Positions 1 to 64,000 of a stretch of 64,000 bases of DNA are shown here, one piece after another. The DNA is taken from positions 51,218-115,217 of the forward strand of contig CANGUZ010000003.1 in the NCBI GenBank assembly GCA_947457255.1. Reading direction: 5' to 3'. The notes under the pieces were generated by a model that was not told the DNA's origin, searched no databases, and saw only the letters and a list, made by a program, of their open reading frames with translations. How positions within the stretch are numbered: position 1 is the first letter of the stretch; the number at the start of each line of letters is the position of its first letter. The DNA is from Flavobacteriaceae bacterium (GTDB lineage Bacteria > Bacteroidota > Bacteroidia > Flavobacteriales > Flavobacteriaceae). Both the position numbers and the translations under genes were made by a program.

Positions 1-356
1 TAAATCATCAACCAAAGCAAGATAATTTCGATGCCTGCCAACATGGGGTTTCGCAATCCAAAAAACAAAAGCGACCACAAGGCATTCAATCCCAATTGAA
101 TTACGAAAAAAATCAAAGCTTTTCTAACGGCTTCTCGTTCAAAATCTATACGACTCCAAACCAAACCTGCCGCAATTCCCATCATGATGTATAAGGTACT
201 CCAAACCGGCGCAAACACCCAACTTGGAGGATTAAAACTCGGTTTTATTAAAGTAGGAAACCAAGTTAAAACACTGGAGCGGGTTACCATTCCTGAGATA
301 TACCCTATAGCCACACAAGTCAAAACAAAAATTAGAATTTTTACATATTTATTCAT
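1..356 (-). CDS. tspO: TspO/MBR family protein (3' end runs off window)
   Basis: Minus-strand translation from ATG at 356: MNKYVKILILVLTCVAIGYISGMVTRSSVLTWFPTLIKPSFNPPSWVFAPVWSTLYIMMGIAAGLVW...ALWSFVF; TspO/MBR PxWxFxPVWxxLY and NxxWSxxFF signatures. No stop before position 1. Confidence 0.85.
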   Translation of the reverse strand, partial: MNKYVKILIFVLTCVAIGYISGMVTRSSVLTWFPTLIKPSFNPPSWVFAPVWSTLYIMMGIAAGLVWSRIDFEREAVRKALIFFVIQLGLNALWSLLFFGLRNPMLAGIEIILLWLMI

Positions 357-635
357 AAATTTATTTAATTTTAATTGTTTAAAACGCGTAGATTCATATA
401 TAATAGAGTTTTTTTAGAAAATATCATTTTTTTGTAGCTATGAAATCTTAAAATAAAGCGAAGCTTCTTTTTAAAGTAAAAAAATCTATGTTCCTATGTG
501 TTGAAAAAACTTTACATTAATTGACTTAAGCTACTCTATTTTTTAATCAAATTTACTAATTTATATTCCGATTCTACAAATAAAGAAATGAAGGTATTCA
601 TCAAAAAAAGTATCTTTGCATAAATTTTACAATTC

Positions 636-1721
636 ATGTTTTCAGCAAACGATTTTATTCCGGAAACTTATTCTGCTACTATAGACCAAGGAAGCTTTAC
701 TTGGAGCGCACCCAGTAATATTGCTTTGGTGAAATATTGGGGAAAAAAAGACAAGCAAATTCCAGCGAATCCATCAATAAGTTTTACTTTGAATCATTGT
801 AAAACAATTACCAAATTGGGTTTTTCCAAAAAAGAAAACAACGGAAATTTCTCTTTTGATTTGCTTTTTGAAGGAAAACCTAAAGAAGATTTCAAACCAA
901 AAATCGAAAAATTTCTGGAACGAATAGAACTCCATTTGCCATTTTTGAAAGACTATCATTTTACGATTGATACCCAAAACACATTTCCGCACAGTTCCGG
1001 AATTGCTTCGTCAGCATCTGGAATGGCGGCATTGGCAATGAATTTTATGAGTTTAGAAAAAGCTTTGCATCCTGAAATGACAGATGATTATTTCTATCAA
1101 AAAGCCTCTTTCTTGGCGCGTTTAGGCTCAGGAAGCGCTTGCAGAAGCGTAAAAGGCAGTGTTGTGGTTTGGGGCAATCATATCAATACAAAAGGAAGTT
1201 CTGATTTGTTTGGAGTCGAATTTCCGAATACTATTCATGACAATTTCAGGAATTATCAAGACACTATTTTACTTGTGGATAAAGGCGAAAAGCAAGTTTC
1301 GAGTACTGTTGGACATGATTTGATGCACAACCATCCTTTTGCCGAAAGGCGGTTTGCTCAAGCGCATGACAATTTAGATAAACTTTCTATAATACTTCAA
1401 AACGGAAATCTTGACGAATTCATCAAAATTGTAGAAAGTGAAGCCTTGACATTGCATGCCATGATGATGACTTCGATGCCTTATTTTATTTTAATGAAAC
1501 CTAACACATTGGAAATTATAAATGCGATTTGGAAGTTTAGAAATGAAACAAAAATACCAGTTTGTTTTACACTAGATGCTGGCGCAAATGTACATGTATT
1601 GTATCCGAAAAACGTTTGCGAAAAAGTTTTACAATTTATTCAGGACGAATTAGTTGGCTATTGTCAAAATGGTCATTACATTTGTGATGAAATTGGAAAT
1701 GGAACTGAAATAATTAAATAA
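636..1721 (+). CDS. mvaD: Diphosphomevalonate decarboxylase (GHMP family)
   Basis: ORF 361 aa; APSNIALVKYWGKKD, PHSSGIASSASGMAALA, RLGSGSACRSV motifs typical of mevalonate diphosphate decarboxylase. Confidence 0.93.
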   Translation: MFSANDFIPETYSATIDQGSFTWSAPSNIALVKYWGKKDKQIPANPSISFTLNHCKTITKLGFSKKENNGNFSFDLLFEGKPKEDFKPKIEKFLERIELHLPFLKDYHFTIDTQNTFPHSSGIASSASGMAALAMNFMSLEKALHPEMTDDYFYQKASFLARLGSGSACRSVKGSVVVWGNHINTKGSSDLFGVEFPNTIHDNFRNYQDTILLVDKGEKQVSSTVGHDLMHNHPFAERRFAQAHDNLDKLSIILQNGNLDEFIKIVESEALTLHAMMMTSMPYFILMKPNTLEIINAIWKFRNETKIPVCFTLDAGANVHVLYPKNVCEKVLQFIQDELVGYCQNGHYICDEIGNGTEIIK

Positions 1722-1758
1722 AAAAATCAATACCTTTATATTTCTAAATAGATAAAGT

Positions 1759-1977
1759 ATGAACATTCAGTTAGAAAAATTAGAGTTAATGAAATTGTTG
1801 TCTGAAACCAACGATGAGTCAATAATTACATCTATTAAAAAAATCTTTACCGCCAAAAAAAAAGATTTTTGGGATGAATTATCAGAAGAACGACAAAATA
1901 TTATAAACGAATCTTTGGAGCAATATGAAAAAGGCGAATTTTCTTCATTTGAAAAATTTATAAAACCACACCTTTAG
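1759..1977 (+). CDS. Type II TA antitoxin-like small protein
   Basis: 72 aa; FWDELSEERQNIINESLEQYEKGEFSSFEKF C-terminus typical of Bacteroidota antitoxins paired with RelE/ParE; stop is 2 nt before next ATG. Confidence 0.75.
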   Translation: MNIQLEKLELMKLLSETNDESIITSIKKIFTAKKKDFWDELSEERQNIINESLEQYEKGEFSSFEKFIKPHL

Positions 1978-1979
1978 AA

Positions 1980-2282
1980 ATGAAAAGAGAAGTCGTAATT
2001 ACTCCTCGAGCTCAAATTGAAATTGAAAATATTTTTGAATACTTGGAATCAAAATGGAATGAAAAAATAAAAAAGAAATTTTCAAATAAAATCAATACAA
2101 TTCTAAATTTAATTATTGAAAATCCGGAATTATTTCCTGTTTCAAATGTTAATAAAAAAATTAGAAAAGCTGTAATCAGCAAACAATCTATTTTATTTTA
2201 TCATTTCAATAATAAACATATTATTGTGCTCTCTATTTTTGACTCCAGACAAAATCAATCAAAAATTGAAAAAATAAAATAA
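1980..2282 (+). CDS. RelE/ParE family toxin
   Basis: 100 aa; VVITPRAQIEIENIFEYLESKWNEK...NPELFPVS...RKAVISKQSILFYHFNNKHIIVLSIFDSRQNQ fits the ParE/RelE toxin fold pattern; tandem with antitoxin ORF. Confidence 0.85.
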   Translation: MKREVVITPRAQIEIENIFEYLESKWNEKIKKKFSNKINTILNLIIENPELFPVSNVNKKIRKAVISKQSILFYHFNNKHIIVLSIFDSRQNQSKIEKIK

Positions 2283-2298
2283 TTATCAATTATAAAAT

Positions 2299-3237
2299 AT
2301 GAAAGGACCATTATTTTACTCTAAAATATTACTCTTTGGCGAATACGGAATTATACGTGACTCAAAGGGTTTATCAATTCCTTATAATTTTTATAACGGT
2401 GCGCTGAAAAAAGAGGATAATCCTTCAGCAGAAGCAATTGCATCAAACGAAAGTTTGAAACGTTTTGTCTCCTATTTAGAGACTTTGCAAAACGAGCAAC
2501 CTCAATTAGTAACTTTCGATATCAATACTTTAAAAACGGATGTTGAAACTGGAATGTATTTTGATTCTAGCATTCCGCAAGGCTATGGTGTAGGAAGTAG
2601 TGGTGCACTTGTAGCAGCAATTTACGATAAATATGCGCAAAATAAAATTACAGTTTTAGAGAATTTAACTCGTGAGAAACTTTTACAATTAAAAAATATA
2701 TTTTCTCAAATGGAGAGTTTTTTCCACGGAAAAAGTTCTGGTTTAGATCCTTTAAACAGCTATTTGAGCATTCCAATTTTAATTAATTCCAAAGACAATA
2801 TTGAAGCAACCGGAATCCCAACACAAAGTTTAGACGGAAAAGGCGCTGTATTTTTGTTAGATTCTGGAATTGTTGGCGAAACGGCTCCAATGGTAAATAT
2901 TTTCATGGAAAACCTTAAAGACAAAGGTTTTCGCGCCATGCTAAAAAATCAATTTGTAAAACATACTGATGCCTGCGTAGAAAATTTTCTTGGCGGTGAC
3001 ATGAAATCATTGTTTGAAAACACCAAAAAATTATCGAAAGTAGTTCTGAATAATTTTAAACCCATGATTCCAGAACAATTTCATGGTATTTGGCAACGCG
3101 GCATTGAGACCAATGATTATTACCTAAAATTATGTGGCTCAGGTGGCGGAGGCTATATTCTAGGCTTTACAGAAGATTTAGAAAAAGCAAAAAAGGCATT
3201 GAAAGATTATAAATTGGAAGTAGTGTATCAATTCTAA
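2299..3237 (+). CDS. GHMP kinase, probable mevalonate kinase
   Basis: 312 aa; SKILLFGEYGI, GYGVGSSGALVAAIYDKY, SGLDPLNSYL, KLCGSGGGGYILGF motifs. Confidence 0.88.
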   Translation: MKGPLFYSKILLFGEYGIIRDSKGLSIPYNFYNGALKKEDNPSAEAIASNESLKRFVSYLETLQNEQPQLVTFDINTLKTDVETGMYFDSSIPQGYGVGSSGALVAAIYDKYAQNKITVLENLTREKLLQLKNIFSQMESFFHGKSSGLDPLNSYLSIPILINSKDNIEATGIPTQSLDGKGAVFLLDSGIVGETAPMVNIFMENLKDKGFRAMLKNQFVKHTDACVENFLGGDMKSLFENTKKLSKVVLNNFKPMIPEQFHGIWQRGIETNDYYLKLCGSGGGGYILGFTEDLEKAKKALKDYKLEVVYQF

Positions 3238-3277
3238 AAAAGTTTTTATTTTTAAACTTTAATTCTTTTTTTCTTCC

Positions 3278-4198
3278 ATGTTGAACAGAAAGAACAAGCT
3301 TTTAGTACTAAAAATTGTCAGTTTGTTCTCAGTAGTTAGAGGATATAATATTCCTATCATTGCTTTGGCTCAATATCTTTCAGCTATTTTTATTCTGGCT
3401 ACTGAAAAAAGGGCTTTAGAGGTACTTTTAGATTTTAATCTTTTTATATTAGTTGTTGCTTCGAGTTTAACTATTGCTTCTGGTTATATTATTAATAGTT
3501 TTTATGATAGCAAAAAAGATTTAATTAATCGTCCAAATAAATCTCATTTGGATCGATTGGTGAGCCAAAAAACTAAGCTTCAGGTTTATTTTGGCATTAA
3601 TTTTTTTGTGGCTTTGATTGCTTTATTTGTTTCTGGTCGGGCTTTTATCTTCTTTTCGGTTTACATTTTCTTGATTTGGTTTTATTCGCATAAGATAAAA
3701 AAATACCCTTTGATTGGTAATCTTATGGCTGCATTTCTGGCTGTATTGCCTTTTTTTGGCATTCTTTTGTATTATAAAAATTTTTATGAAGTCATTTTTT
3801 TTCATGCTTCTTTTTTGTTTATACTGTTACTAGTTAGAGAAATGATTAAGGATTTAGAAAACATCAAAGGTGATTTGGCTAATGATTACCAGACCATTCC
3901 TATTGTTCGTGGAGAATTAGTATCAAAAAGAATTATTACGTTTTTGTTGTTGCTTTCGATTATTCCTGTTTATTTTTTAATCAATATTTTTGATGTGGGG
4001 TATATGGATATTTATTTTTATATCTGTTTTATTATTCTAATTTTTTTTGGAATACGTTTGTGGAAGTCTACCACAAAAGAGGAATTTTTACAACTTCATA
4101 ACACCTTGAAATTCCTTATTGTTGCAGGTGTTTTTTGCATAGTTCTCATAGACCCTAGTGTCCTGTGGAATGGTAAAAAATTATTGATGACTATTTGA
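3278..4198 (+). CDS. UbiA-family prenyltransferase (geranylgeranylglycerol-phosphate geranylgeranyltransferase-like)
   Basis: 306 aa polytopic membrane protein; NSFYDSKKDLINRPNKSH (NxxxDxxxD) and REMIKDLENIKGDLANDYQTIP (second Asp-rich motif). Confidence 0.85.
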   Translation: MLNRKNKLLVLKIVSLFSVVRGYNIPIIALAQYLSAIFILATEKRALEVLLDFNLFILVVASSLTIASGYIINSFYDSKKDLINRPNKSHLDRLVSQKTKLQVYFGINFFVALIALFVSGRAFIFFSVYIFLIWFYSHKIKKYPLIGNLMAAFLAVLPFFGILLYYKNFYEVIFFHASFLFILLLVREMIKDLENIKGDLANDYQTIPIVRGELVSKRIITFLLLLSIIPVYFLINIFDVGYMDIYFYICFIILIFFGIRLWKSTTKEEFLQLHNTLKFLIVAGVFCIVLIDPSVLWNGKKLLMTI

Positions 4199-4232
4199 AC
4201 TTTTCTTATTAACTCTAATCTTTTCGATTGGG

Positions 4233-4302
4233 TTAGCCCTGAAAGCATTGAAAATCCTACGCTTTTGGGCGTAGATTGTAACGGATAGCAGGAATAGCTC
4301 CT
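4233..4302 (+). ncRNA. Structured intergenic element, resembling the repetitive Flavo-1-type motif of Flavobacteria
   Basis: Nested pairings: AGC(4235-37)/GCT(4297-99), CCTG(4238-41)/CAGG(4289-92), CTACGC(4257-62)/GCGTAG(4269-74); conserved-looking AGCCCTG...GGATAGCAGGAATAGCTCC flanks. Family name from memory; orientation uncertain. Confidence 0.55.
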
Positions 4303-4436
4303 TAAAAACCGAATCTAATTGCCTATATTTGCACACAATAGGTCATAATGACCGAAATGACAAAGTAAATTACAGCATATTATGAAATGAGCTTTTGCGA
4401 ATTCCATATTTCCTATAAAAATAAATAATACTTAAT

Positions 4437-5345
4437 ATGAATAATAAGGAAGGCAATAAAAAAGGAAATGGCGCTAGACCCAATAGTTCTAGACCCAGTT
4501 CTAATAAGCCTAAACCGGCCATGCAGAAGCGTGCTCAAGGGCCAAAAAAAGTAAAAACGACTACTAAAATAGTTCCTGTTGCAACCGATAAAATTGAAAA
4601 AAAACCAAATCAAGCGCCAAAGAGACCAAAAGTAGCAGACGAAATTCGTTTGAACAAATACATTGCAAATTCGGGTGTATGTTCTCGTCGTGATGCCGAT
4701 ATTTATATTCAATCGGGGAATGTTAAGGTAAATGGAAACCCAATAGTTGAAATGGGTTATATGGTGAAACCCGGAGATGTTGTAAATTTTGACGGAGCGG
4801 TTTTAACTCCCGAAAAGAAAGAATATATTTTACTAAACAAACCTAAAAACTTCACGACGGCTTTAGACGAAGGTCAAGAATATAGGAATGTTTTAGAGCT
4901 CGTTAAAGGTTCCACCACTTCAAAAATAGGAGCTGTTGGTAGAATGGATAAAAATACAACTGGCTTGTTATTGTTTACGAATGATACCGATATGATTCGT
5001 AAATTCACTTTACCGAATCAGAAATCATCAAAAATTTATCAGGTTTCGTTAGATAAAAATTTGAAATACGAAGATTTAGAAAAAATAAGCAAAGGTTTAG
5101 TTCTTGACGGACATCGCGTTTTCGTGGAAGAAGTAAGTTATATAGACGACCAACCTAAAAGCGAAGTGGGCTTGAAATTAAGATCTTCGAACGTAAAAGT
5201 GGTTCGAGCTATTTTTGAACATTTCAGTTATGATGTTTTGAGAATAGACAGAGTCGCATTTGCAGGTTTAACCAAGAAAAATTTACCTCGTGGAAACTGG
5301 CGTTTTTTGACTGAACAAGAAATTATCAATTTGAAGAATGTTTAA
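4437..5345 (+). CDS. rRNA pseudouridine synthase (RsuA/RluB family) with basic N-terminal extension
   Basis: S4 domain (IRLNKYIANSGVCSRRDADIYIQSGNVKVNG) followed by VGRMDKNTTGLLLFTND catalytic motif. Confidence 0.93.
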   Translation: MNNKEGNKKGNGARPNSSRPSSNKPKPAMQKRAQGPKKVKTTTKIVPVATDKIEKKPNQAPKRPKVADEIRLNKYIANSGVCSRRDADIYIQSGNVKVNGNPIVEMGYMVKPGDVVNFDGAVLTPEKKEYILLNKPKNFTTALDEGQEYRNVLELVKGSTTSKIGAVGRMDKNTTGLLLFTNDTDMIRKFTLPNQKSSKIYQVSLDKNLKYEDLEKISKGLVLDGHRVFVEEVSYIDDQPKSEVGLKLRSSNVKVVRAIFEHFSYDVLRIDRVAFAGLTKKNLPRGNWRFLTEQEIINLKNV

Positions 5346-5368
5346 TCTTTTTTCAAAATTAAAAATTA

Positions 5369-5396
5369 AATTCCTGCTTTATAGCGGGAATTTTTA
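5369..5396 (+). terminator. Rho-independent terminator after pseudouridine synthase gene
   Basis: ATTCCTGC-tttata-GCGGGAAT followed by TTTT. Confidence 0.7.
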
Positions 5397-5411
5397 TTTT
5401 GAGTCTAAAAT

Positions 5412-6161
5412 TTATTGCGATAAAACTGTTTTTGCTATTGGTAAAATTCGCTCTACAAATTTAGCGTAAGCAACTGCTGAAGGATGCAAACCATCATTAG
5501 CAACCAAATTAGTTTCTATTAATCCTAATCGAGTAATATCGGTAATGTTTACAAAAGCGATATTATTTGCTAAACAATACTCTTTTGCGAATGTATTATA
5601 AGTGTCTATTTGTGTTGAAATAGTTGCATTCCCATTTCCAAATCGAGTGTAAGCATAATCAGGGATAGAAACTACAATTACATTCGTTTTATCTCCTTTT
5701 GCTAACGAAATAGCGGTATTTACTAACTCAGGAAATTCTTGTTCATAAAGTGAAAACGGTTTGCGTTGATATTGATTATTTACTCCTATTAACAATGTAA
5801 CCAAATCATAATTTGGTTTAAGATTTTTCGTATCGATTGCATTTATTAGATTCGTTGTAGTCCACCCTGTTGTGGCAATTACTTCTAGAGAAAAACTATC
5901 TTTTGGAAATGCACTTTGCAAACTTGATTTTAATTGTTCTGGAAACCGACAAGTTTCGCATACGCTTTCTCCAATAGTATAACTATCGCCAAGTGCTAAA
6001 TAGCTATAGGCTTTGGTTTCATGGACTGGGTCTGGATCTGGAATTGGGTCTGGCTCTGGAATTGAAACAACTATAGGAGCAACATCATCTAAATCAGAAC
6101 TACAACTTAAGCCTGCAAATAATAAAAAACAACCCAAAACTATTTTAAATATTGTCTTCAT
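5412..6161 (-). CDS. SGNH/GDSL hydrolase lipoprotein
   Basis: Start set at internal Met (MKTIFKIVLGCFLLFAGLSC lipobox); ALGDSYTIGE and DGLHPS SGNH motifs; short DPDP linker. Confidence 0.88.
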   Translation of the reverse strand: MKTIFKIVLGCFLLFAGLSCSSDLDDVAPIVVSIPEPDPIPDPDPVHETKAYSYLALGDSYTIGESVCETCRFPEQLKSSLQSAFPKDSFSLEVIATTGWTTTNLINAIDTKNLKPNYDLVTLLIGVNNQYQRKPFSLYEQEFPELVNTAISLAKGDKTNVIVVSIPDYAYTRFGNGNATISTQIDTYNTFAKEYCLANNIAFVNITDITRLGLIETNLVANDGLHPSAVAYAKFVERILPIAKTVLSQ

Positions 6162-6231
6162 AGATTCTGTAGTTAACATTAAATATTTTTATTTAATCTA
6201 TAAATGAAGAAAAAAGAATTGGTCTATAGTA

Positions 6232-7014
6232 TTAAACCACAGCCTCTTTCTCTAAAATCATTTCTTCAATAGCATCCCAAAGTCCGATGCGTTTTTCTAA
6301 AGCTTGAATGGAAATTTCTGTTACTTCATTCCACTTTTTCGAATCATTTCCGCAAAGTTCCGTAATCATTTGCATTGCCATTGGCCCATGTTCATCAGCA
6401 TCTAATTCAATATGTCTTTCAAAATAATAAATCAGTTTATTTAAATCTGTTTCTGGAAAATTTGCTTGAAAGTTTTTTAATATTTCCGTAAACATACTCG
6501 GAATTAAATCTTCTCTTCCAAAGGTAAACGCCGCTGCAATTTCATGGGTTTTTCCTTCTTCAATGACTCTAAAAGTAAAATCTAAAAAAGCTTTAATATT
6601 AGGATGCAAATTACTTTGTTTAATAGCTACGAATATGTTTTGTAACGAACTTACTTGAGACAAAAAAGAATGAATTCCGTTAGTATCTGCACCACAATCT
6701 TTCATTGCATCAAGATACATTTCAAAATGACTTTGCCTTTTTCCATCTATAGTCAAATCAGATTCTTCGGCTAAAACAATTTCATTAATTAGATATCGAG
6801 TTTCAGTATTTTCAGTAGCAAACCATGGCGTTGTGGTACAAGTTAATTTTGACTGCAACGCTTTTAACAAAGACATAAAATCCCAAACGGCATACACATG
6901 ATTTTCTAGAAAAGAATGTAAATCGTCAATGGTTTTTACTTTATCGTAAAGTGAATGATGAAGTAATTGCTCTTTTTGATGAAATATTGATTGATTGATT
7001 TGTTGAATATTCAT
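6232..7014 (-). CDS. DUF3050 domain-containing protein
   Basis: Translation MNIQQINQSIFHQKEQLLHHSLYDKVKTIDDLHSFLENHVYAVWDFMSLLKALQ...; start moved from ORF-track 7107 to 7014 because the upstream part overlaps a terminator. Confidence 0.8.
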   Translation of the reverse strand: MNIQQINQSIFHQKEQLLHHSLYDKVKTIDDLHSFLENHVYAVWDFMSLLKALQSKLTCTTTPWFATENTETRYLINEIVLAEESDLTIDGKRQSHFEMYLDAMKDCGADTNGIHSFLSQVSSLQNIFVAIKQSNLHPNIKAFLDFTFRVIEEGKTHEIAAAFTFGREDLIPSMFTEILKNFQANFPETDLNKLIYYFERHIELDADEHGPMAMQMITELCGNDSKKWNEVTEISIQALEKRIGLWDAIEEMILEKEAVV

Positions 7015-7079
7015 GGCGAGTTTTAAATTATATACGAAATTATAAGCTAAATCGATTTTGTTAAATATACCACAAAAAT

Positions 7080-7112
7080 AAAAATGCTTCACCAGAAAGA
7101 GAAGCATTTTAT
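7080..7112 (-). terminator. Rho-independent terminator downstream of acyl-CoA dehydrogenase gene
   Basis: AAAATGCTTC-accagaaa-GAGAAGCATTTT hairpin with flanking A/T runs. Confidence 0.65.
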
Positions 7113-7134
7113 ATCAATTTTATTTATTGTTTAA

Positions 7135-8313
7135 TCATTTAAAAGCTGGAATTCCTGTTATGTCCATACCTGTAATCAATAAATGAATATCATGCGTTCC
7201 TTCGTAGGTTATTACCGATTCTAAATTCATCATGTGACGCATAATAGAATATTCGCCTGTAATTCCCATTCCACCCAATATTTGTCTTGCCTCACGAGCG
7301 ATATGAATTGCCATTTCTACATTGTTTCTTTTGGCCATAGAAATTTGAGCGGTAGTTGCTTTTCCTTCGTTTCTTAAAACACCTAAACGCCAAGTTAAGA
7401 GTTGAGCTTTCGTGATTTCGGTAATCATTTCGGCCAATTTTTTCTGTTGTAATTGAGTTCCAGCTATTGGTTTATCAAATTGGATTCTTTCTTTAGCATA
7501 TCGTAAAGCCGAATCATAACAATCCATTGCAGCTCCTATAGCTCCCCAAGCAATGCCATAACGAGCAGAATCTAAACAACCAAGCGGAGCGCCAAGTCCA
7601 GATTTATTGGGTAACAAATTTTCTTTAGGAACTTTTACATTATCAAAAATTAGTTCACCAGTTGCAGAAGCACGAAGCGACCATTTATTATGAGTTTCTG
7701 GAGTAGTAAAACCTTCCATGCCACGTTCTACAATTAATCCGTGAATTCTGCCCTCTTCGTTTTTTGCCCAAACCACAGCTATGTCTGCAAAAGGCGCATT
7801 CGAAATCCACATTTTTGCACCATTTAACAGATAATGGTCTCCCATATCTTTAAAATTGGTAATCATACTTCCTGGATCAGAACCATAATTGGGTTCGGTC
7901 AAGCCAAAACAACCCAAAAATTCTCCCGAAGCCAGTTTTGGTAAAAATTTCATGCGTTGTTCTTCGTTTCCGTATTTCCAAATAGGATACATTACTAATG
8001 AAGACTGTACTGAAGCTGTAGAACGAACACCAGAATCGCCTCGTTCTATTTCTTGCATAATTAAACCGTATGAAATTTGGTCTAAGCCAGCTCCACCGTA
8101 TTGCTCTGGAATATAAGGTCCAAATGCCCCAATTTCAGCCAAACCACTTATAATTTGTTTAGGAAATTCAGCACGTTGCGCATACTCTTCTATGATGGGA
8201 GAAACTTCTCGTTTTACCCATTCACGGGCAGCTTCACGAACTAATTTATGTTCTTCTGAAAGTAAATCATCTAATAAATAATAATCTGGAGCTTGAAAAA
8301 GATCTGGTTTCAT
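7135..8313 (-). CDS. Acyl-CoA dehydrogenase (glutaryl-CoA dehydrogenase-like)
   Basis: 392 aa; FGLTEPNYGSDPGSM, TYEGTHDIHLLI, QILGGMGITGEY motifs. Confidence 0.9.
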   Translation of the reverse strand: MKPDLFQAPDYYLLDDLLSEEHKLVREAAREWVKREVSPIIEEYAQRAEFPKQIISGLAEIGAFGPYIPEQYGGAGLDQISYGLIMQEIERGDSGVRSTASVQSSLVMYPIWKYGNEEQRMKFLPKLASGEFLGCFGLTEPNYGSDPGSMITNFKDMGDHYLLNGAKMWISNAPFADIAVVWAKNEEGRIHGLIVERGMEGFTTPETHNKWSLRASATGELIFDNVKVPKENLLPNKSGLGAPLGCLDSARYGIAWGAIGAAMDCYDSALRYAKERIQFDKPIAGTQLQQKKLAEMITEITKAQLLTWRLGVLRNEGKATTAQISMAKRNNVEMAIHIAREARQILGGMGITGEYSIMRHMMNLESVITYEGTHDIHLLITGMDITGIPAFK

Positions 8314-8468
8314 GGTTTAGTCATTGCGAAAGCATCTCAGTAAAGTGAAGCCAACTTGTTAGTTATTGTTTTACAAATTTACATAAAGAAGTTTAACAAA
8401 GTGATTAACAATTGTTATAATTATCATCTTTTTCAGTTAATTTTGTTCAACTCTATAGCATAATAGCA

Positions 8469-9182
8469 TCACATCTTCAAATAAAAGCCCCTTACCAACT
8501 CAACATATTCATCCGTATATTCATGTCTTGAAATTTCAATAACCAATTCGTTAGCATCTAAAACAGGAGGTTCAAATCGTTTGAAAGCTAGTAAACTTCG
8601 AATAATTTGGGTTTTATGTGATCCTTTAACTCTAGTAATTTTTACTGGAAAAAGTTCTACTGCAGCACACAAATCAATAAATCGTTCTTCTTCTTTATAA
8701 GGAATGATTACCGAAAAAATACCGTTTTCCGAAAGTAATAAATCTGCGGCTTCGATTAAATCCTCAAAAGGCAGTGCGTCTTGAAAGCGAGCTAAATCTC
8801 TTTGAGAATTTTCGGTTTTAAAATTTTCACTATAAAATGGAGGATTGGAAACGATTAAATCATAGTCATCTTCTGGTTCTTCCGCAAACTCATCCAAACC
8901 AGCATGAAAACAAAATAATCTGTCGCTCCATGGTGAATTTTCAAAATTATTAACAGCTTGTTCGTAGGCGTCTTCGTCAATTTCCAAAGCATCTATTTGC
9001 TCTGCATGGCTTCTTTGTGCCAGCATCAAAGCAATAATTCCAGTTCCAGTTCCAATGTCTAAAATACTAAAAGGATTGTTTTCTATTGGCGTCCAAGCAC
9101 CAAGTAAAACACCATCCGTTCCAACTTTCATGGCGCATCGGTCTTGCTCAATAGAAAACTGTTTGAATTGGAATTTAGACAA
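8469..9182 (-). CDS. trmN6: tRNA1(Val) (adenine(37)-N6)-methyltransferase family
   Basis: 237 aa; FQFKQFSIEQDRCAMKVGTDGVLLGAW, ILDIGTGTGIIALMLAQR, DLIVSNPPFY motifs. Confidence 0.88.
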   Translation of the reverse strand: MSKFQFKQFSIEQDRCAMKVGTDGVLLGAWTPIENNPFSILDIGTGTGIIALMLAQRSHAEQIDALEIDEDAYEQAVNNFENSPWSDRLFCFHAGLDEFAEEPEDDYDLIVSNPPFYSENFKTENSQRDLARFQDALPFEDLIEAADLLLSENGIFSVIIPYKEEERFIDLCAAVELFPVKITRVKGSHKTQIIRSLLAFKRFEPPVLDANELVIEISRHEYTDEYVELVRGFYLKM

Positions 9183-9271
9183 CTTAGATTTTTTAGAATA
9201 TTAGACGATTTAGATTTCTTATAAAGTCGCAGATGTTTTTAATTATCTAAAAGCGGAGCGAATCTAAAAAT

Positions 9272-9796
9272 CTATAAATACATTTCAATTAAGCCTTCTG
9301 GCAAATCCATGACAACTTTTTTGTTAGCCCTATCAATTTTCACTAAAAAAGCATCAATCATAGGAATTAAGATTTCAACTTCTCCGTTTAAAACTTCAAA
9401 CAAAGGTTGTGCTGAAGTATCATTTACAGATTGAATGATTCCGAAAACGCCCAAACGTTTGTCTTCAATTTCAAAACCTATAACTTCATGAAAATAGAAT
9501 TTGTTACCTGAAAGTTTTGGCAACAATTTTAAGGGTAAATAGATAGCACAACCCAATAATCGGTCGGCTTCTTCTTCATTCTTTACATCTTCAAAGCGAA
9601 TTCGAAGGAAGTCATTTTTGTGTAGTGAGCTATTTTCAATAAAAAATGGAACCAGATTGTTGTTGAATTCAACAAAAACTGATTCCATATTCTCATATAA
9701 CTCGGGTTCGTCTGTATCTAAATACGCTAGGACTTCACCTTTGAAACTAAATTTTTTTGCGATTTTACCTAAATAGAAACACTCTTCTTTACGCAT
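9272..9796 (-). CDS. rimM: Ribosome maturation factor RimM
   Basis: 174 aa; FYLGKIAKKFSFKGEVLAYLDTD N-terminus; adjacent to rpsP. Confidence 0.92.
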   Translation of the reverse strand: MRKEECFYLGKIAKKFSFKGEVLAYLDTDEPELYENMESVFVEFNNNLVPFFIENSSLHKNDFLRIRFEDVKNEEEADRLLGCAIYLPLKLLPKLSGNKFYFHEVIGFEIEDKRLGVFGIIQSVNDTSAQPLFEVLNGEVEILIPMIDAFLVKIDRANKKVVMDLPEGLIEMYL

Positions 9797-9811
9797 CTTC
9801 GCATCTAAAAT

Positions 9812-10429
9812 TTATGCTTCAGTTGTTTCATTAGCTGTATCTGCAGCCGGAGCTTCTACTTCTGCTTCTGCAACTACTTCTTCGTTAGCAACTTCTGCAA
9901 CCACTTCCTCAGTAGCAGCTTCAACTTCAGCAACTTCTTCTTCAACAACAGGAGTAGCAGCAGCTATAGCATCAGCTTCAGCTTGAGCAGCAGCAGCTAA
10001 ACGTTTTGCATTTACTTCTTTTTCGGCTTTCAACGCTTTAGCTTTAGCATCAGCTTGCGCTTTAGATAAACCTTCTTTTTTGTTGTCAACTTTTCCCGCT
10101 TTAGCTTCTAACCAAGCCGCTAATTTTGCATCAGCTTGTTCTTGGGTTAGCGCCCCTTTACGAATACCTCCGTCAAGGTGATGTTTCAACAATGCTCCTT
10201 TATAAGAAAGGATTGCTTTTGCTGTATCTGTAGGCTGAGCACCGTTGTGCAACCATTTTACTGCGCTATCTATATCTAAATCGATAGTTGCAGGATTGGT
10301 ATTTGGATTGTAAGTACCTATTTTTTCAAGGTATTTTCCATCTCTTTTTGAGCGAGCATCAGCCGCTACAACCCAGTAAAAAGGTTTTCCTTTTTTTCCG
10401 TGTCTTTGTAATCTAATTTTTACTGACAT
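9812..10429 (-). CDS. rpsP: 30S ribosomal protein S16 with long Ala/Glu-rich C-terminal extension
   Basis: MSVKIRLQRHGKKGKPFYWVVAADARSKRDGKYLEKIGTYNP; C-terminal AEA/EEVVAEV-rich tail. Confidence 0.97.
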   Translation of the reverse strand: MSVKIRLQRHGKKGKPFYWVVAADARSKRDGKYLEKIGTYNPNTNPATIDLDIDSAVKWLHNGAQPTDTAKAILSYKGALLKHHLDGGIRKGALTQEQADAKLAAWLEAKAGKVDNKKEGLSKAQADAKAKALKAEKEVNAKRLAAAAQAEADAIAAATPVVEEEVAEVEAATEEVVAEVANEEVVAEAEVEAPAADTANETTEA

Positions 10430-10619
10430 AATCGTATGATTAAATTTTGAGGTACTCGACCTCTGTTAATTAAGGGCGCAAATATAGTCTTTTTTTTAAA
10501 GAATACAAACTATTAAATTACTCAATTAATTGATGTTAGTTAAATAATTATATTTTTTATGTTTTTTTTACCTGTTTTTACTTTAAAAAGTTATTTTTGT
10601 GGTATAAATAAAATTACAA

Positions 10620-11114
10620 ATGAATAAAGGAATCTATTTTTTATTGTTTTTGATAGCATTAACATCTTGTACTCAAGATATATCTACAAATAACACTGGA
10701 GTATTACAAGGCGTAAAGGACAATGTAGGTTGGAGAGCTACGGATGCTAGAGCAACTGTTGAATCACCAAGTACCATAAGTATTGAAGCGGTTACCATAA
10801 ATGAAACTTTGACTTTAAACATTCCTTTACCGTCTAGATTTGTAAGTCCAAGAAACGGAATTGAACCATACGATTTAAGCAAAATCAACAATGGAGATGT
10901 TACTTATTCTTTCGCTATTGATGGTGTTACAACAGATTATGAGTCAGATTTAAATATTGATAACCCAGGAATAATTGATATAACAGAATATGATGGGCAA
11001 ACCATTTCTGGAACCTTTAGATTTAATTTAAAAAATACCGATGACTCTTCTGAAGAAGCAGAAATAGTAAATTTTCAGTACGGTAATTTTTACAAAGTCC
11101 CTGTAAATAGATAA
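10620..11114 (+). CDS. Putative lipoprotein, function unknown
   Basis: 164 aa; MNKGIYFLLFLIALTSC lipobox. Confidence 0.7.
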   Translation: MNKGIYFLLFLIALTSCTQDISTNNTGVLQGVKDNVGWRATDARATVESPSTISIEAVTINETLTLNIPLPSRFVSPRNGIEPYDLSKINNGDVTYSFAIDGVTTDYESDLNIDNPGIIDITEYDGQTISGTFRFNLKNTDDSSEEAEIVNFQYGNFYKVPVNR

Positions 11115-11137
11115 AGAATTAATTTAAAATATTTATC

Positions 11138-11169
11138 AAAACCATTTACATCTGTAAATGGTTTTTTTG
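11138..11169 (+). terminator. Rho-independent terminator
   Basis: AAAACCATTTACA-tc-TGTAAATGGTTTTTTT. Confidence 0.8.
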
Positions 11170-11227
11170 TTTTAATTAAACTTGTCATAAATAATCTAAT
11201 ACATAGTAGTTTAGAATAAAATATAAG

Positions 11228-11235
11228 TATATTTG
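11228..11235 (+). promoter_or_regulatory. Bacteroidota -7 box (TATATTTG) of RRM gene
   Basis: TATATTTG 24 nt before ATG at 11259; matches TAnnTTTG consensus. Confidence 0.55.
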
Positions 11236-11258
11236 TATACTATTTTAAAATAATAATT

Positions 11259-11618
11259 ATGAACATTTTTGTTGGAAGCCTTCCATTCAGTATTGAGGAA
11301 GCAGATTTAAGAGAGTCTTTTGAGGCTTACGGTGCAGTAGATTCTGTAAAAATTATTACTGATAAATTTACTGGAAGAAGTAAAGGATTTGGTTTTATTG
11401 AAATGTCAAATGATGAAGAAGCTCAGAAGGCAATCAACGAATTGAATGGCGCTACTGTTCAAGGACGTGCAATTGTAGTAAACAAATCTGAACCAAAACC
11501 AGAAGGAGAAAGAAGAAGCTTCAACAACAACCGTGGTGGTGATTCACGTGGTGGTTATGGAGGAAACAGTCGTGGCGGTGATAACCGTGGCGGTGGAGAC
11601 AGAGGAGGAAGATATTAA
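11259..11618 (+). CDS. RRM-domain RNA-binding protein with RGG-like tail
   Basis: MNIFVGSLPFSIEEADLRESFEAYG (RNP2) and RSKGFGFIEM (RNP1); C-terminal RGG/GGY-rich tail. Confidence 0.93.
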   Translation: MNIFVGSLPFSIEEADLRESFEAYGAVDSVKIITDKFTGRSKGFGFIEMSNDEEAQKAINELNGATVQGRAIVVNKSEPKPEGERRSFNNNRGGDSRGGYGGNSRGGDNRGGGDRGGRY

Positions 11619-11640
11619 TATTTTTTTCAATCATATATTT

Positions 11641-11674
11641 AAAAAGGTGTCAATTTACATTGACACCTTTTTTG
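11641..11674 (+). terminator. Rho-independent terminator
   Basis: AAAAAGGTGTCAA-tttaca-TTGACACCTTTTTT. Confidence 0.85.
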
Positions 11675-11727
11675 TTTTTCCTCACTCCAGCCTTCTCCAA
11701 GGAGAGGGAGTTAAAAGAGGATTTGAT

Positions 11728-12789
11728 TTATAGATTAGCAACTAACCAATCTCCAACTTCACTAGTTGAATATGATTTTGAACCTTTTGCAGCTAAATCT
11801 TCTGTTACGATTCCTTGTTCTAACGATTTATTTACAACACTTCTTATTGCTTCTGCTTCTGCTGTTAATTTAAAAGCGTCTTCAAACATCATAGCTGCTG
11901 ATAAAACAGTTGCTAGAGGGTTTGCAATATTCAAACCAGTTGCTTGAGGGTATGACCCGTGAATTGGTTCGTACAAAGAAGTATGCTCACCAACAGACGC
12001 TGACGGCATTAATCCCATTGAACCTGAAATTACAGACGCTTCATCGGTTAAGATATCGCCAAATAAGTTTTCAGTAATTAACACATCATAAGAGTTTGGC
12101 CATTGTACCAATCGCATGGCTACAGCATCTACAAATTCGTAGCTTACTGTCACTTCAGGATAGTCTTTTTCCATAGCCTGAACGGTTTCTCTCCATAAAC
12201 GTGAAGTTTCCAAAACGTTTGCTTTGTCTACACAACACAATTTTTTAGAACGTGTCATTGCCAATTCGAAACCTTTTTTAGCTAATCGTTGTACTTCTGC
12301 TCTTGTATAAACGCAGTTGTCGAAAGCCGTTTCTCCTCCGTCTTTTCGTCCTTTCTCACCAAAATAAATACCGCCAGTCAATTCTCTCAAGAAAACCAAA
12401 TCAGTTCCTTCGATTCTTTCTCTTTTTAAAGGAGAATTATCAATCAAAGATGGAAAAGTAAAAGTTGGACGAACATTAGCAAACAACCCTAATTTTTTAC
12501 GCATCAATAACAAACCTTGTTCTGGACGAACAGGTGCGCTTGGATCGTTATCATACTTAGGATGTCCGATAGCTCCAAATAAAACAGCGTCTGCTTTCAT
12601 ACAAATTTCGTGAGTTTCGTCAGGGTAAGGAACTCCAACAGCATCAATGGCACAAGCACCTGTAAGTGCTGGTGTCCAAACTATTTCGTGATTGAATTTT
12701 TTTGCAATAGCGTCAGAAACTTTAACCGCTTCATTGATTACTTCTGGTCCGATTCCGTCTCCGGCTAAAAGGGCAATGTTTAATTTCAT
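11728..12789 (-). CDS. leuB: 3-isopropylmalate dehydrogenase
   Basis: 353 aa; LLAGDGIGPEVINEAVKV, LTENLFGDILTDEASVISGSMGLMPSAS, EPIHGSYP motifs. Confidence 0.95.
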   Translation of the reverse strand: MKLNIALLAGDGIGPEVINEAVKVSDAIAKKFNHEIVWTPALTGACAIDAVGVPYPDETHEICMKADAVLFGAIGHPKYDNDPSAPVRPEQGLLLMRKKLGLFANVRPTFTFPSLIDNSPLKRERIEGTDLVFLRELTGGIYFGEKGRKDGGETAFDNCVYTRAEVQRLAKKGFELAMTRSKKLCCVDKANVLETSRLWRETVQAMEKDYPEVTVSYEFVDAVAMRLVQWPNSYDVLITENLFGDILTDEASVISGSMGLMPSASVGEHTSLYEPIHGSYPQATGLNIANPLATVLSAAMMFEDAFKLTAEAEAIRSVVNKSLEQGIVTEDLAAKGSKSYSTSEVGDWLVANL

Positions 12790-12823
12790 TACTTGTATTA
12801 TATTTAGTGTTTATATTGTTTTT

Positions 12824-14347
12824 TTAATTAATAATTACATTTAGCATTTTTTGAGTTGCTATAATTGCAGCCACTGTTTGGTCTGAATCCAATCCTCTAG
12901 TTTTAAATTCTTTACCGTTATTTGTCCAAGTAATTATAGTTTCACATAAAGCATCAGAACTACTTCCTGGCGGAATGCGAACAGCATAATCAATCAACTT
13001 AGGCAGATTCATTTTCTTAGTTTTGTAAATTTTAGAAAGCGCATTCATAAAGGCATCAAACTGACCGTCACCTTGAGCATTTTCTTCAAAAATTTCTCCA
13101 TCTATTTTTAAGCATAAAGTCGTAGAAGGTCTTAATCCTTTTGAATGAACCAAAACATAAGATTCCACTGTAATTTTTTCTTCATAGGCTTGACTGTCTA
13201 AAACGTCAGAAATAATATATGGTAAATCTTCTTTGGTAACGGTTTCTTTTTTATCTCCAAGCTCGATAATTCGTTGTGTAACTAATTTTAAGTCTTCTGG
13301 GTTTAGTTTTAGCCCAAGTTCTTGAAGGTTTTTTTCGATATTAGCTTTACCTGAGGTTTTCCCTAAAGCATATTTTCTCTTTCTGCCGAAACGTTCTGGA
13401 AGCAAATCATTAAAATACAAATTGTTTTTGTTGTCTCCATCAGCATGAATTCCAGCAGTTTGAGTAAATACATTATCACCAACAATAGGTTTATTAGCTG
13501 GTATTCTGTATCCTGTAAAAGTTTCAACCAATTTACTTACAGAATACAATGAAGATTCTTTTATATCGATTTTAATCTCAGGCAAAAAGTCATTAATAAC
13601 AGCAACTGTACTTTCTAAAGGGGCATTTCCAGCGCGTTCTCCCATTCCGTTTACCGTAACATGAAGTCCTTTGATACCAGCTTTTATTGCTTCTAAAACA
13701 TTGGCAACACTTAAATCGTAATCATTATGCGCGTGAAAATCAAAATGAATTTCTGGATATTTTTTTGTAATTTTAGAAATAAATTCAAATGTTTGTGACG
13801 GAATTAGAACACCTAAAGTATCAGGCAATAATATCCTTTTTATAGGTTGTGTTACCAAAAAATCTAAATATTGAAAAACATAATCAGGAGAATTTTTCAT
13901 GCCATTACTCCAATCTTCTAAATAAACATTGGTTTCAATATTATTATCTTGTGCTAGTTGAATCGTTTGGGCAATTTCGGCAAAATGTTGCTCAGGAGTT
14001 TTCTTCAATTGGTGCGTCAAATGGTTTAACGAACCTTTAGTCAATAAATTTTGAACTTTAGCACCTGCATTTTTCATCCATTCAATAGAAACGCCACCGT
14101 CTACAAACGACAATACTTCTACCCTATTACCATATCCTTTTTCTTCGGCCCATGAAGTAATTCCTTTTACGGCTTGAAACTCGCCCTCGCTTACACGAGC
14201 AGATGCAATTTCGATACGATCAATATTTAATTCTTCTAGCAATAATTGCGCAATGGTTAATTTTTCTACAGCAGAAAATGACACTCCAGAGGTTTGTTCA
14301 CCATCTCGGAGCGTTGTATCCATTATTTCAATTTTTCTTTTTTCCAT
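12824..14347 (-). CDS. 2-isopropylmalate/(R)-citramalate synthase-like protein (LeuA family, with regulatory domain)
   Basis: 507 aa; MDTTLRDGEQTSGVSFS, FHAHNDYDLSVAN, TVNGMGERAGNAPLE; C-terminal LeuA dimer domain; lies in leu operon. Confidence 0.88.
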   Translation of the reverse strand: MEKRKIEIMDTTLRDGEQTSGVSFSAVEKLTIAQLLLEELNIDRIEIASARVSEGEFQAVKGITSWAEEKGYGNRVEVLSFVDGGVSIEWMKNAGAKVQNLLTKGSLNHLTHQLKKTPEQHFAEIAQTIQLAQDNNIETNVYLEDWSNGMKNSPDYVFQYLDFLVTQPIKRILLPDTLGVLIPSQTFEFISKITKKYPEIHFDFHAHNDYDLSVANVLEAIKAGIKGLHVTVNGMGERAGNAPLESTVAVINDFLPEIKIDIKESSLYSVSKLVETFTGYRIPANKPIVGDNVFTQTAGIHADGDNKNNLYFNDLLPERFGRKRKYALGKTSGKANIEKNLQELGLKLNPEDLKLVTQRIIELGDKKETVTKEDLPYIISDVLDSQAYEEKITVESYVLVHSKGLRPSTTLCLKIDGEIFEENAQGDGQFDAFMNALSKIYKTKKMNLPKLIDYAVRIPPGSSSDALCETIITWTNNGKEFKTRGLDSDQTVAAIIATQKMLNVIIN

Positions 14348-14458
14348 GCTGAATAGTTTTCGGATTACCTCAAACCCTATTTTAAATTAAAATAATCCTA
14401 TACTATTTTATAATAATATAGGATTGTTATTTTGAATACTAAAACGAATGCTAAAAAC

Positions 14459-15055
14459 TTATATCAATAGTTTATCTGCAAATGTTACAATTTCTTCTTT
14501 AATGTTTTGCAAATAATCAATGTCATCAAACCCATTAATCATATTGTCTTTTTTATATCCAGAAATATCAAAAGATTCTTTTTCTCCAGTTGATTTAAGC
14601 GTAATGGTTTGTTCTGGCAAATTAATTTCTAGTTCCGTTTTTGGATCAGCTTCAATAGCTTTAAAAATTTTGTCCGCAAATTCAGCACTTACCTGAACAG
14701 GCAAAACACCAATATTCAAGCAATTGTTTCTAAAAATATCAGCAAAAAAACTTGAAACTACTGCTCTAAATCCGTAGTCATAAACTGCCCACGCTGCATG
14801 CTCTCTTGAGGATCCTGAGCCAAAGTTTTTACCTCCAACAAGTATTTTACCACTATAGGTAGGGTTGTTTAATACAAAATCTAATTTTGGAGAACCGTCA
14901 TTATTATATCTCCAATCACGAAAAAGATTATCTCCAAAGCCAACACGTTCAGTTGCTTTTAGGAAACGAGCAGGAATAATTTGGTCAGTATCTACATTTT
15001 CAATAGAAAGAGGTACTGCAGTACTTGTAAGTATATTAAATTTATCGTAAGCCAT
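14459..15055 (-). CDS. leuD: 3-isopropylmalate dehydratase small subunit
   Basis: 198 aa; VDTDQIIPARFLK, GKNFGSGSSREHAAWA. Confidence 0.95.
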   Translation of the reverse strand: MAYDKFNILTSTAVPLSIENVDTDQIIPARFLKATERVGFGDNLFRDWRYNNDGSPKLDFVLNNPTYSGKILVGGKNFGSGSSREHAAWAVYDYGFRAVVSSFFADIFRNNCLNIGVLPVQVSAEFADKIFKAIEADPKTELEINLPEQTITLKSTGEKESFDISGYKKDNMINGFDDIDYLQNIKEEIVTFADKLLI

Positions 15056-15059
15056 TTTG

Positions 15060-15096
15060 TTTTAGATTTTAGATTTTAGATTTTTAGATTTCTAGA
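15060..15096. repeat. Short tandem TTTTAGA heptad repeat upstream of leuD
   Basis: TTTTAGA x3 (15060-15080) then TTTTTAGA and TTTCTAGA variants. Confidence 0.75.
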
Positions 15097-15171
15097 CTTC
15101 TATAAAGAAAATCAAATCTTAAAAACTAAATCGGTTTTATTATTTTATATTTTTTATAGCAATTGAAATAC

Positions 15172-16566
15172 TTATATTAACTCCCTAGGGTCGGTTAAAA
15201 CTCCAGTAACTGCCGCTGCTGCTGCCATAAAAGGACTCGCTAACAATGTTCTAGAACCAGGCCCTTGACGTCCTTCAAAATTTCTATTTGACGTACTTAC
15301 CGCATATTTACCAGCTGGAACTTTGTCGTCATTCATAGCCAAACAAGCCGAACATCCTGGCTGACGCAATACAAAACCAGCATCAGTCAATATTTCAAGA
15401 ATTCCTTCTTCTTTAATTTGAGCTTCAACCACATGCGAACCTGGAACCAACCAAGCGGTAACATTATCTGCTTTTTTTCTGCCTTTTACAATAGATGCAA
15501 AAGCTCTAAAATCTTCAATACGCCCGTTAGTACAACTTCCTAAGAAAACATAATCTATTTGTTTTCCTATCATCGCTTCACCCTGATTATAACCCATATA
15601 AGCTAAAGATTTTACATAGGTTTCTTCACCCTCTGCAACATCTTTTGCTTCTGGAATACTTTTAGAAATTCCTAATCCCATTCCAGGATTGGTTCCATAG
15701 GTTATCATTGGTTCAATATCAGCGGCATCAAAAGTGATTTCTTGATCAAATGTAGCATCAGCATCCGTTTTCAGTGTTTTCCAGTAGGCAACTGCTGTAT
15801 CCCATGCTTCCCCTTTCGGAGCGTACAAACGCCCTTCTAAGTAATCGAAAGTAGTTTGGTCTGGAGCTATCATTCCTCCACGAGCACCCATTTCAATACT
15901 TAAATTACAAACAGTCATACGGCCTTCCATAGTCATGGTTTCAAAAACATCACCAGCATATTCTACAAAATAACCCGTAGCTCCTGAAGTAGATAATTTA
16001 GATATAATATATAAAGCAACATCTTTTGGCGTTACTCCAAATTGAAGTTTACCAACTACGTTAATTCTCATTTTCTTTGGTTTTGGCTGCATAATACATT
16101 GAGTAGAAAGCACCATTTCTACCTCAGAAGTACCTATTCCGAAAGCAATTGCTCCGAAAGCACCGTGTGTAGAAGTATGAGAATCACCACAAACAATAGT
16201 AGCTCCTGGCAATGTAATTCCGTTTTCTGGCCCTACAACGTGTACGATTCCATTTTTCTTGTTTCCTAAACCCCAGTGACTAATTCCATATTCGTTAGAA
16301 TTTTCTTCTAAAGCTTTTAACTGATTTGCCGATAAAGCATCTTGAACTGGCAAGTGTTGATTTATAGTTGGTGTATTGTGATCAGCGGTTGCAAAAGTGC
16401 GTTCTGGATACAAAACAGAAATTCCTCTTTCTTTTAAACCTAAAAAAGCAACAGGACTTGTAACTTCGTGAATGAAATGACGGTCAATAAAAAAGACATC
16501 TGGTCCATCTGCTATTTTACGCACAACGTGAGAATCCCATACCTTGTCGAATAATGTAGTACTCAT
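15172..16566 (-). CDS. leuC: 3-isopropylmalate dehydratase large subunit
   Basis: 464 aa; [39 protein letters not shown] (Fe-S cysteines). Confidence 0.96.
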
Positions 16567-17177
16567 TTTAAAAATTTTTAAGTGTATATTTTAAATAGAA
16601 TTTAATTTTCTATGTTTATAAAAATAGCTACAAATTTAAAAAAAGAAATAGAGTAATCAATTTTAATATTTAAATTTATACGATAACCAAACTTTATTTA
16701 CTTTATATAACTTCTTCTTTTTTTTGTTCTGTAGATTTCAAATCCGTTTTATTTGGCTTTTTGACCGATATTAATTGCTATCTTAAGCAATTAAAAGGAT
16801 TTAAAATAGTTGTTAATTTGATATTGTTTTTTCAACAATATTAATATATCATAAAAAATAATTTAACAAAGCCCTAAAATAGGATAAAAATTAATAATTA
16901 CTAGTCATTAAAACATATAGCTAAACAACATTTCAACATCCATTAACATGTAAAATAAATCACGTTTCGAGCGGATGTAATAGAATAAAATACTACGACA
17001 TCCAAAATAATAAAATTTGTATTATTTTATAAAACAGCAAACCTAAAAGTTAAGGTAAGTTTGTAGTAATTTGTGGTTTTTTGTTAATAACTTCTGGGTG
17101 GTTTTCACTTAAAAAAATCTAAATTTGATTTTCAATAATTGCGAATAATTTAATTTGCAAATTCTTCATTTTCAATT

Positions 17178-20100
17178 ATGTATTTAATTTTCGATACCGA
17201 AACTACAGGTTTGCCAAAGCGATGGGACGCTCCAATTACAGATATAAACAATTGGCCGCGTTGCATACAAATTGCTTGGCAACTGCATGACGAAATGGGG
17301 AAGCTCATAGAGCATCAGGATTATTTGGTAAAGCCCGAAGGTTTTAATATTCCTTATGATGCTGAACGCATACACGGAATATCAACAGAATTAGCTCAAG
17401 CAGAAGGAATTGCTTTAGCAGAAGTTTTAGAAAAATTCAATAATGCACTATCAAAAACTAAATTTATTGTTGGTCAAAATTTAGGTTTTGACATCAATAT
17501 CATGGGTTGCGAATTTTATCGATTGGGTATTGAAAGTCCAATGAGTGAAATGCCTATTTTAGATACTTGTACAGAAACAACTGCATCCCTTTTGAAATTA
17601 CCTGGAGGTCGTGGTGGAAAATTCAAATTACCAACATTGACAGAATTACATCAATACCTTTTTAACAAACCATTTGCGGAAGCCCACAACGCCACTGCCG
17701 ATGTCGAAGCAACGACACGCTGCTTTTTTGAATTAATTCGTACAGAAGTTTTTACCAAAAAAGAGCTTGAAGTTGAACAGGAATATTTCGAAGATTTTCA
17801 ATTAAAGAACCCAAAACAAATTCAGCTTATAGGATTAAAACACATTAATCTAAAAGAAGCATCTGAAAAAATTCGTCAACAACTAGGAGATAAGATTGTA
17901 GCTCCTATTTCTAAAAAAGAACTTTCAGAAAACAAACAAATACTCATTGATACTGATTTTGTGCATTTACACAATCACACTCAATTCTCTGTTTTGCAAT
18001 CAACAATAAGCGTAGCATCACTTGTAAAAGCTGCTGCTCAACAAAAAATGCCTGCTGTTGCCATTACCGACCATGCTAATTTAATGGGTGCTTTTCATTT
18101 TGTTCGCGACATTATCAATCATAATAAAACTGCCGAATCAAAAAATAAATCGGCTATAGATAATGGCGAACTTCCAACAGAAGTTTTAATAAAACCTATA
18201 GTTGGTTGTGAATTTTTTGTTTGTGAAGACCATAAAGATAAATCCCGAAAAGACAACGGCTATCAAATTGTGTTTTTAGCGAAAACCAAAAAAGGGTATC
18301 ATAATTTAGCTAAAATGTCATCGCTTGCGCATACTGATGGGTTTTATTACGTTCCTCGTATTGATAAAAAATTAATAGAAGAATACAAAGAAGATATTAT
18401 TGTTTTATCGGGAAATCTTTACGGAGAAATTCCAAGTAAAATTTTAAATTTAGGAGAAAATCAAGCTGAAGAAGCACTCCTTTGGTGGAAACAACAATTT
18501 GGCTATGATTTTTATATTGAAGTCATGCGTCACAATCAAGAAGACGAAAACCGTGTTAATGAAGGCTTGATTTCATTAGCAAAAAAACACGATGTTAAGA
18601 TTGTAGCCACTAATAATACGTTTTACATCGAAAAAGACAATGCCAATGCTCACGATATTTTGCTATGTGTTCGTGATGGCGAAAAACAAACCACCCCAAT
18701 AGGACGAGGTCGAGGCTATCGGTATGGGTTGCCTAATCAGGAATACTATTTCAAGAGTGGTGATGAAATGAAACAACTTTTCTACAATTTACCCGAAGCA
18801 ATTTCGAATATTTCAGAGATTGTTGATAAAATAGAAATTTACAACTTGGCACGTGAAGTTTTACTTCCCAAGTTTGAAATTCCTGCTGCATTTGAAATTG
18901 AACAAGACAAAACAGATGGTGGTGTTCGCGGAGAAAATAACTATTTAAAACATCTTACCTATTTAGGCGCCAACAAACGCTATAAAGAAATCACAGAGGA
19001 AATTAAAGAGCGAATAGATTTTGAATTACTCACTATTCAAAATTCGGGCTATCCTGGGTATTTCTTAATTGTTCAGGATTTTATAGCTGAAGCACGTAAA
19101 ATGGGTGTTTCTGTTGGTCCGGGTCGTGGTTCTGCAGCCGGTTCAGTTGTAGCGTATTGTTTAGGGATTACCAATATTGACCCATTATTGTATAATTTAC
19201 TTTTTGAAAGATTTTTAAATCCAGATAGAGTTTCTCTTCCTGATATTGATATCGATTTTGATGATGAAGGTCGAAGTAAAGTTATGGATTATGTAATTCA
19301 AAAGTACGGCTCCAAACAAGTCGCACAAATTATTACTTACGGTACTATGGCTGCCAAATCAGCTATTCGAGACACAGCAAGAGTTTTAGATTTGCCGTTG
19401 TTTGAAGCTGATAAAATCGCAAAATTAATTCCGAATTTAATTCCATCCAAATGGAGTTTATCACGATTTTTAAGAGAAGCCGAGGGCGAAATCAAGAAAA
19501 TTCTTCGTCCAGAAGATTTCGAAAAAATAAAAGAATTAATAGCATTATCGAAAGAAGATGACTTAGGAAGCGAAACCATACAACAAGCACAAATCCTAGA
19601 AGGAAATTTAAGAAATACAGGGATTCATGCCTGTGGCGTAATAATTACCCCTAGCGATATTACGAATTTTGTTCCTGTAGCAACAGCAAAGGATTCTGAT
19701 TTATATGTAACTCAATTTGACAACTCTGTCGTTGAAAGTGCCGGACTATTAAAAATGGATTTCTTAGGTTTAAAAACTTTAACATTGATTAAAGATACCG
19801 TGAAACTTGTGAAGTATAGAAGTGGAAAAGATCTTAATCCTGACGAATTTCCCATTGATGATGTAAAAACCTTTGAGCTTTTTCAACGTGGTGAAACAGT
19901 TGGTATTTTTCAGTATGAAAGTGCAGGAATGCAAAAATACATGAAAGAATTGAAGCCAACCGTTTTCAATGATTTGATTGCCATGAATGCTTTGTATCGT
20001 CCAGGACCAATTGCGTATATACCTAGTTTTATTAAACGAAAAAACGGAGAAGAACCTATAGAATATGATTTAGAAGCTTGCGAAGAATTACTAAAAGACA

Positions 20101-21731
20101 CCTACGGAATTACTGTTTATCAGGAACAAGTAATGCTTTTGTCTCAAAAATTGGCAGATTTTTCTAAAGGCGATGCCGATGTTTTGCGAAAAGCCATGGG
20201 AAAAAAGCAACGGGATGTTTTGGATAAAATGAAGCCCAAATTCATATCGCAAGCGGCGTCAAAAGGACATTCTGAAGAAAAATTAGAAAAAATTTGGAAA
20301 GACTGGGAAGCCTTTGCCGAATATGCTTTCAACAAATCACATTCTACTTGTTATGCTTGGATTGCTTATCAAACAGCCTATTTAAAAGCAAATTATCCCG
20401 CAGAATATATGGCAGCAGTTTTGTCAAATAATATGAGTGATATTAAACAAGTTTCGTTCTTTATGGAAGAATGCAAGCGAATGGGATTAAAAGTTTTAGG
20501 TCCTGATGTAAATGAAAGCTTCTATAAATTTACCGTAAATGATGATTATGCCGTTCGGTTCGGGATTGGAGCTGTAAAAGGTGTCGGGATGGGCGCTGTT
20601 GAAACCATTGTTGAAAACAGAAAAGAAAGCAAATACAAATCTATTTTTGATTTAACTAAACGTATTGATTTGCGTGCTGCGAATAAAAAAGCTTTAGAAA
20701 ATTTAGCTTTAGCTGGCGGATTTGACTCATTTATAGGAACCACTCGTGCTCAATATTTTCATGACGATGGTGACGGAATTACATTTTATGAAAAAGCCAT
20801 ACGGTATGGCGCCAAGTTTCAAGAAAACGAAAACTCTTCGCAAGTAAGTTTGTTTGGCGAAAGCAGCGATGTTCAAATTGCTGAACCTATTGTTCCTCCT
20901 TGCGAAGATTGGAGTACCATGGAGAAATTAGCCAAAGAAAAAGAAGTAGTTGGGATTTACATTTCTGGTCATCCATTGGATGATTATAAATTTGAGATGA
21001 AATATTTTTGTAATGTGAGATTATCAAATTTAAAAAGTTTAGAAACACTGGTAGGTAAAAACCTAACTTTCGCAGGAATTGTTACCAATGTACAATATCG
21101 GACTGGAAAAAACGGAAAAGACTGGGCTATGTTTACTCTAGAAGGCTATGACGAAAGTCACGAGTTTAGAATTTTTGACGAAGAATATTTAAAATTTCGT
21201 CATTTTTTAGTAAACAATCAGTTTATCTATTTTAAAGTAAATATAAAAGACGGATGGGTCAATAGAGAAACTGGTAAAAAATCAGAGCCAAGAATTACGT
21301 TTCAAGACGCCAAATTATTAGCCGATGTTTTACCCACTTTTGCTAAAAAAATTGCGATACAATTGAATATAAATGATTTGAAACTAAATTTAATTCAGCA
21401 ATTAAATGAGGTATTTAAAGCCAATGAAGGAGATAAATTAGTGAATTTTGAGGTTGTTGAAACCGAAATTATTACAAAACCAGTAGAAATTATAAAAACC
21501 ACAGAACCTGTATTAATTGCAATAAATACCGAAGAAGAAATTGATATTGAAAACCTTGACGTGAACGAAAGCATTGAAGAGGAAGACATTCTTGAAACCA
21601 CTACTGTTGCAACAGAACAAATTAAAAAAATCACTAGTCTTGATATGAAAAGCAAACGATTGAAGATTAAAATTTCTAAAGAGCTTTTAAATGATTTAGA
21701 GCGATTGGACGTTGCTTTTAGGTTGAATTAA
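17178..21731 (+). CDS. dnaE: DNA polymerase III alpha subunit with N-terminal DEDD 3'-5' exonuclease domain
   Basis: 1517 aa; N-term IFDTETTG, VGQNLGFDINI, HNATADVEAT (ExoI-III); PHP LHNHTQFSVLQ; polymerase GPGRGSAAGSVVAYCLGI and PDIDIDFDDEGR. Confidence 0.97.
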   Translation: MYLIFDTETTGLPKRWDAPITDINNWPRCIQIAWQLHDEMGKLIEHQDYLVKPEGFNIPYDAERIHGISTELAQAEGIALAEVLEKFNNALSKTKFIVGQNLGFDINIMGCEFYRLGIESPMSEMPILDTCTETTASLLKLPGGRGGKFKLPTLTELHQYLFNKPFAEAHNATADVEATTRCFFELIRTEVFTKKELEVEQEYFEDFQLKNPKQIQLIGLKHINLKEASEKIRQQLGDKIVAPISKKELSENKQILIDTDFVHLHNHTQFSVLQSTISVASLVKAAAQQKMPAVAITDHANLMGAFHFVRDIINHNKTAESKNKSAIDNGELPTEVLIKPIVGCEFFVCEDHKDKSRKDNGYQIVFLAKTKKGYHNLAKMSSLAHTDGFYYVPRIDKKLIEEYKEDIIVLSGNLYGEIPSKILNLGENQAEEALLWWKQQFGYDFYIEVMRHNQEDENRVNEGLISLAKKHDVKIVATNNTFYIEKDNANAHDILLCVRDGEKQTTPIGRGRGYRYGLPNQEYYFKSGDEMKQLFYNLPEAISNISEIVDKIEIYNLAREVLLPKFEIPAAFEIEQDKTDGGVRGENNYLKHLTYLGANKRYKEITEEIKERIDFELLTIQNSGYPGYFLIVQDFIAEARKMGVSVGPGRGSAAGSVVAYCLGITNIDPLLYNLLFERFLNPDRVSLPDIDIDFDDEGRSKVMDYVIQKYGSKQVAQIITYGTMAAKSAIRDTARVLDLPLFEADKIAKLIPNLIPSKWSLSRFLREAEGEIKKILRPEDFEKIKELIALSKEDDLGSETIQQAQILEGNLRNTGIHACGVIITPSDITNFVPVATAKDSDLYVTQFDNSVVESAGLLKMDFLGLKTLTLIKDTVKLVKYRSGKDLNPDEFPIDDVKTFELFQRGETVGIFQYESAGMQKYMKELKPTVFNDLIAMNALYRPGPIAYIPSFIKRKNGEEPIEYDLEACEELLKDTYGITVYQEQVMLLSQKLADFSKGDADVLRKAMGKKQRDVLDKMKPKFISQAASKGHSEEKLEKIWKDWEAFAEYAFNKSHSTCYAWIAYQTAYLKANYPAEYMAAVLSNNMSDIKQVSFFMEECKRMGLKVLGPDVNESFYKFTVNDDYAVRFGIGAVKGVGMGAVETIVENRKESKYKSIFDLTKRIDLRAANKKALENLALAGGFDSFIGTTRAQYFHDDGDGITFYEKAIRYGAKFQENENSSQVSLFGESSDVQIAEPIVPPCEDWSTMEKLAKEKEVVGIYISGHPLDDYKFEMKYFCNVRLSNLKSLETLVGKNLTFAGIVTNVQYRTGKNGKDWAMFTLEGYDESHEFRIFDEEYLKFRHFLVNNQFIYFKVNIKDGWVNRETGKKSEPRITFQDAKLLADVLPTFAKKIAIQLNINDLKLNLIQQLNEVFKANEGDKLVNFEVVETEIITKPVEIIKTTEPVLIAINTEEEIDIENLDVNESIEEEDILETTTVATEQIKKITSLDMKSKRLKIKISKELLNDLERLDVAFRLN

Positions 21732-21735
21732 AATT

Positions 21736-21873
21736 ATGGACAAGAGAAAAGTATATTTATATATTGACGAAAGTGGGGATGTGTCTTTTTATGCCAAAAA
21801 GAGTAAACTTGAATTAGAAAAAGCAAGCGAATTCAAAACTGACGGATATAGAAACAAAAAAAGCAATCTTTGA
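21736..21873 (+). pseudogene. Truncated DUF3800-like gene remnant
   Basis: MDKRKVYLYIDESGDVSFYAKKSKLELEKASEFKTDGYRNKKSNL* carries the YIDESGD N-terminal signature of DUF3800 proteins but ends at 45 aa; the frame continues after TGA as LAAPILVTSASADYAISKLPMRIYVHFH*. Confidence 0.6.
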
Positions 21874-22092
21874 TTAGCCGCACCAATACTGGTAACCTCT
21901 GCAAGTGCAGATTATGCTATATCAAAATTGCCTATGCGAATATACGTACATTTTCATTAAAAATATAATATAAAATTATTAAAAAAAGCACTTTTAATTT
22001 TTTAAAAAATAGCTGGTATTATTCAACCTTTCTTTACATTTTTAAAATTTTTAAATTGAATTAAAAATCTTACTTTTGAAAAAAAGCACATA

Positions 22093-22719
22093 ATGTCAAA
22101 ACAACTTATAAATCAATACTACAATCAACGCGATAATTTAAAACGAGTTGGAGTAACTAATGAAATGGCTATTAAACAACCATTTGATAATTTGTTATTG
22201 AATTTAGCTTCGGCTAAACATTATGTATATGCCACCGAAGTTACCATCAAAAACGAAAACGGAAAAAACGTTCGTCCTGACGGGATTTTGATGAACGAAC
22301 TTCGTATTCACAAAGGTTATGTTGAAAGTAAAGACACCAACGATACACTCGACGAAGAAATAAACAAAAAACTCTACAAAGACGGTTACCCAAAAACAAA
22401 TATTATATTTCAAGACAGTATTTATGCTGTTTTGTTTCAAAATGGTTTTGAAATTTCTCGTATCGAAATGGCTGATGCCGATAAGTTGGAGAAAATTCTT
22501 CTGCAATTTATCAATTATAAGCCCGAATATATTGAAAAATTTGATGAAGCTTTACGCAAGTTCAAAGAAGACATTCCAACCATCGTTGATACACTTCGTA
22601 ATACAATTAGCGAAGAATTTAAAACTAACAAAAATTCGTTACGGCTTCGGAAGATTTTTTTGAAATGTGTCAAAAAGAAATCAATCCGCAGATTACAAAA
22701 GAGGATATTCGTGAAATGA
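22093..22719 (+). CDS. N-terminal fragment (PD-(D/E)xK nuclease-like) of a single-chain R-M enzyme, frameshifted
   Basis: 208 aa; RPDGILMNELRIHKGYVESKD matches PD-x(n)-ExK; last ~30 aa are out of frame relative to downstream ORF. Confidence 0.7.
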   Translation: MSKQLINQYYNQRDNLKRVGVTNEMAIKQPFDNLLLNLASAKHYVYATEVTIKNENGKNVRPDGILMNELRIHKGYVESKDTNDTLDEEINKKLYKDGYPKTNIIFQDSIYAVLFQNGFEISRIEMADADKLEKILLQFINYKPEYIEKFDEALRKFKEDIPTIVDTLRNTISEEFKTNKNSLRLRKIFLKCVKKKSIRRLQKRIFVK

Positions 22720-25142
22720 TTATTCAGCATATTTTGACCGAAGATTTGTTTAAATCGGTTTTTGACGAGTCTGATTTTCATCACGAAAACAATATTGCTT
22801 CGCAACTAGAAAATTTGGTAAATACTTTTATGTCACGTTCGATGCGACAAAACCAGTTGGGTGAATTAGGGCATTATTATAAAACTTTGAATGCGCAAGC
22901 CGCTTTAGTTAGTGACCATCACGAAAAACAAAAATTCCTTAAAGTAGTTTACGAAAACTTCTATAAAGTCTATAACCCAAAAGGTGCCGACAAGCTTGGT
23001 GTGGTTTATACACCCAACGAAATTGTGCGTTTTATGGTGCAAAGCACCGATTATTTGTTGCAAAAACATTTCAATAAAGGAATGGCAGACAAAAACGTAC
23101 ACATTCTTGATCCAGCCACAGGAACAGGAACTTTTATTACCGATATTATAGATTATATTCCTTCGCAATATTTAGAACACAAATACAAACATGAAATTTT
23201 TGCCAACGAAGTAGCCATTTTGCCTTACTATGTTGCCAATTTGAATATTGAATACACCTACAAGCAAAAAATGGGTAAGTATTTGGAGTTTCCTAACTCG
23301 TGTTTTGTAGATACATTAGACAATATTGATGGTTTGGCTTACGATGGTAAACAACACAATATGTTTGGTTTTAGTTCTGAAAATGCTGAACGTATTAAAA
23401 GACAAAACGAACAAAAAATTTCAGTTATTATTGGAAATCCACCTTATAATGCCAACCAAGCCAATTTTAATGATTTTAATAAAAATAGAGAATATCAACA
23501 AATCGACAAACGTATTAAAGAAACCTATGTAAAAAATTCTAATGCTCAAAAGTCAAAAGTGTATGATATGTATGCTCGTTTTTATCGTTGGGCAACCGAT
23601 AGAATTGATGAAAATGGTGTAGTTTGTATGGTTACCAATAATTCGTTTGCAAATAGTAAAACGTTTGATGGTTTTAGAAAATGTATACAAGATGAATTTG
23701 ATTTTTGTTATATTATAGATTTAGGTGGTAATGTACGAGAACTTTCAGGTAAAAATGGAATTTCAATTGGTGAAGCGCATACAGTTTTTGGTTTAGGTGC
23801 TATGGTTGGAATAGCAATAATGTTTTTAGTAAAATCAGAAGAAAAACTAAATAACAAATGTCAAATTAAATACATTCATCCTTGCGATATTCGTGCCACA
23901 AGAGTAGAAAAATTTGAATGGTTAAATAGCATAAATAGTTTTGGACAAATAAATTTTGAAGCTATAATTCCCGATAAAAACAACAATTGGATTAATCTTT
24001 CGGATAATGATTTTGAAAGTTTATTGACAATGATTGATAAAGATGCTAAAGCAGGAAAGACTAAAAATTCGATTTTTAAATTTTATTCAAATGGTGTTGC
24101 AACTAATCGTGATGAATGGGTTTATGATTTAGACAAAAGTAATTTAGAGAAAAAAAGCAAGTTTCTTTCTGAAACATACAATAGTTCAATAACTCAACAA
24201 ATAGCTGATGAAAGAATTAAGTGGAGTAGAGATTTGAACAATAAATTGGCACGAAACTTAAAATCAAAATTTGATAAAAAACATATTATAACTGCATTTT
24301 ACAAACCATATTCAAAGAAATACTATTATTCAGAAAAAATATTTAGTGATGTTTTAACTCAAAATCACGTTGATATTTTTTCAAAAGATTTGAAAGGATT
24401 AAATAAATGTATTGGTTGTATTGGAAAAGATACAGAAATTCAATTTTCTACTTTAGCATTTGAAAATATTAATGATTTGAATTCATTAAGTAACGCAGCA
24501 GGTGGAAATAAAACAATGCCTTTATATATTTACGACCAAGAAGGCAATCGTCACGACAACATCACCGATTGGGGTTTAAGTCAGTTTACATCGTATTATC
24601 AAAATACAAACATTACTAAAGAAGACATTTTTTATTATACTTACGCGGTTTTGCACAATCCTGAGTATCGCAAAAAATATGAGTTAAACTTAAAACGAGA
24701 GTTTCCACGTTTGCCATTTTATGACGATTTTTTCAAATGGGCAGCTTGGGGCAAACAACTTATGGAGTTGCATATTGATTATGAAACTGTTACACCGTTT
24801 GAGTTACAAGTTATTGATAACACCAATATAGTAAAAGACAAAAATTACAAACTCAAAGTAAAACTAAAAGCCGATAAACCACAAGGTGTTATTGCTATAG
24901 ACGAACATACTTATTTACACGGCGTTCCCGACACAGCTTGGGCTTACAAACTAGGTAATCGTTCAGCAATAGAATGGGTTCTTGACCAATACAAAGAAAA
25001 AAAATACACCGACAAAACCATTGCCGTAAACTTTAATACTTATCGCTTTGCCGATTATAAACCTCACGTAATTAATTTACTAAAAAGAGTTTGCACAGTT
25101 AGTGTTGAAACTATGAAGATAATTGAGTCGATGAATAAATAG
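22665..25142 (+). CDS. N6-adenine DNA methyltransferase + specificity part of type IIG/ISP-like R-M enzyme
   Basis: 825 aa; KLGVVYTPNEIVRFMV, ILDPATGTGTFITDII (motif I), VIIGNPPYNANQ (motif IV NPPY); no helicase motifs seen. Frame is open upstream of ATG: FVTASEDFFEMCQKEI. Confidence 0.88.
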   Translation: MCQKEINPQITKEDIREMIIQHILTEDLFKSVFDESDFHHENNIASQLENLVNTFMSRSMRQNQLGELGHYYKTLNAQAALVSDHHEKQKFLKVVYENFYKVYNPKGADKLGVVYTPNEIVRFMVQSTDYLLQKHFNKGMADKNVHILDPATGTGTFITDIIDYIPSQYLEHKYKHEIFANEVAILPYYVANLNIEYTYKQKMGKYLEFPNSCFVDTLDNIDGLAYDGKQHNMFGFSSENAERIKRQNEQKISVIIGNPPYNANQANFNDFNKNREYQQIDKRIKETYVKNSNAQKSKVYDMYARFYRWATDRIDENGVVCMVTNNSFANSKTFDGFRKCIQDEFDFCYIIDLGGNVRELSGKNGISIGEAHTVFGLGAMVGIAIMFLVKSEEKLNNKCQIKYIHPCDIRATRVEKFEWLNSINSFGQINFEAIIPDKNNNWINLSDNDFESLLTMIDKDAKAGKTKNSIFKFYSNGVATNRDEWVYDLDKSNLEKKSKFLSETYNSSITQQIADERIKWSRDLNNKLARNLKSKFDKKHIITAFYKPYSKKYYYSEKIFSDVLTQNHVDIFSKDLKGLNKCIGCIGKDTEIQFSTLAFENINDLNSLSNAAGGNKTMPLYIYDQEGNRHDNITDWGLSQFTSYYQNTNITKEDIFYYTYAVLHNPEYRKKYELNLKREFPRLPFYDDFFKWAAWGKQLMELHIDYETVTPFELQVIDNTNIVKDKNYKLKVKLKADKPQGVIAIDEHTYLHGVPDTAWAYKLGNRSAIEWVLDQYKEKKYTDKTIAVNFNTYRFADYKPHVINLLKRVCTVSVETMKIIESMNK

Positions 25143-25145
25143 ATG

Positions 25146-25159
25146 TTGTAGTACTACAA
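25146..25159. promoter_or_regulatory. Perfect 14-bp palindrome TTGTAGTACTACAA just after the R-M stop codon
   Basis: Sequence equals its own reverse complement; role unknown. Confidence 0.4.
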
Positions 25160-25195
25160 GCTAGATCAGGATGTATATTAAAATTTTATACACTA

Positions 25196-25228
25196 TTTGT
25201 AAAAGTTACACAAATGTTCGTACATTTG
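25196..25228 (+). promoter_or_regulatory. Bacteroidota-type promoter for ncRNA candidate
   Basis: TTTG (25196-25199) - 21 nt - TACATTTG (25221-25228); matches TTTG-N19-21-TAnnTTTG. Confidence 0.7.
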
Positions 25229-25233
25229 CACCA

Positions 25234-25292
25234 ACATGCTTACTCCGCTTCTCGTTAGATCAGCGCGCTCAGAGTAAGCTTTTTGCATTTTT
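25234..25292 (+). ncRNA. Candidate abiF-associated structured ncRNA (putative RNA antitoxin)
   Basis: Perfect 8-bp stem GCTTACTC (25238-45)/GAGTAAGC (25272-79); inner CGCT (25246-49)/AGCG (25262-65) hairpin; followed by TTTTTGCATTTTT just before AbiF ATG at 25305; own promoter upstream. Confidence 0.7.
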
Positions 25293-25304
25293 ATACTTTC
25301 GTTA

Positions 25305-26210
25305 ATGAGTTTAGTTCCGTTTAATAAACCGCCATTTAGCTACCTTCAACAACTAGAACAACTACAAGAACGAGGTTTGCAAATTCCTAATATTGAAAAA
25401 GCGTTACATTTATTAGAAAGCATAAGTTACTACAGATTAAGTGGTTATTGGTATCCATTACTTGCTGACAAAGAGAATCATACTTTTAAAGAATCGGCAA
25501 CATTTGATACTGCTTTCAATTTATATTGTTTTGATAGAGAACTTCGTGTTTTAATTATTCAGGAATTAGAAAAAATAGAGGTTTCTATTAGAGCAAAAAT
25601 GATTTACTTATTATCACATCAAAACGGGGCGTTTTGGTATCAAGAAACAAATTTATTTAAAAATCAAATCAGTCATAGTAAAACACTAGTTAGTTTAGAT
25701 AATGAATATAATAGAAGTGACGCCGATTTTATTGTAGCTTTTAGAGGCAAATATTCTAATCCATTACCACCAAGTTGGATGCTACTAGAACTTACCTCTT
25801 TTGGAACATTGTCCTCATTATTTAGTAATTTAAAACCAAGTAGAACCAAACGAAATATTGCAAATTATTTTGGTCTCGACGAAAATACTTTTGCTTCCTG
25901 GATGCATAGTATCGTATACATAAGAAATGTTTGTGCACATCATTCCCGTTTGTGGAATCGTGTTATGAGTATTCAACCTATTAAGCCAATAACTACTAGA
26001 AAAAAGTGGTTAGCTGTTAGTTCAGTTGCTAATAATAAAACCTATTTTATTTTATCAATGATTTTATATTTATTGCAAACGATCAATCCAAATAATTCTT
26101 TTTCTCAAAGATTTAAAATGCTTTTAGAAAAATATCCAAATGTAGATACAAGAGCAATGGGGTTTCCAATTAATTGGAAGGATGAAGCTATTTGGAATAA
26201 ACAATTATAA
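25305..26210 (+). CDS. Abi_2 / AbiF-like abortive infection protein with HEPN RNase motif
   Basis: 301 aa; SYYRLSGYWYPL N-terminal signature and RNVCAHHSRLWNR (R-x4-H HEPN motif) typical of the AbiD/AbiF (Abi_2) family. Confidence 0.92.
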   Translation: MSLVPFNKPPFSYLQQLEQLQERGLQIPNIEKALHLLESISYYRLSGYWYPLLADKENHTFKESATFDTAFNLYCFDRELRVLIIQELEKIEVSIRAKMIYLLSHQNGAFWYQETNLFKNQISHSKTLVSLDNEYNRSDADFIVAFRGKYSNPLPPSWMLLELTSFGTLSSLFSNLKPSRTKRNIANYFGLDENTFASWMHSIVYIRNVCAHHSRLWNRVMSIQPIKPITTRKKWLAVSSVANNKTYFILSMILYLLQTINPNNSFSQRFKMLLEKYPNVDTRAMGFPINWKDEAIWNKQL

Positions 26211-26311
26211 TCAATTCCATAAATACATTCATAATTAAAACTAATTTCAGAAATATATTTCATTACAAATAAAACTGTAAATTTGTTCTACATTTAAATA
26301 AAATAAATATT

Positions 26312-26629
26312 ATGGCATTAGCAATAACTGATGCTACTTTTGAAGAAGTAGTATTAAAATCAGACAAACCAGTAATGGTAGACTTTTGGGCAGCATGGTG
26401 CGGTCCTTGTAGAATGGTAGGTCCAATCATTGACGAAATTAGCGAAGAATATGCAGGAAAAGCAGTAATTGGTAAAGTAGATGTTGATGCCAATCAAGAG
26501 TTTGCAGCAAAGTATGGTGTTAGAAATATTCCAACGGTTCTAGTTTTCCAAAACGGAGAAGTGGTGGGTCGCCAAGTAGGAGTTGCTCCGAAACAAACTT
26601 ATGCAGATAGCTTAGACGCATTATTGTAA
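26312..26629 (+). CDS. trxA: Thioredoxin
   Basis: 105 aa; DFWAAWCGPCRMVGPI active site. Confidence 0.97.
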   Translation: MALAITDATFEEVVLKSDKPVMVDFWAAWCGPCRMVGPIIDEISEEYAGKAVIGKVDVDANQEFAAKYGVRNIPTVLVFQNGEVVGRQVGVAPKQTYADSLDALL

Positions 26630-26654
26630 CTAGCAATCTAAATATATTAAACAG

Positions 26655-26684
26655 AAAGGTTTGGCGAGAGTCAAACCTTTTCTT
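26655..26684 (+). terminator. Rho-independent terminator after trxA
   Basis: AAAGGTTTG-gcgagagt-CAAACCTTTTCTT. Confidence 0.7.
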
Positions 26685-26711
26685 ATTTTTAGCGAACATA
26701 ATAATGTATAA

Positions 26712-29288
26712 ATGAAATTTTTCTATTGCTTCATAAGTTTAGTATTTACAATTAACGGCTGTTTCTCTCAATCTAATAAAAAACAAACCGTTTTATTAGA
26801 AAAGGGAGTTTCAAAAGAATTAGCACGTTTTCGTCAACATCAAATAAAAGAAGTTTCTTATGAATTGTCCTTTTCTATTCCTCTAGAAAAATCAAAATCG
26901 ATTCAATCAAATTTAATTTTGAATCTCACTTTAACTGATTTGTCCCAACCATTATATTTAGATTTTAATGAAAAAACCGAAAACATAAAATCAATTCGAG
27001 CTAACGGAACTCTAATTGCGCTAAATCATCAAAAAGAACATCTAATAATTGCACCCGAAAATTTAAAACTAGGTCGAAATACAATAGCCATTTCATTCGT
27101 TGCTGGCAATTCCTCATTAAATAGAAACGATGCCTTTTTATATACTTTATTGGTTCCAGACAGGGCAAGCACACTATTTCCGTGCCTTGATCAACCAGAC
27201 ATAAAAGCAGTCTATTCTCTTACTATTACTGCACCTAAAGACTGGAAAGTTTTATGTGCTTCTCCTTTAAACAATAAAATTGTTAAAGAAGATTTTATTA
27301 CCTATTCGTTTGACGAATCTGATAAAATGAGTACCTATTTATTTTCATTTGTAGCCGGAGAATTTAAAAGTGTTGCTAAAAACAGTCATTCATTCAATAG
27401 CACTTTTCTATATCGGGAAAATGATTCTGAAAAAATAAAGGAGAGTACGGATGTTATTTTTAAACAGCATGAGCAAGCAGTAACCTTTTTAGAAGACTAT
27501 ACTTTACAAAAATTTCCTTTCAAAAAGCTTGATTTTGTTGCTATTCCTTCCTTTCAATACGGCGGTATGGAACATGTTGGAGCCATACAATATAGCGAGT
27601 CTGACTTGTTTTTAGATACTAAAGCTACTGAAAGTGAAAAAATAGAACGTGCTAAATTAATTGCACACGAAACCGCTCATATGTGGTTTGGAGATTTAGT
27701 TACCATGAAATGGTTTGACGATGTTTGGATGAAAGAAGTTTTTGCCAATTTTATGGCCGACAAAATTGTAAATCCTCTTTTCCCTGAAGTAAACCATAAT
27801 TTACAATTTCTAACCTCTCATTATCCTAGTGCCTATGCAGAAGATCGAACCGCAGGTACAAATCCGATAAAACAAAATTTAGAAAATTTAAAAAACGCTG
27901 GGTCACTTTACGGAAATATTATTTACGACAAAGCACCCATAATGATGCGTCAGCTCGAAATGGCAATGGGCGAAAAGGCATTCAGAAAAGGTATCCAAAA
28001 ATACATTCAAAAATTTGCAAATAAAAATGCCGATTGGAATGATTTAATTGCCATTTTAGATCATCAAACTTCATTAAACCTAAATAAATGGAGTGACGTT
28101 TGGGTAAAAAAATCTGGAAGACCACTGTTTACTGAAAAAATCGAATATGATAAAGAAAACAAAATAAAAAAATTTCAAATCATTCAAAATGCTGAAGATG
28201 GCACTAAAAATACTTGGCCACAAACTTTTGAAATAGGTTTTGTGTATTCTGATACCATAAAAACAATTCCTGTTACTATAAAAGATAAAAGCATAGCTAT
28301 TCAAAAAGCAATCGGATTTGCGAAACCAATAACAATTATATACAACTATAACGGGCATGGATATGGTGTTTTTCCGATTGACACATCTTGTATAGATTGT
28401 TTTACTTCTACTAAGAATGAAGTGGCCAAAGCATCGGGATACATCAATCTTTACGAAAATATGTTGGCCGGAACTATTACCCCTTTAGATGCATTTCATG
28501 TAAATCTAAAAAGTATAGCCATTGAAGAAAATGAATTAATTATAAATGTATTGTCTAGTCAAATCAATATTATATTTTGGAAATATCTTAGTAATTATCA
28601 ACAACAAGTCAATCAAATAGCAGCAGCTGATTTAATCTACAAACGATTGCAAGAAAATTTGCCTTCTAATATAAAAAAGACATTATTTGGATTATTTAAT
28701 GCAATTGCTTATTCCGAGAGAGATAAAGAACGATTGTATCAAATTTGGAATAAAGAAATCCAAATTAATAATTTGAAATTAAATGAAGACGATTATACCA
28801 ATATTGCCATGGATTTGGTTATTTTTAACCATCAAAAAAGCAATGAAATAATTTCAAAAACCAAACAATCGATAAGCAATCCTGATAAACAAAAACGTTT
28901 TGATTATTTATTACCCAGTTTATCTAGCCATGAGGCGGTTAGAGATGCTTTTGTTGAATCATTGAAGGATGAAAAAAACAGAGAAAACGAATCTTGGATT
29001 TTGAGTGCGTTTAAAAATATTTACCATCCTTTGCGGCAAGAAAGTGCTAAAAAACATCTGAAATCGGCATTATATTTAATAGATGAAATTCAACGTACTG
29101 GAGACATTTTCTTTCCAAAAGCTTGGTTAAGCGGCAGCATTGGAAGATATTCATCTAATTATGCATTTCAACTTGTTGAGACTTTTTTAGAGGAAAACCC
29201 TAACTTTAGTCCTATTTTAAAAAGAAAATTGATGCAAGCAACCGACGGATTGTACAGAGCACAAAAAATAAAAAAAGAAGCAGAATGA
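26712..29288 (+). CDS. M1 family metallo-aminopeptidase (secreted)
   Basis: 858 aa; signal peptide; YGGMEHVGAI and HETAHMWFGDLVTMKWFDDVWMKEVFANF (HExxH-x18-E). Confidence 0.93.
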   Translation: MKFFYCFISLVFTINGCFSQSNKKQTVLLEKGVSKELARFRQHQIKEVSYELSFSIPLEKSKSIQSNLILNLTLTDLSQPLYLDFNEKTENIKSIRANGTLIALNHQKEHLIIAPENLKLGRNTIAISFVAGNSSLNRNDAFLYTLLVPDRASTLFPCLDQPDIKAVYSLTITAPKDWKVLCASPLNNKIVKEDFITYSFDESDKMSTYLFSFVAGEFKSVAKNSHSFNSTFLYRENDSEKIKESTDVIFKQHEQAVTFLEDYTLQKFPFKKLDFVAIPSFQYGGMEHVGAIQYSESDLFLDTKATESEKIERAKLIAHETAHMWFGDLVTMKWFDDVWMKEVFANFMADKIVNPLFPEVNHNLQFLTSHYPSAYAEDRTAGTNPIKQNLENLKNAGSLYGNIIYDKAPIMMRQLEMAMGEKAFRKGIQKYIQKFANKNADWNDLIAILDHQTSLNLNKWSDVWVKKSGRPLFTEKIEYDKENKIKKFQIIQNAEDGTKNTWPQTFEIGFVYSDTIKTIPVTIKDKSIAIQKAIGFAKPITIIYNYNGHGYGVFPIDTSCIDCFTSTKNEVAKASGYINLYENMLAGTITPLDAFHVNLKSIAIEENELIINVLSSQINIIFWKYLSNYQQQVNQIAAADLIYKRLQENLPSNIKKTLFGLFNAIAYSERDKERLYQIWNKEIQINNLKLNEDDYTNIAMDLVIFNHQKSNEIISKTKQSISNPDKQKRFDYLLPSLSSHEAVRDAFVESLKDEKNRENESWILSAFKNIYHPLRQESAKKHLKSALYLIDEIQRTGDIFFPKAWLSGSIGRYSSNYAFQLVETFLEENPNFSPILKRKLMQATDGLYRAQKIKKEAE

Positions 29289-30211
29289 ACATTGAATCGC
29301 AACAGGAAAAGATTTCCAGTTTTCAACACCTAGAATTACTTGCTAATCAAGTAGTGGAAGGCTTTATTTCAGGCATGCATAAAAGCCCTTTTCATGGTTT
29401 TTCGGCCGAATTTGCTGAGCATAAAGTATACAATTCAGGAGAAAGCACCAAACACATGGATTGGAAATTATTTGCTAAAACAGATCGTCTTTATACCAAA
29501 CGTTACGAAGAAGAAACCAATTTACGCTGTCACTTGATTATCGATAATTCCTCATCAATGCATTATCCAAAACTAAAAAAAGAACAACCTTTTTATGAAA
29601 GTAAGATTGGATTTTCTGTTTTGGCTTCGGCAGCACTAATGAATCTACTAAAAAAACAACGCGATGCCGTTGGGCTAAGTGTTTTTTCTAATAGTTATGA
29701 ATATTATGCTCCAGAAAAAGGAAGTGATCGTCATCATAGAATGTTATTGAACACTTTAGAAAATCTTTTAGAAAATACTACAGCTACAAAAAGTACAGAC
29801 ACTATAACATTTTTACATCAAATTGCCGAAAAAATGCATCGCCGCTCGTTGATAGTGCTTTTTACAGATATGTTTCAATCTGAAAAAGAAGAAACTTTAT
29901 TCAATGCGCTACAGCATTTAAAACACAACAAGCATAAAGTAGTATTGTTCCACGTCATTGATAATAAAACTGAACTGAATTTTGATTTTGATAATGCCCC
30001 AAGAAAATTTATTGATGTAGAAACAGGTGATGAAGTAAACATTTTTGCCGACACTATTAAAGAATCTTATGAAAAACAAGCTGAAGACTATTTTAGGAAA
30101 ATTTCTCTGACATGTGCTCAAAACAAAATAAAGTATGTTCCTGTAAATGTTGGAGCTAACTTTGAAAAAATATTAACAACATACTTGATTGAAAAACAAA
30201 GCTTTGGTTAA
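29285..30211 (+). CDS. DUF58 domain-containing protein
   Basis: 308 aa; MDWKLFAKTDRLYTKRYEEETNLRCHLIIDNSSSM; 4-nt ATGA overlap with upstream peptidase. Confidence 0.9.
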   Translation: MNIESQQEKISSFQHLELLANQVVEGFISGMHKSPFHGFSAEFAEHKVYNSGESTKHMDWKLFAKTDRLYTKRYEEETNLRCHLIIDNSSSMHYPKLKKEQPFYESKIGFSVLASAALMNLLKKQRDAVGLSVFSNSYEYYAPEKGSDRHHRMLLNTLENLLENTTATKSTDTITFLHQIAEKMHRRSLIVLFTDMFQSEKEETLFNALQHLKHNKHKVVLFHVIDNKTELNFDFDNAPRKFIDVETGDEVNIFADTIKESYEKQAEDYFRKISLTCAQNKIKYVPVNVGANFEKILTTYLIEKQSFG

Positions 30212-30248
30212 TAGTCAAAAAATTAAAAAAATATTTTTCACAGAAAGG

Positions 30249-30279
30249 TTTGCAAATCTAAAAATCTATAGTATATTTG
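30249..30279 (+). promoter_or_regulatory. Bacteroidota-type promoter of tRNA-Asp
   Basis: TTTG (30249-52) - 19 nt - TATATTTG (30272-79), 18 nt upstream of tRNA 5' end. Confidence 0.75.
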
Positions 30280-30297
30280 CAACCGCAATTAAGCAGA

Positions 30298-30371
30298 GGT
30301 TTGGTAGTTCAGTTGGTTAGAATACGTGCCTGTCACGCACGGGGTCGCGGGTTCGAGTCCCGTCCAGACCG
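30298..30371 (+). tRNA. tRNA-Asp (GTC anticodon)
   Basis: GGTTTGG/CCAGACC acceptor, CGTGC-CTGTCAC-GCACG anticodon arm, GCGGG-TTCGAGT-CCCGT T-arm; CCA not encoded. Confidence 0.96.
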
Positions 30372-30382
30372 CTAAAATTGGG

Positions 30383-30412
30383 AAAAGGTTTTCAGAGATG
30401 AAAACCTTTTTT
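30383..30412 (+). terminator. Rho-independent terminator downstream of tRNA-Asp
   Basis: AAAAGGTTTTC-agagat-GAAAACCTTTTTT. Confidence 0.85.
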
Positions 30413-30493
30413 GCCCAAAAATAGTATTTAAAGTAGTTGTGTTGTTTTCGCTACGGCTTTGTAACCCGTAGCAGGTTTAGTAGTTAGACCAAT

Positions 30494-30526
30494 GAAAAGC
30501 TGTCCACTTTTGTGGAGAGCTTTTTT
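30494..30526 (+). terminator. Second terminator-like hairpin
   Basis: AAAAGCTGTCCAC-ttt-tGTGGAGAGCTTTTTT. Confidence 0.65.
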
Positions 30527-30636
30527 GATTTTAGGGTATTTTGTTTTCTAATTAATACATACTTTCTATAAGATTTTTGAAATCAAATTAATGGTTTTAA
30601 ACAAAATTAAATAGTAATTTTGAGAAACTTAAAAAT

Positions 30637-31284
30637 ATGTTTAAAACCCGTAAAGATTTCGTTTTTGTTATTCTGGCTGGAATTTTTATCACCAATGCTG
30701 TGACTGCAGAATTAATTGGTGGAAAGTTAATACAGATAGGTCCATTTGTTATGAGCATTGGTATTTTGCCTTGGCCAATTGTTTTTTTGACGACCGATTT
30801 GATTAATGAGTATTTTGGAGAAAAAGGAGTTAAAAAACTTTCATTAATTACTGCTTGTTTAATTGTTTATGCATTTGTAATTTTATTTGTTGCAATAGTA
30901 ATCCCCGCAGCTAAAGGAATAAGCCCCGTAAGCGATGAACAATTTTACGCCGTTTTTGGGCAAAGTATGTGGATTATAGTAGGTAGCATTATTGCATTTA
31001 TGGTTTCGCAATTGATAGATGTAACTGTATTTTGGTTCTTTAAAAATAAAACTGGTAATCAAAAAATTTGGTTAAGAACTACTGGTTCAACAATAATATC
31101 GCAGCTTTTCGACTCTTTTATTGTATTAGGTATTGCTTTTTGGTTGCCTGGAAAAATCAATTTTGATACTTTTATTTCCTCAGCACTTACAGGTTATACT
31201 TTTAAATTAATCATCGCAATTGTATTAACGCCTTTGATTTATTTAGGGCATTATGCAATAAAAAAATATTTAGCTGACGAATAA
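30637..31284 (+). CDS. Queuosine precursor transporter (YhhQ/VUT family)
   Basis: 215 aa; AGIFITNAVTAELIGGKLI, LTTDLINEYFGEKGV motifs. Confidence 0.92.
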   Translation: MFKTRKDFVFVILAGIFITNAVTAELIGGKLIQIGPFVMSIGILPWPIVFLTTDLINEYFGEKGVKKLSLITACLIVYAFVILFVAIVIPAAKGISPVSDEQFYAVFGQSMWIIVGSIIAFMVSQLIDVTVFWFFKNKTGNQKIWLRTTGSTIISQLFDSFIVLGIAFWLPGKINFDTFISSALTGYTFKLIIAIVLTPLIYLGHYAIKKYLADE

Positions 31285-31285
31285 A

Positions 31286-31846
31286 ATGGAAGAAAAAGTA
31301 AGATGCAAATGGTGTTTATCTAGTGAGCTGTATCAAAAATACCACGATGAGGAATGGGGAGTGCCTGTTTATGACGATAAAACTTTATTTGAATTTTTAA
31401 TTCTCGAAACCTTTCAAGCTGGTTTGAGTTGGATAACAATTCTAAACAAAAGAGAAAATTTCAGAAAAGCATTTGAGGATTTTGATTATAAAAAAATAGC
31501 GAATTACAGCGAAGATAAAATTCAGGAACTTCTACTCGATTCAGGAATTATCAGAAATCAACTCAAAATCCGTTCAGCTGTTTCTAATGCTGTCGCTTTT
31601 ATAAATGTACAAGAAGAATTTAGTAGCTTCTCCAACTATATTTGGGGATTTGTTGATGGCAAACCTTTAATTAACAATATAAAAACCCTTTCTGAAGTAC
31701 CAGCTAAAACACCACTTTCAGATACAATAAGCAAAGATTTAAAAAAAAGAGGATTTAAGTTTGTAGGTTCTACAGTTGTTTATGCGCACATGCAAGCTAC
31801 AGGTATGGTAAACGACCATGTGTTAGATTGTTGGAAAAGAACCTAA
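31286..31846 (+). CDS. tag: DNA-3-methyladenine glycosylase I
   Basis: 186 aa; RCKWCLSSELYQKYHDEEWGVPVYDD, FQAGLSWITIL, YAHMQATGMVNDH. Confidence 0.95.
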   Translation: MEEKVRCKWCLSSELYQKYHDEEWGVPVYDDKTLFEFLILETFQAGLSWITILNKRENFRKAFEDFDYKKIANYSEDKIQELLLDSGIIRNQLKIRSAVSNAVAFINVQEEFSSFSNYIWGFVDGKPLINNIKTLSEVPAKTPLSDTISKDLKKRGFKFVGSTVVYAHMQATGMVNDHVLDCWKRT

Positions 31847-32490
31847 TTTGTTTTCTTAGCATTTAAAATCCGCATAAATGCATTTCTAGAAATTTCAAAA
31901 GCCCCTAATTGTTCTAAATAGTCATTGTGCAATTGACAATCTAATAAAACATAGTTGTTTTCTTTTAAATATTCGACTAGCTTCACAAATGCAACTTTAC
32001 TTGCATTCGACACTTTTGAGAACATACTTTCACCACAAAAAACATGACCTAAATCTACACCATATAAACCCCCTACTAATTCGTCATTTTGCCAAACTTC
32101 AAAAGATATCGCTTTCCCTAACTGGTGTAGTTTTGTGTAGGATTCAATAATATCATCGGTAATCCAAGTGTCAACTTGACCATTTCTTTCTATTTTTTGA
32201 CAATTGTAAATTACTGCTTCGAAATCTTTATTCATCGTTATCTTAAAGATGTCTCTGTTAATAATGTTCCTGATACTTTTAGAAACTTTATAATTTTGAG
32301 GATCAACCACCATCCTTTCCGAAGGCGACCACCAAAGAATGGGCTCATCAATAGAAAACCATGGAAAAACTCCACTCCTATAAGCCAACAACAATCGTTC
32401 TGTAGACAAATCGCCTCCTACAGCTAAGATTCCTTCGAAAGACGCCTCTTCTACTGGCGGGAAATACAATTCTTTAGTTAAAAAATACAA
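31843..32490 (-). CDS. aat: Leucyl/phenylalanyl-tRNA--protein transferase
   Basis: 215 aa; AVGGDLSTERLLLAYRSGVFPWF, LWWSPSERMVVDP, CGESMFSKVSNASKVA. Confidence 0.95.
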   Translation of the reverse strand: MYFLTKELYFPPVEEASFEGILAVGGDLSTERLLLAYRSGVFPWFSIDEPILWWSPSERMVVDPQNYKVSKSIRNIINRDIFKITMNKDFEAVIYNCQKIERNGQVDTWITDDIIESYTKLHQLGKAISFEVWQNDELVGGLYGVDLGHVFCGESMFSKVSNASKVAFVKLVEYLKENNYVLLDCQLHNDYLEQLGAFEISRNAFMRILNAKKTN

Positions 32491-32599
32491 TGCACAGCCT
32501 TATTGAATGAATATAAACTTTAAATTAGTTGCAAATTTAAACTATAATTGTTCAGATGGAAAACTTCTTTAAATTGAATAATTATTTTATATAAATAAA

Positions 32600-33328
32600 A
32601 TGAAAATGAAATTTTTACCAATCCTATTACTGCTTTATTTTAATGCAAATGCACAACAAAACGATACCATTTCAACTATAAAAACGCACAATAAGCTATC
32701 CTATAAACAATTTATCGCACCAGCAGCTTTAATCACAAGCGGTTTTTTATTAAAAAATACTTCATTAAATCTGAATTTACAAAAAGATATTAGAAACACA
32801 ACTGGAACTAATTTTAAAAGTAATGTTGATGATTTTTTATTATTTGCTCCTATTGCTCAAATCTATGGCGGAAATTATTTAGGTTTCAAATCTAAAAACG
32901 ACTTTAAACATCAAACTTTGAAAATTACTATTTCAAACTTAATAACGTATGGAATTGTATTTTCTATGAAAAGAACTTTTAAAGAAGAAAGACCTGATTT
33001 ATCTGATAACGAAAGTTTTCCCTCAGGACATACTGCATTAGCTTTTACAAACGCTTCTTTATTGTACTATGAATACAAAGACTCTAATATTTGGTATGCA
33101 AGTAGCGGTTTTTTATTTGCATCGGCAACCGGTTTTTTAAGAATTGCAAACAACAAACATTATACTTCAGATGTACTTACAGGCGCAGGAATTGGTCTTG
33201 GTGTAGGATTTGCTATTTCCTATTGGAATCCTTTTCAATCGGTGACTTTTGGCAAAAAGAAAACCCATGCTGTACTTTATCCACAAATTGGACACCAGTA
33301 TGGCATAGGAGTATTAATTAGAAACTAA
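32600..33328 (+). CDS. PAP2-superfamily phosphatase
   Basis: 242 aa; KRTFKEERP, PSGHTA, RIANNKHYTSDVL motifs; signal peptide. Confidence 0.9.
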   Translation: MKMKFLPILLLLYFNANAQQNDTISTIKTHNKLSYKQFIAPAALITSGFLLKNTSLNLNLQKDIRNTTGTNFKSNVDDFLLFAPIAQIYGGNYLGFKSKNDFKHQTLKITISNLITYGIVFSMKRTFKEERPDLSDNESFPSGHTALAFTNASLLYYEYKDSNIWYASSGFLFASATGFLRIANNKHYTSDVLTGAGIGLGVGFAISYWNPFQSVTFGKKKTHAVLYPQIGHQYGIGVLIRN

Positions 33329-33356
33329 TTTAAAGTTTTTTATTCTTGTTTAGAAA

Positions 33357-33731
33357 TTAAAAAGGCAAATCATCATGCTCTTCTTCTGTAAAAGTTGCAG
33401 CTGGTTCAAATGCTGCTGCTGCAGGCATTGGTGGCGCTTGAGTTTGCGGCGCCTCAGAAGTTAACTTTTCAATTCTCCAGCCTTTAATTGAATTAAAATA
33501 TTTAGTTTCTCCTTGTGGATTAACCCATTCTCTTCCGCCCAAATTGATAGATACTTTTACATTTTCACCAACTGAAATGGAATTTAATAAATCGGTTTTA
33601 TCTTGAACGAATTCAATCATGATACTTTGAGGATATTGCTCATCTGTAGTTACAACTAATTCTCTTTTCTTAAATGTTGGGCTTACTTGTTGTTCTACTC
33701 CAACTACTTTTACTTTTCCTGAAACTTCCAT
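33357..33731 (-). CDS. DUF3127 domain-containing protein
   Basis: 124 aa; MEVSGKVKVVGVEQQVSPTFKKRELVVTTDEQYPQ; acidic DDLPF C-terminus as in SSB-like proteins. Confidence 0.85.
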   Translation of the reverse strand: MEVSGKVKVVGVEQQVSPTFKKRELVVTTDEQYPQSIMIEFVQDKTDLLNSISVGENVKVSINLGGREWVNPQGETKYFNSIKGWRIEKLTSEAPQTQAPPMPAAAAFEPAATFTEEEHDDLPF

Positions 33732-33741
33732 AATATAAATT

Positions 33742-33927
33742 TTATTGTTTGGTCAAAAGCACCTTCCAAGCGGTTAGCACTTCATTTTTATTTAAATATT
33801 TTTTAGCTAATTGGTGGTTCTTTACTTCATCGTAAGCGTTTAAAACCCCTTTGACCTTATAATTTTGTTTTACAAATATAGTAACTTCTTTGTTTGTAGG
33901 CAAGGATTCTGTATTTTCTAATAATCC
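33742..33927 (-). pseudogene. Possible gene-tail remnant or non-ATG small ORF
   Basis: Open frame GLLENTESLPTNKEVTIFVKQNYKVKGVLNAYDEVKNHQLAKKYLNKNEVLTAWKVLLTKQ* without ATG, bounded upstream by an in-frame stop; protein-like composition. Confidence 0.3.
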
Positions 33928-34190
33928 TTATTCATTTTTATAAAACAACGACTATTTTCTTAATTGGCAGACTATATTTTATGAGCGAATTCTTTAAAAT
34001 ACTGATTGTCTGATTGTTTTATTATGAATTAAAAACAAACTATTTATCAACAATTTACGAAACTACAACGTTTTAGTTTAAATTTTACAAATTTAAAAGC
34101 CTTAAATAAAAATTTCTTGTAAAAAAAATTAAAAATTATTGTTAATTTCATAAAAAATTAAACAAACCTTAACCTAAATTACACTTATTT

Positions 34191-36827
34191 ATGAAATCAG
34201 AAAAATTAAAACTATTTATTAAAAGTCTACTGACATTAGTAGTCATTTTTTGTATCTCTTTTTCATCAAAAGTAACTGCTCAATCTTCAGCAAACGTAAA
34301 CGACATTATGCTACAAGCATTTGGATGGGATGTTCATACACAAACTTCCGTTTCATCTGAAGGCGGACTCTATAATTTTCTAAGAAATCGAACTAGTGGC
34401 TATGCTGCTTCTGGTTTCAATGTGATTTGGTTACCTCCACCAAGTAAGTCTACAGGTGGTGTTGGATATATCCCTACTGAATTATTTAACTTTTCTCAAA
34501 CTGTTTATGGTTCTGAAGCTCAACTAAGATCTTTATTAACTGCTATGAACACTAGCACCCCTAGAATTCACCCAATGGCTGATATTGTTGTAAATCATAG
34601 AGGGGGAACAACCAATTGGACTGATTTTACCAATCCAACATGGGATTGTAAATCAATTACCAGTAATGATGAAGCAAATTTTGTTGCAATAACAGGAGTT
34701 AGACCTTGTGGAACTCCTGATACCGGAGAAGATTTTAATGGTGGAAGAGATTTAGACCATACTAATATTCAAGTTCAAAACGGAGTAAAGGAATTTCTAA
34801 CTCGATTAAAAGGTTTAGGCTTTGATAGCTGGAGATGGGATGTTGCTAAAGGTTTTTCCGCTTGGCATTTTGGTGATTATATAAACGCTTCTACTCCTTA
34901 TGCCTCTGTTGGGGAGTATTGGGATGGTAATACAGCTACTTTAAAGTCATGGGTAGATGGAACTGGTGGAAAATCTGCTGCATTTGATTTTTCACTTTAT
35001 TATAATGCTTTACAACCTGCTATTAACAGCGGTAATTATGGTGCTCTGGCTGGTTATCCTGGATTAGCTGGTCAGTTTGGTTATGCCGACAAAGCTGTTA
35101 CTTTTATTGACAATCACGATACATTTGTTAAACCGGGTAGTTTTGTAACAAGTGACAATATCATGAAAGGATATGCTTATATTCTTACCCATCCTGGGAT
35201 GCCATGTGTTTTCTTTCCTCATTATTATGGTGGAACTTACAGAAAAGATGGAGTTACTGTAGCTTATAGTGCTAATAAAACCGCTATTGATAACCTAATG
35301 GCAATTCGAAAATCAAATGGAATCAATGCTTATAGTTCTGTTGTAGTTTCAAATACAATTGGATTTTACTCAGCTACCATTGATAATAAAGTAGTTGTAA
35401 AAATTGGTCCTGGTTTATGGAATCCTGGAACTGGTTGGACTTTAAAAACATCAGGTGTAGACTATGCCGTTTGGGATAAATCGGTAGTAGATGTACCTAG
35501 TTTGACTATTGCTCCAATTGGAGGTACTTTTGTTACTGGGTCAACAGTTAACGTTGTTTTAACTGCAAACAATCCAACCTCAACCATTTTTTACACATTA
35601 AATGGTACAACTCCAACTACTGCTTCTTTATCGGCTGTAGGAACAAAATCATTAGCTATAACAAGTACAACCACTTTAAAAGCATTTGTAACAAATACAG
35701 CTGGAACTAGTTCTACTGTGTCAACTCAAGTTTATTCGTTTTCTACTCCAGTAGTAGATGTTCCTGCTTTGACTATCGCTCCAATTGGAGGTACTTTTGT
35801 TACTGGGTCAACAGTTAACGTTGTTTTAACTGCAAACAATCCAACCTCAACCATTTTTTATACAATAAATGGTACAACTCCAACTACTGCTTCTTTATCA
35901 GCTGTAGGAACAAAATCATTAGCTATAACAAGTACAACCACTTTAAGAGCATTTGTAAGAAATACAGCTGGAACTAGTTCTGCTGTATCAACTCAAGTTT
36001 ATACTTTTTCTGCTCCAACTACTTTTACAGTTTATTTCAAAAAGCCGACTAACTGGGGTACAGCTGTCAAAATATTTTACTGGGGTGTTAACGGGACAGC
36101 TCCTGCTCAGACTTGGCCTGGTGTAGCAATGACTTTAGATTGTGGAAGTTGGTATAGATTCACTTTCCCATCTACGGTAAGTGCCTCAAATATAATTTTT
36201 AATGACGGAACCTTACAAACTGCTGATTTAAGTGCTACCGCGGGCATCAGATTTTATGACAATGCCTGGCTAACTTCTGCACCAGCAAATAGATGTCAAA
36301 CAACTCTAACTGTATATTTTAAGCCGCCAACTACTTGGGGAACGGTTATTCCTAGAATTCATTATTGGAACGCATTGCCAACAGGCAGTGTAGCCAATAC
36401 TACTTGGCCTGGAATCAGAATGGTTGCCGATGCAAATGGATTTTATAGACATACTATAGTTGGACCAACGTCTGTAAATATTGTTTTCAATAATGGCAAA
36501 ACCGGATCAGCGAATCAAACCCCTGATTTATTGAACAAAACTAATGGCTATTCTTACACATGGGGAGCAGCTGCAAGAATGTCAAACCCTGAAAACTCTA
36601 AAACCAAATTGGTTGTATATCCTAATCCAGTATCTGATATTCTCCAAATTAGTTCCCCATCGGCTATTCGGAATTTTAAAATCACGAATATCCAAGGAGC
36701 TGTTTTACAACAAGGAAAACCAATTGAAAACGCAATTGATGTAAGTAATTTAAGTTCTGGTCTTTATTTTTTACAAATGAAACTTGAAAATGGAGAAGAA
36801 CAAATACAAAGGGTTATAAAAAAATAA
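34191..36827 (+). CDS. Secreted GH13 alpha-amylase with duplicated chitobiase-C-like domain, two CBM26-like starch-binding modules and T9SS sorting domain
   Basis: 878 aa; ADIVVNH, DSWRWDVAKGF, GEYWDG, FIDNHDT GH13 motifs; repeats; two VYFKxPTxWGT...WPG...NIIFNDG modules; VYPNPVSDIL...VIKK C-terminus. Confidence 0.93.
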   Translation: MKSEKLKLFIKSLLTLVVIFCISFSSKVTAQSSANVNDIMLQAFGWDVHTQTSVSSEGGLYNFLRNRTSGYAASGFNVIWLPPPSKSTGGVGYIPTELFNFSQTVYGSEAQLRSLLTAMNTSTPRIHPMADIVVNHRGGTTNWTDFTNPTWDCKSITSNDEANFVAITGVRPCGTPDTGEDFNGGRDLDHTNIQVQNGVKEFLTRLKGLGFDSWRWDVAKGFSAWHFGDYINASTPYASVGEYWDGNTATLKSWVDGTGGKSAAFDFSLYYNALQPAINSGNYGALAGYPGLAGQFGYADKAVTFIDNHDTFVKPGSFVTSDNIMKGYAYILTHPGMPCVFFPHYYGGTYRKDGVTVAYSANKTAIDNLMAIRKSNGINAYSSVVVSNTIGFYSATIDNKVVVKIGPGLWNPGTGWTLKTSGVDYAVWDKSVVDVPSLTIAPIGGTFVTGSTVNVVLTANNPTSTIFYTLNGTTPTTASLSAVGTKSLAITSTTTLKAFVTNTAGTSSTVSTQVYSFSTPVVDVPALTIAPIGGTFVTGSTVNVVLTANNPTSTIFYTINGTTPTTASLSAVGTKSLAITSTTTLRAFVRNTAGTSSAVSTQVYTFSAPTTFTVYFKKPTNWGTAVKIFYWGVNGTAPAQTWPGVAMTLDCGSWYRFTFPSTVSASNIIFNDGTLQTADLSATAGIRFYDNAWLTSAPANRCQTTLTVYFKPPTTWGTVIPRIHYWNALPTGSVANTTWPGIRMVADANGFYRHTIVGPTSVNIVFNNGKTGSANQTPDLLNKTNGYSYTWGAAARMSNPENSKTKLVVYPNPVSDILQISSPSAIRNFKITNIQGAVLQQGKPIENAIDVSNLSSGLYFLQMKLENGEEQIQRVIKK
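35484..36017 (+). repeat. Two tandem 267-bp direct repeats within amylase gene
   Basis: Unit 1 starts GTAGTAGATG at 35484, unit 2 at 35751; the encoded 89-aa units differ at 7 positions by my count. Confidence 0.93.
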
Positions 36828-36848
36828 ACAATTTCGTATATTTGAATC

Positions 36849-36886
36849 AAGGCTTAAACATTTAATTTGTTTAAGCCTTTTTTTTG
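36849..36886 (+). terminator. Rho-independent terminator after amylase
   Basis: AAGGCTTAAACA-tttaat-TTGTTTAAGCCTTTTTTTT. Confidence 0.85.
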
Positions 36887-36962
36887 AAAATGAATTTCCC
36901 AAAATTTATTTTATAATCTTAACACATTTATTTCGTTATATTTATTCCGTAAAATAATTCAT

Positions 36963-38108
36963 ATGCAGTTTTCTAATAGAAAAAACACTACACGCTGGAT
37001 CTTAATCGCAGCTTCTTTTGTTATTATCACTTTAATTCTATGGAATACTTATACTTTTTTTCAAATTTTTAAAAACGAGGAACGCGTAAAAATGGAGATT
37101 TGGGCAGAAGCTCAAAAAACATTAAAAAATGTAGATGAAAATACTGATATCGAACTTCCATTAAAAATATTTCAAAATGCTAGCATTCCAATTCTTTTAA
37201 TAGAGAATGACACGATAATTAACAGCAAAAATATTGACGAAGAAATTTTAAAAAATAAATCAGAATCTTCAAAGCTATTATTAAAACTTAAGGATCAGAA
37301 TGAGCCAATTAGCATTGAATACGTCCCTGGTAAATTTATTTATTTATACTATGGAGATTCTGATTTGTTAAACAAACTAAAGTATTATCCGATTGCTTTA
37401 GTTGTCATTATTGTATTATTTGGCGCATTAGTTTACAATTTTTACAGGAGTACCAAAATGGCCACTCAAAATAAACTTTGGGCGGGAATGGCTAAAGAAA
37501 CTGCTCATCAAATAGGAACTCCTTTATCCTCTTTAATAGGTTGGTTAGAAATTATGAAAGCCGATAACGTTGATGAAACCACTGTTTCAGAAATAGAGAA
37601 GGATATCACAAGGTTACAAACCATAACCGATAGATTCTCGAAAATTGGTTCAGAGCCTGTGCTTGAACTTCGTGATATTATTTCAGAAACAAAAGAGTCC
37701 TATGACTATTTGCAATCGCGTTTTTCCAAACAAGTTGTTTTTTCATTTAAAGCACCTACAAAATCGATAGCAGTTGCCATAAACCCTGCCTTGCATAGTT
37801 GGACAATAGAAAACTTGGTAAAAAATGCCATCGATGCCATGAAAGGAAAAGGACAACTAGCGGTAACTATTGAAGAAGAAGGGAAGTTTGTGAAAATAAA
37901 AGTATCTGATTCAGGGAAAGGAATTCCTAAAAATCAATTTAAAACTGTTTTCGAACCCGGATTTACTACTAAAAAACGCGGATGGGGTTTAGGGCTGTCG
38001 CTAACAAAACGAATTGTTGAAGAATATCATAAAGGCAAAATAAGAGTGTTGAGTTCAGAAGTGAATAAAGGCACGACGATGCAAGTAAGTTTTAAAATTG
38101 AAGCATAA
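36963..38108 (+). CDS. Membrane sensor histidine kinase
   Basis: 381 aa; KETAHQIGTPLSSLIGWLE H-box; NLVKNAIDAM, DSGKGIPK, GWGLGLSLTKRIVEEYH ATPase motifs; no adjacent response regulator. Confidence 0.92.
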   Translation: MQFSNRKNTTRWILIAASFVIITLILWNTYTFFQIFKNEERVKMEIWAEAQKTLKNVDENTDIELPLKIFQNASIPILLIENDTIINSKNIDEEILKNKSESSKLLLKLKDQNEPISIEYVPGKFIYLYYGDSDLLNKLKYYPIALVVIIVLFGALVYNFYRSTKMATQNKLWAGMAKETAHQIGTPLSSLIGWLEIMKADNVDETTVSEIEKDITRLQTITDRFSKIGSEPVLELRDIISETKESYDYLQSRFSKQVVFSFKAPTKSIAVAINPALHSWTIENLVKNAIDAMKGKGQLAVTIEEEGKFVKIKVSDSGKGIPKNQFKTVFEPGFTTKKRGWGLGLSLTKRIVEEYHKGKIRVLSSEVNKGTTMQVSFKIEA

Positions 38109-38141
38109 AAAAGGATGTCAACTTTAAGACATCCCTTTTTT
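38107..38141. terminator. Terminator between convergent genes
   Basis: AAAAAAGGATGTC-aactttaa-GACATCCCTTTTTT. Confidence 0.7.
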
Positions 38142-38175
38142 CTAATGAAAACCCATTAAGGTTATACTAAAAACA

Positions 38176-38778
38176 TTACTTATCGTCAGAAATATAGGTT
38201 TTATTCCCGTTTGAATTGATGTAATATTTTCCGCCTCTAGGACCTGTGTATACTTTTTTACCGTTGTATTCTCCGGTAATTTTATCAGCAACTTTAGGTG
38301 CTTTTTCGGATGTTTCTCTAACCTTAGTGGTTGCTTTTTTAGATTTAGAAGTTACCTTATCTTCACCTTTTTTAGTTTCCTTTTTTGCTTTTTCTACAAC
38401 TTTTCCTGCTGATTCTTTGGTCTCTTTTTTAGCTTTAGCAGTAGCTTTTTCTTTCTTAGCGTCAGCCTCAACTTTTTTAGAAGCTACTTTCCCTTTTTTC
38501 TCATTTACTGCTTTCTCTGCTTTTACAGTTTCTTTTTTTGCTTTAGCTTCTGCTTTTTTTGCTTCTTTTTTCGCAGTGGCAGCGGCTTCTTTTTTGGCGT
38601 CAGCTTCTGCTTTTTTGGCTTCCATTTTCGCGGCAGCGGCGGCTTCTTTTTTCGCAGCAGCTTTTTCTTTTTTCAATTGTGCGGCTTTCTCTGTTTTAGC
38701 TATTTTAGCTTCGGTTTCTTGAGCATAAAAGGTAGTTGAAAAAACAACTAGAAAACACAATAACAATACTTTCTTCAT
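38176..38778 (-). CDS. Secreted Lys/Ala-rich protein with C-terminal PBCV-type basic adaptor-like domain
   Basis: 200 aa; MKKVLLLCFLVVFSTTFYAQ signal, KKEAxAAAKKEAKKAEA repeats, C-term YNGKKVYTGPRGGKYYINSNGNKTYI. Confidence 0.8.
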   Translation of the reverse strand: MKKVLLLCFLVVFSTTFYAQETEAKIAKTEKAAQLKKEKAAAKKEAAAAAKMEAKKAEADAKKEAAATAKKEAKKAEAKAKKETVKAEKAVNEKKGKVASKKVEADAKKEKATAKAKKETKESAGKVVEKAKKETKKGEDKVTSKSKKATTKVRETSEKAPKVADKITGEYNGKKVYTGPRGGKYYINSNGNKTYISDDK

Positions 38779-38850
38779 GATGATTTGATGTTTAAGTTAT
38801 TTAATAGAGATTAAAGTTAATAATTTATCTCAACTCAAGTAATAAAAACT

Positions 38851-41800
38851 TTAAAAATAAGCTCTCAATTGCACATTTCCTGTATGAATGGCTGGACTGG
38901 TTTCACTTTTTCTTCCCTGATAGTTGAGGTTAATGTCTAGAAATTCGGTTAAACTTTTTTGTATAAGCAATCGCCAAGTAGTGTTTTGTCCCGGTTGCAA
39001 GCCTTCTAACATTTGAAACCCCGCTGCTGACAATTCACTACCATTAAATTTATTTTCATAAAGCGAAAATTCACCGTTCAGCGTCAGTCGCTTTTCGCTA
39101 GCATAATTAAAAGAGGTGCCTATTCGGGTTTGTTGTAGCGTTTCTAATTCGCCAATTTTATTTAATTTATTTTGAAATTCGCAAAATAAATCCCAACTCG
39201 CATTTCTAGAAAATAAATAGGAAATTTTTGGAGCAACTTGATACCCTGAAATGGTGTAGTTTCTAAAAGCAAAATTTTCAACTAAGGATTGAGTTCTAAT
39301 TGTTTTTGAATTCAGTCCAAACAACCAGCTTTTTTTATACAAATGCTGGTACTGCAATTGGTGCGAGCTATTGTTGTTTTCAAGTGAACCCACAGATAAT
39401 AAATTTTTAGATTGACTATCTAAATACGTATAGGTAATAGAGTGGCCCTGCTTTCCTCTGTTAAAAAACAAACTGTTTCTGAAACTTACATTCAACCCAA
39501 ATAAATCTTCTTCAGAAGTGTTAAACGGATTTAAATCGAAATTGTTTCCGTTGCGTTCTATTTTTCTATCAACTAAATAAGATGTTTGGTTGTAGAAATA
39601 GGAAATAATCTTTCTAAAACCCTTTTCGTTTTGCCATTGATTGGGGTTGAAAGTTACCGTTGCAGAAAACTTATTTTGATGTGTTTTTAAAAAAACTTGA
39701 TTGGGTAAAAATACTCGAACATACTTGGCTTGATCTGGAAATGGAGCCACTTCAAACTCTTGTAATTCTTGAATTCCGTTACTATTGTAGTCGTTCCAAG
39801 TATAAACACCTTGCCCAGGCTCGACTTCTAAATAGGTAAATTCTTGTTGCGGAATGGTTCCAGAAGCGGTTTCAAAAGCAGTTGTAGTTTGAAGAAGTTG
39901 TTTAAAAAAACGAGAACTGTACAAAATTCTAGAATTTAATGAGGGCTCATTGTCACGAAGTACATCAACATATTTCAAGTTTCTATAATTAACAAAAACA
40001 GCCAAATCACTTCTCTCGTTTTGAATTAATTTCGATTTCAAATAATAGGATTGCGAAGTGTTAACTCGTTTTAAAAATCCACTTTGCAAACTATCATTCT
40101 GACGGTGGAGATAGCCAATCTCGGTATAAACTTTGGTACTGTCTCCTCTACCGAGAAATGCACCATATTCAATAAATTTTTGGCTTAAAGCAGAAAATTG
40201 GTTCGTAGCTTTTATTTGTTCTTTGTTGTCTTCTAATCTAAGACTGCCACCAACCCAGTTTTTCTTAAAATGATAACGTGTTTGTGCTTGATTTCTGATA
40301 AATTTAGAGTCTGATAAAGTGCTACTGCTGTTTAAGAAACTGCCTTGATTTTGAATGTTCCAATTTTTAAACTTAAATAACGCATTACTATTATGGCGGC
40401 TACCTGAAAAGGATTTGGTAAAATCGAGTTTTTCTATTTGATAGGTAAATAATCCTTTTTTTGGCAAATTAAAATTCAATCCAGAAACCAGCAAACTTTG
40501 ATTTCCTGCAACAGTTGTCAAATTCCAATCTCTATTAAACTCAATAGTAAATAACCGTTCAATAGTTCTGAAATCCTGTTGTACAAACTGAAAATTAGCA
40601 AAGGCATCCACCTCCCACTTTCCAGTAAAGAGCCGTTTTTTTGCATTTATTTTTCCAGCCAAACCTCTATTATTGCTATCGTCTTCAGAAGAAAATAAAT
40701 TCAAGTCATTATTGCTCACGCCCAATTCAAAATCAATTGCGCTTTTTTCAGATGGGCTGTAAGCACCTATGATGGTTGCAATTTGAATTTTAGTTGGGGC
40801 AACCAATCGTGTAATAGGCTCGTAACTTCCTTGTTTTACATTATTGATTGGCGCTACATAAGAATAAATTTTACCTACCGCAGCTGCATTTGATATTGTA
40901 TAATTTCCCAAGCCATTTCCAACAAAACTAAATCGAACATTGTATAAAACAGCAGAAGGATTGTCAGAATATTCGAAAATTTCTTGTCCGTTTTGTGTTC
41001 CTTTTTCATACAAAATTCTATTTTCAGAATAAGATTCAATTACTGCCGATGGTGCAGTCATTAAATCAGGATTGTCACCAGCAGTTCCTAAAATTTGAGC
41101 CTGTTCTGCTGATAATTCTTGTTGTAAAGGTTGGTTTTTTACATCATTTTCAGAATAGACATAAGCACCAATATTCCAATTCTCTTTTTCATGAGTCGCT
41201 CCAAAATAAGTCACAAAACGAGTGTAGTTTCTATCAGAATATTGGTATTCTATTGCAATTCGCATTTCTGAAGTAATAGGAAAAAGTGAGGTAAACAATA
41301 TTTCCCCCGCATTGTAATCGATGGTGTAATCATTGTTTTCTCCTCGCTGGAGTAGTATTCCATTAACAAAAACTCGTTCAGATCCAGAAATTACTAAAAC
41401 ATATAACTCGCCATTAGCACCACGCAACTTATACGGTCCTTGATTGCCTTCCTGACCAACGAAGTTGCTTTTTGCATATTGTCCTCGAACTAATGCTGCC
41501 GATGCAAAAATATTGGTTGTGTTTTCAGGAGTTCCTAAAGAAAAATTAGACGATAATCCTTGCACTTTTTTATTAAAATTCAGAAAGCTCGATTTCCTGT
41601 TTTCCATAAACAAATCGCCCGCTCTAACCAGCCATTTCTCACTAAAAAGTTCAATAAAAATTTGGTCAAACTCGTCTAGTTTTTGCGAATATCCGCCATT
41701 TTGAAGGGGAATATTACTGTCTTGAATGGAAGCTCTCAAACTTACTTTATCGGAAATTTTGCCTGTGATTTGTAAATCGAGATTTGAATTGACAACTGCA

Positions 41801-42261
41801 TTTTGGTTGTTGCCAATAGTGATTCCTCGAGTGATGCTTCCTGAGGTATTTAGACCATCGAAAGGAATAAATTTTTGAATCGCATCATTAGAAACACGAT
41901 ACAAGTTTTTTTCGTTAGTATCATTATCAACTACACGACTGTCGTCGTAAATACTGTATTGCTTGGTTAAATAATCTGGAAACTTTAAATACTGAACCGT
42001 TACTGAATCATTATTAGACTTGAAATTTTCTTTTAAAAGCAAGGCTCCTTTTTGAAAATTTATTTTGTAAAACGAGGTGTCAACAACTTTAGATTGATTG
42101 TCAAGTAATTTAAAAAAGCTCGAATTGATACTGGTCTTTTCTAAATGAATTGTGTCGTAAGAAACCGGAATTTTTTTGGTTTTATATGACGTATTGATTT
42201 CTTGGGCATGAAGTCCCGAAAAAACGCTTATAAAACCAAAAAAAAATAGTTTTTTTAACAT
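38851..42261 (-). CDS. Large predicted outer-membrane/cell-surface protein, function unknown
   Basis: About 1136 aa from internal Met (MLKKLFFFGFISVFSGLHAQ signal); long beta-rich alternating pattern. Confidence 0.7.
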   Translation of the reverse strand: MLKKLFFFGFISVFSGLHAQEINTSYKTKKIPVSYDTIHLEKTSINSSFFKLLDNQSKVVDTSFYKINFQKGALLLKENFKSNNDSVTVQYLKFPDYLTKQYSIYDDSRVVDNDTNEKNLYRVSNDAIQKFIPFDGLNTSGSITRGITIGNNQNAVVNSNLDLQITGKISDKVSLRASIQDSNIPLQNGGYSQKLDEFDQIFIELFSEKWLVRAGDLFMENRKSSFLNFNKKVQGLSSNFSLGTPENTTNIFASAALVRGQYAKSNFVGQEGNQGPYKLRGANGELYVLVISGSERVFVNGILLQRGENNDYTIDYNAGEILFTSLFPITSEMRIAIEYQYSDRNYTRFVTYFGATHEKENWNIGAYVYSENDVKNQPLQQELSAEQAQILGTAGDNPDLMTAPSAVIESYSENRILYEKGTQNGQEIFEYSDNPSAVLYNVRFSFVGNGLGNYTISNAAAVGKIYSYVAPINNVKQGSYEPITRLVAPTKIQIATIIGAYSPSEKSAIDFELGVSNNDLNLFSSEDDSNNRGLAGKINAKKRLFTGKWEVDAFANFQFVQQDFRTIERLFTIEFNRDWNLTTVAGNQSLLVSGLNFNLPKKGLFTYQIEKLDFTKSFSGSRHNSNALFKFKNWNIQNQGSFLNSSSTLSDSKFIRNQAQTRYHFKKNWVGGSLRLEDNKEQIKATNQFSALSQKFIEYGAFLGRGDSTKVYTEIGYLHRQNDSLQSGFLKRVNTSQSYYLKSKLIQNERSDLAVFVNYRNLKYVDVLRDNEPSLNSRILYSSRFFKQLLQTTTAFETASGTIPQQEFTYLEVEPGQGVYTWNDYNSNGIQELQEFEVAPFPDQAKYVRVFLPNQVFLKTHQNKFSATVTFNPNQWQNEKGFRKIISYFYNQTSYLVDRKIERNGNNFDLNPFNTSEEDLFGLNVSFRNSLFFNRGKQGHSITYTYLDSQSKNLLSVGSLENNNSSHQLQYQHLYKKSWLFGLNSKTIRTQSLVENFAFRNYTISGYQVAPKISYLFSRNASWDLFCEFQNKLNKIGELETLQQTRIGTSFNYASEKRLTLNGEFSLYENKFNGSELSAAGFQMLEGLQPGQNTTWRLLIQKSLTEFLDINLNYQGRKSETSPAIHTGNVQLRAYF

Positions 42262-42347
42262 AAAGATATAACGCCAACATATCAAAAGTAGTGTGTTTTT
42301 TTGATAATTCAAGGAGTTGAAATCTCTAGCTTTAATATGCTTGCAAA

Positions 42348-43607
42348 TCAGCTTGCGTCTTTAGTTACAATTTGCATGGTTTCTCTACTAACTTGTTTCA
42401 ATAAAACTTCTTTATTTTCCTCGACCATTTGCGAAGCTTTTTCATTAAAATGTCTGATAGTGTAGAGAGATACGTTTTCGTTATATGAAACTTTAAACTT
42501 TTTAGCAAGGATGTTTTTCAACTCATTAAAGTTTCCAAATTTGTCTTCCACACAAATAGAAAAACTAATAGCTGAGTTTTGTATTAAACTTACTTTCATC
42601 TTGTATTGATGCAACAATCCGAATATTTCACTAATGTTCTCTTCCATAATAAATGAAAAATCGATAGAAGAAAGTGAAACTAATAATTGATTTTTCTTTA
42701 CAATGAAACAAGGTAGAAAAGGCACTAAATCTTCGCCTTTAGAAACACTAGTGCCAGGCAATAATGGGTTTATAAATGATTTTACAAATAATGGTATTTC
42801 CTTTTTCTGTAAAGGCTGTAGGGTTTTTGGATGAATAACACTAGCCCCGTAAAACGCTAATTCGATAGCTTCACGATAGGAAATTTGATTCAGTAAACTG
42901 GCATTTTCAAAATATCTAGGGTCGGCATTCATAACCCCAGGAACATCTTTCCAAATAGTTACGCTTTCAGCATTAAGGCAATACGCAAAAATTGCCGCAG
43001 TATAATCAGATCCTTCACGACCCAAAGTCGTTGTAAATCCATTGTCATCATAGCCTATAAATCCTTGAGCTATGTTTAATACTTTACGTTTAACGTTTTT
43101 TGAAATGTTTTTTTGAGTGATTTCCCAATCCACTTCTGCATCACGGTAAGTAGAGTCTGTTTTTATAAAATTTCGAACATCAATCCAAGTGGTTTTTATT
43201 CCCATAAAAGACATAAAGTGAGAAAGGATTGTAGTTGAAATTAATTCTCCAAAACTCACGATTTGATCGTAAACAAAATTATAATTAGGTGATTTATTAT
43301 GACTTAAAAAATATTCTAAATCGAAAAATAAGTTATTTACAGCAGTAAACACTTCATTTTTATCGTCTTCAAATAACTCCAATAAAATTTGATTGTGGTA
43401 TTTTTTTACTTCTTGTACTGAAGAATTCAATTCAGCCGATTTATCAAAATAGTTTTTTATTACTTCCTCTAAAGCATTTGTTGTTTTCCCCATAGCCGAA
43501 ACTACTAGTAAAACATCTTCATAACCTACTTTTTGTAAAACATCATATACATTTTTTATTCCGGCAGCATCTTTAACCGATGCGCCACCAAACTTAAATA
43601 CTCTCAT
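42348..43607 (-). CDS. Aspartate kinase
   Basis: 419 aa; MRVFKFGGASVKDAAGIKNV, TTLGREGSDYTAAIFA. Confidence 0.93.
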   Translation of the reverse strand: MRVFKFGGASVKDAAGIKNVYDVLQKVGYEDVLLVVSAMGKTTNALEEVIKNYFDKSAELNSSVQEVKKYHNQILLELFEDDKNEVFTAVNNLFFDLEYFLSHNKSPNYNFVYDQIVSFGELISTTILSHFMSFMGIKTTWIDVRNFIKTDSTYRDAEVDWEITQKNISKNVKRKVLNIAQGFIGYDDNGFTTTLGREGSDYTAAIFAYCLNAESVTIWKDVPGVMNADPRYFENASLLNQISYREAIELAFYGASVIHPKTLQPLQKKEIPLFVKSFINPLLPGTSVSKGEDLVPFLPCFIVKKNQLLVSLSSIDFSFIMEENISEIFGLLHQYKMKVSLIQNSAISFSICVEDKFGNFNELKNILAKKFKVSYNENVSLYTIRHFNEKASQMVEENKEVLLKQVSRETMQIVTKDAS

Positions 43608-44080
43608 TATAAATTTCTTAAAAAATTATCAATTCCTATTTCGTTCATTTGTGCTACTCTCCAATCGTCTAAAACGATTGCTCCTGTTTTTTTATAAAAA
43701 TCAATTGCTGGAGTATTCCAATCTAAAACATTCCATTCAATTCTTCGAACACCATCTTTTTTCCCTTGAGCAATCACTTCTTTATAAAGAGCGTAACCTA
43801 CACCTACTCCTCTCCTTTTTTCTTTAACAATCAAATCCTCTAAATGAATAGTTCTTCCTTTCCACGTAGAATAGCGGTAATAATACAAAGCTACACCTAC
43901 AATTTGCTCATCAATTATTGCTATAAAAGTATAAAACAATGGATTTTCACCAAAACCATCACGCTCTAAATCTTCAACGGTAACAACAACAGCATCGGGT
44001 TCTTTCTCAAAAGTGGCGAGCTCTTTAATGAGTTCTAAAACCGCACCCATATCCTCTTTTTTACCTTCTCTAATGTTCAT
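43607..44080 (-). CDS. GNAT family N-acetyltransferase
   Basis: 157 aa; VKEKRRGVGVGYALYKEVI; overlaps aspartate kinase start. Confidence 0.9.
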   Translation of the reverse strand: MNIREGKKEDMGAVLELIKELATFEKEPDAVVVTVEDLERDGFGENPLFYTFIAIIDEQIVGVALYYYRYSTWKGRTIHLEDLIVKEKRRGVGVGYALYKEVIAQGKKDGVRRIEWNVLDWNTPAIDFYKKTGAIVLDDWRVAQMNEIGIDNFLRNL

Positions 44081-44245
44081 TTTGGAGTTTTTTGCTGGTA
44101 GAAAATCTTGCTTTTTAGATTAAAATATTTCGTTTAAAAAACAAATATACAAATCCATCAAACTATCCCATAAAAATCATTTCTATTTCACAAAAAAAGC
44201 AATATTTGTTTGGTAAGAATGATTATGTAATTTTGACAAAACTAA

Positions 44246-44293
44246 AACACAGATTTCACTAATTAATTCATGAGAATTAGTAAAATCTGTGTT
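44246..44293. repeat. 19-bp inverted repeat (one mismatch), hairpin element
   Basis: AACACAGATTTCACTAATT (44246-64) / AATTAGTAAAATCTGTGTT (44275-93), 10-nt loop. Confidence 0.75.
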
Positions 44294-44335
44294 CAAAAAT
44301 CTATAAAAGTCTGATTACAAAAAATTAAAATTTTC

Positions 44336-44767
44336 CTATTTATTCATGTGCTTCATTTCAAAAATAAAAGTATCTAAATCTACTTTTTTATCCACTAACA
44401 AAAGAGCTTTGTTAATTATATAATTTATGTTTCCGGGGGTAAACCCTAAAGCAATCCCAAATTTTCTAAGCAATAGCTCTTGTTTGTCGCCTAATTGGTG
44501 ATCACTATTTACCATTTTTGCTAAATCGTACAAACGTTCCAGTCGCTCTACATATAAATAAGGAGGATTGATAGGGTATTTTAATGGGTTTTCTAAAATT
44601 TCTTCATACTCCTTTGGCGAAATTTCAAGATGTAAAGCTAGTTTATCTAAAAAAGCTTTTTCTTCAGCAGTACTTAATCCGTCAGCTAACGCCACACGAA
44701 CAATTGCTGAAAAATGACCTTTATTTCTACTTTTAAATTCGCTGTCAAATAAATCTGCTATAGACAT
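44336..44767 (-). CDS. TerB-like protein
   Basis: 143 aa helical; VRVALADGLSTAEEKAFLDKLALHLEIS pattern of TerB/TerB-C-like families. Confidence 0.7.
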   Translation of the reverse strand: MSIADLFDSEFKSRNKGHFSAIVRVALADGLSTAEEKAFLDKLALHLEISPKEYEEILENPLKYPINPPYLYVERLERLYDLAKMVNSDHQLGDKQELLLRKFGIALGFTPGNINYIINKALLLVDKKVDLDTFIFEMKHMNK

Positions 44768-44940
44768 GATTTCTATTATTTAGGTATATACAAATATAAT
44801 TCAATTTCGTTTTTTATGGAAACATTTTGCTCAGAATTTTCTGTTTTTTATCCTATTTTCTAATAAATTAAATACTATATCCTATTTTCAAATTTAATTG
44901 TAAATTTACATTCCCTAATCTATATAAATCAATATGTGTT

Positions 44941-45525
44941 ATGTCAGACTTTTGGATTTACTTTCAACTAGCATGGAAACATGTTTTAGATATTAAAAGC
45001 TATAATTTTATTTTATTTTTAATTGCTTTGGCAGTTCCATACAGCTTTAAAGAGTGGAGAAAGCTTTTATTATTATTAGCTTTTTTTGCAATTGGAGAGC
45101 TAGTGGTGCTATTGCTTTCTTTTTTTGGAATTGTAATTATTAAGTTAAATTTGAAAGAATCCTTAATTCCGATAACTATTTTAATAACAGCTTTATTTAA
45201 TTTATTTGTAATTGGCAAATCCTATAAAGGAAATGGAATTAATTTAATTGGTTTTTTTGTTCTTTTTTTTGGAATTATTCACGGTTTGGGATTTTCAAAT
45301 TATTTTAAATCAGTAACAACGGGTAATCTTTCGGCAAAAATATTACCTTTATTAGAATATACGTTAGGAATTCAAGTGGCTCAAATAGTGTTGGTTTTAT
45401 TAGTTCTGATTGTTTCCTATATAGTTCAAAACTTTTTTAGATTATCAAAACGTGATTTTATTTTAGTTTCTTCCTCTTTTCTAATTGGAGTAGTACTTCC
45501 TGAAATCATTAAAATAATACTATAG
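44941..45525 (+). CDS. HupE/UreJ family membrane protein
   Basis: 194 aa polytopic; FFGIIHGLGFSNYFK motif. Confidence 0.85.
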   Translation: MSDFWIYFQLAWKHVLDIKSYNFILFLIALAVPYSFKEWRKLLLLLAFFAIGELVVLLLSFFGIVIIKLNLKESLIPITILITALFNLFVIGKSYKGNGINLIGFFVLFFGIIHGLGFSNYFKSVTTGNLSAKILPLLEYTLGIQVAQIVLVLLVLIVSYIVQNFFRLSKRDFILVSSSFLIGVVLPEIIKIIL

Positions 45526-45546
45526 AAATACATCTATTTACATTAC

Positions 45547-45975
45547 ATGGAATTAAAAAAATTAAACAAATACGACAAAGCCTATCTCCGAATTGCTAAA
45601 GAATGGAGTCTCTTATCGTACTGCAAGCGCAAACAAGTAGGAGCAATAATTGTTCGAGATAGAATGATAATTTCTGATGGATATAACGGAACACCTTCGG
45701 GTTTTGAAAATTGTTGCGAAGACGAAGAAGGATTAACAAATTGGTATGTGCTTCACGCAGAGGCAAATGCAATTCTAAAAGTAGCTCGTTCTACACAAAC
45801 TTGTGAAGGAGCAACATTGTATATTACACTTTCTCCTTGCAAGGAGTGCAGTAAACTCATACATCAATCAGGAATTAGAAGGGTGGTATATCAAAATGGA
45901 TATAGAGACACGTCTGGTGTAGATTTTTTAATTAAAGCAGGAGTAATTGTTGAACAAATTGAAGAATTAGATTAA
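45547..45975 (+). CDS. dCMP deaminase / cytidine deaminase-like
   Basis: 142 aa; HAEANAILKVA and SPCKECSKLIHQSGI zinc motifs. Confidence 0.93.
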   Translation: MELKKLNKYDKAYLRIAKEWSLLSYCKRKQVGAIIVRDRMIISDGYNGTPSGFENCCEDEEGLTNWYVLHAEANAILKVARSTQTCEGATLYITLSPCKECSKLIHQSGIRRVVYQNGYRDTSGVDFLIKAGVIVEQIEELD

Positions 45976-45988
45976 AAAAAACACTATC

Positions 45989-46453
45989 ATGAAAACGATC
46001 TTATTTGTACTGTTTTTAGTGTTGCCATTAGTTTCTATAATTGCTCAAGAAAAAGGAATTCTATTGCAAAAAAAGGATTCTGAAAGAACTGATTTTTTAG
46101 TAGAACATAAAAGAATAAAAGTAGTCACAACCGATGGCAGAAGCTTTTTCGGAAGATTTTCAATTATTGATGACAAAACCATTTCAATAAATAACACATT
46201 AATCGCCTTAGCTTCTATAGAAAAAATCAAAAGAAAATCGCTAACATCAACTATTACTTCTCCAGTAGTATGTACTTTAGGAGTTATTCTTATACTTGGA
46301 GGTACTGCAGTAGCAGCTCTTGGCGGGACTAGCGCAATAGTAGGATTGGGTTTAATTTCATCTGGTTTTACTTTACCATTAATTGCTCTAATTTCTAATA
46401 GGCATCCAAAAAACCAATGGGAATACACTATAGGTGATCTTCCATCCAACTAA
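45989..46453 (+). CDS. Hypothetical membrane-associated protein
   Basis: 154 aa; signal peptide and hydrophobic C-terminal half. Confidence 0.65.
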   Translation: MKTILFVLFLVLPLVSIIAQEKGILLQKKDSERTDFLVEHKRIKVVTTDGRSFFGRFSIIDDKTISINNTLIALASIEKIKRKSLTSTITSPVVCTLGVILILGGTAVAALGGTSAIVGLGLISSGFTLPLIALISNRHPKNQWEYTIGDLPSN

Positions 46454-46472
46454 ATTATTTCAAATCTTTCAA

Positions 46473-48050
46473 ATGAAAAAAAGTAACATCTTTTTTCCTA
46501 TTCTTCTTTTTTTAACACTTGCAGTTGGTGTTTTACTTGGCGGATATTTAAATTTTCCAGTTGAAAAACCGTTAGCATCAAAAAATAATTATAAAAACAA
46601 ACTCTATAAGATTATTGATTTTATTGATAATGAATACGTAGATAAAGTAAATACAGATTCAATTATAGATTTAACGGTTAATGATATTTTAGCAAAGCTC
46701 GATCCGCACTCTGTTTATATTCCGTCTAGTGAGCAAAAAGGAGTTGCCGAAAGTATGAAAGGTGATTTTGTGGGGATTGGAGTCAATTTTTATATGCTAA
46801 ACGATACGGTTGCTGTAATAAAACCTTTAGAAAAAGGCCCTTCTGAAAAAGCTGGAATCAAAGCTGGTGATCGAATTTTATATGCCAACTCCTATAAATT
46901 ATTTGGACGAAAATTACCAACAGACAGTTTATTTGCTAAACTAAAAGGAAAAGAAGGCACAGCTGTAGAATTGACTATTTTTAGAAAAAGCGAAAATAGA
47001 AAGTTCAAAATCAAAGTAAAAAGAGATGTAGTTCCTATAAAAAGTGTTGATGTTGCAACAATGATAAACGTTACAACTGGCTATATAAAAATAAATCGAT
47101 TTGCAGAAACTACCTACAAAGAGTTCAAATCTGGTTTGGAAAGTTTACAAAAAAAAGGAGCCAAATCTTTAATTATTGATGTTCGAGAAAACGGTGGCGG
47201 TTACATGGAAATGGCAGCCGAAATTGCCGATGAGTTTCTAAAAGACAAACAATTAATCGTTTTTCTAAAAAACAGAAAAGGCAGAATCGACAAGACTTTT
47301 GCAACCGAAAAAGGAAACTTTGAAACTGGAAAAGTATTTGTATTAATAGACGAAAGTTCAGCTTCGGCCAGCGAAATTTTAGCTGGCGCCATTCAAGATA
47401 ATGATAGAGGAATAATTGTTGGTCGACGATCTTTTGGAAAAGGATTGGTGCAACGCGAAATGGATTTTGAAGACGGTTCAGCAGTTCGATTAACTATTGC
47501 GAGGTATTACACACCTTCGGGTCGTTCCATTCAAAAACCCTATCAAAAAGGAAATGAAGACTACTTTAACGAATTTAGCAAGCGATTTGAGAATGGCGAA
47601 TTATACGAAAAAGACAGTATAAAAATTGCTGACACCTTAAAATTTAAAACGCCAAAAGGCAAAATTGTTTATGGAGGAGGAGGAATTGTACCTGATATAT
47701 TTGTTCCACTCGAAGGAAATAATGGTAATGAAAGCACCGTTTATATCATGCAGCAATCAGGAATTGTTAGTCGGTTTGCATTTGAAGCCATCGATAAAAA
47801 CAGAAATAATTTTAAGGGAATGACTTTTGAACAATTTCTAGATAAAATGAATAAAACCGATTTATATTTTAATGGTTTTCAGCGCTATTTATCAAACAAT
47901 GGTGCAATAGTTAATTTAACAAAAAGTAAACCATTAGTAAAAAGATATTTGGCTGCCGAATTTGCCAAACAACTCTTTGATGAACAAAAATTCTATGAAA
48001 TTATTTTAAAGGAGGACAAAATGATTCAGTCGGTTTTAAAATTAAAATAA
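46473..48050 (+). CDS. S41 family C-terminal processing peptidase
   Basis: Start at internal Met; PDZ (GIKAGDRIL), VRENGGGYMEMA, DESSASASEILAGAIQDNDRGIIVGRRSFGKGLVQ. Confidence 0.94.
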   Translation: MKKSNIFFPILLFLTLAVGVLLGGYLNFPVEKPLASKNNYKNKLYKIIDFIDNEYVDKVNTDSIIDLTVNDILAKLDPHSVYIPSSEQKGVAESMKGDFVGIGVNFYMLNDTVAVIKPLEKGPSEKAGIKAGDRILYANSYKLFGRKLPTDSLFAKLKGKEGTAVELTIFRKSENRKFKIKVKRDVVPIKSVDVATMINVTTGYIKINRFAETTYKEFKSGLESLQKKGAKSLIIDVRENGGGYMEMAAEIADEFLKDKQLIVFLKNRKGRIDKTFATEKGNFETGKVFVLIDESSASASEILAGAIQDNDRGIIVGRRSFGKGLVQREMDFEDGSAVRLTIARYYTPSGRSIQKPYQKGNEDYFNEFSKRFENGELYEKDSIKIADTLKFKTPKGKIVYGGGGIVPDIFVPLEGNNGNESTVYIMQQSGIVSRFAFEAIDKNRNNFKGMTFEQFLDKMNKTDLYFNGFQRYLSNNGAIVNLTKSKPLVKRYLAAEFAKQLFDEQKFYEIILKEDKMIQSVLKLK

Positions 48051-48060
48051 CCGCCAATTA

Positions 48061-48669
48061 TTATCTTATACTATCATGAACATGAGTCTCAACACCATTG
48101 TTCCAAAAAGTCAAAATATCGGTTGCAACAGCAGCTCCACTTCCTGCGGCAATGGCAAGTTGGCTTCTGTGTCCGGCTAAAGTTCCTAATACATAAATTC
48201 CATCAGCCACTTTATGATCATTATTTTTAAGTTGGATTCTTTGTTTTTCTGGCAGTGATTTTTGATGCGGCTCTACATACTGCAGTAATCCTTCAATAGC
48301 AAATGTATTTGCTGAGCCAATGCCAATTACAATACTTTTTGTTGCATACGAACTTTTGTTGGTAACAACCCTAAAATCTGGAAAGCTACCCTCAATTTTA
48401 AGCACTTTTTCATTCGGAATTTGTGAAATATGAGGATACAATTGTGCCAAATGATCGATGCTTTCCGTTAGCAATTCAGAGCCTAATTTTCCTGGAGTTA
48501 TTCCGTAAGCATTGTTAAACAAAGCATCTTGTAGAGAGGAAGCTTTTTGATGGGTAATGATTCCTATTTTCTTATCTGCAACAAAAGATTTGTTTTTAGC
48601 AGAACCCAAAACCAACGCACATGACATTCCAGAAACGCCACCGCCAATGATTAAAACATCAAACATCAA
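48061..48669 (-). CDS. FAD/NAD(P)-binding thioredoxin-reductase-like oxidoreductase
   Basis: 202 aa; FDVLIIGGGVSGMSCALVLG dinucleotide fold. Confidence 0.8.
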   Translation of the reverse strand: MMFDVLIIGGGVSGMSCALVLGSAKNKSFVADKKIGIITHQKASSLQDALFNNAYGITPGKLGSELLTESIDHLAQLYPHISQIPNEKVLKIEGSFPDFRVVTNKSSYATKSIVIGIGSANTFAIEGLLQYVEPHQKSLPEKQRIQLKNNDHKVADGIYVLGTLAGHRSQLAIAAGSGAAVATDILTFWNNGVETHVHDSIR

Positions 48670-48870
48670 CTATTGATTTTTTGTTCTTTCTTGAATAATT
48701 TTTGACATTCTGAAAATTAGAAGAATAAAAACAGCGCAAAATGAAGCAACTATCCCTATTAAAGCAATAACACTATTGCCTTCTAATAAATGATCAAAAT
48801 CAAGTAGCGTAACGTTAAATCCTATTAAAGCCAATGCCAAAACAACTAATATAGAAGTAAAAATTTTCAT
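48670..48870 (-). CDS. Small membrane protein
   Basis: 66 aa, two hydrophobic segments; 0-nt gap to downstream gene. Confidence 0.55.
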   Translation of the reverse strand: MKIFTSILVVLALALIGFNVTLLDFDHLLEGNSVIALIGIVASFCAVFILLIFRMSKIIQERTKNQ

Positions 48871-48910
48871 TCGTAAAGATTTGTAGGGTGTGAAATTAAT
48901 ACATTTTTAT

Positions 48911-49486
48911 TTATACAAATAATCCTTTAACATTAGCAGCGAATAATTTAACAGCTATTGCTAAGAGAACGACTCCAAAAGCTTTTCTTACCACTCCTAA
49001 ACCTGTTTTTCCTAACATTTTTTCAATTTTAGAAGACGATTTTAAAACTACATATACCAAAATAATATTTAAAACAATGGCAATTACAATGTTCTCGGCA
49101 TGATACTGAGAACGCAAAGAAAGTAAAGTAGTCATTGTTCCCGCACCTGCAATTAAAGGAAAAGCAATAGGAACGATCGATGCTGAGCTAGCTTCCTCAT
49201 CTCTATAAATGCGAATGCCTAAAATCATTTCTAAAGCTAAAAAAAACAATACAAATGACCCCGCTACGGCAAAAGAGTGAACATCAATGCCTATTAACCT
49301 CAGGAATTCTTCTCCAATAAACAGAAAAACAATCATAATAATTCCAGCAACTAAAGATGCTTTTTCGGATTCAATGTGACCGTGTTTTTTTCTCAAATCA
49401 ACAATAATAGGTACGGTACCTACAATATCGATTACTGCAAAAAGCACCATTCCTACGGTAATTATTTCTTTAAAATCTAGTCCCAT
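48911..49486 (-). CDS. MarC family membrane protein
   Basis: 191 aa; AVIDIVGTVPIIVDL, PLIAGAGTMTTLLSL. Confidence 0.92.
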   Translation of the reverse strand: MGLDFKEIITVGMVLFAVIDIVGTVPIIVDLRKKHGHIESEKASLVAGIIMIVFLFIGEEFLRLIGIDVHSFAVAGSFVLFFLALEMILGIRIYRDEEASSASIVPIAFPLIAGAGTMTTLLSLRSQYHAENIVIAIVLNIILVYVVLKSSSKIEKMLGKTGLGVVRKAFGVVLLAIAVKLFAANVKGLFV

Positions 49487-49618
49487 ATCTGTGAAATTTA
49501 AAGTGCAAAAGTATTGATTTTATGAAGGTTAAAACCTAAATTGGCGTTAATTTATTTCTCTGATTCTAAATCATAGTATTCAAAATTAACCTTATCTTTG
49601 TTAAAAAGCATTTAGAAC

Positions 49619-51250
49619 ATGAAAACAACCCTACAATTTCTCTTATTATTTTTTTCTTGCTGTTCTTTTGCGCAAATTACGTTAGAGCATACTTATAATG
49701 AAGGTGCGGTAAATAGAGTAAAACTAGAATATTCTGGTGAGAAGTATTACTATTTAAAAAGTGCTACAAATGAGTTGGTATTCAATAATGTTGATCATAC
49801 ATTGTGGAAAACGATACTTTTGCCTGCACCTCCGTCAAATCCCCTAGCTGGTGGCTTTAGAATATATGATGTTTCAGAAGCTAGAATTAATTCAGATGCT
49901 AAGATTGAAATTCTATATAGCTATTATAACAATATGTCTAATAGATATGAAAGCAGAATTTCTCAGGAAGATGGAACTATTTTATTAACCATACCAGATG
50001 CTTCAAGCGTTTATTTAGATGAAATACCTGGACTTTCGGACAAATTGATTACTGAAAATATTATAAGTAATCCTATTAGTAAAGTGTATTCCTTATCTGA
50101 CCTTACTTTAGAAAATGCCTACACTGAAGGAACTATTAAAAGAATTAAACTTGAAAATTCAGGCGAAAAATATTATGTTTTAGATAAAACAAATCAAAAT
50201 ACTAAAATTTACAATCCAAATCATAGCTTGTGGAAAACTATCGCATTACCAAAACCATCAAATGCAAAATATGGTGATATTGGAATTATTTCAGAAAACC
50301 AAATTAATACAGATGATCTTATGGAAATAGGATACAGCTATTTTACCCTAGAGGGATCAACTTATAATTATGTTGGTAAACTAATAAATGAAAACAATGA
50401 AGAACTACTAACAATTCCTAAAGCAAAAATAGTAAGTATTAATAGTATTGAAGGGTTGGAAAATAAACTTATGGCTACTTTAGACAATAATTATATTGAT
50501 AATCAAATATCCTTTTCAACAAATGTATATGGAATCCCTTCTTTGACTTTAGAAAATGAATACCAAAGTGAAGTTACCAGAATTAAACTTGAATATTCTG
50601 GAGAAAAATACTATACTTCTAATAGGCAATTAACTAACCAAGCTAAAATTTACAATAGTAATCATACTCTATGGAAAACTATAAATTTACCTATTCCTTC
50701 AGATTCAGACATCAACAATTTTTTATTTACTGTTAACCACATTTCAGAAACAAAAATAGACCCCGACAAACTATTAGAAGTTACCTATATTTATTATCCT
50801 ATCGTAATTTTAAGTTATCAAACCTACGATTGTAGAGTAATTAACGAAAATGGAGAAATTTTGATAACAGCAAATGGTATAGATCGACTACTTCTTAATG
50901 AATTATCAGATTTAAAGAACAAATTAATAGGGTATACTTATGATCCTTTCAATAACAGCTATAGTAGTAAAGTCTATTCGTTAGAAAGCTTAAAAACATA
51001 TGATTTTAATGAAAAACAAAAAGTAATAATCGCACCAAACCCTGTCAAATCTTTCCTAAACATAAACTCATTGTCTTATCCAATTAAAGAAGCAACTATT
51101 TACAACATGACCGGCGCTTTAGTAAAAAGAGAGACGGCCCAAAACATTACTAAAATTGATATCGAAAAACTTCCAATAGGAATATATGTCGTAAATTTGA
51201 CCGATTTTAACAATCAAAAATCTACTCATAAAATTACTATTTCTCGCTAA
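49619..51250 (+). CDS. Secreted T9SS repeat protein of unknown function
   Basis: 543 aa; three internal repeats TLExxYxxxxxxRxKLExSGEKYY...LWKTIxLPxP; C-terminal APNPVKSFLNI...HKITISR sorting domain. Confidence 0.85.
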   Translation: MKTTLQFLLLFFSCCSFAQITLEHTYNEGAVNRVKLEYSGEKYYYLKSATNELVFNNVDHTLWKTILLPAPPSNPLAGGFRIYDVSEARINSDAKIEILYSYYNNMSNRYESRISQEDGTILLTIPDASSVYLDEIPGLSDKLITENIISNPISKVYSLSDLTLENAYTEGTIKRIKLENSGEKYYVLDKTNQNTKIYNPNHSLWKTIALPKPSNAKYGDIGIISENQINTDDLMEIGYSYFTLEGSTYNYVGKLINENNEELLTIPKAKIVSINSIEGLENKLMATLDNNYIDNQISFSTNVYGIPSLTLENEYQSEVTRIKLEYSGEKYYTSNRQLTNQAKIYNSNHTLWKTINLPIPSDSDINNFLFTVNHISETKIDPDKLLEVTYIYYPIVILSYQTYDCRVINENGEILITANGIDRLLLNELSDLKNKLIGYTYDPFNNSYSSKVYSLESLKTYDFNEKQKVIIAPNPVKSFLNINSLSYPIKEATIYNMTGALVKRETAQNITKIDIEKLPIGIYVVNLTDFNNQKSTHKITISR

Positions 51251-51255
51251 TTCAA

Positions 51256-51822
51256 ATGTTTCAACTAGGAAAAACCATTGTCTCCGAAGACATTTTACAA
51301 AAAGATTTCGTCTGTAATTTATCTGCCTGTAAAGGGGCGTGTTGTGTCGATGGCGATGCTGGAGCACCTCTAAGCTTAGAAGAAACCAAAATTTTAGAAG
51401 ATATTTATCCAAAAGTAAAACCGTTTCTTCGCAAAGAAGGCATCTCCGCCATTGAAGCACAAGGCACTTGGACCAAAGGAACTGATGGCGATCTTGAAAC
51501 CCCGTTAATTGAGAATAAAGACTGTGCTTACGTAATTTTTGATGGTAAAACGGCACTTTGCGGTATCGAGCAAGCCTACAATCAAGGAGTAATTAATTGG
51601 AAAAAACCTGTTTCCTGTCATTTATATCCAATTCGAGTGAAAGATTTTACGGAGTTTGCTGCCGTAAATTACGATCGTTGGGATATCTGTAACGATGCCT
51701 GTACTTTAGGCAAAGAACTAGAAATTCCAGTTTATAAATTTGTTAAAGAAGCCCTTATCAGAAGGTTTGGCGAAGATTGGTATTTAGAGCTCGAAAAAGT
51801 AGCCGAAGAACTGAAAAAATAA
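51256..51822 (+). CDS. DUF3109 family protein (Cys-cluster)
   Basis: 188 aa; CNLSACKGACCVDGDAGAPL, SCHLYPIRV. Confidence 0.88.
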   Translation: MFQLGKTIVSEDILQKDFVCNLSACKGACCVDGDAGAPLSLEETKILEDIYPKVKPFLRKEGISAIEAQGTWTKGTDGDLETPLIENKDCAYVIFDGKTALCGIEQAYNQGVINWKKPVSCHLYPIRVKDFTEFAAVNYDRWDICNDACTLGKELEIPVYKFVKEALIRRFGEDWYLELEKVAEELKK

Positions 51823-52084
51823 TTTCAAAAGAAGTTTGTTTTTTCTTGTTTTGCACATCTAAAATCCTATATTTTACGGTAGTTTTTAACTTTTTGCAAT
51901 TTTTAAATAGCTGATTTTCAATATCGTAAAAATTTTAATAAAAATATTGAGAATACTCCCGTTTGTTAAAAACTAAAGCCGATTGTGAATAAGTTTGACT
52001 TTCTTTTTTGATTACAAATGACAATCTTTGTACTCGACAGAAAACATAATTTTTCGTTAAAATTTCAAAAAACAAACTTAAGAG

Positions 52085-53062
52085 ATGCCTCAAATTGAAC
52101 CTATTTTACAAGAAAACAAAAATCGTTTTGTGATTTTTCCTATCAAACACCATGATATCTGGGAATGGTATAAAAAAATGGAAGCCAGTTTTTGGACTGC
52201 AGAAGAGATCGATTTATCGCAAGATTTAAACGATTGGAACAACAAATTAAATAATGAAGAGAAATACTTCATCAAACATATTTTAGCTTTTTTCGCTGCG
52301 TCTGACGGAATTGTAAATGAAAATCTAGCCGAAAATTTTGTAAATGAAGTGCAATATGCCGAAGCGAAGTTTTTCTATGGTTTTCAAATCATGATGGAAA
52401 ACATTCATAGCGAAACCTATTCGTTATTGATTGATACCTACGTAAAAGACGAAACAGAGAAAAACGAGTTGTTTACAGCAATTGATGTTTTTCCTGCCAT
52501 TAAGAAAAAAGCCGATTGGGCATTAAAATGGATTGAGTCTGATTCTTTTGCTGAAAGGCTTATTGCTTTTGCTGCAGTAGAAGGAATTTTCTTCTCAGGA
52601 AGTTTTTGTTCGATTTTTTGGTTAAAAAAGCGTGGGTTAATGCCCGGGCTCACTTTTTCAAACGAATTAATTTCTCGTGACGAAGGAGTGCATTGTGATT
52701 TTGCAGTGCATTTACACAATCATCATTTATTAAAAAAGGTTCCAAAAAGCAGAATAAGAGAAATTATTGTTGATGCACTAAACATCGAAAGAGAATTTAT
52801 TACCGAGTCGTTGCCAGTAAGCTTAATTGGTATGAACGCCGGACTAATGACACAATACCTAGAATTTGTTACTGATAGATTGTTAGTTGAATTGGGTTGT
52901 GATAGAGAATACAATACCACTAATCCTTTCGATTTTATGGATATGATATCTTTACAAGGAAAAACCAATTTCTTTGAAAAGAAAGTAGCCGAATATCAAA
53001 AATCTGGTGTAATGAATACCGATTCTGACGCTCAAAAAATTAGCTTTGATGCTGATTTTTAA
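52085..53062 (+). CDS. nrdB: Ribonucleotide reductase small (beta) subunit
   Basis: 325 aa; [66 protein letters not shown]. Confidence 0.96.
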
Positions 53063-53168
53063 AAACCATATCATCTGTAATTTTCCAGATTAAAAAAGAA
53101 AATAAAACAAACAATTAATACAAATAACCCAAAAGCAGGAAAGGGATTTCTTGTTTTTTAAAACCTCA

Positions 53169-55607
53169 ATGCTTATGTATGTAGTAAAAAGAGATGGCCA
53201 TAAAGAGCCTGTAATGTTCGACAAAATCACAGAGAGAATTAAAAAACTTTGTTATGGTTTAAACGATTTAGTAGATGCCGTAAAAGTAGCAATGAGGGTA
53301 ATAGAAGGGTTGTATGACGGTGTTTCTACCTCAGAATTAGATAATCTTGCTGCCGAAACCGCAGCTTCAATGACAATTGCGCATCCTGATTATGCTCAGT
53401 TAGCAGCACGAATTGCAATTTCTAACTTGCATTCTAATACCAAAAAATCGTTCTCAGAAACCATGAACGAGATGTTTCATTATGTAAATCCGAGAACGAA
53501 CCTAGAAGCACCTTTACTCTCTGAAGAAGTACATAAAGTAATCATGGAGAATGCTGAATTTTTAGATTCGCATGTTATTTATAATAGAGATTTTAACTAC
53601 GATTATTTTGGATTTAAAACTTTAGAACGTTCTTATTTACTAAAAATAAACGGGAAAATTGTAGAACGTCCGCAGCACATGTTAATGCGTGTAGCTGTCG
53701 GAATTCACTTAGATGATTTGAAATCGGTTATTGAAACCTACGACTTAATGTCGAAAAAATTCTTTACCCACGCTACTCCAACATTGTTTAATGCAGGAAC
53801 ACCAAAACCTCAAATGTCATCTTGTTTTCTTTTGGCGATGCAAGACGATAGTATAGATGGAATTTACGATACTTTAAAACAAACAGCTAAAATCTCACAA
53901 TCGGCGGGTGGAATTGGTTTGTCTATTCATAACGTTCGCGCAACAGGTTCTTATATTCGAGGCACTAATGGAACATCAAACGGAATCGTTCCTATGCTTC
54001 GTGTTTTTAACGATACAGCTAGATATGTAGACCAAGGTGGAGGAAAACGCAAAGGAAGTTTTGCTATTTATATTGAAACTTGGCATGCCGATATTTTTGA
54101 ATTTTTAGATTTGAAAAAGAATACCGGAAAAGAAGAAATGCGTGCTAGAGATTTATTCTTTGCCATGTGGACATCTGATTTATTCATGAAAAGAGTACAA
54201 GAAGACAGCTATTGGACTTTAATGTGCCCTAACGAATGTCCTGGTTTGTATGATGTATATGGAGACGAATTCGAAAAATTATACATCTCCTACGAAGAAA
54301 GAGGTAAAGGGAGAAAAACCATCAAAGCACGTGAATTGTGGGAGAAAATTCTAGAGTCTCAAATCGAAACTGGAACGCCATACATGTTATATAAAGATGC
54401 GGCCAACAGAAAATCAAATCAAAAAAATCTGGGAACCATTCGTTCGTCGAATTTGTGTACAGAGATTATGGAATTTACATCAAAAGATGAAATTGCTGTC
54501 TGCAACTTGGCTTCACTTTCGTTGCCAATGTTTGTTGAAAAAGGCGAATTCAACCATGATTTATTATATACTGTTACCAAACGCGTTACACGCAACCTAA
54601 ATAAAGTAATCGACAGAAATTACTATCCTGTAAAAGAAGCCGAAAATTCCAACTTACGTCATCGCCCAGTAGGCTTAGGTGTTCAAGGTTTAGCAGATGC
54701 TTTTATTTTATTGCGCATGCCTTTTACAAGTGATGAAGCAAAGAAATTAAATCAAGAAATATTCGAAACTTTATACTTTGCAGCAGTTACGGCATCTATG
54801 GAAATGGCAAAAGAAGAGGGCCCATATTCAAGCTTTAAAGGATCGCCAATATCAAACGGAGAATTTCAATACAATCTTTGGGGATTAAAAGACGAAGAGC
54901 TATCAGGACGTTGGGACTGGGCATCATTACGAAAAGAAGTGATGGAGCACGGGGTGAGAAATTCACTTTTAGTAGCACCAATGCCAACAGCTTCTACTTC
55001 GCAAATTTTAGGGAATAACGAAGCTTTTGAGCCGTATACTTCAAATATCTACACGCGTCGTGTATTATCTGGAGAATTCATAGTAGTAAACAAACACTTA
55101 TTAGAAGATTTAGTAAAACAAGGATTGTGGACTGAAGATTTGAAACAAGAAATCATGAGAAATAACGGTTCTGTTCAAAACATAGAACGTATCCCTCAGG
55201 ATTTAAAAGACTTGTACAAAACCGTTTGGGAAATGTCTATGAAAGATATTATCGATATGTCTCGTCATAGAGGCTATTTTATAGACCAATCGCAATCGCT
55301 AAATTTATTCATGCAAGACGCTAATTATTCTAAATTAACATCGATGCACTTCTATGCTTGGCAATCAGGATTAAAAACTGGAATGTATTATTTAAGAACA
55401 AAAGCTGCGGTTGATGCTATTAAATTTACATTGAATAATGATAAAAAAGCAGAGCCTATAGAAGTAAAAGAGCAACCGGTAGAGCAAGTGTTACAGCCTA
55501 TCGCCGTTTTAGACGAACCCGCAGAAATATCAGCAGAAGAATACAGAGCCATGATTGAATTGGCAAAAAATGCCGGTCCTGACGAATGCGAAATGTGTGG
55601 GTCGTAA
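53169..55607 (+). CDS. nrdA: Ribonucleotide reductase large (alpha) subunit with ATP-cone
   Basis: [21 protein letters not shown] cone; [50 protein letters not shown] tail. Start 53169 vs 53175/53151 uncertain. Confidence 0.96.
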
Positions 55608-55631
55608 CAATAATTTTAAATAATAAATAGA

Positions 55632-55654
55632 AGCAGCTGTCGAAAAGATAGCTG
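55632..55654 (+). terminator. Terminator after nrdA
   Basis: CAGCTGTC-gaaaa-GATAGCTGTTTTTT. Confidence 0.65.
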
Positions 55655-55677
55655 TTTTTTATTTAAATTATTAACCT

Positions 55678-56130
55678 ATGTTAAATCTAACTCGAACAAC
55701 CTCCGAAAACCAAGATTTCATAAACCTTGTGAAATTATTAGATGCCGATTTAAAAATTCGTGATGGAGAAGATCATGAATTTTATGCTCAAATAAACAAA
55801 ACGGCAATCTTAAACAACGTAATTGTTTGTCATCAAAACGACATTGCTATTGGCTGTGGAGCTTTCAGGGAAATAGATGATAAAACGGTAGAAATAAAAC
55901 GAATGTTCGTAAATCCTGATTATCGAGGAAAAGGAATTGCTTCTAAAATTTTGTCTGAGCTTGAACTTTGGACATCAGAACTAAATTATTTTCAAATAAT
56001 TCTGGAAACGGGAATCAACCAACCTGAGGCTATTTCATTATACAAAAAATCAGGCTATAAAATCACAGAAAATTATGGTCAATACGTTGGTGCGGAAAGT
56101 AGTGTTTGCATGCTGAAAATCTTAAAATAA
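55678..56130 (+). CDS. GNAT family N-acetyltransferase
   Basis: 150 aa; EIKRMFVNPDYRGKGIASKILSELE. Confidence 0.9.
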   Translation: MLNLTRTTSENQDFINLVKLLDADLKIRDGEDHEFYAQINKTAILNNVIVCHQNDIAIGCGAFREIDDKTVEIKRMFVNPDYRGKGIASKILSELELWTSELNYFQIILETGINQPEAISLYKKSGYKITENYGQYVGAESSVCMLKILK

Positions 56131-56183
56131 AGTTATCTTTAACTTCTGAAATCAAAAATCGTTAATCAACAATCTTCAATTCA

Positions 56184-57530
56184 ATGAACTGGGAACAACT
56201 ATTATCACTAAAACGTCAAGGAGATACAAGCAAACGATTACGAATAGAACAAGACGACACCCGTTTGGGTTTTGAGGTAGATTATGATCGAATCATATTC
56301 TCATCTGCCTTTCGTAGCTTGCAGGATAAAACACAGGTAATTCCACTTTCTAAAACTGATTTTGTACATACTCGATTAACACACAGCTTAGAAGTTTCGG
56401 TTGTAGGGCGTTCATTAGGACGATTGGTTGGAAAAAAAATAATTGAAAAATATCCGTATTTACAAGAAATTCATGGTTTTCATATGAATGATTTTGGTGC
56501 AATTGTTGCAGCAGCATCTTTGTCTCACGATATAGGAAATCCACCGTTTGGACATTCTGGAGAAAAAGCAATTGGAGAATATTTTTCTATTGGGAAAGGG
56601 CAGCAATTCAAGGATAAATTATCCAATAAAGAATGGCAAGATTTAATAGATTTTGAAGGAAATGCTAACGGTTTTTCAGTTTTAACAGCAAACCGCCCAG
56701 GAGTTTCAGGTGCGCTTAGACTCACTTATGCTGTTTTAGGCGCATTTATGAAATACCCAAAGGAAAGTTTACCTAAAAAACCAACCAATACTATTGCTGA
56801 TAAAAAATATGGTTTTTTTCAAACCGATAAATCTTTTTTTCAAGAAGTCGCCACAGAATTAGGTTTGATTCCTAATAAAGAAGGAAGCAATATCGGCTTC
56901 GAGAGACATCCGTTGGCTTATTTAGTAGAGGCTGCAGATGACATCTGCTATACCATTATTGACTTTGAAGACGGAATTAATTTGGGTTTGGTTTCTGAAG
57001 ATTTTGCTTTAGAATATTTAATAAAACTAGTAAAAGACAGTATTGACACCGAGAAATACAAGACCTTAACTACAAAAGAAGACAGAATCAGTTATTTGCG
57101 AGCTTTAGCCATAGGTAGTTTAATAAACGACGCTGTTCGAGTATTTTTAGAAAATGAAGAAGCTATTTTACAAGGAAAATTTCCATTTGCTTTGACCGAT
57201 AAAAGCAAGTACAAAGCCCAAATGGATGACATTATTAAATTGAGCGTAAAAAACATCTATCAAAGTCGTGAAGTGATTGAAAAAGAGTTGGTTGGTTATC
57301 AAATTATTCAAACATTATTAGATAAATTCATCACCGCTTTCAATAATAAATTTGAAGGAAAAGCATCAAATTATGACAAATTGATTTTGAAAATGTTGCC
57401 TGAAAAGTTCCTAGAAGATAAAGAAGATTTATATAAAAGGCTGTTGCATATTTGTCACTATGTTTCGCTTTTAACAGATGGTAATGCCTTAGAATTGTAT
57501 GAAACGATTAACGGAAGAAAAAGAAATTAA
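56184..57530 (+). CDS. dgt: Deoxyguanosinetriphosphate triphosphohydrolase
   Basis: 448 aa; RLTHSLEVSVVGRSLG and SLSHDIGNPPFGHSGEKAI HD motifs. Confidence 0.94.
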   Translation: MNWEQLLSLKRQGDTSKRLRIEQDDTRLGFEVDYDRIIFSSAFRSLQDKTQVIPLSKTDFVHTRLTHSLEVSVVGRSLGRLVGKKIIEKYPYLQEIHGFHMNDFGAIVAAASLSHDIGNPPFGHSGEKAIGEYFSIGKGQQFKDKLSNKEWQDLIDFEGNANGFSVLTANRPGVSGALRLTYAVLGAFMKYPKESLPKKPTNTIADKKYGFFQTDKSFFQEVATELGLIPNKEGSNIGFERHPLAYLVEAADDICYTIIDFEDGINLGLVSEDFALEYLIKLVKDSIDTEKYKTLTTKEDRISYLRALAIGSLINDAVRVFLENEEAILQGKFPFALTDKSKYKAQMDDIIKLSVKNIYQSREVIEKELVGYQIIQTLLDKFITAFNNKFEGKASNYDKLILKMLPEKFLEDKEDLYKRLLHICHYVSLLTDGNALELYETINGRKRN

Positions 57531-57531
57531 T

Positions 57532-58497
57532 TTAAAACTCATAAACAACTCCTATACCTAAGAGTTGTTTGAGTTGAATCTTTGGACCTATCGTAATTTG
57601 TTTTCCATTAACCTCATCTTTAGCTTTTATATCATCATCATAAATAAGATGAGTGCCAATATTTGCTTTTACATATTTATTTACTACCAATTCAAATAAA
57701 ATATTCCAATCAACATCAATATTCCCAAATTTATTAATGTAATCCGAATATAAAATCAATCTGCTGTCTAAAATAATATTTTTATATACTTCCTTTTTTA
57801 GCTGACTAGAAAATAACATTCCTAATTCCACTTTTGATTTTTCTCCACTAATAATCATAGTTCCATTAGCATCAAACTGAGCACCACGAACACCAAAAGC
57901 ACCTTGATTGGCTAATCTGCTGTCTAAAACCAAGGTGTTTTTGAACGTAAACGGAGAAATATAAATAGTGTAATTCTTTCTTTTATTAATATTCTCGGCA
58001 CCAATTCCTAAAAAAAGATACGCCGGAGCGAAAGGTTTAGAAATAGAAATTGAAGTATTTGGATAGGCATATCCGTTTGTAAACTGAGTATTAAAATTAA
58101 ATTTTGAAGAGTAATACCAATTGGTCAATGTATCTTTTCTGTATCCGAAAGTCGAGTTAAACAGCAATACATCGTCTGTTTTTTGTAGTTCTTTTCCTTC
58201 TTGTTTGTTTAATCCATATCTTACAATCAATTCGTTTTCCCATTTATAATTTTTTCTACAATAAGTTCTAACAAAATTGGCTTTAGCTAAACCCGAAATT
58301 GAACTAGCACCACCAGCGTTCCAATTTACAAATGCAATCTGGGTAAAATCGAAACCAACTTTATTTTGTTTTATCCAATACGAAATAGTATCGTTCGAAA
58401 CGTTTTTAGAATAGGGAATAATATTGTTTTCTTGAGAAAAGATATTTGTTGAAACAAAGAATGCTATCAGAAAAAAATAAATAAATAAAAACCGCAT
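57532..58497 (-). CDS. DUF3078 domain-containing protein
   Basis: Start at MRFLFIYFF signal; FVNWNAGGASSISGLAKANFVRTYCRKNYKWENEL signature. Confidence 0.85.
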   Translation of the reverse strand: MRFLFIYFFLIAFFVSTNIFSQENNIIPYSKNVSNDTISYWIKQNKVGFDFTQIAFVNWNAGGASSISGLAKANFVRTYCRKNYKWENELIVRYGLNKQEGKELQKTDDVLLFNSTFGYRKDTLTNWYYSSKFNFNTQFTNGYAYPNTSISISKPFAPAYLFLGIGAENINKRKNYTIYISPFTFKNTLVLDSRLANQGAFGVRGAQFDANGTMIISGEKSKVELGMLFSSQLKKEVYKNIILDSRLILYSDYINKFGNIDVDWNILFELVVNKYVKANIGTHLIYDDDIKAKDEVNGKQITIGPKIQLKQLLGIGVVYEF

Positions 58498-58504
58498 TAA
58501 TAAA

Positions 58505-60301
58505 CTATTGAGAAACTTGTTCAGAATTAGTACTATAATTTTTAAATAAGCCAACTAGACTGTTAACGTCTAATTTACAAAATTGTTGTAATTCAGGAAT
58601 TGTACCTTGCTCTACAAACACATCAGGAATGCCCAGAATATTTATTGATAAAGTATACTTGTGCAGAACTAAAAATTCAGCTATTGAGCTCCCAAAACCT
58701 CCAATAATTGATCCATCTTCAATGGTAATTAAAGATTGAAATGAGGTACAGATAGTATGAAGTAAATCATCATCTAAGGGTTTTACAAACGCAAAATCAT
58801 AATGAGCAAAATGCTCTGAATTATTTAATTTAGACAAAGCAAGAGTTACATTATTGCCAATAGTTCCATTAGATAAAATCGCAATTTTTGTTCCATTTTT
58901 GAGGCAAGTAGCTTTTCCTATTTCCATTTTTTGATACGGCTGTTTCCAATTTATAATCTGGCCTCGACCACGAGGATAACGAATGGCTATAGGATGTGGC
59001 AAACCAAATTGTGCCGTATATAAAATGTTCCGAAGTTCAATTTCATTCAATGGTGAATAAATAATCATATTTGGGATGCATCTCAAAAACGCCAAATCAA
59101 AAACGCCATGATGTGTTGCTCCATCCTCACCTACCAAACCTGCACGGTCTAAACAAAAAATGACTGGTAGATTCTGCAAAGCCACATCATGAATCACTTG
59201 GTCATAAGCGCGTTGCAAAAAAGTGGAATAGATGTTACAAAAAACAACCATTCCTTGGGTAGCCATCCCTGCAGATAAGGTTACAGCATGCTGCTCAGCA
59301 ATTCCTACATCAAAAGCACGTTTCGGAAATTCATCCATCATAAATTTGAGTGAACTTCCTGTTGGCATTGCTGGAGTGATTCCGATAATCTTTTCGTTTG
59401 ATTTAGCTAAATCCAAAAGTGTTAAACCAAATACATCTTGGTATTTAGGAGGAAGATTTTCTTCTAATTTTGTATGAATTTCTCCTGTAGCGGCGTCGAA
59501 TTTTCCAGGGGCATGATATTGTACTTGATTATCCTCTGCTTGTTGTAACCCTTTCCCTTTTGTGGTGATAATATGAAGAAACTTTGGTCCTTTTATATTC
59601 TTTAATCGTTTCAATTCTTTAAGAACTGCAAAAATATCATTGCCGTCTATAGGCCCAGAATAATCAAAGTTTAAGGACTTAATCATGTTGTTCTGCTTCG
59701 GATTTTTTCCTTCTTTCACAGCGGTGAGATACTTTTTTAAAGCACCAACACTTGGGTCAATACCAATAGCATTATCATTAAGTATTACCAACAAATTAGC
59801 ATCGGTAACCCCTGCATGATTCAATCCTTCAAAAGCTATTCCAGACGCAATAGAAGCATCGCCAATAACTGCAATATGTTGTTTGTTATAATCTCCTTTT
59901 AAATTAGAAGCAATTGCCATACCTAAAGCTGCCGAAATAGAAGTCGAAGAATGCCCTACTCCAAAAGCATCATATACACTTTCGCTCCTTTTTGGAAATC
60001 CAGAAATACCCCCTAATTGTCTATTCGTATGAAACTGCGTTCTTCTATCAGTTAAAATTTTATGCCCATAAGCTTGATGTCCTACATCCCAAACCAATAA
60101 ATCTTCTGGAGTATTAAAGATGTAGTGTAAAGCAATTGTTAGTTCTACAACACCTAAACTTGCACCAAGATGCCCTTCTTTAACAGCTACAATTCCAATA
60201 ATAAAGTCACGCAATTCTTGTGCAACTTGAGGAAGTTGTGCTTCATCGAGTTGACGTAAATCGGATGGATTGAAAATATGTGTAAGTAAATTATTCGACA
60301 T
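58505..60301 (-). CDS. dxs: 1-deoxy-D-xylulose-5-phosphate synthase
   Basis: Start at MSNNLL; GHLGASLGVVELTIALHYIF, DVGHQAYGHKILTDRR, GDASIASGIAFEGLNHAG, FCLDRAGLVGEDGATHHG. Confidence 0.95.
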   Translation of the reverse strand: MSNNLLTHIFNPSDLRQLDEAQLPQVAQELRDFIIGIVAVKEGHLGASLGVVELTIALHYIFNTPEDLLVWDVGHQAYGHKILTDRRTQFHTNRQLGGISGFPKRSESVYDAFGVGHSSTSISAALGMAIASNLKGDYNKQHIAVIGDASIASGIAFEGLNHAGVTDANLLVILNDNAIGIDPSVGALKKYLTAVKEGKNPKQNNMIKSLNFDYSGPIDGNDIFAVLKELKRLKNIKGPKFLHIITTKGKGLQQAEDNQVQYHAPGKFDAATGEIHTKLEENLPPKYQDVFGLTLLDLAKSNEKIIGITPAMPTGSSLKFMMDEFPKRAFDVGIAEQHAVTLSAGMATQGMVVFCNIYSTFLQRAYDQVIHDVALQNLPVIFCLDRAGLVGEDGATHHGVFDLAFLRCIPNMIIYSPLNEIELRNILYTAQFGLPHPIAIRYPRGRGQIINWKQPYQKMEIGKATCLKNGTKIAILSNGTIGNNVTLALSKLNNSEHFAHYDFAFVKPLDDDLLHTICTSFQSLITIEDGSIIGGFGSSIAEFLVLHKYTLSINILGIPDVFVEQGTIPELQQFCKLDVNSLVGLFKNYSTNSEQVSQ

Positions 60302-60305
60302 GAAG

Positions 60306-60334
60306 CAAATGTACAAATTGAATTCCTATTTTTG
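60306..60334. promoter_or_regulatory. Back-to-back -7 boxes of dxs (minus, TACATTTG 60313-60306) and tadA (plus, TATTTTTG 60327-60334)
   Basis: Both match TAnnTTTG and each ends exactly 4 nt before its ATG. Confidence 0.55.
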
Positions 60335-60338
60335 CTTT

Positions 60339-60782
60339 ATGGAAAACATTTTCACTGACGAATATTTTATGAAAAAAGCCCTTCAGGAAGCCGAAGTAGC
60401 TTTTGAAAAAGGTGAAATTCCTGTTGGTGCTATTGTCGTAATCGATAACAAAATCATTGCAAGAAGTCATAATTTAACCGAACTATTAAATGATGTTACC
60501 GCTCACGCCGAAATGCAAGCGATAACTGCTGCAGCTAATTTTTTGGGAGGAAAATATTTAACAGGTTGTACGCTTTATGTTACTCTTGAACCATGCCAAA
60601 TGTGTGCTGGAGCATTATATTGGAGTCAAATTTCAAAAATTGTTTTTGGGGCAAGCGATGAGCATCGTGGTTTTGAAAAAATGGGAACACAATTGCATCC
60701 AAAAACTATTGTTGTTCGCGGAGTTCTAGCAAATGAGGCTTCAAGTTTGATGAAAACGTTTTTTGCTGAGAAAAGAAAGTGA
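60339..60782 (+). CDS. tadA: tRNA-specific adenosine deaminase family protein
   Basis: Start at MENIFTDEYFMKKALQEAEVAFEKGEIPVGA; HAEMQAI and EPCQMCAGALYWS zinc motifs. Confidence 0.93.
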   Translation: MENIFTDEYFMKKALQEAEVAFEKGEIPVGAIVVIDNKIIARSHNLTELLNDVTAHAEMQAITAAANFLGGKYLTGCTLYVTLEPCQMCAGALYWSQISKIVFGASDEHRGFEKMGTQLHPKTIVVRGVLANEASSLMKTFFAEKRK

Positions 60783-60802
60783 AATTTGATATATTAATTC
60801 AT

Positions 60803-60840
60803 AAAAAAAGCGGTTAGAACAATACTCTAGCCGCTTTTTT
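60803..60840. terminator. Bidirectional terminator between convergent tadA and metalloprotease genes
   Basis: AAAAAAAGCGGTTAGA-acaatac-TCTAGCCGCTTTTTT. Confidence 0.85.
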
Positions 60841-60856
60841 ACTTAATTTTTTATTC

Positions 60857-63800
60857 TTATTCTTTTATAAAACGTTTTAAGGCAATTTCGCCATTTAAAG
60901 TCACTTCTAATAAATAGGCTCCAGATTTAATCATGTGAACTGGAATACTCTCGCCTTCAATTTTTCCTTTTGAAACTTCTTGACCTACAACATTAATAAT
61001 TCTATAGGTTCCATTTTCAATTCCAGAAATATTTAAAATATTTGATTTTACTGGATTTGGATACACTTTAAAAGTTAACGCTTTAGGAGTTATCGAAGCG
61101 TCTTTTGCAACTGATGCAACAATATTTATAGAATAATCTTCAACTTGTCCGAAAGAGAATATTTCACATGAAGTTGGAGAGGCATTATACTTCATAGAGA
61201 CTCTCATTCGGGTTAGACCTAGTTTCGCAGTGACAGGTATAGTTATCGTTCCTGAAATTGGGGTTGTTTTTGTTCTCGATCTCGACAAAACAGTTTCGCC
61301 AGCATCTGCAAAATCACCATCTCCATTATAATCAATCCAGACTCCATACCCTTCGTTGAATGCGGTACTTGTCCATGAAGGAGTTATCGTAATTGTATAG
61401 GCCGTTCCTCGAACTGCATTTGTAGATAAAGAAGTAAAATTTTCATAACCGCTAGTCCCTGTTGACGTGTTGTTTATTGTTCCAAAAACTACTCTACCTA
61501 TTCTCTCATCAGCTGTACTATTTCCTTGTGAAGCACAGTAAGAAGTAACTACAACGGCTAAAGTTGTTAGATTTACTATATTACTTGGTACTGAAATATT
61601 TCCAGCTGCATCTTTTGTTCGTATAGAAAATGTATATGCTGTCGATGCCGTTAATCCAGAAACAGCGTAAGAAGTTGTCGCTACACTAGCAATTAATGAT
61701 GCTCCTTGATATACATCATAGCCTGTTACAGCAACGTTATCTGTTGCGCCAGACCAAGACAAATTTGTAGTGGTTTGAGTTGTTCCTGTAGCTATCAACG
61801 TAGGAGCCGTTGGCAATGTTGTATCTAAAACTGGCGCTAAAGTTGTAACGCTAACTAAATTACTCGAAAGCGATATATTACCAGCTGCATCCTTAGCTTT
61901 TACTGAAAAAGAATATGTTGTTGAAGCCGTTAAACCAATAACTGAAAAGGTTGTACTTGATGTTGAACCCAACAAAGTTGAACCTCGAAACACATCATAA
62001 CCTGTTACCGCAATATTATCGGTTGCCCCAGACCAAGACAAGTTAGTTGCTGTTTGTGTAGTTCCAGATGCTGCTAATATTGGAGCGGTTGGCACAACAG
62101 TATCTGTAGAGCCCGCAGTTATGGTAAAGTTTGCATTAGAAATATCAAAGAAAATATGCCCGCTTCCTCTAACCATAATTCTGTTCTGTGTTCCTGCAAT
62201 ATTTGGTATTGTTACTACTTGACTTCCATCATTCGGCGTTCCAGCTAATAGTGTAATAGGAAATGTATTTCCACCATCTCTAGATAATAATATATCTACA
62301 TTAGCAGTATTAACTCCGTTTGCAGTTGTTCCTGCAACTGCCCAAGTTACAGTTTGTGAAGATCCTCCAACATAAGAAACAGCAGTATTAGGAGCACTCA
62401 CTGTAAATGGCCCTGCTGTTGCGTTAACCGTTACTATCATGTCATCACTATTATTTGCAGGTCCGCCAGATCTATTGTCTCTAACGGTTAATCTAAAGTT
62501 TAGAGTTCTTGCTACATTTGGAATCGCTTCCCAAGTCCAAGATGTTAATCCTGCTTGTATTGTTGATAATCTTGGAAAATATCTTGTTGCACTAGTAGAT
62601 GCAGTAAAAGAACGAAAAGCAGGCCCAGAAGTTGCCGTCGTTTTCGGATTTGTCGTAGTTGATGTTCCCCTATCCATTTGTTCCCAAATGTATGTTAGTG
62701 CGTCGCCATTTGCATCAGATCCAGAACCTGTTAAAACAAATGGAGTTCCTTTAGGTATGGTATAGTCCAAACCCGCATTTACCGTTGGAACTGCATTTCC
62801 AGTAACTGTTGTAGTTTGACAAGTAGTCGATTTTACATAATTAGTTATTTGCTGAATACTAACCGCATGAAAAAACGGATCGCTACGGGCTTGAAGATCG
62901 GTTGCTCCTGTTATTCCAGCATATCCCATAATGGTGGATCCACTTCCTGGTTCGCACTGTGCAATTGTACCTTCATTACTGAATGTAAAGGTATGATTAC
63001 CTCCAAATTGATGTCCCATCTCATGCGCAACATAATCAATGTCAAAACTATCGCCTTGAGGAATTCCATCTGCTGGAGAAGTAATTCCGCTACCTTTAGA
63101 ACCATTTACGCAAACACAGCCTATACAACCTGCGTTTCCTCCTCCTCCTGTAGCTCCAAATAAATGTCCGATATCATAGTTTGCTTCTCCAATAACTGAA
63201 GTCAATGTAGATTGTAATTCAGCATTCCATCTAGACATATTAGACGATGCAGAATAGGGATCTGAAGATGCACTAGTGTAAACTACTAAATCATTATTAG
63301 CAATCAAATTCATGTGTATTCCAAAATCTTTTTCGAAGACACCATTTACTCTTGTCATAGAATTATTTATTGCAGCTAATGCCAACGCTTTTGTTCCTCC
63401 AAAATAAGCCGTGTACTCTCCAGTTACAGATAATGCCAAACGGTAATTTCTTAAATTACCATCATCAGCATTTGGTCTTGCAACAAAATTGGTTAATGTA
63501 TTTGGACTTAATTTGTTCACTACTTTACACTCAAACTTGTTTAATGAAGCGATTTTATCTGTTTTTCTAAAAACACTATATGTTTTTAAATCCTTAGTAT
63601 AAGGCTCAATAAAAACAGCTGATTGATCTGCTTTGATTATCATACTTTGAAAACCAAGAGGAGATAAACTAAAGTAAATAGTAGATGTTGGATTTTCTAT
63701 TCCTTGTCCTACATAGGATTTTATTTCAGGGTACTTACTTGCCAATTCAGCATCCATATTAGAAGATTCCAAAATTCGATAACTCTCTAATTGCCCATCT

Positions 63801-64000
63801 GAATTGGGGAAAGAAACAATAATGTTCGATTTTTCTGAAGCTTCAAATCTTTTAGGAGAAGCAGATAGTTTTTGTTTTAAATTGACGATGTCAAGATCAA
63901 ATAATTTCGGATTCTTTATCTGGTTTTTGTTCTTAAAAATTTCCGAAACTAATTTATTTTCAGAGGTTTCATTCCATAGAGACTTGCTAATTTGTGCGAA
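60857..64000 (-). CDS. Secreted zinc metalloprotease (reprolysin-like) with two Fn3 domains, GEVED domain and T9SS sorting domain; 5' end off window
   Basis: HEMGHQFGGNHTF zinc motif; Fn3 repeats; YGVWIDYNGDGDFADAGETV GEVED; KVYPNPVKSNILNI C-terminus. Frame remains open to 64000 (FAQISKSLWNETSENKLVSE...), so ORF-track start at 63772 is not the true start. Confidence 0.88.
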   Translation of the reverse strand, partial: FAQISKSLWNETSENKLVSEIFKNKNQIKNPKLFDLDIVNLKQKLSASPKRFEASEKSNIIVSFPNSDGQLESYRILESSNMDAELASKYPEIKSYVGQGIENPTSTIYFSLSPLGFQSMIIKADQSAVFIEPYTKDLKTYSVFRKTDKIASLNKFECKVVNKLSPNTLTNFVARPNADDGNLRNYRLALSVTGEYTAYFGGTKALALAAINNSMTRVNGVFEKDFGIHMNLIANNDLVVYTSASSDPYSASSNMSRWNAELQSTLTSVIGEANYDIGHLFGATGGGGNAGCIGCVCVNGSKGSGITSPADGIPQGDSFDIDYVAHEMGHQFGGNHTFTFSNEGTIAQCEPGSGSTIMGYAGITGATDLQARSDPFFHAVSIQQITNYVKSTTCQTTTVTGNAVPTVNAGLDYTIPKGTPFVLTGSGSDANGDALTYIWEQMDRGTSTTTNPKTTATSGPAFRSFTASTSATRYFPRLSTIQAGLTSWTWEAIPNVARTLNFRLTVRDNRSGGPANNSDDMIVTVNATAGPFTVSAPNTAVSYVGGSSQTVTWAVAGTTANGVNTANVDILLSRDGGNTFPITLLAGTPNDGSQVVTIPNIAGTQNRIMVRGSGHIFFDISNANFTITAGSTDTVVPTAPILAASGTTQTATNLSWSGATDNIAVTGYDVFRGSTLLGSTSSTTFSVIGLTASTTYSFSVKAKDAAGNISLSSNLVSVTTLAPVLDTTLPTAPTLIATGTTQTTTNLSWSGATDNVAVTGYDVYQGASLIASVATTSYAVSGLTASTAYTFSIRTKDAAGNISVPSNIVNLTTLAVVVTSYCASQGNSTADERIGRVVFGTINNTSTGTSGYENFTSLSTNAVRGTAYTITITPSWTSTAFNEGYGVWIDYNGDGDFADAGETVLSRSRTKTTPISGTITIPVTAKLGLTRMRVSMKYNASPTSCEIFSFGQVEDYSINIVASVAKDASITPKALTFKVYPNPVKSNILNISGIENGTYRIINVVGQEVSKGKIEGESIPVHMIKSGAYLLEVTLNGEIALKRFIKE

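Follow-up and report, generated by a model that had tools for sequence, protein, structure and literature searches.

The closest described relatives of the locus reported here belong to the AbiF family of toxins. In Clostridioides difficile, AbiF is toxic in a manner that depends on the R and H of its catalytic motif, while its RNA, RCd22, binds it directly and neutralises it both in cis and in trans (PMC12373285). The second characterised pair is PbAbiF-AbiFr from a Prevotellaceae bacterium (8VZ6; Zilberzwige-Tal et al. 2025, via PMC12737573 and PMC12373285). PMC12373285 gives its R210/H215 double mutant as inactive, and PMC12737573 describes the ribonucleoprotein structure and the inhibition of a non-specific RNase activity by the RNA. 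Within the PbAbiF RNA, C32 and U38 are inhibitory residues.

We analysed a 64,000-nucleotide stretch of a Flavobacteriaceae contig (hereafter the window), in which a first-pass annotation had proposed a HEPN protein of AbiF type with a structured partner RNA. The RNA and the gene very probably constitute a type III-like RNA-toxin unit of the AbiF kind, and the window thereby adds a Bacteroidota-type toxin-RNA module to this already known family. The type III system ToxIN is similar in that an RNA neutralises an RNase toxin (PMC8860590), but the ToxIN toxin family is unrelated to AbiF and its RNA is a tandem repeat array, whereas the window has a single hairpin, with one R1 match (our covariance model, see below) at the locus. 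Single-hairpin AbiF relatives are nonetheless called type III (PMC12737573). The features of the module are collected in Table 1.

Table 1. Features of the abiF module (window positions).
Feature	Position	Strand	Details and evidence
Predicted flavobacterial promoter	25197-25228	+	TTG 25197-25199, 21-nt spacer, TACATTTG 25221-25228 (TAnnTTTG)
abiF-type RNA (leader, bulged hairpin, T-rich tail)	25229-25293	+	model R1 match 68.8 bits; covariation
Hairpin	25238-25279	+	sequence, fold z = -2.9, covariation
Outer 8-bp stem	25238-25245 with 25272-25279	+	GCTTACTC with GAGTAAGC
Inner stem	25246-25249 with 25262-25265	+	CGCT with AGCG
Loop	25250-25261	+	12 nt
3' bulge	25266-25271	+	6 nt
T-rich tract, probable termination/attenuation site	25280-25293	+	sequence; T-rich tail conserved in homologues
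abiF toxin gene (Abi_2 / HEPN RNase)	25305-26210	+	301 aa; R207 and H212 of the R-x4-H motif

The module lies in an insertion between dnaE and trxA

Among 16 relatives examined, 12 have dnaE and trxA side by side with a short gap. In the window they are separated by about 4.5 kb of defence-type genes (21732-26311), which marks an insertion spot, and the insert comprises the AbiF module along with a type ISP/IIG restriction enzyme. The locus is best read as a module inserted together with the type ISP enzyme, and this neighbour is the sole context for a possible role in abortive infection. Unlike AbiFCd-RCd22, it is not part of any recognised prophage lysis module.

The restriction-modification enzyme is encoded by two overlapping ORFs in different frames (22093-25142), which cover profile residues 6-191 and then 196-1012, indicating a frameshift that is either real or an assembly error. 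Elsewhere in the window, Rfam matched a Flavo-1 RNA (4231-4299, plus strand, 45.6 bits) and an S16-Flavobacteria leader (10439-10470, minus strand, 37.2 bits).

The protein is an AbiF-type HEPN RNase by family, fold and motif

The assignment of the ORF to Abi_2/AbiF was confirmed by several searches. Abi_2 (PF07751) matched residues 35-218 at 195.1 bits (Pfam cut-off 25.6), the AbiD profile of PADLOC matched at 260 bits, and a fold search with an AlphaFold2 model built from 43 homologues (mean pLDDT 95.1) returned 8VZ6 at TM 0.92 and 40% identity, with no further match at E <= 0.001. By sequence search 8VZ6 was also the sole relative with a solved structure (E = 3e-69, 40% identity); this entry contains the PbAbiF dimer with its bound ncRNA (structure title; PMC12737573).

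The one HEPN motif that had been noted, RNVCAH, is indeed the single R-x4-H motif in 301 aa. Its R207 and H212 are invariant across the 43 homologues and align with R210/H215 of PbAbiF, and the window ORF is full length with all invariant residues. The window protein and PbAbiF have fold and catalytic motif in common, and each is preceded by a single upstream ncRNA, but the window AbiF groups with relatives other than PbAbiF (up to 56% identity). Considering that the host assembly is 65% complete, further AbiF copies in this genome are possible.

A conserved, covarying hairpin precedes abiF

An 8-bp stem enclosing a CGCT/AGCG hairpin and followed by a T-rich tract had been described directly upstream of the gene, and this structure stood up to folding and to comparison with homologues. 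When the 109-nt region was folded, only 1 of 200 dinucleotide shuffles did as well or better (z = -2.9), and the stem in the window is fully paired. Across 24 aligned homologous upstream hairpins, the 12 proposed pairs showed standard pairing in 93.8% of cells and 9 of them carried compensatory changes on both sides (43 cells). Not one of 500 shuffles equalled the observed values for pairing, for covariation score, or for the numbers of pairs and cells changed; 13 of the 500 reached the observed value for pair types. Sliding the pairings lowered standard pairs to 25-49%, and RNAalifold recovered the proposed structure minus the 8th outer pair. The comparison of homologues, more than the fold, decides in favour of the hairpin. 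With 89 distinct sequences, all 12 pairs showed compensatory change, in an alignment fitted to the model.

The letters of the loop and the bulge are conserved beyond the stem in the homologue alignment, the 12-nt loop being largely conserved rather than variable. We found the same element upstream of homologues in Flagellimonas, Allomuricauda, Mesonia, Algibacter, Bizionia, Flavobacterium and Parapedobacter, as well as in other genomes across the phylum. The R1 score of the window RNA (Table 1) is not independent, because its sequence belongs to the R1 training set.

The Rfam abiF family, which had been suggested as a search model, did not recover this RNA: RF03085 had no match in the window at the gathering threshold, nor even at E <= 10. 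The RF03085 consensus and the window RNA nevertheless have in common an outer stem, a short inner stem, a loop of about 11-12 nt, a 6-nt 3' bulge and the position before an abiF gene. They differ in the inner stem (CGCU/AGCG in the window RNA, AGC/GCU in RF03085) and in the loop and bulge letters, and the window RNA is without the 1-nt 5' bulge. As two loci (L123 and L166) are matched by both RF03085 and R1, we place the window RNA in that family as a divergent class, homologous to RF03085 but, strictly, not a member of it. This class may already be covered by the Zilberzwige-Tal et al. covariance models, which PMC12804078 names. R1 had matches in 56 of the 396 phylum-sample genomes and RF03085 in only 2 of 297.

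The predicted promoter stands at a fixed distance from the RNA

The predicted promoter ends in TAnnTTTG, the flavobacterial -7 element. In 24 of 28 flavobacterial rows with a paired AbiF, the R1 match is preceded by a TAnnTTTG whose start lies exactly 8 nt ahead of it, and in two more this distance is 9 nt, against a background of 0.00095 per position. No TAnnTTTG element occurs in the 25 nt separating the hairpin from the abiF ATG, and co-transcription with termination or read-through is therefore likely, as for RCd22 (PMC12373285). Sequence points to the T-rich tract as the probable termination site; hairpins whose loops exceed 8 nt escape a simple terminator scan. AbiFCd-RCd22 resembles the window in having a structured RNA and a terminator before abiF and a HEPN R-x4-H toxin, but RCd22 has two abiF motifs and a SigA promoter (PMC12373285), whereas the window has one hairpin and a TAnnTTTG promoter.

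RNA and toxin are inherited together

We looked for AbiF-RNA pairs in a phylum sample of 396 genomes and a genus sample of 248 genomes, the window being in both sets. The genus is probably Flavobacterium, since loci of same-genus genomes coincide, at identical scores, with Flavobacterium records (L106 with L018, L111 with L014). With gene fragments and genes truncated at contig ends set aside, every full-length AbiF of the high-scoring clade had a hairpin shortly upstream (36/36 in the phylum sample, 22/22 in the genus sample). R1 accounted for 58 matches beside AbiF of this clade, fragments included, and the other paired hairpins were RF03085 matches or, at L004, L043 and L051, were recognised by eye. 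The 15 genes of another Abi_2 clade, which scores lower (about 130-157 bits), had no adjoining R1 match among the matches listed. The sampled homologues are related, so that these counts are not independent.

RNA classes, assigned by eye from the RNA letters alone, followed the protein tree with 6 changes, compared with a mean of 30 after shuffling, near-copies included. The window AbiF belongs to a clade of ten (support 98) that all have one RNA class, with an 8-bp stem without 5' bulge and a CGCUCA bulge. Hence the proposal of a structured partner RNA, already favoured by the RNA-bound homologue and the covariation, is also supported by near-universal pairing within the clade and by matching RNA and protein clades.

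These data also bear on whether the hairpin could be purely cis-acting, as an attenuator or leader of abiF transcription that binds no protein. Such a role would fit a hairpin and T-rich tract placed directly 5' of the start codon of a gene with no TAnnTTTG promoter of its own. However, it leaves unexplained why loop and bulge letters are conserved and why RNA class tracks protein clade, and among homologues PbAbiF binds its RNA (PMC12737573) and RCd22 neutralises in trans (PMC12373285). We give it a small chance of being right.

The toxin is lost while the RNA is retained

In the phylum sample, 38 RNA matches scoring 45 bits or more came with AbiF and 26 without it, 4 others had AbiF remnants and 3 lay at contig ends. 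The reverse, a full-length AbiF without RNA, was not seen in the window clade in the samples inspected. At two loci the toxin has been lost and the RNA retained. In G566, of the same genus (L155/L173, C25:1094-1158), a 51-nt stretch retained at the orthologous trxA locus matches the window RNA with 94% identity, and both AbiF and the promoter are gone. The second is in the window's own genome (L086, G000:C9:43736-43809, minus strand), where another abiF-type RNA (66.6 bits) with an intact promoter stands before rsmA without AbiF; G634 and G005, with the same gene order, have AbiF between the RNA and rsmA. RNA without toxin, but no toxin without RNA in the window clade, provides natural evidence for an antitoxin role, as this one-way loss is a prediction of toxin-antitoxin logic.

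We also considered the fate of the AbiF-less RNAs. A tblastn search of 50 AbiF-less loci, counting those at contig edges, recovered AbiF remnants at 7. When stems of solo RNAs were compared with their nearest sampled paired relative, 9 pairs were compensated, 9 were changed on one side but kept and 5 were broken, the true nearest paired relative possibly lying outside the sample. A pairing with another effector was rejected, as the neighbours read vary by locus with no gene in common. It is doubtful, although conceivable, that these RNAs are functional solitary antitoxins kept as a shield against AbiF modules on phages or mobile elements; if they are, a class-II solo RNA with intact promoter coexists with the window's class-I module in the host genome. 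Orphan antitoxins of other toxin-antitoxin types have been described (PMC12654330), and AbiF is unmentioned in that paper.

Two further arrangements were observed among the AbiF-less copies. A near-identical hairpin, ACGCATCTCGTCAGCTCTGCGCACCATGGGGGG, occurs at L105, L142, L146-L149 and L151, recurring among genomes of a single other family of the phylum, sometimes twice per genome, and looks like a dispersed solitary element. L088, on the minus strand of G108:C23 at about 124459-124598, is an AbiF-less tandem of two abiF-type hairpins that differ in class, immediately ahead of a long gene reading like a type I restriction subunit.

The many AbiF-less copies and remnants indicate that such modules often decay, and the restriction enzyme adjoining the window module looks frameshifted, which raises the idea that its RNA and gene are inactive relics. 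Considering the full-length ORF with all invariant residues, the intact promoter and the fully paired stem, this has a very slim probability.

Proposed mechanism

By analogy with the characterised relatives (PMC12373285, PMC12737573), the RNA would restrain the AbiF toxin. Transcription would begin just upstream of the hairpin, and the RNA would adopt the bulged hairpin followed by a U-tract, where most transcripts would probably stop by attenuation as in relatives, giving an RNA of about 55-65 nt. The abiF mRNA would arise by read-through, given that the gap before the ATG lacks its own TAnnTTTG. If AbiF behaves as its relatives do, the RNA would then bind the AbiF homodimer and block the HEPN RNase site, and when RNA supply or binding fails AbiF would cleave cellular RNA and growth would stop. 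Phage takeover is a possible trigger for this release.

That the RNA might instead be a guide and AbiF a target-directed RNase as in Cas13, of which AbiF is a proposed ancestor (PMC12737573), has next to no probability, since the locus has one HEPN R-x4-H in 301 aa and a single conserved hairpin without spacer or repeat-spacer array, its 12-nt loop is mostly conserved, and no Cas13 was among the 50 fold matches listed for the AbiF model.

With RNA restraint of AbiF as our preferred reading, the results supply a covariance model for the abiF-type RNAs of Bacteroidota, which Rfam overlooks. Moreover, as RNA classes track toxin clades, cognate specificity becomes testable, and the loss pattern raises the question of whether RNAs left behind confer immunity against AbiF that arrives from outside.
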